Below, one piece after another: positions 1-58,984 of a stretch of DNA of 58,984 nucleotides (its first letter is position 1; every line of letters begins with the position of its first letter). Made by a program: the position numbers and the translations under genes. The stretch is taken from contig NZ_SCFA01000059.1 of the NCBI RefSeq assembly GCF_004210275.1, positions 1 through 58,984 on the forward strand. Reading direction: 5' to 3'. A model generated the notes under the pieces. It was not told where the DNA came from and did no database searches. It saw only the letters and a list, made by a program, of their open reading frames with translations. Source of the stretch: Rickettsiales endosymbiont of Peranema trichophorum. GTDB lineage: Bacteria > Pseudomonadota > Alphaproteobacteria > Rickettsiales > Midichloriaceae.

Positions 1-225
1 CAGGAATGCACAATCGATGATGTGAGAAAGGAAGGTGAAAGCAAAGGCCTAGAAAAGGGCATTGCAATAGGCACAGAGAAAGGCAGAGTAGAGGGTAAAG
101 CAGAAGGTAAAGCAGAAGAGAAGCTATCGATAGCGATGGCGCTACTGAAGAGGGGTATGACTCCATCAGAGGTCTGCGCCATCACAGGACTATCAGAAGA
201 TGTGATCGAGGGTACTGAGAAATGA
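1..225 (+). CDS. Rpn family PD-(D/E)XK nuclease/transposase, C-terminal fragment
   Basis: The gene enters from outside the window; the open frame runs from base 1 to the TGA at 223-225, and only about 74 residues are visible. They show a Lys/Glu/Gly-rich repetitive stretch with EGKAEGKAEEK, followed by a helical tail reading LLKRGMTPSEVCAITGLSED. This layout is typical of the C-terminus of Rpn (recombination-promoting nuclease)/PD-(D/E)XK family putative transposases, which are expanded in Rickettsiales. The catalytic nuclease core lies upstream and cannot be checked. A composite repeat follows directly. The family call rests only on this tail. Confidence 0.6.
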   Translation, partial: QECTIDDVRKEGESKGLEKGIAIGTEKGRVEGKAEGKAEEKLSIAMALLKRGMTPSEVCAITGLSEDVIEGTEK

Positions 226-240
226 AGCACAACACCTCTT

Positions 241-350
241 AGAGCATGTCCGCAAATTAATTGGAATGCAAAGAATTCGGGCAAAAGTTGTCTGTGAAGT
301 TGTTGGCAGAGGGAGATGGATGCCCCTTTTCAGGGGCATGACAAATGAGG
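241..350 (+). repeat. Repeat A, copy 1 (A1), with hairpin
   Basis: First of five copies of a dispersed repeat beginning AGAGCATGTCCGCAAATTAA, continuing with AAGAATTCGGGCAAAAGTTG, and ending in the hairpin ATGCCCCTTTTCAGGGGCAT followed by GAC. Other copies are at about 27563, 42327, 49149 and 57627. The hairpin end resembles the small palindromic elements common in alphaproteobacterial and rickettsial intergenic DNA. No coding function is seen; short ORFs across it are shadows. Confidence 0.75.
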
Positions 351-475
351 GGAGCGGGAGTGGCAAAGGAAGTGCCGGAATGGTAGAGCAGAGGTGCATG
401 GAGTGGCAGAGGAGGAGTACGGAAGTGACAAAAGGGGAGAATGCCCAGGGCAAGGTGAAGTGCCGGGATTGCAAA
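351..475 (+). repeat. Repeat D, purine-rich mini-repeat block (D1)
   Basis: Irregular array of roughly 15-21-base units around the core GGAATGGCAAAGGA, here varied as GAGTGGCAAAGGAAG, GGAATGGTAGAGCAG and GAGTGGCAGAGGAGG. The same degenerate unit recurs in blocks near 7940, 42390, 49250 and 57730, nearly always next to repeat A. Almost all purine on the plus strand. Function unknown. Confidence 0.6.
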
Positions 476-530
476 TCCATTTAAAACATAGTTGATGACA
501 AAGGATGGGAGACTCGGATGTTTGTCTCTA

Positions 531-658
531 ATACCAAATTTCAGATTGAATCAGGCAAATGGATTTGAGGATAAAGCTGCGTAAGCGTGTTGAAATACCT
601 GCGCAGAGCCGAGTTTCACAAAATCCGTTTTGAATCATTTAAAAATGAGAATTGGTAT
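531..658 (+). repeat. Palindromic element C, copy 1 (C1)
   Basis: A 128-bp element with inverted ends ATACCAA...TTGGTAT and an imperfect internal palindrome around CTGCG...CGCAG. Full copies are at 37775-37903 and, inverted, at 42476-42606; a partial copy is at about 8063. The plus strand has an open frame reading LRRAEFHKIRFESFKN. Size, palindromic core and open frame resemble rickettsial palindromic elements (RPE), but identity with a named RPE family is not established. Confidence 0.75.
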
Positions 659-716
659 GAGATATCAAAATCCCCGGAGCACAAAGGTTTTACCCAGAAG
701 ATTGAGCAAACAGAAC

Positions 717-1601
717 TCAAAGTCCAGTAAAATCCATTGAGACGATTCTTTTAACTATTTCGTCTAAGTCTTCCATTGTGCGGCAGTGCATTTTGACCGT
801 CATCTTGTCACGATCTTGAACTATTTCCACATTGATTTTTAGTGCACCACTTAATGTTTTTGCAATCGTTGCAATGTCATCATTTACGGTATCGTCCAAA
901 CTTTGAGCAGATCTTACTGTGCTCCTTTCAGAGTTTAGTTTTCTTACTAACCGCTCCGTATCTCGGACTGTCAAGTTGTCTCGAGTAATCATCTCCGCTA
1001 CTTCTTCTGCCCTTGGAACATTAATTAAACTCTTTGCATGACCTATAGATATTTTGTGCTCGCTTAACAAAGCTTGTATATCCTGTGGTAGCTCCAATAG
1101 CCTCAGCATATTAGAAATATAGCTACGGCTTTTGTTAAGCTTCTCAGCTAGCTTCTCATGCGTGTAATGGTACATATCTATCAATTTTTTATACGCCATA
1201 CTTTCATCAATCGGCGAGAGGTTTCTTCTTTGTATATTTTCAAGTATCGCCACTTCTAATGATTCAAGATCTGTGAATTGTTTAACTATACATGGAATAG
1301 TTACCAAACCAGACATTTTGACTGCATGCCAGCGCCTTTCTCCCGCAACGAGTTCATATCTACCATTTGCCAGTTGTCGCACTACCACAGGCTGCAACAC
1401 ACCATAATTTTTGATAGATTCCGCTAGTTCCTTTAGCCTGTCATCTTCAAATCTTTTCCTTGGTTGATTTGGATTTGGAACTATTGCACCTACATCTACT
1501 TCTATGATCTGTTGGCCTTGCTGTTCTTGAGCATTGCTGGACATCTTATTACCGCCGATAAGAGCCTCCAAACCTCTTCCTAACTTTTGTGATTTATTCA
1601 T
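717..1601 (-). CDS. parB: ParB/Spo0J chromosome partition protein
   Basis: Centromere-binding CTPase of the ParABS segregation system; it loads at parS and spreads on DNA. The 294-residue product is the usual family length. It opens with the ParA-contact motif LGRGLEALIG (residues 7-16), has NPNQPRKRF at 43-51, the CTP-binding/ParB motif GERRWHA at 87-93, ENIQRRNLSPIDE around 123-135, and a helix-turn-helix near 150-172. Its start overlaps the parA stop by 8 bp, so the two are probably translationally coupled. A perfect parS lies about 3.2 kb upstream at the mnmG start. The gene stops just beyond element C1. Confidence 0.95.
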   Translation of the reverse strand: MNKSQKLGRGLEALIGGNKMSSNAQEQQGQQIIEVDVGAIVPNPNQPRKRFEDDRLKELAESIKNYGVLQPVVVRQLANGRYELVAGERRWHAVKMSGLVTIPCIVKQFTDLESLEVAILENIQRRNLSPIDESMAYKKLIDMYHYTHEKLAEKLNKSRSYISNMLRLLELPQDIQALLSEHKISIGHAKSLINVPRAEEVAEMITRDNLTVRDTERLVRKLNSERSTVRSAQSLDDTVNDDIATIAKTLSGALKINVEIVQDRDKMTVKMHCRTMEDLDEIVKRIVSMDFTGL

Positions 1602-2385
1602 CCTTACTACCGTATTGGTTATACTTCTCTAGCACTTCTTTCGCAAGCATGATATAGGCAATAGAACCAAGACACTTTGTGTCATACAACAAAGCTGGCA
1701 AACCGTGCGAAGGTGCCTCTGACAGTTTTATGTTTCTTGGAATGGTTGTCTGATACACTAGCTCTTTAAACATTCCCCTCACATCATTCTCCACTATGGA
1801 GGTCAGGTTATTTCTTCTATCCAACATTGTGAGCAAAATACCTTCTATATGAAGGGTTGGATTTAATTCCTTTTGCACTAAATGAATTGTATGTAGCAGA
1901 TGTGTAATGCCTTCTAGTGCAAAAAACTCACATTGGAGTGGAATAAGTGCAGAATGTGATGTGACAAGTGCGTTAATAGTCAGCAATCCAAGAGATGGTG
2001 GACAATCTATTATTATAAATTCGTAAAGCTTCATGAGCTCTGCTATCTTTTCCTTCAATACGCTTTCTCTCTCTTGAAAAGATGACAGCTCGATCTCCGC
2101 TGCAGCAAGATTGATGCTTGATGGAATAATGTCGAGCATACCGAATTGTGTCTGACGAACACTATCTCTTATACGATAAGAGTTTACCAACACTTCATAT
2201 ATGCTAGTTACTCTATCATCATATGAAATACCTAAACCACTACTTGCATTACCTTGAGGATCCAAATCCACTAGAAGTGTCTTTTTGCCGACTGCTGATA
2301 TTGCAGTTGCAAAGTTGATAGCAGTAGTAGTTTTGCCCACACCTCCTTTTTGGTTAGTGACACAAATAACTTTAGCCTCTCTCAT
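1594..2385 (-). CDS. parA: ParA/Soj chromosome partition ATPase
   Basis: Walker-type ATPase that works with ParB in origin segregation. I place the start at 2385 ([12 protein letters not shown]), preceded by a GAGGG ribosome-binding site. The open frame extends to 2457, but the extra 24 residues lie inside rsmG and do not look like ParA. The deviant Walker A motif KGGVGKTT is at residues 13-20, A' (VDLDPQGNAS) near 42, and Walker B (IIDCPPSLG) near 125. Length 263 aa is normal. It overlaps the end of rsmG by 14 bp and the start of parB by 8 bp, in the common order mnmG-rsmG-parA-parB. Confidence 0.95.
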   Translation of the reverse strand: MREAKVICVTNQKGGVGKTTTAINFATAISAVGKKTLLVDLDPQGNASSGLGISYDDRVTSIYEVLVNSYRIRDSVRQTQFGMLDIIPSSINLAAAEIELSSFQERESVLKEKIAELMKLYEFIIIDCPPSLGLLTINALVTSHSALIPLQCEFFALEGITHLLHTIHLVQKELNPTLHIEGILLTMLDRRNNLTSIVENDVRGMFKELVYQTTIPRNIKLSEAPSHGLPALLYDTKCLGSIAYIMLAKEVLEKYNQYGSKDE

Positions 2386-2980
2386 TATTCCCTCTAGGTT
2401 GTGATAACTTGATAATGACACCATCATTCCTACAAACGTTCTCATAAACGTCAACATGATAGGATGTCATGATTTCCTTTGTCAGTTCTTTTAATTGTTT
2501 ACGACTCTTATAAAAGAAAAGAATTGTATCAGATGTTATCATACCGCTAGCTAATTCAATAGTGTTTGAAATATCAGAAAAAGCTCTCGTGACTATGTAA
2601 TCTGGGTAATAGTTCCGCACGTTTCTCACATCCTCATTTAAAATGCGTACTTTTAGCTTTAACTCTAGTGCTACTGCTTCTAGGAAGATAGCTTTTTTTT
2701 CAGACCGTTCTATGAGTGTGACAGGATACCCACACATTGCGAGGACCAGCCCAGGAAACCCATTACCAGCGCCTATATCGGCTATTGTTGCTGCCTTCCT
2801 TGGAATGTACCAGTTTAACTGCAAGGAGTCCAATAAGTGACGGCCCATAACCTCTTCTGGATCAGTTCTTCGTGAGATAAGATTGATACCATTATTCCAC
2901 TTTTGCAAGAGTTCCAAGTATACTTCAAACCTTCTGGAAACCTCAAGATACTCTTGCTCTAACCACTCAAGATTAAACAT
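2372..2980 (-). CDS. rsmG: 16S rRNA (guanine-527-N7)-methyltransferase RsmG (GidB)
   Basis: SAM-dependent methyltransferase for m7G527 of 16S rRNA. The 202-residue protein has the Rossmann SAM-binding motif [16 protein letters not shown] at about residues 67-82, preceded by HLLDSLQL, both characteristic of GidB. The start overlaps the mnmG stop by 8 bp, and the end overlaps the chosen parA start by 14 bp, so all five genes from mnmE to parB form one tightly packed transcription unit. Confidence 0.94.
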
Positions 2981-4844
2981 ATTTTTTCTTAAGATATAGT
3001 TGTAATGCTACAATCGCAGTAGGGGTGATACCTTGAATTTTCTTGACATCTGCAAGAGAACGCGGGTTGGCTTTTTTCAATTTCTCCTTAACCTCGTGGG
3101 ATAATGCATTGATCGCATCATAATCAACGTGTGGAGGAAGCTGCATATTGCTTTCAACGGTATACATTTTGATTTCCGCTTCCTGCTTTGTTCTGTACGC
3201 ATCATACATCGCTTCTATTTTCACCCTTTGCAAGCTTTGAATGTCGTACTGTAATGCTTGGGGATGAAGTTGGTACAGTGTATCCAATGTGACATCTGGA
3301 TCCCTTAAAAGTCCAAACAGGGTTTTAGCGCTTCCATCACGTTGAGCTTTCCCAATGCTCGTTAATTGACTATAGCTCACTTGTGTACTCATGAGAGTGT
3401 TTCTAATACTTGACATCTCCCCTTCCCGCTTGAGATATGCCTGGTATCTAGCAGCGCTAATTAAACCGATGTCATTTCCCTTATTTGTAAGCCTGACGTC
3501 GGCATTATCAGGACGCAACAGTATTCTATACTCCGCTCTAGATGTCATCATTCTGTATGGTTCGGCCGTTCCATTGATGGTCAGATCGGAAATCATTACA
3601 CCTATGTAGGAGTCAGGTCTATTGTGTACGTAACTTTTGTTATCAATGCTTAACACGGCGTTCACACCAGCTATGAGTCCCTGTCCGGCAGCCTCTTCAT
3701 ATCCCGTCGTACCATTAATCTGGCCTGCAAGAAACAAACCTTGGATTCTTTTTGTTTCAAGCGTCTGTTGCAGCTCCCTAGGCTCGATATAATCATACTC
3801 TATCGCGTATCCATATTGCAGAATGACAGCTTTTTCCAAGCCTACTATAGAATGTACTATTTGCTCCTGTATTTCTTCTGGAAGCGATGTTGAAATACCA
3901 TTTGGGTATATTACATCGCTATCTATCCCCTCTGGCTCCAAAAATACTTGATGGTGCAATTTCTCCGCAAATCTTTTTATTTTATCTTCTATCGACGGGC
4001 AATATCGGGGTCCTATCCCCTGAATACTCCCTGAGTATAGGGGTGAAAGATGCAAATTATCCCTAATTGTCTTGTGCGTTAGCTCAGTTGTATGCGTTAT
4101 GTGACAATCAATCTGAGGCGTTGTTATTTTCTCGTTTACATAAGAAAACGGTGTAGGTATCGCATCTCCCGGTTGAGACTCTAGTGCATCCCAATTGATG
4201 GAGCTCCTGAGAAGTCTGGGTGGAGTGCCAGTCTTTAGCCTCCCTATTGAGAGACCCAGGCCTCTCAGTTTTTGCGCCAGCAAACTGGAAGAAGGCTCAC
4301 CTATTCTACCTGCAACGATCTGTTTGTTCCCGATATGTATTAAGCCACCCAGAAACGTACCTGTAGTCAGTACGAGGGACCGGCATAATATTTCCTCATC
4401 ATTACACACCACGCCTTGAACTTTGTCATTTAGAATGAGTACATCCGTTACAGTGGATTCCAATATGCTTAATTGAGGATAATTCAAAAGCATTTGCTGC
4501 ATATTGCCTTTGTACAACTTACGATCCGCCTGGGCCCTTGGTCCCCACACTGCAGGCCCTTTACTTGCATTAAGGATCTTAAAGTGTATTCCTGAAGCGT
4601 CGATTACCTTGGCCATCACTCCGTCTAACGCATCTATCTCTCTGACTATAATCCCCTTTGCAACGCCACCAATCGAAGGATTACAAGACATCTCACCTAT
4701 ATTAGACAAAGAGTTTGTCACTAGGCACGTATTAGCCCCCAGCCTAGCTGCTGCAGTTGCCGCTTCGCACCCCGCATGCCCTCCTCCTACTACTATCACA
4801 TCGTAAAATTTGTGATTCACATCAGTATGTTTCACGTGGAACAT
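2973..4844 (-). CDS. mnmG: tRNA uridine-5-carboxymethylaminomethyl modification enzyme MnmG (GidA)
   Basis: FAD-dependent partner of MnmE in wobble-U34 modification (cmnm5U). The 623-residue protein shows the FAD motif [12 protein letters not shown] at about 18-29, SCNPSIGG, and the GidA signature [20 protein letters not shown]. The N-terminus reads MFHVKH because its first six codons are the parS site (bases 4828-4843), a coding solution also seen in other alphaproteobacteria. The mnmE stop and mnmG start share one base (TAATG), implying translational coupling. Confidence 0.97.
4828..4843. promoter_or_regulatory. parS centromere site
   Basis: TGTTTCACGTGGAACA matches the canonical 16-bp bacterial parS at all positions (it is the reverse complement of TGTTCCACGTGAAACA). 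It lies within the first codons of mnmG, 2.4-4.1 kb from parA and parB, so a complete parABS system is present. ParB is expected to nucleate here; parS sites normally lie near the replication origin. Confidence 0.95.
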
Positions 4845-6214
4845 TATTTACCTATACAGAAATTGCTAAATATTTGGTCCAATACCGTTTCTATATCATA
4901 GTTACCTATAATGGAACCTATAGCAGCACTGGCCATTCTAATATCCTCCGCCATCAACTCCAAGCTTTTCTTTTCATCAAACTTATTTAGACACTCTTGG
5001 CACGTTTCTAGAGCTTTTCTGTAACGTATTTTAGTGATAATCGGATCGTTCGAGACTGGATATACGTCACGTAGCCTCTGCGACAGCATCTGCAATAAAT
5101 CTTCTATGCCCGCGCCAGTCTTTGCAGATATCACGATGTACGCAAATTTATTGGACGACTGAATAAGGCTTGCGCCCCATTCTTCAATACGTTGCAACTC
5201 TTTTTCGTTCATTACATCGCTCTTATTTAAGATTACGATTGTTTTATTTATGTCAACACGATCCTGTAATATATCAAGTATGTTCCATAAATCATCTAAA
5301 GAATCCACCATATAGAGTACAATGTCTGCCTGTTCCAATTTCAACATGGCCCTTCTTATACCTTCACGCTCTATGGTGTCATCAGTAGCTCTTATACCAG
5401 GAGTATCTGAGAAAACTACTGCAAAGCCTCCAAGATCAACCTTCACATTAATGATATCTCTTGTTGTACCTGGTATATCAGAAACAATTGCAGAATCAGA
5501 TAGCGTAATGTTATTCAGAAGAGTTGACTTTCCTACATTTGGTGCGCCTGCTATGACAGCATTAATACCACGCAAGATTATGTCTCCTCTACATGTGCTT
5601 TGCAAGTGCCTGTTTATCTCATTTCTGAGAACTTTGATATCTTCGGATGTTGCGATAATCACAGTTGGTGAAATATCATCTTCTGGAAAGTCTATCAACG
5701 CTTCAAGCCTTGACAAAATGGTAGTCAGCCTATTTTGCCATTCATGGTACAGGTTATACAAATCACCTTGTAACTGGCGTAGCGCTATGTCTTTTTGTAT
5801 TGTTGTTTCGGCATCTATGAGCAACGATAACGCTTCTGCTTTTGTTAGATCCAGTTTATTGTTAAAAAAAGCTCTTTTTGAAAATTCACCGGGAGTTGCA
5901 GGGTCCAGATAGCTTAGATAGGACATCGAGGACAATATATCGTTGACCACAGCTATACTACCATGGGTATATAACTCTACTACGTCCTCACCGGTAAAGG
6001 AGTGGGGAGCCCGAAAATATACCACAATCGCTTCATCTAAAATCGTACGTTTTACTGGATCGAGAAGCTTATGGAAATAAGTGCGATTTGGGGCTATGTC
6101 TGCATCAACTCCCAATGCTTGCAATGCTTTTAAAGCGTCTGCTCCTGAAATTCTGATTACAGCTATCGCAGATTTGCCTGGTACTGTCGATAGTGCAAAG
6201 ATTGTACGATGCAT
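4844..6214 (-). CDS. mnmE: tRNA modification GTPase MnmE (TrmE)
   Basis: GTPase subunit of the MnmEG complex for wobble-uridine modification. The 456-residue protein has an N-terminal formyl-THF-binding domain ([15 protein letters not shown] near the start, [13 protein letters not shown]), a helical domain with an inserted G domain (G1 GAPNVGKST near 222, [16 protein letters not shown]), and the diagnostic C-terminal CIGK carrying the essential cysteine. It is first in the mnmE-mnmG-rsmG-parA-parB unit; the gap upstream (6215-6478) should contain its promoter, but I see no strong consensus on the minus strand. Confidence 0.97.
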
Positions 6215-6446
6215 TTTTAATGAATTTAAATTGGTTGCAAGATTCTCACTTGTCTATATCATATTTTCATGATCTTCCAATTCTTAATTTGCTAAGAATA
6301 TGATACAAATTCACTAACTTTTGAGGCTAGGAACCAAGGTAACCTTCAATGTTACTGAAAAACAGATAAAATGTTGTAGATAAAATTGTTACGATTATGT
6401 ATAGAATTTAGCTATACCGATTTATGGTGTTTAACAACATTTAGTG

Positions 6447-6473
6447 TATAATTGATATAAAACCGTTTTGAGG
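6447..6473 (+). promoter_or_regulatory. -10 box and ribosome-binding site of the pleD-like gene
   Basis: A perfect TATAAT at 6447-6452 lies 27 bases before the start codon, and GAGG at 6470-6473 sits 5 bases before the ATG at 6479. No good -35 box is seen at the expected spacing, so this is a tentative promoter. Confidence 0.45.
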
Positions 6474-6478
6474 TAAGT

Positions 6479-7879
6479 ATGACTGCAAAGATCCTGCTTG
6501 TTGATGACATGATTGTCAACATCAAGATGCTCGCAACACAGCTAGGGTTGCAGTATTATGATGTACATATTGCTAACAACGGTGAGGAAGCTATCAAGCA
6601 ATCACTTGCAATACAACCCGACATCATTTTGATAGACATCATGATGCCTGGTATTGATGGCATTCAGGCTACTAAGATCATCAAGACCAATCCTGCAACC
6701 ATGCACATTCCAATTATCGTTTTGACTGCCCAAAATAGCGAAGATGCAAAAATTAGTGCTTTAAATGCAGGGGCAGATGATTTTTTAACAAAGCCACTGA
6801 GAGAACACATAGTGTCTGTCAGGCTCAAGTCATTGCTAAGAATCAAATTTATGACGGACGAGTTAAGGCTGCGGGATAGCACGAGCGAACAGTTTGGTAC
6901 ATTCACACCTGCCTGCTTTGAACAATACAGTAATTTAAGTGGGGAAACTGCTGTACTCGTCAATGATGATCTTGGTGAGCGAGAGAAGATAATAAAGCTA
7001 TTGGAAGGCTATTCGATGAAAGTAGACACTTGTTCATCCTGGTCTGAGCTATCTAACCTGATACAAGATCACAATTACAGCCTTTTTATGGTGAGCACAC
7101 AAATATCTGATGAAGATGGACTATTAATATGCTCACATATTAAAAATATTGAGAAATTCAGACACACCCCTATTTTAATACTTACGGAGGAGTCCGACGA
7201 AGAGACGATCAGTAAGGGGCTTGAAATAGGTGTTACGGACTATGTCTCTAGCCCTGTAGACGTCCATGAGCTGTTGGCAAGAACGAAGACTCAAATTAGA
7301 AGAAAAAAATACCAGGATGTGTTGCGCGCCAACTATTTAAACAGCTTGTCTTTGTCTATAATGGATCAAATGACGCATCTGTACAATCGTGGGTACCTTG
7401 ACGCACACTTACAAAACTTAATGAAAAGATTTCAGGAAGTAGGCAAAATACTATCAATCATCATAATGGATGTTGACCACTTCAAGCAAGTTAACGACAC
7501 ATATGGCCATACCTCTGGAGATGTAGTCATTAAAGAGGTGGCGAAGCGCTTGCCATTTAACATAAGGCCTACGGATCTATGTGCGAGGTATGGAGGGGAT
7601 GAGTTTGTGATAGTATTTCCAGAAGTGGGCATATTGGATGCAATACACGCTGGTGAACGTATACAAAAAACGATTGCAACTATACCATTTGTATTGGCCA
7701 ACCTACAGAACATCACATGCACTGTGAGTATAGGGGTAGCTGAGATGACTCCCTCTGATACACCGATTTCACTGTTAGACAGGGCGGATAAGTGCTTATA
7801 TCAAGCAAAGGCACAGGGTCGTAATCGTCTCGTCGCTGCGAATACACCCCAGGGAGATGTACCAACCACTACAGCCTAG
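6479..7879 (+). CDS. pleD: PleD-like diguanylate cyclase (REC-REC-GGDEF)
   Basis: Response-regulator diguanylate cyclase making cyclic di-GMP from two GTP. The 466-residue protein has a first receiver domain with acidic pocket D9/D10, phospho-acceptor D53 (LIDIMMPGIDG) and the conserved Lys in FLTKPL. A second receiver domain (about 155-280) has Ser/Thr/Gln (MVSTQISDEDG) where the acceptor Asp should be, so it is a degenerate adaptor, as in Caulobacter PleD. The GGDEF domain has an intact GGDEF at 372-376 and an RxxD inhibitory site (RPTD, 363-366) five residues before it. It is likely active and product-inhibited. Its sensor kinase is not in this window. An EAL protein at 53466-54701 could be the opposing enzyme. 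Confidence 0.93.
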   Translation: MTAKILLVDDMIVNIKMLATQLGLQYYDVHIANNGEEAIKQSLAIQPDIILIDIMMPGIDGIQATKIIKTNPATMHIPIIVLTAQNSEDAKISALNAGADDFLTKPLREHIVSVRLKSLLRIKFMTDELRLRDSTSEQFGTFTPACFEQYSNLSGETAVLVNDDLGEREKIIKLLEGYSMKVDTCSSWSELSNLIQDHNYSLFMVSTQISDEDGLLICSHIKNIEKFRHTPILILTEESDEETISKGLEIGVTDYVSSPVDVHELLARTKTQIRRKKYQDVLRANYLNSLSLSIMDQMTHLYNRGYLDAHLQNLMKRFQEVGKILSIIIMDVDHFKQVNDTYGHTSGDVVIKEVAKRLPFNIRPTDLCARYGGDEFVIVFPEVGILDAIHAGERIQKTIATIPFVLANLQNITCTVSIGVAEMTPSDTPISLLDRADKCLYQAKAQGRNRLVAANTPQGDVPTTTA

Positions 7880-7916
7880 AATATACTCAGTAGCTTGTAA
7901 CAGTCCACAGACTATA

Positions 7917-7937
7917 GTTGCTTAGCTCCTGATATGA
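7917..7937 (+). repeat. Short repeat E (GTTGCTTAGCTCCTGA)
   Basis: GTTGCTTAGCTCCTGA followed by A/T, then AT is shared with 42250-42268. In both places it lies just after a stop codon (the pleD-like gene; the unknown gene at 41650) and before repeat A or D material, suggesting it is an edge of the larger composite repeat. Confidence 0.5.
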
Positions 7938-7939
7938 CG

Positions 7940-8062
7940 GAATTCTGTCGAAAAAGGAGCGGAAATGGCAAAGGAAGATACCGGAATGGCAAAGGAGTGG
8001 GTGTCTGGAGTGGTAGAGTGTTCGCAAAGGCAAATGGATGCCAGAATGGCAAAGGAGGAAGC
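7940..8062 (+). repeat. Repeat D block (D2)
   Basis: Array of degenerate GGAATGGCAAAGGA units (GGAAATGGCAAAGGAAG, CCGGAATGGCAAAGGAG, CCAGAATGGCAAAGGAGG). The open frame read across it (7934-8125) is a repeat artefact. Confidence 0.6.
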
Positions 8063-8132
8063 GGGAGCGTATTGAAATACCTGTCCAGAACCGAGCTCCG
8101 AAAAGTCCGTTTTGAATCATTTTAAAATGGCA
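8063..8132 (+). repeat. Palindromic element C, partial copy (C2)
   Basis: Carries the right half of element C (GTATTGAAATACCTG, then CCGTTTTGAATCATTT) but lacks the left inverted end and has a diverged right end. It is joined directly to the D2 mini-repeats, so it is a decayed or recombinant copy. It lies just before the lpxD promoter. Confidence 0.6.
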
Positions 8133-8181
8133 GTATTAATTACCTTCAAAACTTCCTATTTCACATACCATAAAACATACG

Positions 8182-8210
8182 TTGACAAACAAACGATAGT
8201 TACTGATAAT
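8182..8210 (+). promoter_or_regulatory. Sigma-70-type promoter of the lpxD operon
   Basis: A perfect -35 TTGACA (8182-8187), a 17-base spacer and a -10 GATAAT (8205-8210, 5 of 6 to consensus), 43 bases before the chosen lpxD start. Among the best promoter matches in the window; it would drive lpxD-fabZ-lpxA-lpxI. Confidence 0.7.
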
Positions 8211-8253
8211 CCTGCATCGTATGCATTGTTTTGACAACACAAAGGTATTTCTT

Positions 8254-9288
8254 ATGGTAGATTCTAGGTTCTTTAAGAGAAGTGGTGATTTTACCGTCGA
8301 CCAACTTGCTAAACAGCTAAAATGCGAGGTAGTGGGAGATGGAAATGCGATCATCAAAGATGTTGCTACACTGTTAGATGCGGGACCGGGAGACATCGCT
8401 TTTTTAAACGACTCATTTTTACGTCATAGGAAATACATCGACTTATTTAAAAATACAAAAGCGACAGCTTGCATCATAGATGAAAAGGACATACCAATCG
8501 CACCTCCTGGAGTGACATTATTGGTCACTGATCAACCTGCTTTGTTATACACAAAAGTAGCGCTTTTATTATATCCACACGAACGTGGAGCGCCAAAGGT
8601 ATCCTCTTCAGCAAATATCTCTGAAAAAGCTCAAATTGGTAATGGTTGCGTTATAGAGGATTTTGTTGTGATAAAAGACAACGTCATCATTGGTGATAAT
8701 GTCTTTATAGGTGCTGGTAGTTATATAGACTCTGGGGTAAAGATCGGTGCAAACACGGTAGTCCATTCGAACGTGGTCTTGTCTTACTGCCTTCTAGGTG
8801 ACAACTGTATAATCTATCATGGTGCAAAAATAGGTCAGGATGGCTTTGGTTTTGCAATGGGGACCACTGGCAACATGGTAATCAGGCAGCTTGGAAGAGT
8901 AGTTCTGGGAAATGGTGTTGAAATCGGTACGAATACATGTATAGACAGAGGTGCGATTGGTGACACTATCATTGGAGATAACACCAAGATAGATAACCTT
9001 GTACAACTTGGGCACCAGGTTGAAATAGGCCAAAACTGTTTAATCGCTGGTCAGGTAGGAATCGCAGGCGGAGCGATAATAGGTAACAACGTCATGATAG
9101 GTGGGCAAGTTGGAATTGCGGGACATGTATCGATAGGAGACTCCGTAAAGATTGCGGCTAAATCTGGTGTAATGGAAGATGTACCAGCTGGAAGTGTAAT
9201 TGGTGGAATACCTGCTGTTCCGGTACGTGATTGGCATAAACAAAGCGCGGTATTACGGAAATTAATAAAAGGCAGAAAAAAACAATAA
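8254..9288 (+). CDS. lpxD: UDP-3-O-acylglucosamine N-acyltransferase LpxD
   Basis: Third step of lipid A synthesis: adds the N-linked 3-hydroxyacyl chain from acyl-ACP. I place the start at ATG 8254 ([19 protein letters not shown]), which matches the family N-terminus; the frame is open to 8221. The 344-residue protein has an N-terminal uridine-binding domain and, from about residue 100, many hexapeptide repeats of a left-handed beta helix ([13 protein letters not shown] and similar). The catalytic histidine is in QLGHQVEIG (about H254). First gene of lpxD-fabZ-lpxA-lpxI. Confidence 0.96.
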
Positions 9289-9302
9289 AGTGGTAATGGA
9301 AC

Positions 9303-9749
9303 ATGCTTGGTTCAGTGAATATCAGTGTAGACACTATTATGGAGTTGATACCTCACAGGTATCCATTTTTACTTATAGATAGGATTATCAGTACATCGGA
9401 GGACGCTGGCTTGGTAGCCTTAAAGAATGTCTCGATCAACGAGCATTTTTTTGTTGGACATTTCCCAAAAAAGCCGATCATGCCGGGAGTACTGATAATA
9501 GAGGCGATGGCTCAGGCTTCAGCAGCTTTTATTATACTGAGTGGCGGCGTTGATGCAAAAAACAAGATGGTCTACTTTATGTCGATAGATGAGGCCCATT
9601 TCAGAAAGCCCGTGATTCCAGGCGACGCACTCTATATTCACGTCCAAAAGATCAAAAATCGTACTAAGGTTTGGAAGATGAGGGGCGAAGCTCGGATTGA
9701 CGGAACAAGAGTAGCGGATGCCGTATTTACCGCAATGATGATTGATTAG
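9303..9749 (+). CDS. fabZ: 3-hydroxyacyl-ACP dehydratase FabZ
   Basis: Dehydrates 3-hydroxyacyl-ACP in fatty acid elongation; it shares its substrate pool with LpxA and LpxD, which explains its place between them. The 148-residue hot-dog-fold protein has [12 protein letters not shown] at 16-27 and the active-site segment [11 protein letters not shown] with H53 and E67 (LIIEAMAQ). It begins 14 bp after the lpxD stop. Confidence 0.96.
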
Positions 9750-9814
9750 AAGCAAAGTGCAAAGGTAGTCTATGTATAAAAATTGTGCAAACGTCGAACG
9801 ATAGGAAAATTGGT

Positions 9815-10621
9815 ATGGCTATTCATTCAACTGCGATAATCCACAAAAATGCAGATATTGCTCCGACTGCTGTAATCGGCCCATACTGCATCATCGGCCC
9901 ACACGTTGTCATTAAAGATAGAGTTACCCTCCAATCTCATGTATGTATAGAAGGTCATACTACCATTGATGAGGGAACAGAGATATTTCCCTTTGCATCC
10001 CTAGGCCAAGTACCCCAGGACTTGAAGTATAAGGGGGAAGAGGCATCTGTTTACGTAGGCAAAAACACTGTCATCAGAGAGTACGTTACCATTCATATTG
10101 GTACGGCTGGTGGCATTATGAAAACTGTCGTTGGGAATAATTGCTTATTGATGATAGGGGTACATGTTGCTCATGACTGCATGGTAGGCAATAACGTTGT
10201 GCTTGCAAATAACGCTACATTAGCTGGTCATGTCACCATAGGTGATTTCGCTATCTTGGGTGGATTGAGTGCTGTACATCAATTTGTAAAAATTGGGCAA
10301 TATTCAATTATTGGAGGTGGAAGCATCGTCATTGAAGATGTTATCCCTTATGGAAATGTATCTGGGGAGAGGGCCAATTTGACCGGCCTTAACATCGTTG
10401 GAATGAAGAGAAGGGGTCTAGAGCGTCAGGTCATTCGTGAGCTACAAAGTTCATTTGACATGATCTTTTTGGAGCACGAGGAGGACACTACATTTGAGAA
10501 GAAAGTGGAAAATGTTGCGGCGATGTATAAAGAGAATGACAGGGTGATGGAAATGGTAGAGTTTCTCAAAAGTGACCATGCTAGGCCAATTTGTATGCCA
10601 AAAGTTCTCAAAAATAGGTAG
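9815..10621 (+). CDS. lpxA: UDP-N-acetylglucosamine acyltransferase LpxA
   Basis: First step of lipid A synthesis: O-acylates UDP-GlcNAc. Start chosen at ATG 9815 ([15 protein letters not shown]), with AGGA about 8 bases upstream; an upstream GTG at 9785 would add ten uncharacteristic residues. The 268-residue protein is a left-handed beta helix of hexapeptide repeats, with the catalytic base in [12 protein letters not shown] (H120, equivalent to E. coli H125), ending in a helical C-terminal domain. Normal length; same operon as lpxD and fabZ. Confidence 0.96.
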
Positions 10622-10634
10622 TATAACGGATATT

Positions 10635-11474
10635 ATGACAACAAAGATAAAAAAACTTGGAATCATTGCTGGCTCCGATCATCTGCCAAGACACATAGTT
10701 GATGCCTGCGTTGCAAAGGGCATAGATTTTGTGCTTATTGGGTTAGCTGAGCAAACTACTCATGAATTGTTTACGGACATAGAGTATGAAACGTTTCCTC
10801 TACACGCTATTAGTAGAATTATAAAAAAGCTAAAATCTGAGGAAGTGTCTCATCTAATCTTTGTTGGTAAGGTAAAGAGAACAAGCATATCAAAGTTATT
10901 GCTAGATCTTAAAGGAGCCAAACTTTTTGGAAGAATTATCAAAAGCGGTATGAACGATAATGGTATATTGTCAGCAGTACTGGGATTTTTTGAAGCGGAA
11001 GGATTTAAGATAGTACCCGTCTGGGAGATAGCTTCCAATATAATGGTCAAATGCGGTAGTATTACAAATGTCGGTCCAACGGAAGAGATGTGGAACGACA
11101 TCGAGCGTGGCCTCAAAGTCTTGAAGGGCATCGCACAGTACGACATAGGCCAAGCGTTAGCGATACAGAGCGGCCTTGTACTTGGGGTAGAAGCTGCCGA
11201 AGGAACGGATGAATTGATTAAAAGGTGTGGTGAGATTCAACAAAAGAATGAGCACGGGGCGATATTAATCAAGATCTCAAAACCAGAGCAGGACTTAAGA
11301 GTTGATTTACCCTCGATAGGATTGAAGACCATAAGACAATTACACCACTATAAATTCAGCGGAATTGCAGTTGAGGCCGAGAGGTCCCTTATTCTAAATC
11401 AATCAGAAGTTGTGGAAGAAGCAAATAAATTGGGTATTTTTGTTCACGGCATTAGCGTATGTAGTAGCCGTTAG
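10635..11474 (+). CDS. lpxI: UDP-2,3-diacylglucosamine pyrophosphatase LpxI
   Basis: Hydrolyses UDP-2,3-diacylglucosamine to lipid X plus UMP; LpxI replaces LpxH in many alphaproteobacteria. Start chosen at ATG 10635 (MTTKIKKLGIIAGSDHLP), 13 bp after the lpxA stop; the longer frame from 10572 would overlap lpxA by 50 bp. The 279-residue protein has the N-terminal GIIAGSDHLPRHI and C-terminal LPSIGLKTI and AGIAVEAERS-like segments (here SGIAVEAERS) typical of the former DUF1009. The position after lpxA is the classical alphaproteobacterial context. Confidence 0.93.
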   Translation: MTTKIKKLGIIAGSDHLPRHIVDACVAKGIDFVLIGLAEQTTHELFTDIEYETFPLHAISRIIKKLKSEEVSHLIFVGKVKRTSISKLLLDLKGAKLFGRIIKSGMNDNGILSAVLGFFEAEGFKIVPVWEIASNIMVKCGSITNVGPTEEMWNDIERGLKVLKGIAQYDIGQALAIQSGLVLGVEAAEGTDELIKRCGEIQQKNEHGAILIKISKPEQDLRVDLPSIGLKTIRQLHHYKFSGIAVEAERSLILNQSEVVEEANKLGIFVHGISVCSSR

Positions 11475-11578
11475 TTATGAAAACAGGTATATTGGCATCA
11501 TGATAACTAACTGCTTGATAACACAAACGTTTGCCGTTTATTACAAAATACATGAATACTGATATTAAGTGTGTCGAT

Positions 11579-12226
11579 ATGGGTATAGTGATAGCAATTG
11601 ATGGGGATGCAGCTTCCGGTAAGGGTCTATTATCTCAGGCCCTAGCGAACCGCCTAGGTTTTGACTACTTAGACACTGGAAAGCTTTACAGACGTCTCGC
11701 TCACTATTTATTGCAACATGGTTTGAATCACAACGATACCGACATGGTTGTCAGTGTTCTACCATTAGTGAACTTTAGTTGTCACCTCCAAGAGGAGGAG
11801 CTACAAAGCGCTAGTGTTGCATCTGTAGCATCTTTGGTGGCGACATATCCTCTTGTTAGGGATTTTTTAAATCGTATACAAATAGAGTTCCCATTAAACA
11901 AGAAAGGTGCGGTTCTTGATGGTAGGGATATAGGTACAGTTGTTATTCCAAATGCAGATGTCAAATTCTTCATCACGGCAAATATAGAAGTTCGAGCGGA
12001 GAGAAGATTTAAACAGTTGCAAAGAATGGGAAAGGATATTATATTCAGTGAAGTCTTAGAGAATTTGATAGAGCGTGATAATCGCGACAAAAACCGAAGT
12101 GTTGCACCTGCGTTGCCTGCCGACGACGCGATTGTTGTAGACACTTCGTCGATGACTGCGGAACAGGTTTTGGATTATGCTCTTAAGTCTGTCTACAAGA
12201 TTTTAACCAATAAAAACTTAACATAA
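11579..12226 (+). CDS. cmk: Cytidylate kinase
   Basis: Phosphorylates CMP/dCMP with ATP. The P-loop is AIDGDAASGKG near the N-terminus, with DTGKLYRRLA and LDGRDIGTVVIP, the CMP-binding segments of bacterial Cmk. I choose ATG 11579 (MGIVIAIDG; 215 aa) because it places the P-loop where the family has it; ATG 11552 and TTG 11531 are alternatives, and no start has a strong ribosome-binding site. It lies directly before rpsA, the usual alphaproteobacterial order. Confidence 0.93.
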   Translation: MGIVIAIDGDAASGKGLLSQALANRLGFDYLDTGKLYRRLAHYLLQHGLNHNDTDMVVSVLPLVNFSCHLQEEELQSASVASVASLVATYPLVRDFLNRIQIEFPLNKKGAVLDGRDIGTVVIPNADVKFFITANIEVRAERRFKQLQRMGKDIIFSEVLENLIERDNRDKNRSVAPALPADDAIVVDTSSMTAEQVLDYALKSVYKILTNKNLT

Positions 12227-12247
12227 CAAGATACTCACCGCTGTTTT

Positions 12248-13999
12248 ATGAACAATATGGACAATATTAACACAAACAACACACAACAGAACTCCGACAA
12301 CACAGAAAGTTTCGCTGAGTTATTTAGCCAGTCTATCCAAAACGTCAGCAAGGAGGGTACTGTTGTTAGTGGTCAAATCATAAGCATTGATAGGGATGCT
12401 GTTTTAGTAGACGTAGGACTAAAGAGTGAAGGTAGAATTCCACTAAAGGAGTTTATGATCAACAACGAGCTACCAAAGCTTGAAGTTGGGGAGTACGTAG
12501 ATATATACATAGAAAGGTTTGAAGGCAAAAGCGGTAGAACCATTCTCAGTAGGGAGAAAGCACTGCGCGAAGAAGCGTGGTCGAGATTTGAGGATTTACA
12601 TAAGCAAAACATTAGCGTTGAGGGTAGGGTCATTGGCAGAGTGAAGGGCGGTTTTGCTGTAGACATAGGTGGTTTGATCGCATTCTTACCGGGCAGCCAG
12701 GTGGATATCAGACCTGTTAAGGACATTGCTGTGATTATGAATATCTATCAGCCATTTAAGATACTGAAAATGGACAGGGAACAAGGCAACGTCGTAGTCT
12801 CTAGAAGAGTAATCCTAGAGGAGTCCCGTATGGAGGCCAGAGACGAGTTGCTTTCTGGTATTGTGGAAGGAGCAATACTGGAAGGTACAGTAAAGAACAT
12901 CACGGATTATGGTGCGTTTCTTGACCTTGGAGCTCATGATGGCTTGTTGCATATCACTGATATCTCTTGGAATAAGATTGCTCATCCTTCTGAAATACTC
13001 CACCTTGGACAGCGTCTCAAGGTGATGGTCATCAAGTACAACGTGGAAACCAAGCGGATATCGTTGGGATTGAAGCAGTTGGAGAAAAACCCATGGGAAA
13101 GCTTGAGCGATGTTTACAAGGTTGGTACGAGGTTTAAGGGTACGATATCAAGCATAGCCGATTACGGTGCTTTTGTTGAGGTTGCGCCTAATATAGAAGG
13201 GCTTGTGTATCATACCGAGATTAGCTGGAATGCTAAAAACGTTCATCCTAAGAAGCTTTTGAAACCAGGGGATGAGGTTGAGGTAATGGTTCTCGAAATA
13301 GACATTGAGAAACACAGAATAGGCCTTAGTATGAAGCGTTGCAAGGATAATCCGTGGCAGAAGTTTTCGGAGGAGCACCCTATTGGTTCCGTTGTGACTG
13401 GTGTTGTAAAGAACATAGCAGACTTTGGAGTCTTTGTCGTATTGAACGAGAATGATCCAGAGCGTTCAATAGATGCACTGATTCCTGCTGTTGAAATTAG
13501 CTGGGACGAGAACGCAGGGGAGAAATTTGGTGGATATAAAAAGGGTGATGTCGTAACTGGTGTAGTTTTGACCACAGACATAGATAGAGAGAGGGTAACC
13601 ATAGGTCTTAAACAGCTCACTGATAATCATGCCGAAGGTGCGATGAGCAAGTTGGAGATGGGAAGCATACTGACATGCACTGTATCTGCTATTAAGACGG
13701 ACGGTATTGACGTTGAGTTATCTGGTGGTGCCAAATCTTTTATCAAAAAGTCTGAACTTTCAAAGCACAGGGCTGAGCAAAAGCCTGAAAGATTTGCGGT
13801 TGGAGACAGAGTAGACGTAATGGTCACCAGCTCGGACAAAAAAACTCACAAGTGCACCTTATCCATCAAGGCATTGGAGGTTGACCAGGAAAAGAGAGCG
13901 ATTGCCGAATATGGCTCTACTGACAGCGGTGCAAGCTTAGGGGAAATACTCGGAGCTGCATTTAATCAGGCGAATAATTCTAATCAGTCAAAAGAGTAG
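12248..13999 (+). CDS. rpsA: 30S ribosomal protein S1
   Basis: mRNA-binding ribosomal protein built from six S1/OB-fold domains. The 583-residue product shows repeated S1 units: for example GTVVSGQIISIDRDAVLVDVG (first, ribosome-anchoring type), then GAILEGTVKNITDYGAFLDLG, GTRFKGTISSIADYGAFVEV and GSVVTGVVKNIADFGVFVVL. No clear Shine-Dalgarno precedes the ATG, as is also the case for E. coli rpsA, which is autoregulated by S1. It follows cmk by 21 bp. Confidence 0.96.
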   Translation: MNNMDNINTNNTQQNSDNTESFAELFSQSIQNVSKEGTVVSGQIISIDRDAVLVDVGLKSEGRIPLKEFMINNELPKLEVGEYVDIYIERFEGKSGRTILSREKALREEAWSRFEDLHKQNISVEGRVIGRVKGGFAVDIGGLIAFLPGSQVDIRPVKDIAVIMNIYQPFKILKMDREQGNVVVSRRVILEESRMEARDELLSGIVEGAILEGTVKNITDYGAFLDLGAHDGLLHITDISWNKIAHPSEILHLGQRLKVMVIKYNVETKRISLGLKQLEKNPWESLSDVYKVGTRFKGTISSIADYGAFVEVAPNIEGLVYHTEISWNAKNVHPKKLLKPGDEVEVMVLEIDIEKHRIGLSMKRCKDNPWQKFSEEHPIGSVVTGVVKNIADFGVFVVLNENDPERSIDALIPAVEISWDENAGEKFGGYKKGDVVTGVVLTTDIDRERVTIGLKQLTDNHAEGAMSKLEMGSILTCTVSAIKTDGIDVELSGGAKSFIKKSELSKHRAEQKPERFAVGDRVDVMVTSSDKKTHKCTLSIKALEVDQEKRAIAEYGSTDSGASLGEILGAAFNQANNSNQSKE

Positions 14000-14018
14000 T
14001 AAAAAAAAGGGGGTTTTT

Positions 14019-14057
14019 ATGAAATTAAAATCAAAAGTGGGTGTTATATGTCTATAA
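14019..14057 (+). CDS. Possible 12-codon leader peptide overlapping sppA
   Basis: ATG at 14019 preceded by an AAGGGGG ribosome-binding site at 14007-14013 opens a frame MKLKSKVGVICL ending at TAA 14055-14057. The sppA ATG (14048) lies inside it in another frame. The sppA start itself has no good Shine-Dalgarno, so this mini-ORF could deliver ribosomes to sppA. Coding status is uncertain. Confidence 0.3.
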   Translation: MKLKSKVGVICL

Positions 14058-14953
14058 CACCTGATCAAATTTTGGACAGATATAAACTGAAGTCGCAGTT
14101 GTCTAGGTGGAGGTTCCTGTCTCTTGTATTTCTTGGTATTGCCTTGGCCTTGATGTTTAGGGACTACAAGCCTGCAAACTCTGGCGTATACAATCGGGAC
14201 TATATAGCTAGAATTAACATAGAGGGTTTTATTTTTGACAACCCTCAGAATCGGCAATTACTAAGCGACATAGAAACTAACGACAACATTAAAGCCGTCA
14301 TTGTACACGTAGACAGTGGTGGCGGTAGTGTAGTAGGTGGAGAATCTCTTTATCGAGCATTAAGAAAGGTCGCAGAACGTAAGCCTGTAGCAATTATGAT
14401 GCACACCATGGCTACTTCAGCTGCATATATGGTGGCTCTTGGTGGGGATTACATAGTTGCGTATGAGGGAACGTTGACTGGGTCTATAGGTGTGATTGCA
14501 CAGACTTTTGAGATAACGGAGTTAGCCAAAAATATTGGCATCACATTGAACACCCTCAAGACTGCACCTTACAAAGCATCGCCCAATGAATTTGAACAGA
14601 TGACTCCCCAAGTGCATGCCTATCTTGACGCATTGTTGAAAGAATTGCAGCGTATGTTTCTTGGTATGGTTCAAGAAAGGAGAAAGCTATCTGATGCGGA
14701 GTTGAGCGAAATTGGCGAAGGCAAGGTATACACTGGAAGTCAAGCTCTTAAGTTGGGACTAATAGATGCAATAGGTGACGAAGAGACAGCAAAACAATGG
14801 TTGATCGATGAGAAGCAGATTGGTAAGGATTTGAAAATCCATGATGTTGTTGCACCGAAACCGCTGGGAGATTTGTTACAAAAATACCTAGATTCCATTA
14901 GCGATCTACTGTTGGTTGTATCAAACGGAACTGGAGTTTTATCCAAGTTCTAG
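14048..14953 (+). CDS. sppA: Signal peptide peptidase SppA, S49 family, short form
   Basis: Membrane-anchored serine protease that degrades cleaved signal peptides in the periplasm. The 301-residue protein has one N-terminal transmembrane segment (about 21-37), the S49 core with HVDSGGGSVVGGES (88-100), nucleophile S124 in MATSAAYM and general base K176 in TAPYK. This is the single-domain form, half the length of E. coli SppA. It follows rpsA; a 12-codon mini-ORF overlaps its start. Confidence 0.93.
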   Translation: MSITPDQILDRYKLKSQLSRWRFLSLVFLGIALALMFRDYKPANSGVYNRDYIARINIEGFIFDNPQNRQLLSDIETNDNIKAVIVHVDSGGGSVVGGESLYRALRKVAERKPVAIMMHTMATSAAYMVALGGDYIVAYEGTLTGSIGVIAQTFEITELAKNIGITLNTLKTAPYKASPNEFEQMTPQVHAYLDALLKELQRMFLGMVQERRKLSDAELSEIGEGKVYTGSQALKLGLIDAIGDEETAKQWLIDEKQIGKDLKIHDVVAPKPLGDLLQKYLDSISDLLLVVSNGTGVLSKF

Positions 14954-14974
14954 GGGAGTTGGCTGATGGGACTT

Positions 14975-16243
14975 TTATGAATTGCGAGCTGAATGGCGAA
15001 CCAAACAGTGCTTCTTTTTACCAACGGAAATTTTCAGACCACTTACATTAAAATCATTGTTACATATCAATAAGCACTCGTCTGTGATGAGCTGATCATT
15101 GACTCTAACACCTTTACCTTGGATCAATTTCTTGCTCATACTTCCAGACTCTGTCAGTCCTATTTTATGTAGCAATTTAAATATCGGCATACCTTCCCCT
15201 ATTTCTTCTTGGGTTATAAAGTATGTTGGAATTCCATCTACTGCTAAACGATCTACAAATACTCCTTGTGCGGCTTTCAATGCAGCTTCCATTGCTTCTT
15301 GTCCATGGCACAGCCTTGTTGCCTCATTTGCCAGGATGATCTTGGCTTCGTTAATTTCCTTGTCTTTTAATTGGGCAAGCTTATCTATTTCAGATATTGG
15401 CAATTCTGTAAACATTTTTAAGAACCGTACTACATCAGCATCATCTGTGTTTCGCCAAAACTGCCAATAATCATAAACTGACAATGCGTTTTGGTTCAAC
15501 CACACCGCACCATTTGCAGTTTTCCCCATCTTTGCACCACTTGAGGTCGTAATCAGATGGGATGTAATCCCGTACAATTGTGGTGTTCCAACTCTTCTCC
15601 CTAGGTCAACACCCGTCACAATATTGCCCCACTGATCAGACCCCCCCAGCTGTAATCTGCAACCGTATCTTCTATACAGCTCCACAAAGTCATATGCTTG
15701 CAACACCATGTAGTTAAATTCCAGAAAGCTTAACTGCTGTTGACGCTCAAGCCTTAACTTCACACTATCCATGCTTAGCATCTTATTTATGGAGAAGAAT
15801 TTGCCATACTCCTTCAGGTAGTCTATGTACCGTAGCTCTTCCAACCAATCGCTGTTATCTACCATGACTGCCTTTGCAGTGTCGCCACAATCAAATTGGA
15901 TAAAGGCTTTAAATACTTCCAGAATTGATGCTTTATTTTTTGCTATTTCTTGTTCAGAAAGTATAGCTCTTGCCTCATCCTTTCCAGATGGGTCGCCTAT
16001 TCTTGTCGTGGCGCTACCAAGGAGCACAATAGGCTTATAGCCGTATTGTTGTAGTGTTCTAAGCAACATGATTTGAATTAGACTACCTACGTGAAGCGAT
16101 GGAGCAGTACAATCAAATCCTATATAGCCGGAAATGGGCTCTTGTTGCATTAGCTTCGTAAGGTTTTCAATATCAGTACATTGGTACAGATAACCCCGAG
16201 TTTGAATGTGGTGAAGAAAGTCTGACTCTGTAACGTTACTCAT
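14975..16243 (-). CDS. tyrS: Tyrosyl-tRNA synthetase
   Basis: Class I synthetase charging tRNA-Tyr. The 422-residue protein has the HIGH-type motif HVGSL (51-55), the tyrosine/tRNA-binding LGGSDQWGN, a KMSKS-type motif in the form KMGKT (GAKMGKTANG), and a C-terminal S4-like RNA-binding domain (KKLIQGKGVRVND). Codons for LGGSDQWGN contain a run of seven G/C bases (15641-15647). Its start overlaps the upstream permease stop by 8 bp. Confidence 0.96.
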   Translation of the reverse strand: MSNVTESDFLHHIQTRGYLYQCTDIENLTKLMQQEPISGYIGFDCTAPSLHVGSLIQIMLLRTLQQYGYKPIVLLGSATTRIGDPSGKDEARAILSEQEIAKNKASILEVFKAFIQFDCGDTAKAVMVDNSDWLEELRYIDYLKEYGKFFSINKMLSMDSVKLRLERQQQLSFLEFNYMVLQAYDFVELYRRYGCRLQLGGSDQWGNIVTGVDLGRRVGTPQLYGITSHLITTSSGAKMGKTANGAVWLNQNALSVYDYWQFWRNTDDADVVRFLKMFTELPISEIDKLAQLKDKEINEAKIILANEATRLCHGQEAMEAALKAAQGVFVDRLAVDGIPTYFITQEEIGEGMPIFKLLHKIGLTESGSMSKKLIQGKGVRVNDQLITDECLLICNNDFNVSGLKISVGKKKHCLVRHSARNS

Positions 16244-17477
16244 ATCTCAATACCTCTGCAGGGGTCAATTTTGATGCCTTCCACGCTGGGTATATTGTAG
16301 CCAATATGGAAAGTGTGATGGACATACCTACAACCTGTATGATGGAGGTAACGTCCATTACTGATGGTAACTGTGTTAAAAAGTATATCAATGGGTCAAA
16401 GAGCGTGACACCCAATAAGGACTCCAGAAACGCTCTAACCTTTTCAATGTACAAACTAAACACAATACCTAAAGCAGCTCCAAACGTCGTACCAATAATG
16501 CCAACGATAGAGCCGGATAGTATGAATATTTTAATAACTGATCGTCTTTCTAGACCTATTGTTCTTAAAATCGCAATGTTTTTGGCTTTTTCTTTGACTA
16601 ACATGATCAAACTTGAAATTATATTGAACGCGGCTACTAGAATAATTAACGTGAGTATTAAAAACATCACACTACGCTCCACTTTCAGGACAGAAATGAT
16701 ACTTTGATTACTTAAAGTCCAATCGATGACCTGGAGGTCGGTAGGCAGCTGATGTACAAGTTGTGTTTTAATTTGATAGATATCCACATCTTTTTTAAGC
16801 ACCACCTCTATGTCGCTGACTGCTTCACCATAGTTGAAGAGTAGTTGAGCTGGTTGTATCGGAATAAAAACAGTTGTAGCATTGTACTCGTACATTCCTA
16901 CGTCAAATATACCAACTACTTTAAATGTTTTTATTCTTGGGATAGAGCCAATCATAGTTGAGTCGAACCGTGGTACAATGATTTTAACACTATCTCCAAC
17001 CTTTAACCTCAGTTTGTGAGCAAGTGTTATTCCCACCAAGACTCCATTATCTCCATAATCATCAAGGCTACCAATTTTAATTGATGATTGAAGAAGTGGT
17101 TTATCCAGTATATCAGCTGCGGCCATGGCTCTAACAGCTATACCGGATGAACCGTAGTTGGTCGTCATCATACCTTGTTCGGATATCATTGGCGCAACAA
17201 ATGCCACTCCCTTGATGCCTTTGATCGCTGTTATGGTATCTGGATAGTCTCTGATCTTGTCACTTGAAGATACGACGGTAATGTGGCCATTAATTCCCAG
17301 TATTCTTTGTATCAACTCAACCTCATAACCGTTCATAACAGACATCACTATTATGAGAGTTGCAACACCCAGAGCTATACCAACAAAGCTAAAGGCACTT
17401 ACAACGGATATGAAACCTTCCTGACGTTTACTTTTCAGGTAACGTAACGCTATCATGATTTCATATTTTCTGAACAT
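16236..17477 (-). CDS. lolC: Lipoprotein-releasing ABC transporter permease (LolC/LolE family)
   Basis: Inner-membrane permease of the Lol system, which extracts outer-membrane lipoproteins for delivery to LolA. The 413-residue protein begins with the family signature RKYEIMIALRYLKSKRQEGFI, followed by one transmembrane segment (about 23-46), a large periplasmic domain and three C-terminal transmembrane segments (about 270-400). Alphaproteobacteria often have one LolC/E-like gene; the partner ATPase LolD is not in this window. It overlaps tyrS by 8 bp, so the two are likely coupled. Confidence 0.9.
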   Translation of the reverse strand: MFRKYEIMIALRYLKSKRQEGFISVVSAFSFVGIALGVATLIIVMSVMNGYEVELIQRILGINGHITVVSSSDKIRDYPDTITAIKGIKGVAFVAPMISEQGMMTTNYGSSGIAVRAMAAADILDKPLLQSSIKIGSLDDYGDNGVLVGITLAHKLRLKVGDSVKIIVPRFDSTMIGSIPRIKTFKVVGIFDVGMYEYNATTVFIPIQPAQLLFNYGEAVSDIEVVLKKDVDIYQIKTQLVHQLPTDLQVIDWTLSNQSIISVLKVERSVMFLILTLIILVAAFNIISSLIMLVKEKAKNIAILRTIGLERRSVIKIFILSGSIVGIIGTTFGAALGIVFSLYIEKVRAFLESLLGVTLFDPLIYFLTQLPSVMDVTSIIQVVGMSITLSILATIYPAWKASKLTPAEVLRYE

Positions 17478-17479
17478 AC

Positions 17480-18664
17480 TTATTTTGTTGATGTTAGTGT
17501 TGCTACTACTTTTCCAATTATCGCTCCGTATATGGAAGCTGCGAGAGATCCTAGAAGTACCCCCAACTGTACTTGTGCAATATTTTGAGGTTCTAGGTTA
17601 AACCCAAGTGTACCCACAAAGAGACTCATTGTGAACCCTATACCACAAAAGATTGAAACAACGTAGAAGGTTCCGAAAGTAGCACCACTTGGCATATTTG
17701 ATATTTTCAACTTAATAAGAAGATACACGGCTAACATGACTCCTGATTGTTTTCCAATAAACAGACCCAAGATGATACCCACGGTAATAGAGTTAGCAAG
17801 CTCGTTTATGCCTAAGCCTTTCAGTACCAATCCACTATTTGTGAAAGCAAACAATGGTAATATGAAGTATACCACAAACGGCTGTATAGATGCTACCAGC
17901 TCTTTCAGTGGGGATGCGGATTCATCATCTGGATAGTACAATGGTACAAGGAAGCCCAAGATTACACCGCTAATTGTGGCATGTACACCAGACTTCAAGA
18001 AACAATACCATAATAGCAGTCCAAATACTGTGTATATAGTCTTGTATACTATTTTAAGTCTATTTAAGGTAAAAAGGAGCGCTATGATGATGGTTGCATG
18101 AAAGAGAAACTCTATGTTGATGGTAGTGGTGTAAAAAAATGCGATAATTATAACAGCTATTAAGTCGTCTATAATGGCGAGAGCTGTCAGAAATACCTTC
18201 AATGAGGTAGGAATGTTTTTACCAAAAAGACTAAGCATACCAATGGCAAATGCAATATCGGTTGCAGATGGTATTGCCCAGCCTTTTAGGTTGGTATCGC
18301 TATGATAGTTGCAATAGGTGTATATCAAACTTGGCACTATTACACCGAAGCACGCTGCTACTACTGGGAGTATTCTTTGTTGATACGATGAGAGATGACC
18401 TTCAACCATTTCTCGTTTTATTTCCATACCAATAGTGAAGAAGAACAACACCATCAGTGCATCGTTCACAAAACTATGAAATGACATCGTCATAATATAC
18501 TTATTTACTACTATACCCAGTTCTGTATGTAGTATGTGATGATAATTGGAGTGGAGGTCTGAGTTTGTCATCAACAAAGCAAGAAAGGTTGCAAAGAGCA
18601 AGAGAATCCCCCTGTCTGCTGCATCGCTTAACAATAGCCTGAAGTTTGTAAATCTTGCAATCAT
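17480..18664 (-). CDS. nhaA: Na+/H+ antiporter NhaA
   Basis: Electrogenic sodium/proton antiporter of the inner membrane. The 394-residue polytopic protein shows FFFTIGMEIKREM near residue 60, AIPSATDIAFAIG, and the paired aspartates of the ion site in ALAIIDDLIAVI. Length and motif order match NhaA. It ends 2 bp before the lolC-like start, and the KefB-like antiporter follows upstream, giving two ion antiporters side by side. Confidence 0.96.
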   Translation of the reverse strand: MIARFTNFRLLLSDAADRGILLLFATFLALLMTNSDLHSNYHHILHTELGIVVNKYIMTMSFHSFVNDALMVLFFFTIGMEIKREMVEGHLSSYQQRILPVVAACFGVIVPSLIYTYCNYHSDTNLKGWAIPSATDIAFAIGMLSLFGKNIPTSLKVFLTALAIIDDLIAVIIIAFFYTTTINIEFLFHATIIIALLFTLNRLKIVYKTIYTVFGLLLWYCFLKSGVHATISGVILGFLVPLYYPDDESASPLKELVASIQPFVVYFILPLFAFTNSGLVLKGLGINELANSITVGIILGLFIGKQSGVMLAVYLLIKLKISNMPSGATFGTFYVVSIFCGIGFTMSLFVGTLGFNLEPQNIAQVQLGVLLGSLAASIYGAIIGKVVATLTSTK

Positions 18665-18688
18665 ATCGCTCGTAGACTCGTAAACGGA

Positions 18689-20488
18689 TTATGTTATGAT
18701 GCTACCTCGTTCTGTTGCGGTGTTAGAAGTATGAGCCGTATCATCTTTAGAGGATTCTGCAGACTTGTTGCGGCTTGTCATACCTCTAAAGAGCTCCATC
18801 TCTTCGGTAACCAAATAATCGTTTTGCCTGATCATTTCTTTCATGGCTAATGTTTCGTGCTCAGGGATTTTCAACAACTTTAACAATGCGCCACCTAACT
18901 GGAGACCTGTCTCGATCGTTGATGGTACGACTGCAGTAGCCCCGAGCTTTTGAAGCTGTTTGCCGTGCTTATAATCTTCGACTCTTACGATGACATCTAA
19001 GTTTTTAAAGTTAGCTCTTATCGTTTTGATCGCCTTTCTAATAGATAACTTGTCTCCCATTGTCAAAATAATAGCTGCTGCCCTATTTGTACCCACAGCT
19101 TGTAAGATATCGATCATTGCGAGATCGCCGTGGTAAATTGGAAAGCCTTGATCTCTTGTTTTTTTGACAAGTGCGTAATTGCTGTCAACTGCTATATAGT
19201 TGACGTGCTCTTGAGACAACATATAAGCAACAACGCGCCCTACTCTTCCAAAGCCCGCTACTATGACGTGCCCACTTAGATCGCTCACCCCTTTAAAGGC
19301 CTGATTAGCTTCCAACTCTTCTTCGAGATCTAGCCTATCTTCTATATAGGCGCCTACGATCGAAAGAAGTGGTGTTACTGCCATTGTCACGGCGACCACC
19401 ATGTATAAGAGCTGAGCTAAATCCTTGCCTATGATACTTTGTTGGGCCGCTAAACCAAACAGTACGAATGCAAATTCGCCTCCTTGGGACAACAAGAGGC
19501 CTGAATGAATTGCAGCTCCTGTTCTGAATCTAAATATCTTGGATAGTATGAAGATGATGAACCCCTTGATCAACAACAAAATCGACGATAGCACAAAAAC
19601 CTTGCTGAGATTTTGTAGTATAAAATCAACGTTAATTGTCATACCAACTGTCATGAAGAAGAGACCAAGGAGCAAGCTTTTGAAGGGCAGTATGTTGTTC
19701 TCAACCTTGTTTCTATATTCTGTCTCAGCTATCAGTATACCGGCAATGAATGCACCTGTAGCGGTTGATAGACCTAATTCGTTCGTTAGAGAAGCCGCTG
19801 CCAATACGAGCAGTAAAGTGGTCGATACAAATACTTCTTCACTTTTGACTGAACCAATAACGGTGAAGAAGGGGCGAAGCAGCAGCCTACCCGCAAGCGT
19901 AATGATTATTATAGCGATGACTGCTTTAATACCTGCGGCTAGAATTGCGTTTATGATGTCGTCTTTAGGCTGTGTGATAATAGGCAGTATAGCTAGGAGT
20001 GGGACTACGGCGAAGTCCTGCATCACCAACACGGCTAGGGAGAGTCTTCCAACCTGGCTTGACTGACGTTTGTTTTCTGCTAGCACTTGCAACACTATTG
20101 CTGTAGAAGAAAGTGCAAATGCAGCGGACACAAGTATCATGACGCTGATATCCATCTTGTAAAAGCGATTCATGAGCATTGCAATAGCGCAGGTGGTCAG
20201 GAGTAGCTGTAAGCCTCCGAACCCAAAAACGTGTGCACGCATTTGTATCAGACGTTCAAAACTTAGTTCTAAGCCTATAACGAACAGAAGAAAGACGACA
20301 CCGAATTCAGCCAGGTAGTGTGACGATTCCGACGCTTCGATTAAGTTTAAGCCATGTTCTCCAATTGCGGTCCCTACTATCAGGTATCCCAATACCGGAC
20401 TTAACCTTAGCTTTTTTGATACTACTACGATAAACACGGAGGCGCTAAGCAATATTAGCACATCAGCCAAATACCCTGAATGTTCCAT
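18689..20488 (-). CDS. KefB-like monovalent cation/proton antiporter with RCK domain
   Basis: CPA2-family cation/proton antiporter of the inner membrane. About 12 transmembrane segments occupy residues 1-380 (for example LRLSPVLGYLIVGTAIGEHG, FLLFVIGLELSFERL, GAFIAGILIAETEYRN). A cytoplasmic RCK/TrkA-N domain begins near residue 400 with the nucleotide-binding motif HVIVAGFGRVGR. The 599-residue length is typical of KefB/KefC/YbaL. The C-terminus is short, acidic and Ser/Thr-rich. The exact subfamily and ion cannot be decided from the sequence. Confidence 0.9.
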   Translation of the reverse strand: MEHSGYLADVLILLSASVFIVVVSKKLRLSPVLGYLIVGTAIGEHGLNLIEASESSHYLAEFGVVFLLFVIGLELSFERLIQMRAHVFGFGGLQLLLTTCAIAMLMNRFYKMDISVMILVSAAFALSSTAIVLQVLAENKRQSSQVGRLSLAVLVMQDFAVVPLLAILPIITQPKDDIINAILAAGIKAVIAIIIITLAGRLLLRPFFTVIGSVKSEEVFVSTTLLLVLAAASLTNELGLSTATGAFIAGILIAETEYRNKVENNILPFKSLLLGLFFMTVGMTINVDFILQNLSKVFVLSSILLLIKGFIIFILSKIFRFRTGAAIHSGLLLSQGGEFAFVLFGLAAQQSIIGKDLAQLLYMVVAVTMAVTPLLSIVGAYIEDRLDLEEELEANQAFKGVSDLSGHVIVAGFGRVGRVVAYMLSQEHVNYIAVDSNYALVKKTRDQGFPIYHGDLAMIDILQAVGTNRAAAIILTMGDKLSIRKAIKTIRANFKNLDVIVRVEDYKHGKQLQKLGATAVVPSTIETGLQLGGALLKLLKIPEHETLAMKEMIRQNDYLVTEEMELFRGMTSRNKSAESSKDDTAHTSNTATERGSIIT

Positions 20489-20596
20489 ATGCTTTTTATA
20501 TCTCCTTGTTTGTACTTACGTTTTGTATGCAAAAGCTAGTTCTACTGATATGGTAAACAGGAGTACCAGGTTTTAAACTATAAGTCTAGAGAATTT

Positions 20597-21382
20597 GTGA
20601 GTCAAAGTAAAGGAACAGCATTTATTACCGGTGCTTCCAAGCGTTTAGGGGGTGCCATAGCTTTATTTTTAGCGCGTAATGGTTGGAATATCATTGCCCA
20701 CTATAACAAATCGAGGAAAGAAGCATTAAAATTAGCATATAATATAGAAGCAGAAGGGGGTTCATGTACTTTACTACAGGCAGACTTTTGCAAGATTGGA
20801 GACGTAGAGAGACTTGCTCAAGAATTGTTTCAAGTACGCCATCACTGTGCACTGCTTGTCAACAATGCTGCGTATTTCAGAAATGACAAGATAGAGGATT
20901 TTGAGTATAGCAATCTCATGGAGCATATGAGCGTGAATCTTGCCGCTCCATTATTTTTAAGCTCAAAATACTACGAGTATCTTAAAATGGAGGACAGTAA
21001 TCTTTTAGGGAGTGTTGATGGTGTTTTACCTCGTGAATATAACATTATCAACATACTGGATTACTGTGTTTTAAGAATGCCAAGCAACTTCATGTCTTAC
21101 GGATTATCCAAAAATGCGTTATGGGAATTTACGAAGCTTGCGGCCTACCAAATGGCTCCTACGGTAAGAGTGAACGCAATTGGCTTGAGCAATGTCCTGA
21201 GAAATACGAATCAATCTCACGCCAATTTTGAGAAGCAGAATGCGAAGTGTTTGATCTCTCATGGTCCAAGTGTCGATGGTGTATGTGATGCTATAGACTT
21301 TACATTAAGGATGAAGTCTATGACTGGCCAGCTTTTATTGCTTGATCAGGGACGCCATCTGAACACTCCAGAACCATTGTAG
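20597..21382 (+). CDS. Pteridine-reductase-like short-chain dehydrogenase (FolM/PTR1 type)
   Basis: NAD(P)H-dependent SDR, GTG start with AGAGA upstream. The cofactor motif is TGASKRLG (11-18), the TGX3RXG form found in PTR1/FolM pteridine reductases instead of the usual TGX3GXG. The catalytic set is D155, Y168, K172 (ILDYC...YGLSK), with the same 13 and 4 spacing as D181/Y194/K198 of Leishmania PTR1, where Asp replaces the normal Ser. NNAAYF is at 89-94. It probably reduces dihydropterins or dihydrofolate to tetrahydro forms. Nearby phhA and phhB, which need and recycle such a cofactor, strengthen the call. 261 aa, normal length. Confidence 0.8.
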   Translation: MSQSKGTAFITGASKRLGGAIALFLARNGWNIIAHYNKSRKEALKLAYNIEAEGGSCTLLQADFCKIGDVERLAQELFQVRHHCALLVNNAAYFRNDKIEDFEYSNLMEHMSVNLAAPLFLSSKYYEYLKMEDSNLLGSVDGVLPREYNIINILDYCVLRMPSNFMSYGLSKNALWEFTKLAAYQMAPTVRVNAIGLSNVLRNTNQSHANFEKQNAKCLISHGPSVDGVCDAIDFTLRMKSMTGQLLLLDQGRHLNTPEPL

Positions 21383-21471
21383 TTCAGACAACGCCATCTA
21401 CTACACTGAATACTTGAATTGGAATATGATATAAGAATTAGAGCACTTACAGAACGGTCTAATTTTATCAT

Positions 21472-21500
21472 TTGTCAGGACATCATTTTGTTTATATAAA
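21472..21500 (+). promoter_or_regulatory. Promoter of the photolyase gene
   Basis: TTGTCA (21472-21477), 17-base spacer, TATAAA (21495-21500), 30 bases before the photolyase ATG. Good sigma-70-type match; it indicates that the photolyase can be transcribed separately from the upstream SDR gene. Confidence 0.55.
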
Positions 21501-21530
21501 ATGACGATTTAAAGAACATATGTAAACAAA

Positions 21531-22949
21531 ATGGCTTCAGTAGTTTGGTTCAGACAAGACTTAAGAGTATCGGACAACCCTGCCATTCTAGGAGGTGTAA
21601 TGATCGGGGATATCATTCCTATATACATCTTTGATGATTGTGCCACCGACGATCTTAGAATGGGTGATGCAACTAAGGTGTGGCTGCAGGACTCCCTCAG
21701 CAAATTAAACAAGTCTTTGGAGAACAGTTTAAATCTTTACATTGGTGAGTCTGCAAAGATCATTGCATCACTCATCGATCGGTACAAGGTACGACATGTA
21801 TTCTGCAATGCCTGCTATGAACCATGGCATCTTGATCAAGAGAAATCCGTGAGAAGAGTCTGTTTAGAACACAATGCTACCTTTGAGGTGTTTAACAGCA
21901 ATTACTTGTGGCTACCGACACAGATTCTCAAAGAAGATGGAGATTATTATAAGATATTTACTGCGTACAAAAATAAATCCCGATCTATAGGGCATCGTAC
22001 TCCGGTGGAGACACCACAAGGTTTCAAATGCGTTAAAGATACTGACAATGCTACAACATTAGCTGATCTTCAATTACTTCCGCAACACCCTTGGTATAAA
22101 AACATACAAAAGATCTGGGATATTGGGGAAGTGTCAGCACAAAGTAAGCTGAAGTCTTTTATGAGCAACAAGCTACATGGATATAAAGAAGGGCGTAATT
22201 ACCCTGGAAACGATTACGTGTCGAGACTTTCACCACATCTGCACTTTGGTGAGATATCTCCGGCACAAATCTTGAAAGCCATTGAAAATATTTCAAAAAC
22301 GGACACTAACAGTGATGATGTTGAGCATTTTGTTAGTGAAATCACTTGGCGGGAATTTTCATGCTACTTGTTATATCATTTTAGAGAACTTCATAAGACA
22401 AACTTTAACAAGAAGTTTGACACATTTTCATGGGAGAATAATCATGACCTCTTAGAGTGTTGGAAGAGAGGGAACACTGGATATCCCATCATTGACGCTG
22501 GCATGAGGGAGTTGTGGCAAACAGGCTATATACACAATAGAGTTAGAATGATTGCTGCATCGTTTCTTGTAAAGAACATGAACATTCATTGGCAACATGG
22601 AATGAGGTGGTTTTGGAATTGTCTTATAGATGCTGATCTAGCAAATAACAGTGCAAGTTGGCAATGGGTTGCGGGTTCAGGGGTTGACGCAGCACCGTAC
22701 TTTAGAATCTTCAACCCAATAACGCAAGGTGAGAAATTTGACAGTAACGGCAATTATACTAGGAAATTTGTACCTGAGTTAAAAAATATTCCAGACAAAT
22801 ATCTATTTAAGCCATGGACTGCTCCTGAAAATGTCTTGAAGTCAGCAGGAGTTGTTTTAGACGTCACGTATCCAAGACCCATAGTAGACTGCGCAACCTC
22901 TAGGAAAAAAGCCCTTGAGCGTTATCAACTCCTATCACATGTTAGGTAA
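21531..22949 (+). CDS. phrB: Deoxyribodipyrimidine photolyase (CPD class I)
   Basis: Light-driven, FAD-dependent repair of cyclobutane pyrimidine dimers, using an antenna chromophore that in this class is commonly a folate. The 472-residue protein starts VVWFRQDLRVSDNPA and has the C-terminal FAD/DNA signature region HNRVRMIAASFLVKNM, DLANNSASWQWVAGSG and APYFRIFNP. It is full length with no lost key motif. It lies within the pterin gene group, downstream of a pteridine-reductase-like gene and convergent with phhB. Confidence 0.96.
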   Translation: MASVVWFRQDLRVSDNPAILGGVMIGDIIPIYIFDDCATDDLRMGDATKVWLQDSLSKLNKSLENSLNLYIGESAKIIASLIDRYKVRHVFCNACYEPWHLDQEKSVRRVCLEHNATFEVFNSNYLWLPTQILKEDGDYYKIFTAYKNKSRSIGHRTPVETPQGFKCVKDTDNATTLADLQLLPQHPWYKNIQKIWDIGEVSAQSKLKSFMSNKLHGYKEGRNYPGNDYVSRLSPHLHFGEISPAQILKAIENISKTDTNSDDVEHFVSEITWREFSCYLLYHFRELHKTNFNKKFDTFSWENNHDLLECWKRGNTGYPIIDAGMRELWQTGYIHNRVRMIAASFLVKNMNIHWQHGMRWFWNCLIDADLANNSASWQWVAGSGVDAAPYFRIFNPITQGEKFDSNGNYTRKFVPELKNIPDKYLFKPWTAPENVLKSAGVVLDVTYPRPIVDCATSRKKALERYQLLSHVR

Positions 22950-23130
22950 TGAATGGGAGATCTAATAGTGTGATGGAACTACGATGATGGAGACAGACCT
23001 TCACAATCGATCCAATGATACTAATTTTACAAACACATTGCTAGGGTGTCCCAGACGTTCATCAGCCCTAATGAACAGCATACCGACCCCTACCTACAAC
23101 GGCCCCTCCTCCCCCATACCGCCCATTTAT

Positions 23131-23490
23131 TCATGCGCTTAAAGGGTTAGCGCCTATTATTCCATCTATTTTTGCTGCTAGTATAAAATCACTTTCACTC
23201 AAGCCATTAATCTTATGCGTCCATATTTCCACGACACATTGCCCGTAAGATATGGTTAAATCAGGATGGTGCTGTTCCTGCTCTGCAACTTCCGCAATTT
23301 TATTAGCAAAGTCCATTGAATCGACAAAATTAGAGAATTGATAAATTTTATAAAGATGTCCTAATTCATTTACTAACCATTGACTTTGTAATTCCTTTAA
23401 AAGTCTAGCAATTTCATTTTCTCCAAATGGAGAGATGCCTCCATGACATGGTATACACTTCTTTTCACTTAATTCGCATATTCTAGTCAT
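23131..23490 (-). CDS. phhB: Pterin-4a-carbinolamine dehydratase PhhB
   Basis: Regenerates the pterin cofactor after each turnover of phenylalanine hydroxylase by dehydrating 4a-hydroxytetrahydropterin. The 119-residue protein carries the active-site histidines in [13 protein letters not shown] (H74, H75) and [13 protein letters not shown] (H92), the PCD/DCoH signature. It follows phhA by 14 bp in the same direction, so it is an operon partner. An N-terminal [17 protein letters not shown] stretch is typical of the longer bacterial forms. Confidence 0.95.
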
Positions 23491-23504
23491 AATTGATCCT
23501 CCTA

Positions 23505-24311
23505 TTATATCTTTTCTTGATCATTGAGTGCAATACCTTGTGCAATTTCTGGAAATGACATACAAGTCCTACCAACCTCTTGCCAATTAAGATTGTGTAA
23601 TGCGTCAAAGAGCTGTTGGAAACTTTCTATCACAAAGTATGTTCTTTGGAAAGAATCAATATGATATTGTGTCTTCATAACCCTCAATGTATTAAACTTA
23701 ACACGAGTCGGCAGTTCAGAATCCAGGCAGTAAATTGATTCCCCTTTGGAGGAACCAATCCCACCTCCGTATATTCTTAAGCCATCTGTAGATTGTATGA
23801 GGCCAAACTCAACAGTGAACCAATATAGAGTAGCAGCAAACTTCAGCATCCCCAACTCAATCGCTTCTAACCCCTTACGCCCAAAAAGTTGCATAAAGTC
23901 TGCAAATACAGGATGAACTAGTAATGGTATATGGCCAAAAACGTCATGGAATATATCTGGCTCTTCCAAGTAATCAAGTTGATTGCTATTGCGAATAAAG
24001 CAAGTAGATGGAAATTTCCGTTCTGATAAGAATTGAAAAAATAAATCTTCAGGAATCAATCCCTTAACCGGTACGACAACAAAACCAGTTTCTTGCTTTA
24101 ACATGCGATTGATGTCACGGAATTTAGGAATCTGATCATTGCAAATCTCCAATTTCTCTAAGCCTTGGATCACTTCTTTAGCTGCTCTTTGTTGCAATAA
24201 TGAGGATTGCCTTTCAAATAATATTTTCCACGTATTGTGATCGGTCTGTGTAAAATTTTCCCACCGTTCATGGGTCACCATGTGGTGATTAATAAATGTA
24301 GTCGATGCCAT
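23505..24311 (-). CDS. phhA: Phenylalanine 4-monooxygenase PhhA
   Basis: Non-haem iron, tetrahydropterin-dependent hydroxylation of phenylalanine to tyrosine. Start chosen at ATG 24311 ([17 protein letters not shown]), with GGAG 7-10 bases upstream; the frame is open to 24404 but the extra 31 residues do not look like the family. The iron ligands are H122 and H127 ([14 protein letters not shown]) and E168 (YWFTVEFGL), with the spacing of bacterial PAH. The 268-residue length is the bacterial single-domain form without a regulatory domain. Operon with phhB. Unusual among reduced alphaproteobacterial symbionts. Confidence 0.96.
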
Positions 24312-24706
24312 GATTTTTCTCCAATATGTATTTTCTAGATAGTTTAAGGGACAAATATTAAGACGTAGTCTCAATATCGCCAATAAGAAATTGGAGAACA
24401 GCAATAAGAGGACAAGGCTTCGTGGAGAGAAGCTAAAGGAGAAAGAGTGTAATAGAGAACCTTAGTGAAAGCAGAGGAAGGAAAGCTCAAAACTTTTGTG
24501 ATACTGACGATCTTCTGGCTTGATGTAAACATTGCTCGAGCGTATTAAACTTATACTACGTATTCGTGAATTTTGCAGATTTTTATAGAGAGTAATAGCT
24601 TATCACTTTAATTGTTCATAAAACCAGTTGTACATGTCATTGTATCATAGTGTTTTTCTTGCTACGAGTCAAGCAACTATACAAAATAATCCTAAACACC
24701 TAAGGA
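24312..24706. other. Gap upstream of phhA and downstream of plsY
   Basis: 395 bases without a supported gene. It should hold the phhA promoter, but I see no strong -35/-10 pair on the minus strand. No repeat of families A-D, tRNA or terminator hairpin was recognised. Confidence 0.5.
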
Positions 24707-25294
24707 TCAGAATATAAAGGTTTTCTCCTCACCTGATAGAATACGCCTGATATTTTCTGTATGTTTTAGAGTAATAACGACGAACAGAGCAAACACCATA
24801 AGCACATAAGGTGTGCTCAGTAAAAATAACGAGGCTATTACGATCACAGTTATCGCCAAAAGCGAAGCAATAGATGCGATTCTAGTCACCAAAAATGTAA
24901 GCAGCCACACAATGCTAAAAAGGAAACCAAGATATGGCACTACCGATATCAACACTCCAAAAGAAGTTGCCACACCCTTTCCACCTTTCCAATCTAACCA
25001 TATCGGAAACACGTGGCCGTACACAGCTGCCACTCCAGCAACTGCAAGTACCATAGGATGTCCATGTAGTACCCGCACGAGCACAATGGCTACCACTCCC
25101 TTTAAAACGTCCAAAGCAAATGTCAATATACCCAGTCTTTTACCACCTACTCGCCAAGCATTAGTCGCTCCAATATTGCGGGATCCAACGCTTCTAATGT
25201 CTTCTAAGCCTTGTATTCTCGACAAAAGCAGACCAAATGGAACACTGCCACAGATATAACTTATTAGTATAGCTATCAAATATGTGTAGATCAT
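24707..25294 (-). CDS. plsY: Acyl-phosphate glycerol-3-phosphate acyltransferase PlsY
   Basis: Inner-membrane enzyme for the first acylation in phospholipid synthesis, using acyl-phosphate. The protein has about five transmembrane segments and the three family motifs: GSVPFGLLLSR with GSRNIGATNAWR, the phosphate-loop-like GHVFPIWLDWKGGKGVATSFG, and a C-terminal LKHTENIRRILSGEE. I choose ATG 25294 (MIYTYLIAIL; 195 aa); an ATG at 25303 would add three residues. It is transcribed divergently from the mlaE-like gene. Confidence 0.95.
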   Translation of the reverse strand: MIYTYLIAILISYICGSVPFGLLLSRIQGLEDIRSVGSRNIGATNAWRVGGKRLGILTFALDVLKGVVAIVLVRVLHGHPMVLAVAGVAAVYGHVFPIWLDWKGGKGVATSFGVLISVVPYLGFLFSIVWLLTFLVTRIASIASLLAITVIVIASLFLLSTPYVLMVFALFVVITLKHTENIRRILSGEEKTFIF

Positions 25295-25321
25295 TTTAAA
25301 CAAGTAGCAGTATAGTAACTG

Positions 25322-25350
25322 TTGATATAGATTGCCCTTTCCATTACTAT
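25322..25350 (+). promoter_or_regulatory. Candidate promoter of the mlaE-mlaF-like pair
   Basis: TTGATA (25322-25327), 17-base spacer, TACTAT (25345-25350), in the short gap divergent to plsY. The -35 is close to consensus, the -10 matches at 4 of 6. Tentative. Confidence 0.4.
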
Positions 25351-25386
25351 ACCATAGTATTGAAAGTGTACAAATTAAATACAGCT

Positions 25387-26163
25387 ATGAACTTTATCAG
25401 ATCTACAGGCAGGCTTTCTTTGGACTTCACTAGTACTTTAGGGAGATGCATCATCTTCATTCTTAACACGCTTTTAGCTATGTGCTCTGGTAAGTTACAG
25501 CTACGACACTTCATGCAACAGATGGTCAGCATTGGTTACTACTCATTGCCAGTGATAGGTCTGACCGCTGCCTTTACTGGTGCTGTACTCGCGTTGCAAA
25601 GCTACACTGGGTTTTCTAGATTCAATGCTGAAAGTGCCATTGCCTCTGTTGTTGTTCTTTCTATCACGCGTGAACTTGGACCGGTTTTGGGTGGCTTAAT
25701 GTTAGCCGGCCGTGTTGGTGCTGCGATCGCAGCAGAAATAGCTACAATGCGAGTAACTGAGCAAATAGACGCACTTTACACACTCAATACAAATCCTTTT
25801 AAGTATCTCGTAGTGCCGAGAGTGTTGGCGGGGACTATAGCGTTGCCATGCCTAGTGTTGGTTGCGGATATCATAGGAGTTCTTGGTGGGTATCTGGTAG
25901 GGGTATACAAACTTGGGTTCTCCTCTGAGGTATACTTACGCAATACACTACAGTTTCTTGAAATGGACGATGTGCTGTCTGGACTAATCAAAGCTGGAGC
26001 GTTTGGTTTCATAGTTACTATAATAGGTTGTTACTGTGGTTACTACTCTCAAAAAGGAGCTAAGGGTGTGGGTACAGCTACAACACAAGCAGTTGTTACC
26101 GCATCGATTTTAATACTATTAAGTAACTACATCATCACGGGCATCTTATTTGTACAAAGGTAA
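25387..26163 (+). CDS. mlaE: MlaE-family ABC transporter permease
   Basis: Inner-membrane permease of a phospholipid (Mla-type) ABC transporter that maintains outer-membrane lipid asymmetry. The 258-residue protein (ATG 25387, MNFIRSTGRLSL; in-frame TTG 25360 and GTG 25366 are alternatives) has the MlaE core: VGLTAAFTGAVLALQ-like segment (here IGLTAAFTGAVLALQ), ELGPVLGGLMLAGRVGAAIAAEI and TMRVTEQIDAL. About five membrane segments. It is followed 39 bp later by the ATPase gene; MlaD and MlaB/C homologues are not adjacent. Confidence 0.92.
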   Translation: MNFIRSTGRLSLDFTSTLGRCIIFILNTLLAMCSGKLQLRHFMQQMVSIGYYSLPVIGLTAAFTGAVLALQSYTGFSRFNAESAIASVVVLSITRELGPVLGGLMLAGRVGAAIAAEIATMRVTEQIDALYTLNTNPFKYLVVPRVLAGTIALPCLVLVADIIGVLGGYLVGVYKLGFSSEVYLRNTLQFLEMDDVLSGLIKAGAFGFIVTIIGCYCGYYSQKGAKGVGTATTQAVVTASILILLSNYIITGILFVQR

Positions 26164-26202
26164 GAATCTTGAAATACAGTCAAATTATGAAGTAGGCGAT
26201 AA

Positions 26203-26949
26203 ATGGTAAAAGTCAAAGTTGCAGTACAAAATCTCTCAAAGTCGTTTAACGGGATTCAAGTACTGTCAAACATTAATCTCGAAGTGAAAGAAGGCGAATC
26301 CTTTGTAATTATCGGACCAAGCGGTTGTGGAAAGTCTGTTTTGATTAAGTCAATAATCGGAATACTGCTACCTGACCCCGGTAGTGTGGTAATGATAGGT
26401 GGCGAGGATGTTACGTTCACACCAATCATAAAAAGAACGAACATGCTAGGGACATTTGCGGTACTATTTCAGGGAGGTGCACTTTTTGACAGCCTACAGG
26501 TCTGGGAGAACGTTGCATTTATGTCATTACAGGCAGGTATGAAGCCTAGTGAAGCGAAAGAAATGGCGATGCATAAGCTATCCTTGGTGGAATTGGATGC
26601 AAGCAAGATGCACTTATATCCTGCCGAACTTTCTGGAGGAATGCAAAAACGTGTCGCCCTTGCAAGGGCAATAGCACTGAACCCTAGCTTGATATTTTTT
26701 GATGAACCGACTACTGGTCTTGATCCGATCATGAGTCAGACTATCACTGCACTAATTGGGAAGCTATCCAGAGAATTGGGAGCAGCGACTGTGACTATTA
26801 CACACGATCTGAAATGCGTGAAAGGAATAGCCGACACGATAGCGATGATACACGATGGAGGGATTATATGGTCTGGCAATATCACAGAACTTGAAAACTC
26901 ACAAGATCCTATAGTGTCGAGATTTATTGGAAACAGCCATGGCACTTGA
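26203..26949 (+). CDS. mlaF: MlaF-type ABC transporter ATP-binding protein
   Basis: ATPase partner of the MlaE-like permease. The 248-residue protein has Walker A GPSGCGKS (about 38-45), Q-loop in FAVLFQGGALFDSL, ABC signature LSGGMQKRVALARAIA, Walker B LIFFDEPT and the H-loop in VTITHDL. The GALFDSL segment is typical of MlaF/Ttg2A. No internal damage. The pair with the permease gene argues for retrograde or anterograde lipid transport across the envelope; the direction is not decided by sequence. Confidence 0.93.
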   Translation: MVKVKVAVQNLSKSFNGIQVLSNINLEVKEGESFVIIGPSGCGKSVLIKSIIGILLPDPGSVVMIGGEDVTFTPIIKRTNMLGTFAVLFQGGALFDSLQVWENVAFMSLQAGMKPSEAKEMAMHKLSLVELDASKMHLYPAELSGGMQKRVALARAIALNPSLIFFDEPTTGLDPIMSQTITALIGKLSRELGAATVTITHDLKCVKGIADTIAMIHDGGIIWSGNITELENSQDPIVSRFIGNSHGT

Positions 26950-26963
26950 AATACGGCTTAGAA

Positions 26964-27512
26964 TTACTGAAAGCAGCTAGTGTTTAAAAAGTTGACTGCG
27001 CTTGTAAAACCCTTTAAAGAGTAAAAATCTACGGATACGTTACTTGAAGTGTCAACGCTTCTAATATTCAAATAATCCTGATTTTCAATTATATCGTTGA
27101 TAAGCTCCACATCTTGTACGGAAGAGGAGGTGGATGCAAACCCTTTCGCTTGTGTTGTGAGCATATGATTTCTGTCGCTTATTTGTATCATTGAATTTTT
27201 ATGGCTGTCGACTTCAAAACCTTGGTATACAAATAATGAGTATTGGTCAGTTCCACGATATACGACACCAAAGAATGGTGTATTGCGTTGTCTGAATACT
27301 CCTTTTGTTCTATAAGGCACGGATATGGCGTAGCAGCTATATGGATCCTTCAAATCTCTATATACCTGCCAATCTTGAAACGTTTCTATATACTGGAGCT
27401 CCTGGTAGGTCGGGACGTATTTGTACTGCTTGTATGGAATCTCGTCAGCATAGACGACTGGTATAAACAGTACACACATCAACAAGATCAACAAAGGCAT
27501 TAAAAGACACAT
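26964..27512 (-). CDS. Secreted IalB-like (invasion-associated locus B) protein
   Basis: 182-residue protein with a clear signal peptide (hydrophobic 5-20, predicted cleavage after VYA at 21-23). The mature part starts with a YVPTYQELQYIETFQDWQVY stretch, followed by C60 in DPYSCYAIS and a second cysteine near the C-terminus (C180, LNTSCFQ). The DWQVY...C pattern, small size and export signal resemble the IalB family of alphaproteobacteria, whose members are periplasmic or surface proteins linked to host-cell entry in Bartonella. The match is by pattern only. A perfect 21-base palindrome lies 12 bases before the start codon, suggesting specific regulation. Confidence 0.6.
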   Translation of the reverse strand: MCLLMPLLILLMCVLFIPVVYADEIPYKQYKYVPTYQELQYIETFQDWQVYRDLKDPYSCYAISVPYRTKGVFRQRNTPFFGVVYRGTDQYSLFVYQGFEVDSHKNSMIQISDRNHMLTTQAKGFASTSSSVQDVELINDIIENQDYLNIRSVDTSSNVSVDFYSLKGFTSAVNFLNTSCFQ

Positions 27513-27523
27513 TAATCACTCGA

Positions 27524-27544
27524 TTTGATTTATCATAAATCAAA
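27524..27544. promoter_or_regulatory. Perfect palindrome, candidate operator of the IalB-like gene
   Basis: Half-site TTTGATTTAT (27524-27533), one central C (27534) and its exact complement ATAAATCAAA (27535-27544). It sits 12 bases upstream of the ATG at 27512, where a repressor would cover the promoter or ribosome-binding region. No U-tract follows in the useful direction, so a terminator is less likely. The regulator is unknown. Confidence 0.5.
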
Positions 27545-27562
27545 AAGGTTAACAGTAAATTA

Positions 27563-27655
27563 AGAGCCTGTCCGCAAATTAGTTGGAATGAAAAGAATCT
27601 ATGCAAAAGTTATCTGTTAAGTTGTTGTCAAATGCAAATGGATTTGAGGATGATG
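27563..27655 (+). repeat. Repeat A, copy 2 (A2), fused to a fragment of element C
   Basis: AGAGCCTGTCCGCAAATTAG and AAAAGAATCTATGCAAAAGT match repeat A up to about 27630. Instead of the hairpin, the sequence then continues GCAAATGGATTTGAGGATGA, which is internal to element C. This is a recombinant junction between the two families. The copy lies immediately downstream of tRNA-Ser. Confidence 0.65.
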
Positions 27656-27681
27656 AAGGAAAGAAAGGAATTATGGGATCG

Positions 27682-27771
27682 TGGAGGAAGGAAAGGGATT
27701 CGAACCCTTGATACTCTCGCAAGTATATGCACTTTCCAGGCGCACGCCTTAGACCGCTCGGCCACCCTTCC
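27682..27771 (-). tRNA. tRNA-Ser (anticodon GGA)
   Basis: Class II tRNA with acceptor GGAAGGG/TCCTTCC, D-arm GCC...GGC, anticodon stem-loop TGCGC-CTGGAAA-GTGCA (anticodon GGA, serine UCC/UCU), a long variable arm (TATACTTGCGAGAGTAT) and T-arm AAGGG-TTCGAAT-CCCTT. The CCA end is encoded (27682-27684). The discriminator base at 27685 reads U, whereas bacterial tRNA-Ser normally has G73. Confidence 0.95.
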
Positions 27772-27806
27772 ATATTTTAGATGCCACAGTGGTTAATTTA
27801 ACAGGA

Positions 27807-28298
27807 CTATTTAAATTTGTCGAGTTTACATTTACCATTAGCTCCATAGAATGTACCATTTACATTTCTTGAGCCTTCGACATCTCCAAAAGCCATTTTA
27901 ATATCCAGTACATCTTTACCCCCCAATAAATCTACAATGATCTCTGGCCATTCTACGATCATGATATTGCTCATGGCATCTTCTATACCAATTTCTTTCA
28001 GTTCTACCACTGATTGAATACGGTACAGGTCAAGATGCCATACTGGTCCTTTATTGGTGTCATAAATGTGAACAATATTAAAAGTAGGGCTAGTAACCTC
28101 TTGAACAAGAGGATATGACAAATGATTGATAATATGCTTTGCGATGGTTGTCTTTCCAACACCAAGATCTCCTCTTAGGCAAACTATAAATGGAGGTTCT
28201 AGTTGCTTTGCGAGAAGTTGCGCAAAGTTCGTTAGTTCCTTGATATTTGCGATACTGAGATCGACGGTGTGACCGCCTAATTCCTTAATTTCAGGCAT
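27807..28298 (-). CDS. tsaE: tRNA threonylcarbamoyladenosine biosynthesis ATPase TsaE
   Basis: ATPase that works with TsaB and TsaD to form t6A37 in ANN-decoding tRNAs. The 163-residue protein has the P-loop GDLGVGKTT at about 44-52, TSPTFNIVHIYD and WHLDLYRI, and VEWPEII, all family signatures. Its ATG is at 28298, just downstream of a small unknown gene on the same strand. C-terminal part (after about 135) is variable. Confidence 0.94.
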   Translation of the reverse strand: MPEIKELGGHTVDLSIANIKELTNFAQLLAKQLEPPFIVCLRGDLGVGKTTIAKHIINHLSYPLVQEVTSPTFNIVHIYDTNKGPVWHLDLYRIQSVVELKEIGIEDAMSNIMIVEWPEIIVDLLGGKDVLDIKMAFGDVEGSRNVNGTFYGANGKCKLDKFK

Positions 28299-28333
28299 CT
28301 ATATCATCTCGTATGCTCACAATGGACAAGGAC

Positions 28334-28588
28334 TTAGTGACCTCCATGTGTAATACCAATTGGGATGGTTGGTACGATGCCAAGAGGAGTAGGTGGTGGA
28401 GCAAGCTGTCCAACCAACACGCCTGGTATTTCCAATGCCGCGATTGTACCTGCCATTCCAATACTTGGAAAAGCGCATCGATGCAGTGGCATAATTTCCT
28501 TGACACAGTCATGTACACCATCCCCGTGAAGAAAGCCATGATCAAGACTTGGAGCTGTTCTACCACCGTTTTCTACAGAATTTGACAT
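28334..28588 (-). CDS. Small Gly/Pro-rich protein of unknown function
   Basis: 84-residue frame with AT-rich third codon positions and balanced composition. It reads GDGVHDCVKEIMPLHRCAFP and then a Gly/Pro-rich segment with IPGVLVGQLAPPPTPLG and a final GITHGGH. Two cysteines and six histidines might bind metal. I do not recognise the family; there is faint resemblance to PAAR-type spike proteins in the repeated IPGVLVG and GIVPTIPIG turns, but not enough to assign it. It lies 35 bp upstream of tsaE on the same strand. Two other frames cover the same DNA (28291-28566 minus, 28313-28585 plus) and look less protein-like. Confidence 0.5.
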   Translation of the reverse strand: MSNSVENGGRTAPSLDHGFLHGDGVHDCVKEIMPLHRCAFPSIGMAGTIAALEIPGVLVGQLAPPPTPLGIVPTIPIGITHGGH

Positions 28589-28720
28589 ATAAATACGAAT
28601 CTATACTTGCTATTATTATATTTTGATCATAGTCGCCATCAAAACCGACAGCAATGAAATTTTGCTAATATTTGCAAACACTAGGTTTAATTTTTTGTTA
28701 GAACTATATTCCACTTCAAA

Positions 28721-30064
28721 TTAGAGAGGTTTTGCAAATAAAGTATGGGAATTAGACTTCAGTATCTCAACTTCCAAGAAAGTGTTTAACACGTCTTGGG
28801 CAGACCCATCATACCCTTCTACCACCACATTTTGCATATGTCTTGATTTTGCTCTGTACTGATTGGGGTGCTTACCCGTTTCGTACACCAGTACCGTCTG
28901 CTTTGTACCGATTGCTTTCTCATTGAATTCCACCTGTTGACCCTTTAAAAGTGCCTGTAGGGCCGCTAACCTTTCTTCTTTGATCTCTTCTGGCACCTGA
29001 TTTTGCAACACTGCGGCAGGAGTTCCCAGTCTTGGGCTGTATTTAAATGAGTACGATTGTGCAAACTTCACTTTTTTAACTAGATCAAGGGTTTCTTCAA
29101 AATCCTTGTCTGACTCACCAGGATATCCGACGATAAAATCGGATGAAAAGGCAATATCAGGACAAATACTTCTGTAGCGCTCTATCACTTCTATATAGTA
29201 CTCTTTGGTGTGTTTCCTGTTCATTAGCTTCAATATTCTGTCAGAACCAGACTGGACTGGCAAATGCAGGAATGGCATTAGTTTTTCTTCTTCACTGTGT
29301 GCTCTCAAAAGCTCATCATCTAGCATATCAACGGGATGTGACGTCGTATACCTTATTTGATTCAGCCCCTTGATTCTGGCTATATGATGAATCAACTTAC
29401 CCAAACTCCAGAGTTGACCATCACTCCCTTCTCCACGATATGCGCTGACATTTTGTCCTAGCAGTGTAATCTCTTTTGCTCCATGCGCGACGGCCTTTAC
29501 TGCTTCTCTATATATTTCACCTACTGTTCTGGAATATTCGGCACCTCTGGTAAATGGCACGCAACAAAAATGACAAAATTTATTACACCCCTCCTGCACG
29601 GTAAGAAAAACAGATGGACCAGCCTGTTGCGTTTCCTCTGGTAGAAAGTCAAATTTTGACTCTACGGGGAAATCTAGATTTACAACCCATCTTTTTTCTC
29701 TCTTAGCAGTTTCAATGAGTTCAGGTAGGTTATGGTAGGACTGTGGTCCTACTACGATATCTACATAACCAGCTCTTCTCGCTATTTCTTCACCTTCAGC
29801 CTGGGCTACGCAGCCTGCGACTACAATCATCATATCTTGACCCTTGGCTGCTTTTGCTTCTTTTATCTTTTTTAACTTACCAAGCTGCGAATATACCTTT
29901 TCTGCTGCTTTTTCTCTGATATGGCATGTGTTTAGCAAGACCAGGTCTGCATCCACTAATGTTTTTGATGCTACAAAGCCATGTGGTTTTAACAAGGCCT
30001 CCATCTTGGCAGAATCATAGACGTTCATCTGACATCCGTAAGTTTTTATGTAAAGCTTCTTCAT
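28721..30064 (-). CDS. miaB: tRNA-2-methylthio-N6-dimethylallyladenosine synthase MiaB
   Basis: Radical-SAM methylthiotransferase that converts i6A37 to ms2i6A37 in tRNAs reading UNN codons. The 447-residue protein has the UPF0004 N-terminal domain (TYGCQMNVYDS, LLNTCHIREKA, VVAGCVAQAEG supplying three cysteines for one cluster), the radical-SAM motif GCNKFCHFCCVPFTRG for the second cluster, and a C-terminal TRAM domain. Full length. Confidence 0.96.
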   Translation of the reverse strand: MKKLYIKTYGCQMNVYDSAKMEALLKPHGFVASKTLVDADLVLLNTCHIREKAAEKVYSQLGKLKKIKEAKAAKGQDMMIVVAGCVAQAEGEEIARRAGYVDIVVGPQSYHNLPELIETAKREKRWVVNLDFPVESKFDFLPEETQQAGPSVFLTVQEGCNKFCHFCCVPFTRGAEYSRTVGEIYREAVKAVAHGAKEITLLGQNVSAYRGEGSDGQLWSLGKLIHHIARIKGLNQIRYTTSHPVDMLDDELLRAHSEEEKLMPFLHLPVQSGSDRILKLMNRKHTKEYYIEVIERYRSICPDIAFSSDFIVGYPGESDKDFEETLDLVKKVKFAQSYSFKYSPRLGTPAAVLQNQVPEEIKEERLAALQALLKGQQVEFNEKAIGTKQTVLVYETGKHPNQYRAKSRHMQNVVVEGYDGSAQDVLNTFLEVEILKSNSHTLFAKPL

Positions 30065-30185
30065 GTTAAAGGTCGATAAGGTTTTTTATGCTAAACAAAC
30101 AATGCACACAATAGGTATAATAATACTTCATTGATTTGTCGACAATTTTTGTAAAACATATAAAACTTGTATAAATAAGTAAAAG

Positions 30186-30215
30186 TTGACATTTTCCAGA
30201 CACAAGATGTACAAA
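30186..30215 (+). promoter_or_regulatory. Candidate promoter of dapF
   Basis: Consensus TTGACA (30186-30191), 18-base spacer, TACAAA (30210-30215), about 70 bases before the dapF start, in the gap divergent to miaB. The -10 matches consensus at only 4 of 6 positions. Confidence 0.4.
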
Positions 30216-30283
30216 ACTAATGCCACATAGATAAAGACAATTGCAGTAGTGTGGTTATTTAACAGTATCAGCGGTGATTATTG

Positions 30284-31096
30284 ATGGTAAAATTTGTCAA
30301 AATGCATGGTCTTGGGAATGACTTTGTTATTATAGACGGACGTAACATTGACTTGCATTACGATGCATCAAATATTTGGAAGATTGCTGATAGAAGATAT
30401 GGTGTTGGTTGCGATCAGTTGATCATCATAGAGAACTCCAAAATTGCAGACTGCAAGATGACGATATTTAATCAAGATGGTTCTAGTTCAGGGGCTTGTG
30501 GCAATGCGACTCGTTGTGTTACCAAACTTCTTAAACTAGAACATGGGACTATAGAGGTAGGAGACAGAATTTTAAGCTTTTATGTTAATGGCAATAACTA
30601 TGAAATTAACATGGGCAGAGCAAATTTTGACTGGAAGACAATTCCTCTATTAAATGACATCGATCCTATGAGCATATCATTTCAAGATCATGAGTGCTTT
30701 GAGAATGATGACTTGAAAATAGGACATGCTGTTCAAATAGGGAACCCTCATCTTGTTTTTTTCTTACATGACTTTACTGCACTTAGTATTTCACAGGTCG
30801 GCCATTACTTTGAGCACCACCATATGTTCCCGGAAATGGCAAACGTTAATTTTGCGCAAATAGTTCATCCACAGCTTATCAACCTTAAGGTATGGGAGAG
30901 AGGTGCGGGCATGACATTGGCATGCGGGTCAGGGGCGTGCGCAACGGTAGCCGTAGGACATCGTAAGGGGTTACTTAGTAATAGCTGTACTGTTAGGCTA
31001 CCGGGGGGGGAGTTGTGCATAAGAATAGAGGATAATGGTGATATACATATGACAGGCCCTGCAACGGAGGTTTTTACTGGTTACTTTAACCTTTAG
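30284..31096 (+). CDS. dapF: Diaminopimelate epimerase
   Basis: Interconverts LL- and meso-diaminopimelate, for peptidoglycan and lysine. Start chosen at ATG 30284 (MVKFVKMHGLGNDFVIID); TTG 30281 would add one residue. The two catalytic cysteines lie in SGACGNATRC (near residue 75) and LACGSGACATVAVG (near 212). 270 aa, normal length. A run of eight G (31003-31010) lies in the codons for LPGGEL near the C-terminus. dapD and dapE are about 13 kb away. Confidence 0.96.
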   Translation: MVKFVKMHGLGNDFVIIDGRNIDLHYDASNIWKIADRRYGVGCDQLIIIENSKIADCKMTIFNQDGSSSGACGNATRCVTKLLKLEHGTIEVGDRILSFYVNGNNYEINMGRANFDWKTIPLLNDIDPMSISFQDHECFENDDLKIGHAVQIGNPHLVFFLHDFTALSISQVGHYFEHHHMFPEMANVNFAQIVHPQLINLKVWERGAGMTLACGSGACATVAVGHRKGLLSNSCTVRLPGGELCIRIEDNGDIHMTGPATEVFTGYFNL

Positions 31097-31192
31097 TAAA
31101 TTTTACCCCTTGCCATTCGCCCATCTTCCCCTCATTCACTGCATTACATTGACTGCATTTCTATGATCGCCATTGCTTTCATAAATCTTGTA

Positions 31193-32128
31193 TCATACGT
31201 GAACCGCAGTTCCATCATTTAAAAGAGTAGCTTGTCCTGATTTCACTAATTCTTTGATGTATCTCCAATGCTTACTACTTACCATACCATCTCTAGCATA
31301 TACGTATACTGGCTTTCCGGTTGCACAGGCTTCGCTACACATCGATATTGAATCACCAGTAACGATCACTGCACTTGCTCCACCTAAAAAGGCCATATAT
31401 GGGTTATCTGATGCATTAGAATCATCTGGTACGTAGAGGTGATGCTTGAGACCGTTGCACGATAAACCATCCATCAGCCTGGTAACGTGGTTGTTAGTAG
31501 TTCTCCTGCTACACGTAATCAAAAAATAAGCATCAAGGTTATTTTGTATTTCTAACAGACAGCTAAGAATCTCATCAATATTGCGATCGCTAAACCTACA
31601 GCCTTTGCTATTGCCACCAATTAGGACTGCAATGAATTTGGTAGGATTAGCCGCACTTATTTCAGCCTCATGACTGTGAGAATGAAACCATCTGTTCCAC
31701 TCACTGTTTAGCTTATCAGGAGAAAGGTATGAGATAGCACCATCGTAAAATACAACATTATTAGGATATCTCCTCCACCACCTCTTGTCATGGCTAGGTA
31801 ACAAAACTATATCAAAGTTACTGTAGTAAAATGCAGGCTTTAAAATCTGTATAACCTTCAGATCTTTGTTTAGTTCCTTTAGACCCAAAGCAACCACAGA
31901 AGCCCTTCGTCCACTGCTAATTACTAGCTCAACATCACAGTGATCACGAACAGCATCAAGGCTTTCAGCTTCCAAAACGCTAAGCTTGTTTCTGTGAAGA
32001 TAAACAAATGATATGAGTTTTCTGTATTTTAGGAACTTTTCTTCAAATGTTAAGCCGAGGAGAGAGGCAAGAGCTTTAGCTTGATTAGAGCTTCCAACTC
32101 TGTCATCTGTCAGAACCCATACACTCAA
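31193..32128 (-). CDS. ELM1/GtrOC1-family putative glycosyltransferase-like protein
   Basis: 311-residue protein of the mitochondrial-fission ELM1 family (formerly DUF1022), widespread in alphaproteobacteria; the bacterial role is unknown. Visible signatures are the N-terminal [49 protein letters not shown] and the C-terminal [22 protein letters not shown], which looks like a GT-B-type nucleotide-sugar pocket. Its start overlaps the rplQ stop by 4 bp, so it is co-translated as the last gene of the rpsM-rpsK-rpoA-rplQ unit. Confidence 0.82.
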
Positions 32129-32556
32129 GCGGATAAGGCTCCTTGCTTGACTTCACTCGCACCACTTTTAGCACCAACTATTGCACCCTTAGCCAAAAGG
32201 TCACGGTCTACAAGCTCAATAACAGCCATAGGAGCGCAATCACCGAACCTAAAGCCCGCCTTTAGAACTCTGGTATACCCGCCGTTTCTATTTACGTACC
32301 TCGGACCTACGACGTCAAACAGCTTCTTTACCTCTGGTGAATCGCCGAGGTATTGCATAGCTTGTCTCCTAGCATGTAAATCTCCTCTCTTACCGAGTGT
32401 GATCAACTTCTCCACAACACTCCTCAAGTCTTTAGCTTTGGGTAAAGTAGTTGTGATCTGCTCGTGCAGTATCAAGGACTTACTTAGATTCTTAAAAAGC
32501 GCACGTCTATGTCCTGTGTGCCTACCAAACTTCCTACCTTTAATCTTGTGATGCAT
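32125..32556 (-). CDS. rplQ: 50S ribosomal protein L17
   Basis: Large-subunit protein. 143 residues starting [20 protein letters not shown], with [18 protein letters not shown] and NGGYTRVLK...[16 protein letters not shown], all L17 signatures. A short C-terminal tail ([19 protein letters not shown]) extends past the E. coli form, as in other alphaproteobacteria. It follows rpoA by 24 bp. Confidence 0.97.
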
Positions 32557-32580
32557 AGCTGCTATACCTTATTGTTATTT

Positions 32581-33606
32581 CTACTTCTCTTCGTACTGTT
32601 TGATAAGATCTTCAATGTTCTCAGGAGGCCATCCTGATACCACCATACCGAACCTCAGGCCCATACTAAGGAGTACTTCTTTAATTTCATTTAAAGACTT
32701 ACGGCCAAAGTTAGGTGTTCTCAACATTTCAGACTCAGTTTTAATGACTAAGTCACCTATATACCTAATATTATCGTTTCTGAGACAATTGTGAGAACGC
32801 ACAGACAATTCCAAATCCTCTACTTTTCTTAACAATACAGGATCAAACGGCAACTCGTCCTTTTCATCCTCTATACACTCCTCTGTATCTTCAAAGTTTA
32901 TGAACATCTGGAGCTGATCCTGGAGTATCTTTGCGGCAAGAGACAAGGCTATTTCTGGGGTCAACACGCCGTTAGTCTCAACAGTTAGGTACAACTTATC
33001 GTACTCTGTTTCTGAGCCAATTCTGCTGTGCTCCACTTTGAATGTTACTCTCTTAACAGGAGAGAAAAGGGAGTCAACGGTAATAAGGCCGATGTGGGAG
33101 TCGGCCAGTTGATGTTCTGAAGAGGCTATATAGCCTTTACCACTACTTACAAAAAACTCTATATCTATTTTTGCATCTTTGGCCAAGTGACAGATGACTA
33201 GATCTTTGTTAACAATCTCGATATCATCTGCGGTCTGAATCTGTCCTGCGAGGACAGGCCCTTCACCAGTCACAGACAATCTAATCTTTTTTCTCTCGTG
33301 TCCAGCGTACTTTATAACAATAGATTTGATGTTCAAAATGACGTCGGTAACATCTTCCCTTACGCCTGGGATAGTCGAAAACTCGTGCTCCACACCGTCA
33401 ATTTTTACGGCGACTACAGCAGCACCCTGAAGCGACGATAACAAAATACGTCTCAAAGCATTACCGAGAGTGATACCAAAGCCTCTCTCAAGAGGTTCCA
33501 CTCTGAAGGTACAAACATTGCCTTCATTATTTTCAAGAAAATATTGCGAAGGCTTGACCAAAGATGTCCAGTTACTAGAAACGATATTTCTCACAGCTTC
33601 TGCCAT
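32581..33606 (-). CDS. rpoA: DNA-directed RNA polymerase alpha subunit
   Basis: 341-residue alpha subunit. The N-terminal dimerisation domain has [23 protein letters not shown], shared with all bacterial alpha subunits; an acidic linker ([17 protein letters not shown], about 238-254) leads to a C-terminal domain with [15 protein letters not shown] and [15 protein letters not shown], which contacts UP elements and activators. Full length. Between rpsK and rplQ in the standard order. Confidence 0.97.
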
Positions 33607-33674
33607 TTACTCCCTTACCAAAAAATTAATACAAACTACTTACGACACAGAGGACAGCACAACAAAACATAAAA

Positions 33675-34055
33675 TCAGATTCTCCTTCTCTTAGGTGGCT
33701 GACACCCATTATGAGGAACCGGAGTCACATCCTTGATCGTAGTAACTGTCAGACCAGAGCTAACCAAAGCCCTGATTGCGGATTCTCTACCGGTGCCTGG
33801 ACCTTTAACCCTAACCGACACGGTTTTCAAACCGTACTCCATAGCCCTAGAGGCAGCTTTACCAGCTGTTACTTGAGCAGCATAGGGAGTAGATTTCCTT
33901 GACCCTTTGAACCCATTAGTACCAGCAGATGACCACACCACTACATCGCCTTGGATATCAGTAATAGTAACGATAGTGTTATTAAATGTAGCCAGGACAT
34001 GAGCTACACCTACTACCACGTTTCTTTTTTTTGCAGATTTCTTGGCCTGTACCAT
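33675..34055 (-). CDS. rpsK: 30S ribosomal protein S11
   Basis: 126 residues; shows [29 protein letters not shown] and [17 protein letters not shown], and ends in [11 protein letters not shown] (canonical C-terminus PPKRRRV). Small-subunit platform protein. It follows rpsM by 11 bp. Confidence 0.97.
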
Positions 34056-34066
34056 CTTGTTACCAA

Positions 34067-34444
34067 TTATTTCGTTGCTTTCTTCTTATTTGCAATCGCA
34101 ACCGCCTTACCTTTTCTGGTACGTGCGTTACTGTGCGTACGCTGCCCATGCACTGGGAGCCTCCTCATGTGTCTAATACCCTTATAACATTTTATATCCA
34201 TCAGGTTCTTAATATTTAAAGAGACCTCGCGTCTGAGCTCACCCTCAACAATATACTTTGAGTCTATTACCTCTCTTAACTTGCTGATCTCGTCTTCGCG
34301 CAGCTCTCTTACATCTTTTGAAGCCAAAACTCCAGCCTCTTTGCAGATCTCTACTGCTCTTTTTTGGCCAACTCCATGAATATAGGTCAGGCCAATCCAG
34401 ACCTGTTTGTTTAACGGTATATTTATTCCAGCGATACGTGCCAC
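34067..34444 (-). CDS. rpsM: 30S ribosomal protein S13
   Basis: 125 residues starting [26 protein letters not shown], ending with [26 protein letters not shown]; small-subunit head protein that touches the P-site tRNA. First gene of the unit; a good promoter lies at 34523-34550. The usual upstream neighbours (secY, adk, rpmJ) are absent, replaced by gatB. Confidence 0.97.
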
Positions 34445-34483
34445 ATTACACCTTTGCTACAACTTTAATAATATGTAAAAAAC

Positions 34484-34503
34484 CAGAGACACCTAAATAC
34501 ACA
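34484..34503 (-). promoter_or_regulatory. Inverted repeat in the rpsM leader
   Basis: On the minus strand, CACCTA, an 8-base loop and TAGGTG form a perfect 6-bp stem, followed by TCTCTGG and a T-run, about 40 bases before the rpsM ATG. It resembles an attenuator or a ribosomal-protein feedback target (in E. coli S4 binds the rpsM leader), but the structure is not the E. coli one. Confidence 0.35.
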
Positions 34504-34522
34504 TAGGTGAATATTACACGAG

Positions 34523-34550
34523 AATATAACCAACTTCCTCATAAAGTCAA
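34523..34550 (-). promoter_or_regulatory. Promoter of the rpsM-rpsK-rpoA-rplQ unit
   Basis: On the minus strand TTGACT (34550-34545), 16-base spacer, TATATT (34528-34523), just after the gatB stop and about 80 bases before rpsM. Good match; explains independent expression of this detached segment of the ribosomal operon. Confidence 0.6.
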
Positions 34551-34567
34551 TCACTCTTTAAATAACA

Positions 34568-36013
34568 TCAAAACTTCTTTAATTTCTCGATCAATAAAGT
34601 TTGTAAAGAGTTGGGATTAAGTCTACCCTTTGAAACCTTCATGACTTGACCAATAAAAAACGCCAGCAACTTTTCTTTTCCTGCTTTGTATTCTGCAACT
34701 TTGTCTTTGTTCTCTTTTAGCACCTGGTCGATAAACGCTTCTATATCACTTGAGTCTGTGACTTGTGTCAATCCTTCATCTTCAACTATAGCGCCAGGCT
34801 TTTTTCCGGTGGCAAACATAACATCAAAAACATGCTTTGCAATTTTACCGGAAATGACTTCGGACTTTATGAGTGAAAGCAATTCGGCTATTTCCTCTGG
34901 TTTTATGGAGCACTGGAGAATATTAAGATCGTGCTTATTTAGCCTGCCAAACAATTCACCAGTAATCCAGTTTGCAGCAGCTTTTGGATCAGCACCAAAG
35001 GATATCGTATCTTCAAAATACTGTGCGACCTCTTTATCAATAGACAGGACGTCGGCATCATATGTTGAAAGCCCTATATCCTCCACATACCTTTTTCTTT
35101 TTTGATCTGGCAATTCTGGTAATGATGCTCTTATATGTTCAACATAGTTCTCATCCAGAATGAGTGGCAACAGATCTGGATCAGAAAAATACCTGTAATC
35201 TTGAACATTTTCTTTGTCACGCATAGCCCTTGTAGCGCCAGTATCAGCGTCAAAAAGCCTAGTCTCTTGCTTTACAATTTCTCCGGATTCTAACAACTCA
35301 ACCTGTCTTTGTTTTTCAAACTCTATGGCGCGCATCACATTTTTTATCGAGTTTAAATTCTTCACTTCCACTCTATTGCCAAAAGCCTCGCTTCCTTTTT
35401 TCCTTACAGAGACATTAGCATCACATCTAAGGGAACCATTTTCCATATCTCCGTCACAAGCGCCTACGTACCTGAGAATCGACCTTAACTTTTTCATAAA
35501 CTCCCCGGCTTCTTTACTGCTTCTCATATCGGGGTCAGTCACTATCTCCATCAATCCAACCCCTGCTCTGTTTAAATCTACGTAAGTCTCTGTAGGACTT
35601 TGATCATGAAAACTTTTGCCGGCATCTTGTTCCATATGAATCCTTGTAACGCCGACCTCCTTTTTTATACCATCGGCAATCTCGATCTCCAACTTCCCTT
35701 TTCCAATTATAGGATATTCATATTGAGATATTTGGTATCCCTGTGGTAGGTCAGGATAAAAATAATTTTTTCTAGCAAACACTGAATACCTATTAATCTC
35801 TGCATTTAGTGCTATTCCTGTTCTAACCGCATGCTTTACACAGTCTCTATTTAGAACAGGTAGCATACCTGGCATTGCTACATCTATAAAGGACACATTC
35901 ACATTGGCTTCGTGACTAAACCTTGCGGAGCTGCTTGAAAATAATTTAGATTCAGAAGCGATTTGGGCATGTATCTCCAGACCTATGACCAATTCCCAGT
36001 CGTTTATCGCCAT
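34568..36013 (-). CDS. gatB: Aspartyl/glutamyl-tRNA amidotransferase subunit B
   Basis: Amidotransferase subunit of GatCAB, which converts Glu-tRNA-Gln or Asp-tRNA-Asn to the amidated forms; expected in alphaproteobacteria without GlnRS. The 481-residue protein has VIGLEIHAQ at 9-17, FYPDLPQGYQISQYEYPI, the GatB signature DVNRAGVGLMEIVTDPD-like segment (here DLNRAGVGLMEIVTDPD), and the C-terminal YqeY-like domain ending in a GRLNPNSLQTLL segment. Complete. gatA and gatC are not adjacent. Confidence 0.96.
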   Translation of the reverse strand: MAINDWELVIGLEIHAQIASESKLFSSSSARFSHEANVNVSFIDVAMPGMLPVLNRDCVKHAVRTGIALNAEINRYSVFARKNYFYPDLPQGYQISQYEYPIIGKGKLEIEIADGIKKEVGVTRIHMEQDAGKSFHDQSPTETYVDLNRAGVGLMEIVTDPDMRSSKEAGEFMKKLRSILRYVGACDGDMENGSLRCDANVSVRKKGSEAFGNRVEVKNLNSIKNVMRAIEFEKQRQVELLESGEIVKQETRLFDADTGATRAMRDKENVQDYRYFSDPDLLPLILDENYVEHIRASLPELPDQKRKRYVEDIGLSTYDADVLSIDKEVAQYFEDTISFGADPKAAANWITGELFGRLNKHDLNILQCSIKPEEIAELLSLIKSEVISGKIAKHVFDVMFATGKKPGAIVEDEGLTQVTDSSDIEAFIDQVLKENKDKVAEYKAGKEKLLAFFIGQVMKVSKGRLNPNSLQTLLIEKLKKF

Positions 36014-36497
36014 TCTATCTACTATATAAGTTTTATTTCGTTCAAAAGTTCTAACACTTTACAAAAATTTCATCAAGATCAAAAGCATCTTTTATCAACA
36101 CGCCCTCATATTGTTATATAGATTTATATATATATTATACTAATATATAATATTGGACTGTTCATATGTTTATAACAGATCTTGTTCTATGTTTACTTAA
36201 AACTTTACTAACATGTTGTAAACACACACATGAGTAACCCCAAATGGTTAGGTTTTGTTTCTCACAGAGTATTAAGTGATTGTGTTGAAATATTTTTGAA
36301 ACAGTTTAAGTTCGACATGTCGACAATTGTTGATATCTTTGTCAAACTGCTTAGACAATTTGTTAATGACAACATATCTGCCATCATATCAACAACGTAT
36401 TATGGATATATCAACAATTTATGTTTCTATTTTTCAACCACTCAAATACCTTGACTGTATCTATACCGTCTCTTCTGTTAGTACAAGTTAGGAACAT
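36014..36497. other. AT-rich gap with DnaA-box-like sites, candidate origin
   Basis: 484 bases between divergent gatB and tilS. A nearly pure A/T tract spans about 36112-36152. Four sites share TATCAACA: TTATCAACA at 36092-36100, its variant on the minus strand at 36328-36336, and ATATCAACA at 36386-36394 and 36408-36416 (DnaA box consensus TTATCCACA). TTAA-N7-CTAA at 36197-36211 is one base off a CtrA half-site pair. A 74-codon frame at 36230-36454 crosses it but looks spurious. Origin function is a guess. Confidence 0.35.
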
Positions 36498-37775
36498 ATG
36501 GTAAGCGGTGTAGACATAGAGCAGTTTTGTCTGAACCTTGACTTGCTTCTCGACTCTCAGAATGTAAAACGTGTTGGTCTTTCAGTTTCTGGGGGAATAG
36601 ACAGCATGTGCTTGTGTCATTTGTCGCAATTTTGGTCTGCAAGAAAAGGAATAGATCTAACGTGCTTAGTTGTAGATCACAAACTACGGCAGGAATCCTC
36701 AGTGGAGGCAGAATATGTAGTATCGATCTTGGAATCGTATGGGCTAAGGGCGAAAATACTTCCGATCTTCTGGAATAAGCCTTTAAGCAATATACAGAAG
36801 GCTGCCAGGGAAGCTAGATATGACCTACTAACAAAATACTGTCAAGAGAATGGATTGGAATATCTGTTTACAGGTCATAATAAGGACGATCAGGCAGAAA
36901 CAGTTCTCATGAGAATATCTCGAGGAAGTGGTGTGAACGGAGCAATAGGTATTCCAACACAAACTATACTAAACGGTATTAAGATTATAAGGCCTCTATT
37001 ACCGTTTCATAGACATCAGATATGTTACACAATATCCAAAGCTGGATGGAGCTGGGTTGAAGACAAGTCAAACCAAAATCAACTATTTGAAAGAGTAAAA
37101 ATACGAACTTTATTTAGTCAACTTTCAAATAAAGAGCTTTGGATCAACAGGCTCGCACTGTTTGCCGACAATATGAATCGGGTCAGAACATTTATCGATC
37201 AAGAGGTAGACTCCTGTTTCTATAGAATGTGTAACATAAATATCTATGGTTTTATCTTTTGTGAGCATTTAGATTTTTGTGCCTTGCATGAAGAAATAGC
37301 TCTTAAACTTCTCTCCAAAATTATCAACAAATTTAACGGAGGAAAGGAAGTTTGTAGGCTTGCTAGTTTATTGCACCTATATAAAAACATTAAAGCTCAA
37401 CAAATACTTCATAAAACACTTGGAGGGGTTGAAATAGTAAAGAAAAAAGACAAAATACTGTTTTATCGAGAATTAAGAAGTGTGGAAAGTTCAAAACACA
37501 TTTTACCAAACGCAGAGATCACCTGGGATAACAGGTTTGTTATTGAACTAGAGACCCCTCTTACATTGAAAGTAACAGCTCTAGGTAAAAATGGGCAGAA
37601 TCTTCTGAGGACTGATTTTGATCACCAAGGTGTTGAACCTCCAAATAGCTTAGTTCTGTCGACTACCCCTGGAATATTTGACACGAACGGAAATCTAGTC
37701 TGCTATCCGCACCTTGGGATCACAAAAGCCGATGTGAAAATCAAATCGTTCAGGTGTTTGTGGACCAACGAGTAG
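36498..37775 (+). CDS. tilS: tRNA(Ile)-lysidine synthase TilS
   Basis: Converts C34 of tRNA-Ile(CAU) to lysidine, changing its codon reading to AUA; essential. The 425-residue protein has the PP-loop SGGIDS at 31-36, VVDHKLRQESSVEAEYV, and LFTGHNKDDQAETVLMRISRGSG. The C-terminal domain is less conserved. Its stop codon (37773-37775) abuts the left end of element C3, so the last residues may have been altered by that insertion. Confidence 0.94.
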   Translation: MVSGVDIEQFCLNLDLLLDSQNVKRVGLSVSGGIDSMCLCHLSQFWSARKGIDLTCLVVDHKLRQESSVEAEYVVSILESYGLRAKILPIFWNKPLSNIQKAAREARYDLLTKYCQENGLEYLFTGHNKDDQAETVLMRISRGSGVNGAIGIPTQTILNGIKIIRPLLPFHRHQICYTISKAGWSWVEDKSNQNQLFERVKIRTLFSQLSNKELWINRLALFADNMNRVRTFIDQEVDSCFYRMCNINIYGFIFCEHLDFCALHEEIALKLLSKIINKFNGGKEVCRLASLLHLYKNIKAQQILHKTLGGVEIVKKKDKILFYRELRSVESSKHILPNAEITWDNRFVIELETPLTLKVTALGKNGQNLLRTDFDHQGVEPPNSLVLSTTPGIFDTNGNLVCYPHLGITKADVKIKSFRCLWTNE

Positions 37776-37903
37776 TACCAAGTTTCAGATTAAATCAGGC
37801 AAATGGATTTGAGGATGAGGCTGCGTAAGCGTATTGAAATACCTGCGCAGAGCCGAGTTTCACAAAACCCGTTTTGAATCATTTAAAAATAAGAATCGGT
37901 ATA
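37775..37903 (+). repeat. Palindromic element C, copy 3 (C3)
   Basis: About 129 bp, from GTACCAAGTTTCAGATTAAA to AGAATCGGTAT, with the same internal CTGCG...CGCAG palindrome and LRRAEFHK-coding frame as C1. It starts at the tilS stop codon. A 65-codon frame (37834-38031) runs through it and is probably not a gene. Confidence 0.75.
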
Positions 37904-38000
37904 ATTCAAAGAGAAACCGATACAAAAAGAAACTTGGTCAGACGTTACAGCACCACAAATATCGCTTCAACCAAATGGATGTGGAACGCTATATGCAGAT

Positions 38001-38315
38001 TCAAGACAGGGCGGAGCGGCTACCGCTTTGATTTTTGAGGACACGAACGAGTTTTTTCTTTAGATTTTTTGCTGCAGAGCAAAGCTTATTTGCAGGTGTC
38101 TTAAGAAGATACTGGTCTATACCGTTATTATGCTCTATCGATCTAATGGTGCTAGGAGTAGCATTAAATCGCACCTCAACGTTAAGTGCATCGCTATGCA
38201 AGGAAAATACTTGTACGTTTGGAAGAAACTTACGTTTCGTCTTTATATTGGAGTGGGAAACAGTATGACCAGACATCACACCCTTTGTTAAATTTAAGCT
38301 ACATCTTCTAGACAT
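38001..38315 (-). CDS. rpmB: 50S ribosomal protein L28
   Basis: 104-residue protein beginning MSRRCSLNLTKGVMSGHTVS, with NIKTKRKFLPNVQ and LNVEVRFNATPSTIRSIEHN. These match bacterial L28 of the longer alphaproteobacterial type. The Ser-rich C-terminus (NQSGSRSALS) is not a conserved part. The gene is monocistronic here, convergent with tilS across element C3. Confidence 0.92.
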   Translation of the reverse strand: MSRRCSLNLTKGVMSGHTVSHSNIKTKRKFLPNVQVFSLHSDALNVEVRFNATPSTIRSIEHNNGIDQYLLKTPANKLCSAAKNLKKKLVRVLKNQSGSRSALS

Positions 38316-38452
38316 AAACCGCTTAGAAACTAGTTATTGATTTCACCTACTTCTATCAGCAACTTAACTAAAGTTCAAGCAAAAATACCTGTCAGCCGAC
38401 ACAATCTACGCACCTTACTTTTTAAATACTGATATTATGAGCTCCATTGCCT

Positions 38453-39241
38453 TTAGCTAGACTCTGTAACAGTGAGATTGCTTAGAATCATACCATCGTA
38501 TGCTGGAACGATGTTTGAGGGTAGCATCTTTTTTATCTCTTCATACTCAATAGAGTGTGACATATGAGTTAGTACAGTTAATTTTGGTGACAAAACTTGA
38601 GTCCAGTGTAGTACCAACTCTAGTGGAATGTGGGAAGGAGATACAGAGTATCTAAGGCAATCAAGAATCCAAATATCGAGATTTTTCAAAGATTCTACCG
38701 ATCTTTGTGGTAACTTTACCAAATCGGTTGAATATGCAACAGAACCAACTCTGAACCCTAAAGAATTTATTCCTCCGTGTTCCTGTAAAAACGGGTATAC
38801 ATCGACGTCTTGTATTGTGAAGAATTGGTACGGCGATATGGGAACGGGCTTGATCTTAGGGGGATATAGTGGATTTAACTGTTTGATATTGTATGGAAAC
38901 TGTTGCTCCAATGTGGCTAAACAAGTTGGTTCTCCATAGCATGGAATTGGTCGATCGTTTTTGCTTAGAAGTTTAACATCATCTATTCCCATGATGTGAT
39001 CAGCATGTGGATGAGTATATAAAATTGCGTCGACATATTTTATATTGTGTTTAAGAGCTTGGAATCTGAGGTCTGGTGTTGTGTCCACCAAAATCTTTGT
39101 ATTTTTTGATTCCACAAGCAAAGACGCTCTAGTTCTGTGGTTTTTAGGGTTGGGTGATTTACAAACCATGCATTCGCAGGCTATTTGGGGCACACCTGTT
39201 GAATTACCACATCCCAATATTGTATATCTAATCTCATTCAT
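38453..39241 (-). CDS. MBL-fold metallo-hydrolase (PhnP/RNase-Z-like)
   Basis: 262-residue metallo-beta-lactamase-fold protein. Starts YTILGCGNSTGVPQIACECMVC (10-27), with three Cys in a PhnP-type zinc site (C22, C24, C27), then RTRASLLVES and the metal motif THPHADH (H77, H79, D81, H82), followed by GIDDVKLL. Later motifs STDLVKLP and HMSHSIEYEE supply further ligands. PhnP-like enzymes are phosphodiesterases; the alphaproteobacterial members are annotated only generally. Substrate unknown. Confidence 0.85.
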   Translation of the reverse strand: MNEIRYTILGCGNSTGVPQIACECMVCKSPNPKNHRTRASLLVESKNTKILVDTTPDLRFQALKHNIKYVDAILYTHPHADHIMGIDDVKLLSKNDRPIPCYGEPTCLATLEQQFPYNIKQLNPLYPPKIKPVPISPYQFFTIQDVDVYPFLQEHGGINSLGFRVGSVAYSTDLVKLPQRSVESLKNLDIWILDCLRYSVSPSHIPLELVLHWTQVLSPKLTVLTHMSHSIEYEEIKKMLPSNIVPAYDGMILSNLTVTESS

Positions 39242-39366
39242 GTATCTGATCTCTTCTAGGCCAAACTTTTTTGAATCATGTAATTGAATATTGTGTGAAG
39301 TTTAAAGATCTCATATATGTGTCATAGATGGTATAGCGGTATATACAAATTTTCAAAAGAGGTAAT

Positions 39367-41553
39367 TTGATACTTTACAATCATATTTACTGCAAGTTCC
39401 ATTCTTGTCTTCTAAAAGAGGAAGCAAACCTGTTGTCATGGCTCCCGTATTTTTTCAGCCTTGGAATTCTCACGTACTTCTCTTTTTCAAGAGAGCCTGA
39501 TGTCTATGTAACTGGACTGGCCTCACTTGTGATTTGTGGAGCTCTTATATTTCTTAGGAAGCGGGGTAGATTCTTGAAGTTATGGATGTGCGTATGTTTC
39601 TATTTTCTTGGTTTCTGTGTAACGCAGCTTCACACATATGCTATCAACCATCAAGCTTTGGAAAAAGAAATACCGGAAATGCTGATAACTGGCGATGTGT
39701 TTGACATTCAACATATGGAGGGAAAAAGGCGGTTGGTCATTAGAAACATTCAAGAAGTATTACCCATAAATGATGGAAGAGGAAAAACATCGAATTGGTC
39801 CAGTGCTTTAGATCATTCAAGGGAAGAGTCGGTAGAGGATGTCAGGCGGCTTAAAGGTATCAGAATAAACGTTAAAGAAGAGTTGTTTCATGATCAGCAT
39901 ATCGATCATGAAAGGCTTAGTATAGGTGATACCGTGTCCATACCATCTCGTCTATTTCCGTTACCACACATATTAGTACCAAATGGGTTCGATTTCAGGA
40001 GATACGCCTATTTTAAAGGAATTGGGGCGGTAGGTTATGCAACTGGAGCGCCAACAATTCTAGCAAGGTATGAGAAGCAATTCATAGATCGTGTTTTTGA
40101 CTTTCCAAACATGAGGAACACGATCATAGAAAAAATGAAATTGCACTTAAAACAGCCGGCGACTGGAATAGCTACTGGTATTTTGGTAGGGGATGTGGGT
40201 TTAGTTCCAAAAGATACGATCGAAGTGGTAAGGGACGCGGGTATAGCACATCTATTAGCAATATCCGGTATGCACATGATCGTGCTGGTAGGAATATTAT
40301 TTTTTACTGCACGGTATTGTGTTTTAAAAATCGAATATATTGCTCTTAGAATAGATTCAAAAAAAATTGCAGCAATTGTTGCGCTTCTTGGTAGTGCTTT
40401 TTATTTGAAGTTAAGTTTGAGTCCTATATCAGCACAACGGGCATTCATTATGTCAAGTATTGCACTAATAGCAATCATTTTGGGGCGTGAATCTTCGGCG
40501 GTTCGTGCAATGTCTATATCTGCTATTTTGATTTTATTAATGGCCCCACAAGAGCTGTTAAATCCAAGTTTACAAATGTCATTTGCGGCTTCCTTTGCAT
40601 TGATAGTGTCATTAAGTAAACTGAGTACGTTATTTTTGACATCTATACAAATTGTTAAAGCCTCAAGAATGTCAAAGCTACTGGCTTATTTTGGGACAAT
40701 ATGTCTGGCATCCATTATTGCAAGTCTAGCTACAGCCCCATTTGTCATATACCACTTTCATAATGTATCAGTGTATGGTGCGTTGACAAATCTTGTTGCT
40801 ATTCCAATAAATGACTTTTGGATAATGCCATGGGGTATTGTGTCACTATTGCTGATGCCGTTTGGTTATGAGAAGTTTCCAGTAGTTGCTATGGGAACTG
40901 GTGTGGATTTGATTTATATGGTAGCGAAATATGTGTCAAACATTCCTTATGCGTCGTTGGCTATAGCTCCTCCTTCAGGACTGGGTTTAGTGCTAACAGC
41001 ATACGGGATGTTTGGATATTTTATAGCTGCTAGCAATATTCGCTACTTATTCCTGATGCTAATGCTGTGTGGACCATTTTTGAAATCTCCGTATGATCGA
41101 CCAGATATTTTGATTGAGCCGTCTAGTAAATTATTTGCAATTAGAGATAATGATGGACTAATTATCTCATCAAACAAAAAGAGCAAGTACGTGCTGGATG
41201 TTTGGAGTGAAGCCTATGGTAACAATGTAAGGCTGCTAAACGATATGAACATCTCTGGATGTAATGCAGACGCATGTATGTACGGTAGAGATGGACAAAA
41301 TGTTTTAATTATAGGAAATAAAAATGTGAAACTGGTGAATTGTCATAATATAGGGTTGTTGATCAACCTGACATCGAGTAGTGTTTATTGCAACAATGTA
41401 AAAAAAATTAATAATACTATCTTGAAATCTGGAGGAGCACATTTTATAAAAATTAACGGTGGTAAAATTAATGTTACCAATTCAATGAATATAGGGGGTA
41501 AAAGAATTTGGAATAGATTATACAGTCGAAAAGATGGAGATATGGGTTACTGA
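39367..41553 (+). CDS. comEC: ComEC/Rec2-family DNA uptake membrane protein
   Basis: 728-residue polytopic protein of the ComEC family, which forms the inner-membrane channel for DNA entry in competence. I keep the TTG start at 39367 because a good AGAGGT site (39357-39362) is placed just before it and no upstream ATG is available. An N-terminal membrane region leads to a soluble OB-like part (about 90-220, DUF4131), then the Competence domain with ISGMHMIVLVGILFF and SPISAQRAFIMSSIALIAI. The C-terminus (from about 580) lacks the HxHxDH metallo-hydrolase motif of full ComEC, as in other Rickettsiales. No other competence gene is nearby. Confidence 0.9.
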   Translation: MILYNHIYCKFHSCLLKEEANLLSWLPYFFSLGILTYFSFSREPDVYVTGLASLVICGALIFLRKRGRFLKLWMCVCFYFLGFCVTQLHTYAINHQALEKEIPEMLITGDVFDIQHMEGKRRLVIRNIQEVLPINDGRGKTSNWSSALDHSREESVEDVRRLKGIRINVKEELFHDQHIDHERLSIGDTVSIPSRLFPLPHILVPNGFDFRRYAYFKGIGAVGYATGAPTILARYEKQFIDRVFDFPNMRNTIIEKMKLHLKQPATGIATGILVGDVGLVPKDTIEVVRDAGIAHLLAISGMHMIVLVGILFFTARYCVLKIEYIALRIDSKKIAAIVALLGSAFYLKLSLSPISAQRAFIMSSIALIAIILGRESSAVRAMSISAILILLMAPQELLNPSLQMSFAASFALIVSLSKLSTLFLTSIQIVKASRMSKLLAYFGTICLASIIASLATAPFVIYHFHNVSVYGALTNLVAIPINDFWIMPWGIVSLLLMPFGYEKFPVVAMGTGVDLIYMVAKYVSNIPYASLAIAPPSGLGLVLTAYGMFGYFIAASNIRYLFLMLMLCGPFLKSPYDRPDILIEPSSKLFAIRDNDGLIISSNKKSKYVLDVWSEAYGNNVRLLNDMNISGCNADACMYGRDGQNVLIIGNKNVKLVNCHNIGLLINLTSSSVYCNNVKKINNTILKSGGAHFIKINGGKINVTNSMNIGGKRIWNRLYSRKDGDMGY

Positions 41554-41649
41554 GGGTAAGTTTGTGGTGGAGACGTTGGCGCATCCGTTTTCAAATCAAT
41601 ACTATAAAACGGTGCGGTGTAATAATAGTTAAAGTAATAGGGGTTAAAA

Positions 41650-42243
41650 ATGCAAGGGAACTGTACACATAAATTGTCTAATGCTTCTTCGGAGCAGAAC
41701 GTAGGGGAGCTTATTTTGTCTCTTCGTCGTTTTCTGGAGGTGATACTTCGAGAGGTCCAACGTGCTGGATTTTTTTCGCATGAGTTTCTTGAGAAGTCTA
41801 TATTGTTTGTACTTAGTACAACACCAAAGATCTCCACATCTGAGTTTCACACTATTCTGAATATACTAGAGGAGGTGGAGCAGGACTTTCAGAACGCGGA
41901 GTTTTACGAGGCACTTACCTCTATGAGACGTATTTGTGTAGACGAGGATGCTCTCTTTCAATTAAGAGGTTTGCCTATAATTCAAAAGGAGCAAATTAAC
42001 TTGATACCATTACTTGCTTGTTATCTGGTGGATCAAGTACTGCGATACATGGATGAGATAAAACGAAAAATAGTACACCATCATCTCGACATTGAAGCTA
42101 CAAGAAGGTTGGTATTAGAGTATTTTGATGTATGTGCAGCGCAGACCATTAGAGTGCCGACTTCTAGCACAGTTGGGACACAAAACACCAAGTCACGTTC
42201 CAAATCATCCAAAAAAGCAAGAGCAAAAGGGGCAGATAAATGA
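41650..42243 (+). CDS. Protein of unknown function with basic Ser/Lys tail
   Basis: 197 residues, ATG preceded by AGGGG (about 41639-41643). Predicted mostly helical and soluble: SLRRFLEVILREVQRAGFF, TILNILEEVEQDFQ, ACYLVDQVLRYMDEIKRKIV. The last 25 residues are a disordered basic tail rich in Ser/Lys (KSRSKSSKKARAKG), which could bind nucleic acid. No signal peptide or membrane segment. I do not recognise the family. It follows comEC by about 100 bp and is followed by repeat E and A fragments. Confidence 0.75.
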   Translation: MQGNCTHKLSNASSEQNVGELILSLRRFLEVILREVQRAGFFSHEFLEKSILFVLSTTPKISTSEFHTILNILEEVEQDFQNAEFYEALTSMRRICVDEDALFQLRGLPIIQKEQINLIPLLACYLVDQVLRYMDEIKRKIVHHHLDIEATRRLVLEYFDVCAAQTIRVPTSSTVGTQNTKSRSKSSKKARAKGADK

Positions 42244-42249
42244 AGAGGT

Positions 42250-42268
42250 GTTGCTTAGCTCCTGAAAT
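42250..42268 (+). repeat. Short repeat E, second copy
   Basis: GTTGCTTAGCTCCTGA is identical to 7917-7932. Here it follows the stop of the 197-residue unknown gene by 6 bases. Confidence 0.5.
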
Positions 42269-42326
42269 CCTGTGATTCCATTATTATGTCAGCTTTTTTG
42301 CGTGATTATTTCCGAAATTTAGCATT

Positions 42327-42352
42327 AGAGCATGTCCGCAAATTAATTGGAA
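42327..42352 (+). repeat. Repeat A, truncated copy (A3)
   Basis: AGAGCATGTCCGCAAATTAA then TTGGAA, identical to the start of A1, but cut at 42353 where an end of the TA-flanked MITE (family B) begins. Only the first 26 bases remain. Confidence 0.7.
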
Positions 42353-42378
42353 TAGACCTCTTGCATAACTCATAAATA
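42353..42378 (+). repeat. Solo end of MITE B (B1)
   Basis: TAGACCTCTTGCATAACTCA, equal to the consensus inverted end of the 150-bp element at 45425-45574, without the second end. It interrupts repeat A3, so B-type insertion was later than A3. Confidence 0.65.
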
Positions 42379-42389
42379 TTCTCGCTGTT

Positions 42390-42460
42390 GCGGGAATGGC
42401 AAAAGGGAGGAGAGGTAGTGACAAAAAGGAAGATGCAGGAATGCAAAGAAGGGGAGCCTG
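42390..42460 (+). repeat. Repeat D block (D3)
   Basis: GGGAATGGCAAAAGGGAGG and related units, then GATGCAGGAATGCAAAGAAG. Joined to the flanking motif GTTGTCTCTA that also precedes element C1. Confidence 0.5.
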
Positions 42461-42475
42461 GGATGGTTGTCTCTA

Positions 42476-42606
42476 ATACCAAATCTCATTTTTAAATGAT
42501 TCAAAACGGATTTTGTGAAACTCGGCTTTGCGCACGTATTGCAGCAATACGCTTACGCAGCCCCATCTTCAAATCCATTTGCCTGATTTAATCTGAAATT
42601 TGGTAT
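42476..42606 (-). repeat. Palindromic element C, inverted copy (C4)
   Basis: 131 bp, reverse orientation relative to C1 and C3: ATACCAAATCTCATTTTTAA on the left and CTGAAATTTGGTAT on the right. The internal palindrome contains GTATTGCAGCAATAC, perfect in this copy. It covers the last codons and stop of the zinc-ribbon gene 42588-43307. Confidence 0.75.
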
Positions 42607-43307
42607 AACTTGATAAGTTTTGAGATTGTTATCGGTCTTCTATCAATAAAATTGATTCCTGTGGCAGTGTTCATGACAGCCGTAATGGATAGTGATGAAG
42701 TGTTTGATGGAATGTCAGGCACCTTCAATTTGACTATATTATGACCTGTCAAAACCGTTTGTTGATTAACGAACATGTCTGCCAAAACGTCACCATTATT
42801 GTCAAATGCAACTACATCAAACCCACTGAGCATAGTTTGTAACCTATCCTTCTTGAGTATGGTTATTGTTGTATGAAACTCAATGTTATTGCCAAGATTC
42901 TTGATGGTAACTTGACTGTTTTGTTTTTCCAACAACAAGGTATGGTTAATTTGATGACCCATTGCATCTCCTAGCTTATTGATAGATGGGAACAGTACTG
43001 CTGTTTCGTACCTATAAAAGAAAAGGACGGTACCGACGAAGAATATAGTGGAGGCAAGTAGTATTGCTCTTATAAAGTGACGAGTATTGTTACTACATTC
43101 CTTGTTTGTATAGACAATGGATTTAGTGTCTCCTTGATCCTCCTGATGACTTTTTCTGCTAACAAGATCGGACAATGTGAACGCTTCCTCAACTGTTGCT
43201 ACCCACTCGTAACCACACTGCGAGCAACGTACAAATCTTCCATATTGGCCGATGTCGTCCATCGTGATCTTAAAATCGGTATTACAGTTTGTACATGTTA
43301 TGATCAT
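42588..43307 (-). CDS. Zinc-ribbon (MJ0042-type) membrane protein, C-terminus replaced by element C4
   Basis: 239 residues. An N-terminal zinc ribbon has C5/C8 and C28/C31 (TCTNC, RCSQCGYEW), typical of the MJ0042 zinc-finger domain found at the start of many alphaproteobacterial proteins. One transmembrane segment lies at about 83-102, followed by a periplasmic domain with IKNLGNNIEFHTTITIL and LKVPDIPSNTSSLSITAVM, resembling the DUF3426-type arrangement. The last residues YQISD and the stop codon are encoded by the end of element C4, so the native C-terminus was probably changed. Function unknown. Confidence 0.82.
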   Translation of the reverse strand: MIITCTNCNTDFKITMDDIGQYGRFVRCSQCGYEWVATVEEAFTLSDLVSRKSHQEDQGDTKSIVYTNKECSNNTRHFIRAILLASTIFFVGTVLFFYRYETAVLFPSINKLGDAMGHQINHTLLLEKQNSQVTIKNLGNNIEFHTTITILKKDRLQTMLSGFDVVAFDNNGDVLADMFVNQQTVLTGHNIVKLKVPDIPSNTSSLSITAVMNTATGINFIDRRPITISKLIKLYQISD

Positions 43308-43422
43308 ATTATCACCGCTTGCTTTAGTTTAGCTATTGGGCTAGTGTATTGCCGAACTTGGTTACTGCACAGCAAAAAGCAAATGCTAACCTAAATAACA
43401 TACGTTATCTATATAGGTGAAA

Positions 43423-44256
43423 ATGAACAATTTAGCCAGAGAAATTGACGCGTTATGGAATAATTCAGACGTAGGTGACAGAACTAACTTGAAGCCGTCT
43501 GTGCTAGAGGAGAGAATGGCCCTTATTCAAAAAGTGCTTGATGCGCTCGATGGTGGTGAGATAAGGGTAGCGGAGAAGAAAGATGGCAAGTGGCATGTAC
43601 ATCAGTGGATCAAAAAAGCGATTTTGTTGTCATTTAGGTACAGTGACAACAAGGTTATTAATCCCACAAGCGACCTTAGATTTTACGACAAGATACCTCT
43701 GAAGACTATGTGTTATAATCGGGAAGCTTTTGAATCTGGGGGTTTTAGAATGGTGCCAGGAACAGTTGTGAGATATTCAGCATACATTGCCAAAAACGTA
43801 GTCCTCACCCCTTCTTTTATCAATGTAGGTGCTTATATCGACGAAGGAACTATGATAGATACATGGGTGACGGTTGGAAGTTGTGCGCAAATCGGCAAGA
43901 ACTGCCATATTTCAGAAGGTGCAGGCATAGGTGGGGTACTTGAACCATTACAGGGGAATCCAGTTATTATAGAAGATAACGTCTTTATAGGTATGAAAAG
44001 TGCTGTAACGGAAGGTGTTATAGTAGAGGAGGGCGCCGTAATATCTGCAGGTGTATTTATAACCAGTTCAACGCGTATTTATGATCGTGAGAGCGATCAA
44101 ATAATATATGGTAAAATACCGTCATGTTCGGTGGTGGTACCGGGCTCTCTACCTAGTTCTGATGGTAAAACCCACACATCTGCCGCAATTATTGTAAAAA
44201 AAGTAGACAATAAAACGAGAGCTAGTACATCAATTAACGAAATATTAAGGCACTGA
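43423..44256 (+). CDS. dapD: Tetrahydrodipicolinate N-succinyltransferase
   Basis: Succinylates tetrahydrodipicolinate in the succinylase branch of diaminopimelate synthesis. Start at ATG 43423, with AGGTG 4-8 bases before it; the GTG at 43417 overlaps that site. 277 residues: helical N-terminus, then a left-handed beta helix of hexapeptide repeats ([38 protein letters not shown]), the DapD signature. It is followed by dapE after 13 bp. Confidence 0.96.
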
Positions 44257-44269
44257 GGTGGATGGAGAG

Positions 44270-45421
44270 ATGAATGATATACTAGAGCTGTTACAAAGGC
44301 TACTGAGGTGCCAAAGTGTTGCTCCTAATGATGATGGAGCTATAGACATTGTTGCCTCGAAGTTAAGCGAATTAGGATTTGATTGTAAAATTCTGACTTT
44401 TGAGGGTGATGGCTCGTATCCGGTGAGGAATCTGTATGCGCGCTATGGTACTGTGGGTCCTAATTTCTGTTTTGCGGGACATACAGATGTGGTGCCAACT
44501 GGTCCAGTTGATAAGTGGCAATTTCCACCATTTGATGGAAGTATCAAAGATGGACTAGTCTATGGGAGGGGCACAGTTGACATGAAAGGCGCTATAGCGG
44601 CAATGATTTTTGCTGTCGCTAATTTCATAAGATCGCAAAAGTTCAATGGTAGCATTAGCTTTCTAATAACAGGTGACGAAGAAGCGGATGCTACTAATGG
44701 AACTCCAAAGGTGTTGAAGTATTTAGAACATAAAGGCGAGAAATTAGACATTTGTATCATAGGAGAACCAACAAACCCAGATACTTTAGGAAGGACAGTG
44801 AAAATAGGCAGCAGGGGTAGCTTTAACGTGGATATTACGGTACGTGGAAAGCAAGGACATGTTGCATATAATAAGTATGCTGATAACGCATTGACTAGAT
44901 TGACAAATGTGCTACACGATTTGAATGAAATCACATTGGATCGGGGCAATGAGGACTTTGAGCCTTCCAATTTAGAGCTCACAAGTATCGATGTGAACAA
45001 TAAGGCTCCTAATGTTATTCCAGGGTTAGCTTCTGCTCACATCAACGTCAGGTTCAATACGTGCTATGATGGTCCCAAGCTCTTTGAAGTGATCAAAAGT
45101 GTATGCGAGAAGCACGCTTGTGATCAATATCATATCGCATCAAGAGTATCCGGTGAAGCTTTTGTGGTCAAAGACAAAGGAATACTTGATATTTGTGCGA
45201 TTGCTATTAAAAACGCACTGAAGAGCGATTGCACCTTTAATACCAGGGGAGGTACGTCGGATGCTAGGTTTATTAAAAACTACTGTCCTGTTGTTGAGTA
45301 TGGGCTAAGCAATGTGACAGCGCATCAGGTTGATGAACACACTACGATTCAGGAGCTTGTGAACCTCATGAATGTGTATTACGCAATGCTTCAAACCTAC
45401 TTCGAGGTTGGCAATCTTTGA
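44270..45421 (+). CDS. dapE: Succinyl-diaminopimelate desuccinylase
   Basis: Zinc-dependent hydrolase releasing LL-diaminopimelate. Start at ATG 44270 (MNDILELLQRLL), with GGAG just upstream. Metal motifs are FAGHTDVVPTG, YGRGTVDMKGAIAAM, TGDEEADATNGT and the C-terminal HQVDEHTTIQEL, all of the M20/DapE family. 383 aa, full length. Its stop (45419-45421) is only one base from the TA that borders MITE B2. Confidence 0.95.
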   Translation: MNDILELLQRLLRCQSVAPNDDGAIDIVASKLSELGFDCKILTFEGDGSYPVRNLYARYGTVGPNFCFAGHTDVVPTGPVDKWQFPPFDGSIKDGLVYGRGTVDMKGAIAAMIFAVANFIRSQKFNGSISFLITGDEEADATNGTPKVLKYLEHKGEKLDICIIGEPTNPDTLGRTVKIGSRGSFNVDITVRGKQGHVAYNKYADNALTRLTNVLHDLNEITLDRGNEDFEPSNLELTSIDVNNKAPNVIPGLASAHINVRFNTCYDGPKLFEVIKSVCEKHACDQYHIASRVSGEAFVVKDKGILDICAIAIKNALKSDCTFNTRGGTSDARFIKNYCPVVEYGLSNVTAHQVDEHTTIQELVNLMNVYYAMLQTYFEVGNL

Positions 45422-45424
45422 TTA

Positions 45425-45574
45425 GACCTCTTGCCTAACTCATTCTGAGTGGTTATTTCGTCGTCTTTGTCGTCAAAATTTGTCTGCGCTCCTCACATAT
45501 ATAGGATATGCTGCGGTGCTCACCTGCGTTTTTCCTAAAAATTCCTCACTCATTTATGAGTTATGCAAGAGGTC
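45425..45574. mobile_element. 150-bp MITE with 19-bp inverted ends flanked by TA (B2)
   Basis: Left end GACCTCTTGCCTAACTCAT and right end ATGAGTTATGCAAGAGGTC are inverted repeats with one mismatch in 19. TA dinucleotides flank it at 45423-45424 and 45575-45576, consistent with a TA target-site duplication of IS630/mariner type. The interior (TCGTCGTCTTTGTCGTCAAA and more) has no ORF. It fills the gap between the convergent dapE and aas-like stops and, if transcribed, forms a strong hairpin. A single end occurs at 42353. Confidence 0.8.
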
Positions 45575-45577
45575 TAT

Positions 45578-48500
45578 TTAAGAGTTTTCGAGAGGAGAGA
45601 GGATTTCCAGAAGTGCAGGGTAATCGGTTTTACCAGTGCTAAGCATAGGCAGCTCCTGTATGTGATGGAGAGATTTGGGCACAAACAGTTCGGAATACCC
45701 AGATTGTATCAGATACTGTGTGATATCCTCCTTTGTAGCCGCAGTATGTGTAGTAAATAATATAATGCTTTCTCCCTTTTTTGGATCATTTACAACAACT
45801 GCTGCGTTTCTGGATTCAGGCCACAACTTTGATACCATCTCTTCAATGACGCTTAAAGGAATCATCTCACCGCCGACCTTTGCAAAGCGTTTGATTCGAC
45901 CGACTATGGTGATATAACCCTCAGCATCAACATCGACGATATCTCCAGTATCGTACCAACCGCTGACCATTTTGCTTCCGATTTTATACTTTGGCTTTTC
46001 TATGACGTTAGGGTTGTCATATCTAATGTATCCAAGCATTACATTTGGTCCCGACACTATTAACTTGCCGCCTTCTTTGATTCCTTCTATAGGTTCAACG
46101 ATGTATTTCATACCAGGCAATATTCTGCCAACAGTACCTATTTTAGAATGCATACCTGTGTTCAGGGCGATCGCTGGAGAGGTTTCGGTTGTACCGTACC
46201 CTTCTAGTATCCTGATACCAAATTTTTCCATCCACATTTTTGTGGTTTCTGGTTTTAATTTCTCTGCTCCAGCGAACACGTATCGTATACTAAAGAAATC
46301 GTATGGAAGTGCATACTTTGCGTAATTTGCAAGAAATGTATCAGTTGCAAAGAAGCAAGTTGCATTAATTCCATAGATCAGTTCTGGTATGATTCTGTAG
46401 TGGAGTGGGGAGTGATAGAGGTATGTTTTCACTCCTGAGAAAATAGGCAATATCATACCGCCTGTCAGTCCAAATGCATGAAAGATGGGTAATGCGTTGA
46501 ACAGCTTATCAGATGATGTGAAGTCTATTCTGGATGCAAGCTGCTTGAGGTTGGAGAGAATATTGGAATGGCTTAATACCACGCCCTTTGGTCTTCCCTC
46601 GGAACCTGATGTGAATGCTAGTAAGGCCTGTTCATCTGGGGACGGTCTTTCCATTTTTTTGTCGTCGTAGTACTTATGGTAGTAGCGTGTAGGGAAAATC
46701 GCTTTCCACATTGCACTGCACTTCTCAATCAATGATATAGAACTACGGATATCTTCTAGGTAAATTAGTTCTATGCCACTTTTTTCTATGCTGTTGACAA
46801 CGTTTTCAAGCCCTCCCTTTTCAACGAAGACCCTGGAGGTATATATTTTGGTTATCTTTCCGACAGTACAGGATGCCAATATATTAGACGTACCGGTCGA
46901 GAAGTTGAGCATTGCAGGTATTCTATCGCGCACCAGTACACCAAAGAAGAGGCTCACTGTTGCAACAACATTTGGTAACATGATACCAATGCGTTCTCGA
47001 TGTTCTGTGGATTTTGCAATCCTATCTCCCAAGAGGAATGCCCCAACCATGAGTTTATAGTAACTCATGGAATTTTTATTTGCGTCATGTATGATAACGG
47101 TCCTTCTACCAAACTGCTTATATGCTTCGGTGAGTGACTCAAAGAGGGTGACGGTATTTTTACTACCAGCAAACATCATCTCTGACATAATGTCATACAA
47201 CATGTTGCCGACTGCATGACGTCTTTCCCTGTTTGTGAGATGTGCCGGTACTCTCAGTTTTTGTGGCTCCTGAATGTGAATCACAATTTTAGGAAACAGC
47301 TTAAGCTTTAGTTTACCGTGCATTTTGGAGAATAGGCTGTACTGGGTACCATCGATTCGAATTGGTAAGAGTGTGGCATTGGCCTTATCGGCTATGAGTC
47401 CAGGACCCTCGTATACCTTCATTAAAGAGCCAGTGACTGTAATTCTACCTTCTGGGAATATCACGACAGGTCTTTCAGCTTTTAACTGGTCTATCAATGT
47501 TTTTGCAGCCATAGGATTGGTAGGGTCTACTGGATAAGCTCTTAGGAATGTCAGGAATGGTCGCAACCACCACTTTCTTGCTATGTAAGTGTCAATTGCG
47601 AAGGTAAATCTTCCTGGCAATAGAATACCTATCAGGAGTGGATCTAAAAACGATGCGTGGTTTGCTATTACCAATATTCTTTTGCCGGCTTTGTGGTAAT
47701 TTTCAAGTCCTATGACTTCGACCCTATATATCAACTTCAGCACGATTTCCAACAAGCTTTTGACCATTTTATCTGGTAGAATTCTGCAGATGTATGTTGC
47801 GGTAAAGAAGTTTGCGACCGCAAGTACAAACAACAGCTGTGAGGCCGATAGACCTATTGTCACAAGGCACATACTGATCAAGCTTGCCACAACCATGAAA
47901 CCGGAGCTAACGATATTGTTTGCTGCTATCGCTTGTGATCGTCGTGCTATGTCCATCGATGTTTGTAAAATTGCGTAGAGTGGTACAACGTATATACCGC
48001 TACACACACTGATAAAGAATATGTCGATACAAGCTCTTACACCTTCGGACGTTGAAAGGAAGTAGTGAATACCCCCAAGGTACTCTCTTTTGAGAGTCAA
48101 GGTGCTAACCCACCAGAGATCTAAAAAGAAGCAGCTTAGGATCATCATGGAGGCAGGTACATATTTTTCCGACACTTGGCTATGTAGCAATCTGTCGCAT
48201 AGCACGGAACCAACCCCCATTCCTATGGAAAATAGACTTAAAAGCAGAATGAATACGGATTGGTCGCCACTGAACACCTCTTTGGTGAGACCTTGGACCT
48301 GTGAAATGAACAGGCCTCCGATCAGCCAGAACCATGAGATCCCCAAGACTGAAAGAAAGGCTCTGTGATTGGTTCGCAAGGTTTCGACGCAGTCTAAGGT
48401 TTCTTTGACGATGTTCCAGCGAATTTCGGTTTTTGGAGCACAAATCTTGCTATCGACGATAAACAATGATGATATATATCCTATTAGGCCCATTGCGATC

Positions 48501-49036
48501 GTCAGTACTGATACAAGAGTTACTGAGGTATCAGAAACCAAAACTCCGCCAAAGATGATACCAAGAGGTATTGCTATAAATGTTCCTGCTTCTATGAGGC
48601 CATTACCAAAGATGAGTTCATCTTTGGTCAGACTTTCAGGGAGGATACTGTATTTAGCGGCCCCAAACAAAGCGGCCTCGATGCCTATTAGAAAGATGGA
48701 GAGCAGTAACAGAATGTGGTTGTTTGTCATGAACCCGACTACGACGATTCCGCAAACTACTATATTGCTAACTTTCAACCACTGAACAAATATGCCCTTG
48801 CAAAATTTATCTGCAAGTTTACCGCCAGTAGCGGAAAATAAACAAAACGGCACTATAAACAGTGCCATTGTTAAGTGTATCAATATTGATCTTTTTAGGC
48901 TACTTAACTCTGGTGAGTAGAACCCTATGAGTGTAATAAAAGCGGTACGTATAAAATTATCGCCAAAAGTGGCAACAAATTGGCATACAAATAAAGGCAA
49001 GAACCTTCTTGTTGTTAGTAACTGACTAAGTTTCAA
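45578..49036 (-). CDS. aas: Fused LplT-PlsC-Aas: lysophospholipid transporter, acyltransferase and acyl-ACP synthetase
   Basis: 1152 residues in three domains. Residues 1-410: MFS permease resembling lysophospholipid flippase LplT (LFVCQFVATFGDNFIRTAF). About 420-620: PlsC acyltransferase with NHASFLDP (HX4D) and VVIFPEGRITVTGS. About 640-1145: AMP-binding acyl-ACP synthetase with AFTSGSEGRPKGVVLSHSN, GYGTTETSPAIALN and GWYDTGDIV. Together they would import lysophospholipid and reacylate it. E. coli uses separate lplT and aas genes; the fusion is known in several bacteria. The start is TTG 49036 with GGGTGAG upstream; the stop is 2 bases beyond MITE B2's flanking TA. Confidence 0.9.
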   Translation of the reverse strand: MKLSQLLTTRRFLPLFVCQFVATFGDNFIRTAFITLIGFYSPELSSLKRSILIHLTMALFIVPFCLFSATGGKLADKFCKGIFVQWLKVSNIVVCGIVVVGFMTNNHILLLLSIFLIGIEAALFGAAKYSILPESLTKDELIFGNGLIEAGTFIAIPLGIIFGGVLVSDTSVTLVSVLTIAMGLIGYISSLFIVDSKICAPKTEIRWNIVKETLDCVETLRTNHRAFLSVLGISWFWLIGGLFISQVQGLTKEVFSGDQSVFILLLSLFSIGMGVGSVLCDRLLHSQVSEKYVPASMMILSCFFLDLWWVSTLTLKREYLGGIHYFLSTSEGVRACIDIFFISVCSGIYVVPLYAILQTSMDIARRSQAIAANNIVSSGFMVVASLISMCLVTIGLSASQLLFVLAVANFFTATYICRILPDKMVKSLLEIVLKLIYRVEVIGLENYHKAGKRILVIANHASFLDPLLIGILLPGRFTFAIDTYIARKWWLRPFLTFLRAYPVDPTNPMAAKTLIDQLKAERPVVIFPEGRITVTGSLMKVYEGPGLIADKANATLLPIRIDGTQYSLFSKMHGKLKLKLFPKIVIHIQEPQKLRVPAHLTNRERRHAVGNMLYDIMSEMMFAGSKNTVTLFESLTEAYKQFGRRTVIIHDANKNSMSYYKLMVGAFLLGDRIAKSTEHRERIGIMLPNVVATVSLFFGVLVRDRIPAMLNFSTGTSNILASCTVGKITKIYTSRVFVEKGGLENVVNSIEKSGIELIYLEDIRSSISLIEKCSAMWKAIFPTRYYHKYYDDKKMERPSPDEQALLAFTSGSEGRPKGVVLSHSNILSNLKQLASRIDFTSSDKLFNALPIFHAFGLTGGMILPIFSGVKTYLYHSPLHYRIIPELIYGINATCFFATDTFLANYAKYALPYDFFSIRYVFAGAEKLKPETTKMWMEKFGIRILEGYGTTETSPAIALNTGMHSKIGTVGRILPGMKYIVEPIEGIKEGGKLIVSGPNVMLGYIRYDNPNVIEKPKYKIGSKMVSGWYDTGDIVDVDAEGYITIVGRIKRFAKVGGEMIPLSVIEEMVSKLWPESRNAAVVVNDPKKGESIILFTTHTAATKEDITQYLIQSGYSELFVPKSLHHIQELPMLSTGKTDYPALLEILSPLENS

Positions 49037-49148
49037 TTGCTCACCCGGGATAGATGGAAATTAAGATTGCCGTGGATTGTATCAGATTCACCATTTGGAG
49101 GCAACGAAAAGTCCAAATTTATCGTATGTGAATATATAGAGCTTATAT

Positions 49149-49250
49149 GGAAATTAACTGCAATGAAAAGAATTTATGCAAAGGTTGCCTGTGAAGTTGT
49201 TGGAAAGGTCAAATGGATGCCCGTTTTCACGGGCATGACGCAGGAGGAGC
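49149..49250 (+). repeat. Repeat A, copy 4 (A4), perfect hairpin
   Basis: AAATTAACTGCAATGAAAAG and TTATGCAAAGGTTGCCTGTG match repeat A; the end has the perfect hairpin ATGCCCGTTTTCACGGGCAT followed by GACGCAGGAGG. Compared with A1, one stem pair is changed on both sides (G-C against C-G), preserving pairing. Confidence 0.75.
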
Positions 49251-49465
49251 GGGGATGACGCAGGAAGGGAGCGACACAGGGGGATGCCGGAATGGCAAAG
49301 GAGGAGGATGGAAGTGGCGAGGGAGGAGGACTAAAATGGCAAAGGAAGATGCCGGAGCGGCAAAGGAAGAGTTGCGGGGATGACGCAGGAAGGGAGGGAC
49401 ACAGGGGGATGCCGGAATGGCAAAGGAGGAGGACAGAAGTGGCAAAGAAGAGAGAGTGGCGTTGG
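49251..49465 (+). repeat. Repeat D block (D4), longest
   Basis: Contains a direct duplication: GGGATGACGCAGGAAGGGAG followed by ACACAGGGGGATGCCGGAAT occurs at about 49253 and again at about 49377. Interspersed units follow GGCAAAGGAGGA. The ~124-bp tandem period marks a recent local duplication. Confidence 0.65.
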
Positions 49466-49482
49466 AAAGTCTGATTCAGTTC

Positions 49483-50166
49483 CTATACTGCATCTTTGTT
49501 GTTTGCAAGGGTGTCGGTGGACAGAGACTGTGCGTCTCTTGCTTTGATTCGTTCTAACACCAAATTGGCTATTTGCGCAGACAGTGTACAGGAGTCTGTA
49601 TTTCCAGGGATTGTAACTATTCTGTCGGGAAACAAGGCCGCCAATTTCAAAAAACCTTCTCTTATGAGAGTGAAGGATTGAATATCTGCCTTGTCATAGT
49701 GGGTATGGTGTGAGAACGACTGCTTGAGTCTGGAACGGGCAAGTTCTGGATCAACATCCAGGAGTATGGTAAGGTCTGGGGTACATTCTCCAATACTTAG
49801 GCGGCTAATTTCGTGTATCAAATCCACTGAAATGCCTTTAAGATACCCTTGATAAACAAGAGAGGAGTCGAGGAACCGATCTGATATTACTACTTTTTGC
49901 TGTGCTACAGCTTTCTCAATCACGTTTACAACGTGATCTCTCCTTGCAGCATTGAAAAGTAGAAATTCTGTCAGAGGATCTGTTACGCCATTTCCATCTA
50001 ACAATATCGAGCGTAGCTTCTCTGCGAAGACAGTACCGCCTGGTTCCCTTGTTACGACAACATCGAAGCCAAGGTTAGTGAGTATATCCTCTAGGATTCT
50101 AACTTGGGTGGATTTGCCGGAAGCTTCACCGCCCTCGAACGTAACAAACAACCCACGACTTAACAT
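49483..50166 (-). CDS. tmk: Thymidylate kinase
   Basis: Phosphorylates dTMP to dTDP. The 227-residue protein has the P-loop FEGGEASGKST at 10-20, the DR(Y/F) motif SDRFLDSSLVYQG and TREPGGTVFAEKLR. The basic residues in the LID (ARSRLKQS) and GEASGKS loop look like the E. coli type. The C-terminal tail past about residue 205 is not conserved. Complete. Confidence 0.96.
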   Translation of the reverse strand: MLSRGLFVTFEGGEASGKSTQVRILEDILTNLGFDVVVTREPGGTVFAEKLRSILLDGNGVTDPLTEFLLFNAARRDHVVNVIEKAVAQQKVVISDRFLDSSLVYQGYLKGISVDLIHEISRLSIGECTPDLTILLDVDPELARSRLKQSFSHHTHYDKADIQSFTLIREGFLKLAALFPDRIVTIPGNTDSCTLSAQIANLVLERIKARDAQSLSTDTLANNKDAV

Positions 50167-50201
50167 CGATCAACTTATACAAAGGAAAGTTATATTGAAC
50201 C

Positions 50202-50230
50202 AAAAACCGGGAAGGGACTAGAAAAGCCCG
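50202..50230 (-). terminator. Candidate rho-independent terminator of cspA
   Basis: On the minus strand, 30 bases after the cspA stop, CGGG, a 15-base loop region and CCCG are followed by G and five T. The stem is short, so this is tentative. Confidence 0.4.
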
Positions 50231-50261
50231 ATAACCAAACTGCTAGCAACGACTGTATTGG

Positions 50262-50471
50262 TTATATCAATACGACGTTTTCAGCGGAAACTTTCTTGTT
50301 AGGCGACTGCACTAACTCATAACCAACTTTCTGCCCTTCAACCATAGAAGCGACATTGATAGACTTCAAACTGCTAATGTGTACGAACACATCGCTTCCA
50401 GAGTCGTCGGGCTTAATAAAGCCATATCCTTTAGTAGCATTAAACCACTTTATAGTACCTTTATGTTTCAT
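50262..50471 (-). CDS. cspA: Cold-shock protein (CspA family)
   Basis: 69-residue single OB-fold nucleic-acid-binding protein, an RNA chaperone. Begins MKHKGTIKWFNATKGYGFIKP with the RNP1 motif KGYGFIKP, then RNP2-like DVFVHISSL. The 122-bp gap upstream is available for a long leader, as common for csp genes; no structured element is firmly recognised. A candidate terminator follows. Confidence 0.95.
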   Translation of the reverse strand: MKHKGTIKWFNATKGYGFIKPDDSGSDVFVHISSLKSINVASMVEGQKVGYELVQSPNKKVSAENVVLI

Positions 50472-50593
50472 TTTTTTTCATGTAATTAAATTTTGTAAAC
50501 CGACAGATGCTGTCTTCCAGAACTTCCGGCATTACGCTTAACTTACATTTAATTTATGCAAATGCAAGCTTAATCTGAGATGTCTAGCAACTT

Positions 50594-51637
50594 TTATTGC
50601 TTATACCGCACACTTCTTTTCACGGTTAGATTTAAAAAGGTCATTGGAATTTTTAATGAGCATACTGTTAACATACCTAGGCCTATTGCTATTAGTAGAG
50701 CTATGAGGTTTTTTTGTGGTGTCTGTGTTATCGTTGACAACACTATACCAAACAGGGCGATATTAAAAATTGCGACTTTTAAAACGACTTCTGCATGGCT
50801 TATACCGGTGCGTACGGCTTTTTGAAAGAAATGTTCTGAGTGTGCTTCCCAAAACCTTTGGAGTTTTACTATTCGTATTAACAGTACTAGACCTGCATCC
50901 ATAAAGTAGTACATGGGTAACATGAAGGCTTGCAACCAATAGCCTTTTGCAGCAAGGACAAGTAGCAACAGGGATAGTATGTATCCTATTGTTATACTTC
51001 CGGCATCGCCCATGAATATAGCGGCAGAGTGCCAGTTATACCACAGGAACCCGATCGTTGAAGATGCTAACAAAAGAGATATGTATGTATAGTTGGTTTG
51101 AATTTGAAGTAGGGAGAACAAGATGCCCAATGAAGTACACAAGAAGATAGTCTCCATGCCAGTCATACCATCAATACCATCCATAAAGTTGTAGATGTTC
51201 ATGAAGCCGACGATTATGAAGACTATGGCGCCGAACTCAATGTCCGGATGAACGGTGTAAGCAAATATGGAGCCGTGACTTGTTACGACACATGCACCCA
51301 AACTGGCTGCTATAACGTGTGTTAACAATCTGGATGATATGGACATTGGAGAAATATCATTTTTAAATGAGATGATGCATAACAATGCGAGTGCCATGAA
51401 TAATATGAGAGGGGCCTTCATATCACCGGTGAATCTTAAAATCACTGGTATGCTGCCCATGAAGAAAATCGTTAATATTACTACTCCCCCACCAACAGGT
51501 GTAGGATCTTTGTGGTTGCTTCTAGAGTTTGGAAACGCTAGGAGATTGTGGCGTATACAAAAGTGAATGAAACTCTTTACAAGCACGAAAGAGAGAAGTG
51601 CGGTCACCAACAATGTTATTCCTTCGACGACACCCAT
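50594..51637 (-). CDS. MraY/WecA-family undecaprenyl-phosphate sugar-1-phosphate transferase
   Basis: 347-residue polytopic membrane protein of the PNPT superfamily, which transfers a sugar-1-phosphate to undecaprenyl phosphate. Motifs: FPNSRSNHKDPTPVGGGVVI (near 35-54), the catalytic NIYNFMDGIDGMTGMET, and WHSAAIFMGDAGSITIGY. It resembles WecA/glycosyltransferase family 4 forms used for O-antigen or other polysaccharide initiation more than MraY, whose HXXH-type loop is not seen. Substrate sugar is not decidable. Confidence 0.88.
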   Translation of the reverse strand: MGVVEGITLLVTALLSFVLVKSFIHFCIRHNLLAFPNSRSNHKDPTPVGGGVVILTIFFMGSIPVILRFTGDMKAPLILFMALALLCIISFKNDISPMSISSRLLTHVIAASLGACVVTSHGSIFAYTVHPDIEFGAIVFIIVGFMNIYNFMDGIDGMTGMETIFLCTSLGILFSLLQIQTNYTYISLLLASSTIGFLWYNWHSAAIFMGDAGSITIGYILSLLLLVLAAKGYWLQAFMLPMYYFMDAGLVLLIRIVKLQRFWEAHSEHFFQKAVRTGISHAEVVLKVAIFNIALFGIVLSTITQTPQKNLIALLIAIGLGMLTVCSLKIPMTFLNLTVKRSVRYKQ

Positions 51638-51739
51638 AATTTTCCTTACACAATTGACCTAAATTCTGTGACTTTACATATCATAATTAGCATTGGTGTG
51701 GAAAGAGTGGTGGGCAAAGGTTTTCTTACCATTATGATG

Positions 51740-51814
51740 TGGTGCCGCCGGCAGGAATCGAACCTGCGACCTCTTCATTACCAATGAAGTGCGCTACCAC
51801 TGTGCCACGGCGGC
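51740..51814 (-). tRNA. tRNA-Thr (anticodon GGT)
   Basis: Acceptor GCCGCCG/CGGCGGC, D-arm, anticodon stem-loop CTTCA-TTGGTAA-TGAAG (anticodon GGT, threonine ACC/ACU), T-arm GCAGG-TTCGATT-CCTGC, A73 and an encoded CCA (51740-51742). All arms pair. The minus-strand tRNA gives a common antisense ORF shadow on the plus strand. Confidence 0.97.
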
Positions 51815-51882
51815 TGAAAAACGAAGTAATTGACGTATCGGAGATAGTATATCCGAGTTGTTGAAAGCTTCAAGAGATTATT

Positions 51883-53457
51883 TCATAGCTTAATATCGAT
51901 TTTACTGTCGATCAGTTCGATCGTTTGTTGAACGCCGTATAAGCTGATGAAGGAGCCGAAGCGTGGCCCACTTGAGGACCCAAGGAGGATTTCATACAAT
52001 CCCTTGAACCAATCTTTGATTTCAAATTGAAATTTTACGGCAACATCGTACAAGAGGTTTTGAAGCTCTTGTGGATTGTTGGTGGTTGTGGTTTTGAGGG
52101 CATCTCTGAGATACTTAAGTGCTTCTAGCTCTTGGTGGTTAGGCTTTTTAAATATTTGATGTGGTTTAACGAAGTCGTGATAATACTGTATCGCGTATTT
52201 GATCAACATGCCTAACTGTGAATTTGTATCTTTGACAACATTAAAGTTACACATCTTGATGTACCCCCATATTGTATCTTCGCTTGATGTGCCGCAGGCT
52301 GCAACGAGGTTGAGCAGCAGACTGTATGACAATGTACAAGATGGTAGTGGGGGTGTCCCCATATGCACGTGATACGCTGGATTGGTTAATTTTTTTTCTT
52401 CGTCCAATTCCTGTGAGTACTTATCGAGCCAGGTAAGATATTCGTCAACATTTTTGGGTATGATGTCGATGAACAGCTTTTTTGCCTTTTGAGGAGATTG
52501 GTACATGAAGAAAGAGAGGCTTTCTCGTGGTGCGTACTGTAACCACTGTTCTAGACTTAAGCCGTTTCCTTTAGATTTGGATATTTTTTGGCCATTTTGA
52601 TCCAGAAAGAGCTCATAAAACATCTGGTGTGGTGGTGGGGTGCCTATAGTCTGACAGATTTCGCTATAAATACGACCGTTGACCAGGTGATCTTTACCAT
52701 ACATTTCGAAATCTACTTCAAATGTTGCCCATCGCATTCCAAAGTCCGGCTTCCACTGAAGCTTGCAATGGCCGTTTGTGACTGGGACTGTGATCATATT
52801 CCCTAGCGCATCATTGTAGCTGACCGTACCGTTGAGCGTATCTGTTGCTACGATCGGTACATTTAGGACCTTGCCTGTAGTAGGGCATATTGGAAGGAAT
52901 GGGCTATAAGTTTTTTGTCTTTCTTCTCCCAGAGTTGGAAGCATAATATTCATGATGGCATCATATGCTTTTAGGACCTTCATGAGGGAATCATTGTATA
53001 CGCCTTGTTTATAGCATTCTGTAGCGCTAAGTAATTGGCACTCAAAATCAAAATGATTTAAAAAATTTTGAAATCTGGCGTTCATATTATGACCAAAACT
53101 TTGGTGTGTACCGAAAGGGTCTGGCACTGATGTGAGAGGTAGATCCAAGTATTGGTGGTATGATTCCTTATTGGGAATGGTATCTGGAATTTTGCGCATG
53201 CCATCCATGTCGTCGGAAATACAAAAGAGGCGTGTTGGCATGTTTGATATTTTTTCAAAAGCATGTTGTACCATTTTTGTTCGGACGACTTCGCCGAAGG
53301 TCCCTATGTGAGGGAGGCCTGAAGGTCCATAACCTGTTTCAAAGAGCACGTAGCCTTTTTGTGGGAGTTGGTAGTTAATTTTTTTTAAAATTGCTTCTGC
53401 TTCTTTGAAGGGCCAGGAGAATTTTTCGATATTTTTACGTATTTTGTCATCCAACAT
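51883..53457 (-). CDS. lysS: Class I lysyl-tRNA synthetase
   Basis: LysRS of the archaeal-type class I, found in many alphaproteobacteria including Rickettsiales in place of the class II enzyme. Start chosen at ATG 53457 (MLDDKIRKNIEKFSWPF; 524 aa); the frame is open to 53472. The HIGH motif is in GYGPSGLPHIGTFGE (about 43-55), and the KMSKS-type loop is KISKSKGNG. ISDDMDGMRKIP follows the HIGH region. Complete. It overlaps or abuts the upstream EAL gene end, suggesting co-transcription. Confidence 0.95.
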   Translation of the reverse strand: MLDDKIRKNIEKFSWPFKEAEAILKKINYQLPQKGYVLFETGYGPSGLPHIGTFGEVVRTKMVQHAFEKISNMPTRLFCISDDMDGMRKIPDTIPNKESYHQYLDLPLTSVPDPFGTHQSFGHNMNARFQNFLNHFDFECQLLSATECYKQGVYNDSLMKVLKAYDAIMNIMLPTLGEERQKTYSPFLPICPTTGKVLNVPIVATDTLNGTVSYNDALGNMITVPVTNGHCKLQWKPDFGMRWATFEVDFEMYGKDHLVNGRIYSEICQTIGTPPPHQMFYELFLDQNGQKISKSKGNGLSLEQWLQYAPRESLSFFMYQSPQKAKKLFIDIIPKNVDEYLTWLDKYSQELDEEKKLTNPAYHVHMGTPPLPSCTLSYSLLLNLVAACGTSSEDTIWGYIKMCNFNVVKDTNSQLGMLIKYAIQYYHDFVKPHQIFKKPNHQELEALKYLRDALKTTTTNNPQELQNLLYDVAVKFQFEIKDWFKGLYEILLGSSSGPRFGSFISLYGVQQTIELIDSKIDIKL

Positions 53458-53465
53458 TTGTATCA

Positions 53466-54701
53466 TCACCAAAATTTGTAGTTAACGGCTGGGCTGAAGT
53501 GGTTGCCTTGCATATAGTCCGTGCCCATTGCAAGTAATATGTTTGCTATAGCTTCTGTTTCGACGAACTCCACGACCGCCTTCATTCCTATATCGTGTGC
53601 GAGGCGTATGAGGGTTTCCACGAAGATTCTATTGTGACTATTTTCTATGAGGTCTCTGATGAAACTTCCGTCCACTTTGATTAGATCTGCGTTGATGGAC
53701 TTGAGTTCTGTAAACGAGGTATATCCAGCTCCAAAATCATCTATTGCTACGGAGCAGCCTATTTGATGCATAGTATCTGTGAATTTTGCTAGCCTTTTAA
53801 CCTCGTGTTTGCTACCTGTTTCTGTGATTTCGACAATTAATCTGCTTGCAATATCTTGACTAGGAAGCAAGGTCTTTGCTTTTGTGAGCCATGTGGCGTC
53901 GTCTGTCGACATGTTGGAGATATTGATACTGAGCTTGAGTGTTGGTGTCATTTTAAGTTCATTGGCTGCTAACTCCAATACCAGCAGGTCGATTTCGGAT
54001 ATTAATCCCATAGATTCTGCGATTGGAATGAATGGTCCGACGGAAACGGTTCTACCTTCTTCTGTACGTATCCTTAGGAGTCCTTCATAAAACCCGTGTG
54101 TTTTGGTTTTAGAATCTATGATGGGTTGAAAAGCGAGCTGTAAGCGCTTTTGTCTGATTGCTTTGTGTATGTAGTTAGCGAGGTGTAACTGGCTGGCTTT
54201 TTGGGCGACGTATCCATTTTTTTGTTGGCTCCACATGTATGATGTCTCTTCGGAGGCCTCGCACTCGTACAGTGCTACATAGCAGTTTGCGATGGATTCC
54301 TTGAGCATTTCTTGATTTTGGGAAGGTTGTATTAGGGTGAGGCCACACCTAGGTCTTAAAAAGGTATCTTGCTGTAAGATACCGTGGCTACACGAGCGAA
54401 TTGCAGACAGTATAGCTCCCAGTGCATCTTTATGATAGGCCTTTTGATTTGAAGGTATGCAGAGTAGTATTGTATCAAATCCTATGGGTAGTATGAGGCT
54501 TTGGTTACTCGTATGCTGCATGATGATATTTGAAGTAGACTCTATAATACTGCTAGCTCCTGAGACTCCATCTGTGTTTAACACAACTGCGAGATCGGGG
54601 ATTTTGAGTATGCACAATGCATAACAAGTTGTCTTATCGTCCTGTTGTAGAAGGTACTCTTGTATTTTTGTGATGATGAAACTGAAAAAGGTGTTTTGCA
54701 T
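53466..54701 (-). CDS. EAL-domain protein, probable c-di-GMP phosphodiesterase
   Basis: 411 residues. The N-terminal half (about 1-160) looks like a degenerate GGDEF domain with no GGDEF motif. The EAL domain starts near residue 170: FQPIIDSKTKTHGF then YEGLLR (EGL in place of EAL, keeping the metal-binding Glu), SINISNMS, LIVEITETG, AIDDFGAGYTSFTEL (the DDFG loop) and LIKVDGSFIRDL. The key acidic residues look intact, so activity is likely. No membrane or sensor domain. It would oppose the PleD-like enzyme at 6479. Downstream lysS begins 9 bp after this frame's end at the chosen start. Confidence 0.9.
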   Translation of the reverse strand: MQNTFFSFIITKIQEYLLQQDDKTTCYALCILKIPDLAVVLNTDGVSGASSIIESTSNIIMQHTSNQSLILPIGFDTILLCIPSNQKAYHKDALGAILSAIRSCSHGILQQDTFLRPRCGLTLIQPSQNQEMLKESIANCYVALYECEASEETSYMWSQQKNGYVAQKASQLHLANYIHKAIRQKRLQLAFQPIIDSKTKTHGFYEGLLRIRTEEGRTVSVGPFIPIAESMGLISEIDLLVLELAANELKMTPTLKLSINISNMSTDDATWLTKAKTLLPSQDIASRLIVEITETGSKHEVKRLAKFTDTMHQIGCSVAIDDFGAGYTSFTELKSINADLIKVDGSFIRDLIENSHNRIFVETLIRLAHDIGMKAVVEFVETEAIANILLAMGTDYMQGNHFSPAVNYKFW

Positions 54702-54884
54702 TTCATGTACTATATTAAAGGCTCCCCCACCAATAAGCTGCTCCTTTTTGGTTTATGGTAATGTTGTTAGGATTACTTACCATTCTGGATTGTACTTGGG
54801 TATAGCTTTATTAAGGAGCAGGGCGAAATGTATTGTAGTTCTTAGACAAGAGCAAGTGAATGTTTTTAAGGTTTGCATAAGATG

Positions 54885-55253
54885 TCAAATAGTCATGTAC
54901 AATGTGAAGTAGACTGCAAAGGTTGTGAATGCAGAGATGTAAAATATTGGCCAAGATGGTAGCATTGCTTCTGTATAAAGCAGCGTCTGTTTTTTGAAAG
55001 TTGGATCATCTGTGGTATATTCATCATCTTTAGGTATCGCGATGTCTACTCCTAGGGTATTGGCATAACTTTTGACGAAACCTACAAAGTAAGTTTTGGA
55101 AGGTACCAGCTCCATTTTCCCAGCCTCGATGGCGGAGAGGTATGCCTCTTTGATATTTAGCATTTTAGACATTTCTGAAAGCGAGATATTAAAGTCTTTC
55201 CTTTTGCTTTCCAATGTTTGCCCGAGGCCTCTATAGACTCCTTCTTGTGTCAT
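54885..55253 (-). CDS. RodZ-like helix-turn-helix membrane protein, short form
   Basis: 122 residues. An N-terminal Xre-like HTH (about 8-70) contains GLGQTLESKRKDFNISLSEM, LNIKEAYLSAIEAGK and YFVGFVKSYANTLGVD, the HTH_25 pattern of RodZ, which ties MreB to the membrane. One transmembrane segment (about 101-119) ends the protein, and the periplasmic beta-domain of full RodZ is missing. It may be a shortened native RodZ, as short forms occur. No neighbouring cell-shape genes. Confidence 0.75.
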   Translation of the reverse strand: MTQEGVYRGLGQTLESKRKDFNISLSEMSKMLNIKEAYLSAIEAGKMELVPSKTYFVGFVKSYANTLGVDIAIPKDDEYTTDDPTFKKQTLLYTEAMLPSWPIFYISAFTTFAVYFTLYMTI

Positions 55254-55527
55254 ACTGTTAATCAGTTGAAAAGTGGCTCAGCTGTTAAATATCTTTTTGG
55301 ATTGGTATATGGCGTTTTTTTTTGAAAGTTGGCACACTGTATTAAAAGAAAAGGTAATTTAACAACGCTGTCAAGTATTATTATGTACAGTACTGGAGAG
55401 TGATGGACAAGAAATATTTATATGAATTTTGTCTCTCCTCCACATTTGCTTCGTAATTATAAGGAAAGCGGTGGTCTATATTAATACTTGGGCTTTTTAA
55501 CGTAGTTGTCTCCAAAACTCGAATTTA

Positions 55528-56022
55528 TTATGAGTTATTTGAGTGATGGGAGTTAAGGCTATTTTGACAGTTCGGTAGCATTGCTAATTTTTCAAGACGT
55601 CCGGTGTGCCTACCACCCTCAAATGAAGAAGTAAAGAAGGTTGTTATGATGTCCAAAGCGGTAGAAGGGCTTATATAACGTGCTCCTAGTGCTAGAACAT
55701 TGGCATCATTATGCATCCTAGCGATTTTTGCATAATCTTCGCTATGGCATAGAGCTGCTCTAATTTGAGGATATCTGTTTGCGGCTATACTCATGCCTAT
55801 ACCGCTACCGCAAATTAAAATTCCAAGTGGTTTCTCATCTTCTGCTAGCATTGCTTTTACTAGGAGTGTTACATAGTCTGTATAGTCTACGCTTTCTTCA
55901 CTAGATGTACCAACGTCTTGGACGGTGCACTTTAAATGCTTCAGATGGGATATGATATGGGCTTTAAGCTTGAAGCCAGCGTGATCAGAACCTACGAAAA
56001 TCTTGTTATCGTATAATTTCAT
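55528..56022 (-). CDS. rpiB: Ribose-5-phosphate isomerase B
   Basis: Interconverts ribose-5-phosphate and ribulose-5-phosphate. The 164-residue protein has VGSDHAGFKLKAHI near the N-terminus and the active-site segment LICGSGIGMSIAANRYPQIRAAL with the catalytic cysteine, then HNDANVLALGAR. It overlaps the upstream SH3-protein gene by 17 bp. The C-terminal SLNSHHSNNS tail is not conserved. Confidence 0.95.
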   Translation of the reverse strand: MKLYDNKIFVGSDHAGFKLKAHIISHLKHLKCTVQDVGTSSEESVDYTDYVTLLVKAMLAEDEKPLGILICGSGIGMSIAANRYPQIRAALCHSEDYAKIARMHNDANVLALGARYISPSTALDIITTFFTSSFEGGRHTGRLEKLAMLPNCQNSLNSHHSNNS

Positions 56023-56530
56023 CTTTATAGACGCCCCATATATTTTCTTTTTTTATCCAACCAGAATAGGATCTGATCACTACTTTGCACCAGTGTTGAT
56101 TACATTTCTTGACGTCCCCAATGACACCATATTCGATTCGGACTACTGGACGTGCGGTTTCGTTTGGGTATTTTAGGAGCATGATTTCCTGGTGATCACC
56201 GGTATTGATCTTACCTTTTGGTATAGCAACTATTCGACGTTTTGGGGTTATTAGGTTGCCATTGACCCATCCTTCCGTACCGTCTATATCACGAAGTTGT
56301 CGCCAGTTTTCAAACTCTGCGCTTACCTCCATTGGATAGCCTTTTCTTTTATAGGACCATTTTATTGGATATTGAAAGCCTGGACCACTTCTAAGGTTCA
56401 CCTCATCTGGCTTCAGGCTAACGAACCTTGGAATAGGCAATCTACTTTTACTTTGGGCTATTGTGCAAGCTAAGATTCCCACGATCGCTATATGTACCAA
56501 TGTTAATTTTTGAAGGGGTTTCAAAGACAT
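56006..56530 (-). CDS. Exported SH3-domain protein
   Basis: 174 residues with an N-terminal hydrophobic signal sequence (LVHIAIVGILACTIAQS), then two bacterial SH3 (SH3b) repeats: first KPDEVNLRSGPGFQYPIKW, with GYPMEVSAEFENWRQLRDIDG and GWVNGNLI; second PVVRIEYGVIGDVKKC and WCKVVIRSYSGWIKKENIWG. Such proteins bind cell-wall peptides; the alphaproteobacterial type is usually annotated SH3-domain/SH3_4. Periplasmic. Overlaps rpiB by 17 bp. Confidence 0.87.
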   Translation of the reverse strand: MSLKPLQKLTLVHIAIVGILACTIAQSKSRLPIPRFVSLKPDEVNLRSGPGFQYPIKWSYKRKGYPMEVSAEFENWRQLRDIDGTEGWVNGNLITPKRRIVAIPKGKINTGDHQEIMLLKYPNETARPVVRIEYGVIGDVKKCNQHWCKVVIRSYSGWIKKENIWGVYKDEIIR

Positions 56531-56755
56531 TTTGGTATATTTTTAAAAGCATGTGAGGAAGTTGCAATTGGTCATATCACAATTTAGCCATAATGTCAGT
56601 ATTTAGTTGTAAAAACCATGAATAGTGGACATTCAGAGATTGTTTGTAACGCTATACAAAGCTGTAGAAATAGATGTATCGCACTATCTACTTGAATAAT
56701 ACTCCCAAAGAAAATAGCATGGAAAATAAGCTTAATCTTAAAGGGAGAGGACGGT

Positions 56756-57601
56756 TTGAGAGTATACTGGGTATTATTTTGGAGATATGTAGAGCGCTTA
56801 CGTATCTTTTCCGCTTTACGTGTTACACTTGTAATACTTTGTGGTGTGCTTGCGTCATGTAATCAACACATCAACGGTTCAGGGTTTGTACCTCAAGGGA
56901 GCGGTGTCAAAATGTACCATGAGAACAGTAAGGAGAAGGAGGTAGCTAAAAAGCTAGCCGACGAGGCAATGGAAGATCATCAAAAGCTTGGTGGCCAACC
57001 CCAAAATGTGGGTGGACTGGAAGCAGAGGCTCCTGCTGTTCCATATGAAGGTGTGTTGTTAACGCCAGAAGTACCAGTTTTGGCGAACACGAAGACAATA
57101 AGCCTTTCTATCACCGAAGATATAGAGATTAAGGACGTCCTTATAGAGCTTGCAAGGCTTGCTGAACTTGAGATCGCAATCGATCCAAAGATTGAAGGTG
57201 GTATCATACTGAAAGTGAAGGATAGAAGCATAAACGAAGTAATAGGAATGATAGCGAAGCAGGCATCTCTGAGATACACAGTCAACAACGGTCTGCTGAC
57301 TGTAGAAAGAGATACGCCCTATACTGTGAATTATAAGCTTAACTATCCTGAAGGTATAATGCATGGGGCAAAGAATGGTCATACCACTGAAGACATAGAC
57401 GGGTTATGGAGGTCGATTGACGACAATTTAAGTAAGCTGATTGAGGTACATACTGATTCAAAATCTCGAGAGGAGGAAAGCAAGCCATTCTATATTGTGA
57501 ACAGATATGCGGGGATTATTAGTGTAGTCGCTAATAGCAAGATTCAACAGAGTGTAAAAAAATATTTGAATACACTGGAGGCTAACATACACACCTCATA
57601 G
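56756..57601 (+). CDS. Lipoprotein with secretin N-terminal (STN/N0-N1-like) domain, C-terminal gate absent
   Basis: 281 residues. The TTG start at 56756 has a strong AAGGGAGAGG site 6 bases upstream. A lipobox LASC (C35) predicts a lipoprotein. Residues 110-180 form an STN/secretin-N segment: ISLSITEDIEIKDVLIELA, LEIAIDPKIEGGIILKV, SINEVIGMIAKQASLRYTV, with the LTVERDTPYTVNYKLNYP continuation typical of MshL/PilQ secretins. The C-terminal secretin pore domain is missing; the gene stops at 57601 just before repeat A5. It may be a truncated secretin or a stand-alone accessory lipoprotein. Confidence 0.72.
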   Translation: MRVYWVLFWRYVERLRIFSALRVTLVILCGVLASCNQHINGSGFVPQGSGVKMYHENSKEKEVAKKLADEAMEDHQKLGGQPQNVGGLEAEAPAVPYEGVLLTPEVPVLANTKTISLSITEDIEIKDVLIELARLAELEIAIDPKIEGGIILKVKDRSINEVIGMIAKQASLRYTVNNGLLTVERDTPYTVNYKLNYPEGIMHGAKNGHTTEDIDGLWRSIDDNLSKLIEVHTDSKSREEESKPFYIVNRYAGIISVVANSKIQQSVKKYLNTLEANIHTS

Positions 57602-57626
57602 TAGTACATGCTCAACATAGGAACTT

Positions 57627-57735
57627 AGAGTATGCCCGCAAATTAATTGGAATGAAAAGAATTCGGGCAAAAGTTGTATGTTAAGTTGTTGGGAAAGGTA
57701 GATGGATGGACGGTTTCACGGTCATGACGCAGGAG
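57627..57735 (+). repeat. Repeat A, copy 5 (A5)
   Basis: AGAGTATGCCCGCAAATTAA then TTGGAATGAAAAGAATTCGG, closest to A1; it ends in a weakened hairpin region ATGGACGGTTTCACGGTCAT followed by GACGCAGGAGGG. It starts about 25 bases after the secretin-like stop codon. Confidence 0.7.
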
Positions 57736-57880
57736 GGAGCGGCAATGACAAAAGGGGAGACGAGAGTGGCAAAGGAAGAGTTGCGTGGAGTGACAAAAGA
57801 GCGGAGCGGCAATGACAAAGTGGGATGTCGGAATCCCAAAGGAGGGGCGCGGGAGCGATACAGGAAGAACGCCTACTGAA
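57736..57880 (+). repeat. Repeat D block (D5)
   Basis: Units such as GAGAGTGGCAAAGGAAG and GAGCGGCAATGACAAA, ending GGGAGCGATACAGGAAG. Follows A5 directly, the A-then-D order seen also at 241-475 and 49149-49465. Confidence 0.6.
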
Positions 57881-57939
57881 GTCAACTTATAAAAATGACG
57901 CTTGTTTCATGATGTAGTCGCAGAAGTGTTAGAAATGTT

Positions 57940-57970
57940 ATACTATATACCGGATGTTATGTTATAGTAT
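57940..57970 (+). promoter_or_regulatory. Inverted repeat upstream of the AAA-ATPase-like gene
   Basis: ATACTATA (57940-57947) and TATAGTAT (57963-57970) are exact inverted repeats separated by 15 bases, followed by TTGACA (57970-57975). It lies 29 bases before the start codon. A regulatory site or promoter is possible; no complete -35/-10 pair is clear. Confidence 0.35.
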
Positions 57971-57998
57971 TGACAATGCAGAGAAATAAAAAACACCC

Positions 57999-58984
57999 AT
58001 GAAACTACCGGTAGGAGTCAGCGATTTTAGAAAGATAGTAAAGGGGAACTATGTCTTTACGGACAAGACGTTGTTGATCAAAGAAGTAATGGACGATGGT
58101 GCTGATATCATACTGGTCACCAGGCCCAGAAGGTTTGGGAAGACGTTGAATCTGTCGATGCTGTACTACTTTTTAGATCTTAGTCAGCCAAAGGATGAGG
58201 ATTTGTTTAAGCAGCTGAATATAGGTCAGGACAAAGCTTTTTGTGAGGAGCATCAGCATAAATATCCAGTGATATTCATATCGTTTAAGGATGTGAAGAA
58301 GTCGCGCTATCAAGATGCGTACGCGAATATAGTATCGTTGATTAGTAGGTTATATGGGCAGCATAGATACTTGCTAGAATCTGGTTGTTTGAGTGACCAT
58401 GAGAAGGGAGTGTTTAACCGTTTGTTGTACAAGACTGGGCAAAGTTCAGAGGTCCAGGAATCACTGCAATGTCTATGCATATACATACACAGATATTGTG
58501 GCAAGAACCCTATCATCTTAATAGACGAGTACGATACGCCGATACAGGAGGCTTACCTAAAAAAGTACTACGAGAAGATGGTAGAGCTGATGCGGGGCAT
58601 ATTGGGGCAGGCATTAAAGGATAATAGTTATCTGACAAAGGCTGTGGTGACCGGAATAACACGTATTTCGCAGGAGAGTTTGTTTTCTGGGTTGAACAAC
58701 ATCTCCGTATATTCAATGCTTAGGGAGAGATTTGGACAATACTTTGGATTTACAGAAGATGAGGTTGTAAAGCTACTAGGAGAAACAAAACAACCTGTAT
58801 CGCTTAGTGAAATAAAAGAATGGTACAACGGGTATCAAATAGGGAAACATGTATTGTACAACCCCTGGTCTATAATTAACTGCTTGGACAACGAAGGGAT
58901 ACTACAGGAATACTGGTTAAATACGTCAAACAATGCGTTGATAGGGGATCTGTTAAGGAAAGCAAAACCTGTAGTGAAGAAGGA
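57999..58984 (+). CDS. AAA-ATPase-like/PD-(D/E)XK family protein (DUF1703 type), N-terminal part
   Basis: ATG at 57999; the frame is open to the window edge (328 codons seen, no stop). Starts LPVGVSDFRKIVKGNYVFTD, then a P-loop-like motif RPRRFGKTLNLSM (43-55) and a Walker-B-like PIILIDEYDTP at 171-181, then LMRGILGQALKDNSYL and YFGFTEDEVVKLL. This is the AAA-ATPase-like family (PF09820 type), whose C-terminal PD-(D/E)XK nuclease lies outside the window. The family is expanded in Rickettsiales and other symbionts, often with Rpn-type nucleases. Its function is unknown. Confidence 0.82.
   Translation, partial: MKLPVGVSDFRKIVKGNYVFTDKTLLIKEVMDDGADIILVTRPRRFGKTLNLSMLYYFLDLSQPKDEDLFKQLNIGQDKAFCEEHQHKYPVIFISFKDVKKSRYQDAYANIVSLISRLYGQHRYLLESGCLSDHEKGVFNRLLYKTGQSSEVQESLQCLCIYIHRYCGKNPIILIDEYDTPIQEAYLKKYYEKMVELMRGILGQALKDNSYLTKAVVTGITRISQESLFSGLNNISVYSMLRERFGQYFGFTEDEVVKLLGETKQPVSLSEIKEWYNGYQIGKHVLYNPWSIINCLDNEGILQEYWLNTSNNALIGDLLRKAKPVVKK

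Follow-up and report, generated by a model that had tools for sequence, protein, structure and literature searches.

The locus

The window, by which we mean the whole stretch of 58,984 nucleotides analysed here, carries a gene for a zinc-ribbon membrane protein whose 3' end coincides with one end of a short palindromic repeat. The features of this locus, and the further copies of the repeat within the window, are the following.

42588 to 43307, minus strand: gene, divergent from dapD, for a zinc-ribbon membrane protein of 239 aa (Zn_ribbon_4, E 8.9e-9)
42477 to 42605, plus strand: palindromic MITE-like element, core TACCAAAT...ATTTGGTA, 129 nt (family consensus 126 nt; 3 extra loop bases)
42588 to 42605, minus strand: element-encoded gene end, TAC CAA ATT TCA GAT TAA, that is Y Q I S D and stop
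42474 to 42476, plus strand: left target duplication, TAA
42606 to 42608, plus strand: right target duplication, TAA, read as TTA (Leu) in the minus-strand gene
42444 to 42473, plus strand: repeat DNA of family D7 on the far side of the element, also found at 499-528; not gene remains
37776 to 37901, minus strand: further copy, abutting the TAG stop of tilS (36498-37775, plus strand)
532 to 657, minus strand: further full copy, intergenic; part of its flank is common to the 42477 copy
8028 to 8139, minus strand: degenerate copy, 75% identity

The zinc-ribbon protein has the C-terminus ..ISKLIKLYQISD*. On the gene strand the junction reads ATC AAG TTA | TAC CAA ATT TCA GAT TAA and from TAC onward this is repeat DNA, so that the last five codons of the gene, plus its stop codon, are repeat-derived. 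A previous sequence-only reading of this DNA had identified YQISD and the stop as an inverted repeat end, and we find the same: the last six codons (42605-42588) match. The coordinates it gave for the repeat, 42476-42606, were correct to within a base, the mobile core being 42477-42605 with TAA on each side.

An assembly artefact that joined repeat DNA to a truncated gene would look similar, and the genome is in 125 contigs, several of them starting or stopping inside copies of the element. The 42477 copy, however, lies inside a contig of 59 kb, between matching TAA duplications, and carries a 3-nt loop insertion without counterpart in the other 39 aligned copies. Further, the same kind of end is found in recO and in the zapE gene of another genome (see below). 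We therefore regard an artefact as very improbable.

A repeat family with the behaviour of a MITE

A search of the element's own genome gave 74 candidates, of which 40 were scored; all 40 (query included) matched, with 88-100% identity and, apart from the query, E values of 7e-54 to 2e-42. The stretches of the genome that we examined contain no fewer than 59 copies or fragments. With up to 2 mismatches allowed, the end motif TACCAAATNTCANNTTNAA was counted 58+55 times and its reversed control 1+7 times. The aligned copies have a core of 126 nt, a long imperfect palindrome running from TACCAA to TTGGTA, and the element consensus contains two to four stops in each of the six frames. Contigs C29, C39, C6 and C3 of this genome (L032, L035, L075 and L136) start or stop within element copies, so the copy number is a minimum.

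Both ends are present in 45 copies, and the count of target sites uses the 43 that also have both flanks. TNA stands immediately outside both ends in 33 of these 43 and is missing on at least one side in 10. The middle base of the flanking TNA pair is identical in 20 of the 33 (shuffle mean 8.6; reached in 0 of 20,000 shuffles) and different in 13. The presence of TNA on both sides, together with the agreement of the middle base, amounts to a 3-bp target duplication, and on this evidence the repeat behaves as a non-autonomous palindromic MITE of about 126 nt. It is short (126-129 nt, below 200 bp), non-coding and present in many copies, it has terminal inverted repeats (TACCAA/TTGGTA) and a target-site duplication, and a relative with an empty site exists, since the zapE gene is filled in genome G017 and empty in G021. 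The repeat had been called mobile from the window alone, a view that the copies in the genome and their TNA duplications bear out.

Two copies in the window lie in opposite orientation next to the same left flank: 499-550 and 42444-42495 are 83% identical over 52 nt, element end included. This common flank makes an exchange of flanks, or repeated insertion into the same repeat, possible.

Other repeats occur nearby. Another repeat end, GAGCnTGTCCGCAAATTA when up to 3 mismatches are allowed, occurs in the window at 239-267, 27561-27589, 42325-42353 and 57625-57653; in the 455-kb sample described below TNA precedes it at 19 of 21 places, and at 2 of 21 it abuts a stop codon. It resembles the end of an IS1031 member given in the part of PMC12016507 available to us. 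A third repeat end, AGACCTCTTGCATAACTCAT, lies at 42351-42377 (the IS-end repeat beyond the element), 45417-45443 and 45552-45578; at 11 of 11 places AAT or ATT stands before it, which suggests a different, A-N-T target. G-rich degenerate intergenic repeats (AATGGCAAAGGAGGA..., family D3) are present at 49270-49461, 57744-57856 and 7964-8009, and D3-like DNA adjoins several copies of the element.

Candidate mobilising transposases and matches elsewhere

The IS1031 group of the IS5 family inserts at 5'-TNA-3' with a 3-bp repeat, according to the portion of PMC12016507 that we could consult, and both the target and the 3-bp duplication are those of the element. The ends differ: ISLrh, the one published IS1031 member compared, ends GAACCTGTC... 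(same partial source), unlike the TACCAA of the element. By target only, then, the mobilising transposase may be IS5/IS1031-like. None of the 8 DDE_Tnp_1 loci of the genome has an element end on each side; end-like sites or element copies are found within 4 of the 8. A candidate autonomous element at L072 and L073 was rejected, as it consists of short stubs of the element joined to a different repeat, and this repeat is present at 8 other places without an element end.

A search of plasmids gave no element match, and viral contigs gave neither an exact match to the 20-nt core nor a relative of the zinc-ribbon protein. The single match among genome contigs, from a Peptostreptococcaceae MAG, aligns over 22 nt and was taken as chance.

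Homologues of the zinc-ribbon protein

To the sequence-only reading the protein's original C-terminus had been swapped for residues of the repeat, and remains of the old end might lie beyond 42476. Besides the genome itself, homologues were found in 32 of 52 relatives, all 52 from other genera, and 29 were translated; in 11 of these 29 loci the homologue adjoins dapD. The first claim is partly supported: YQISD ends none of the 29 homologues, but with relatives from other genera only, the loss of a native tail from this gene is something that we infer. No remains of an old C-terminus lie beyond 42476, where we find repeat and IS-end sequence instead. The tails of the homologues vary freely (..KTFVPLK in L002, ..EKLIKINTSSN in L012), and the homologue in L002, once aligned with the protein of the window, stops no more than about one residue away from its end, so the net change here was probably of a few unconserved residues. 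When the element is removed on paper the open frame continues for 55 codons through other repeat DNA, and the flank may therefore have been rearranged. The change at the zinc-ribbon gene is ordinary in kind and mild in effect.

Replacement of the ZapE tail in a sister genus

Homologous elements were detected in G016, G017 and G021, which represent two further genera of the family and bring the total to three genera; among the 19 remaining genomes of the family there was no element match, save one of 21 nt in G018 in one search. In G017 the last 11 codons and the stop of zapE (ZapE model, E 9e-100) are element, entered at CTA: ..EYL|YQVPFLTYPNA*. G021, of the same genus, has no element at this place and its protein ends ..KYLNIA*, with 97% identity over 351 residues. 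The order in G017 is ..EYL, element, a second short palindrome and then TAGCATAATTCAGATT, which matches ATAGCATAATTCAGAT of G021, and the TAGCATAATTCAGAT of G021 is still present past the insert; the AATA bases that follow CTA were not found in G017 beyond the insert. The second palindrome (about 50 nt, in L161, where it separates the element from the old zapE tail) has similar ends, TACCAATT...AATTGGTG, and because of this second insert the duplication at the junction is not clean. The pair of genomes shows that the native tail NIA of ZapE in G017 was replaced by 11 element-coded residues, with most of the DNA of the old end remaining.

The same pair also has a copy in common, 5-6 nt after the stop of what we take, from its sequence, to be a murG-like gene (L169 1501-1628 in one member of the pair, L172 1501-1627 in the other). 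It lies at the same place in both and appears to be an older, shared insertion. In the genome of the window (G000) no ZapE homologue was found; all the other 7 genomes searched, G017 included, gave matches, that of G016 being short and with an internal stop.

Position of the copies relative to genes

Genes were called with a purpose-written caller based on codon usage. For an unbiased sample we combined the window with 20 stretches, each no longer than 20 kb, chosen regardless of the element (455 kb, about a third of the genome), having trimmed the overlaps of L147 and L149 with neighbouring stretches before counting. Of the 29 copies in this sample, 19 are intergenic, 6 lie immediately at a stop codon and 4 extend over the 3' end of a gene (1 of them on a broken side). 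Copies are biased towards gene 3' ends. Counting both sides, the facing gene end is a 3' end in 39 of 55 cases against 46% for intergenic TNA sites (p 1.5e-4), and a called gene is overlapped by only 4 of the 29 copies, each time at its 3' end, although about 79% of the TNA sites in the sample (27,843 of 35,401) are inside called genes.

These numbers could reflect survivorship alone, that is, indiscriminate insertion at TNA followed by purging of the insertions that fall in coding sequence or promoters. Such an account shares the MITE reading with ours and differs in the cause of the bias: few copies would touch genes though most TNA sites are genic, and the 3' bias would fit a loss of promoter insertions. 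None of the 59 copies or fragments has a called gene running across it, but this is no proof of purging, since the six-frame stops of the consensus would break any such gene call.

Where a copy has interrupted a gene, that gene appears instead with an element-coded tail; insertions in the first 50 or so codons are missed. Such tails at an intact element end are found at 4 of the 59 copies or fragments; two fragments, the L050 copy at 2372 and L078, were excluded from this class as their broken side lies over the gene end. The four are the zinc-ribbon gene, recO (L082), a PAP2-family gene (L067) and an IS110 transposase fragment (L031). RecO ends ..ARL|YQTSD*, in the same frame as the zinc-ribbon tail (L|YQISD*), and its best-scoring relative, from G005, ends one residue past the junction; with the L|YQVPFLTYPNA* of ZapE in G017 these make up the tails entered at TTA or CTA. 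L067 and L031 have tails read in the remaining two frames, and L031, which matches 173 of 343 model positions, looks truly interrupted.

Coincidence with stop codons

All four TNA triplets are stop codons on one strand or the other (TAA and TGA directly, TTA and TCA on the reverse). In a loose count the trinucleotide flanking the element is the stop codon of a gene at 12 of the 59 copies or fragments. Stricter counts leave out L083, a spurious repeat-derived ORF, and the tilS copy, where the stop is TAG and not TNA (10 of 57, p 1.2e-5 against 3.2% expected), and additionally L061, where the element end is degenerate (9 of 56, p 7e-5, or p 2.5e-4 at the window's own rate of 3.8%). The 455-kb sample alone gives 6 of 29 (p 2.7e-4), and 5 of 29 once the TAG case is left out (p 0.002). 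There is thus an excess of copies exactly on stop codons, several times the expectation.

Several of the proteins whose stop is abutted in this way reach the end of their family models (DnaK 624/625, GlnA-like 469/469, Alr 364/369, FdxA 103/104, RbbA-like permease 905/909 and, from L061, MtaB 412/416), so the element lies on native stops.

Purging alone has difficulty with one aspect of these data. Within 60 nt of a 3' end, stops make up 17% of TNA sites, yet 12 of the 23 insertions there fall on them (p 1.2e-4). The strictest count gives 9 of 20 (p 0.003), and such an excess is hard to obtain from purging alone. We give survivorship as the sole cause of the bias somewhat less than an even chance.

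The possibility of a selected hairpin

REP/BIME sequences are thought to act as mRNA stabilisers or terminators. The elements might similarly be hairpin 3' ends kept by selection for one of these roles, with the overlap of the C-terminus as a by-product. The bias of copies towards 3' ends agrees with this, as does the strong predicted fold of the gene-strand RNA of the 42477 element (-47.5 kcal/mol, z -6.5), and 8 of 36 predicted pairs are changed on both sides between genera. Only 2 of the 10 rows of that alignment come from outside the genome, however, and covariation contributes +0.29 kcal/mol to the consensus fold, which is no net support, so the paired changes are weak. Palindromy is also expected from the MITE's own transposition. 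Moreover, Rfam at gathering scores gave no match in 41500-43500, a terminator scan placed no site in the element (its single site is inside the gene, at 42700-42722), and 11 of the 29 copies of the 455-kb sample have no called gene within 100 nt on either side. We consider it unlikely that selection for a hairpin explains the elements.

A model for the gene ends

The reading that we favour, and hold to be highly probable, is that a MITE which inserts at TNA and duplicates it supplies the end of the zinc-ribbon gene, the other copies following the same rule. The target of the element at 42477 would have been an in-frame TTA (Leu) close to the 3' end of the gene; translation would pass from this TTA into the terminal repeat, add YQISD and halt at a TAA 18 nt in, leaving a near-neutral tail of five residues on a poorly conserved C-terminus. 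More generally, three outcomes would be expected. Where the stop codon serves as the TNA target (TAA or TGA), the duplication copies the stop, and such an insertion would leave the protein intact. Where an in-frame TTA just before the stop is hit, the gene would gain an element-coded tail, L-Y-Q.., ending within the terminal repeat. Insertions deeper inside genes would truncate the product and mostly be lost. The purging from gene interiors, like the neutrality of the surviving insertions, is what we infer from the positions of the copies.

More tentatively, and with doubts that outweigh our confidence, we suggest that the TNA target may make native TAA and TGA stops preferred harmless landing sites, at which the stop is duplicated, the protein stays unchanged and the gene gains a 3' hairpin, new tails being written by off-target landings on TTA just before the stop. 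In searches of openly licensed papers we found no earlier report of TNA insertion coinciding with stop codons, and this coincidence is the part of the pattern most worth following. Insertion of this kind would offer a mobile repeat a route to become abundant in a small, gene-dense genome while doing little harm. It would also let C-termini change by a few residues at a time, and the G017/G021 pair shows one such change with the old end mostly readable.

Comparison with known systems

The sequence-only reading had likened the element to the RPEs of Rickettsia. These are palindromic repeats of 105-146 bp found, like the present element, both within and between genes, and they carry an open frame that is fused inside proteins (PMC2229807, as far as the part available to us describes them). 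The analogy is a weak one, as the present element ends its protein and its consensus is stopped in six frames; an RPE-like insertion read through in frame was rejected on this ground, and none of the called genes reads through a copy.

MITEAba12 is a 113-bp MITE with stops in six frames. One copy forms the 3' end and the stop of a gene, so that six-frame stops and an element-coded gene end are common to both systems. It differs in having the ends of ISAba12 and a 9-bp target duplication, and its protein is 398 aa shorter, the gene being called a pseudogene (PMC6382973, in the sections accessible to us).

In pneumococcus, BOX elements encode the stop codon of 36 annotated CDS, for example folE and dnaJ, with no strong evidence of truncation in the passages of PMC3049150 at our disposal. 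BOX elements differ in being modular (boxA/B/C), and in those passages the account of their 3' ends does not include a coincidence of stop codons with TNA. The likeness, which concerns described behaviour only, is that of short repeats at the extreme 3' ends of genes that supply the stop, and in this BOX is the closer precedent than RPE. Taken together, BOX, MITEAba12 and RPE make a repeat that supplies a C-terminus something already known.
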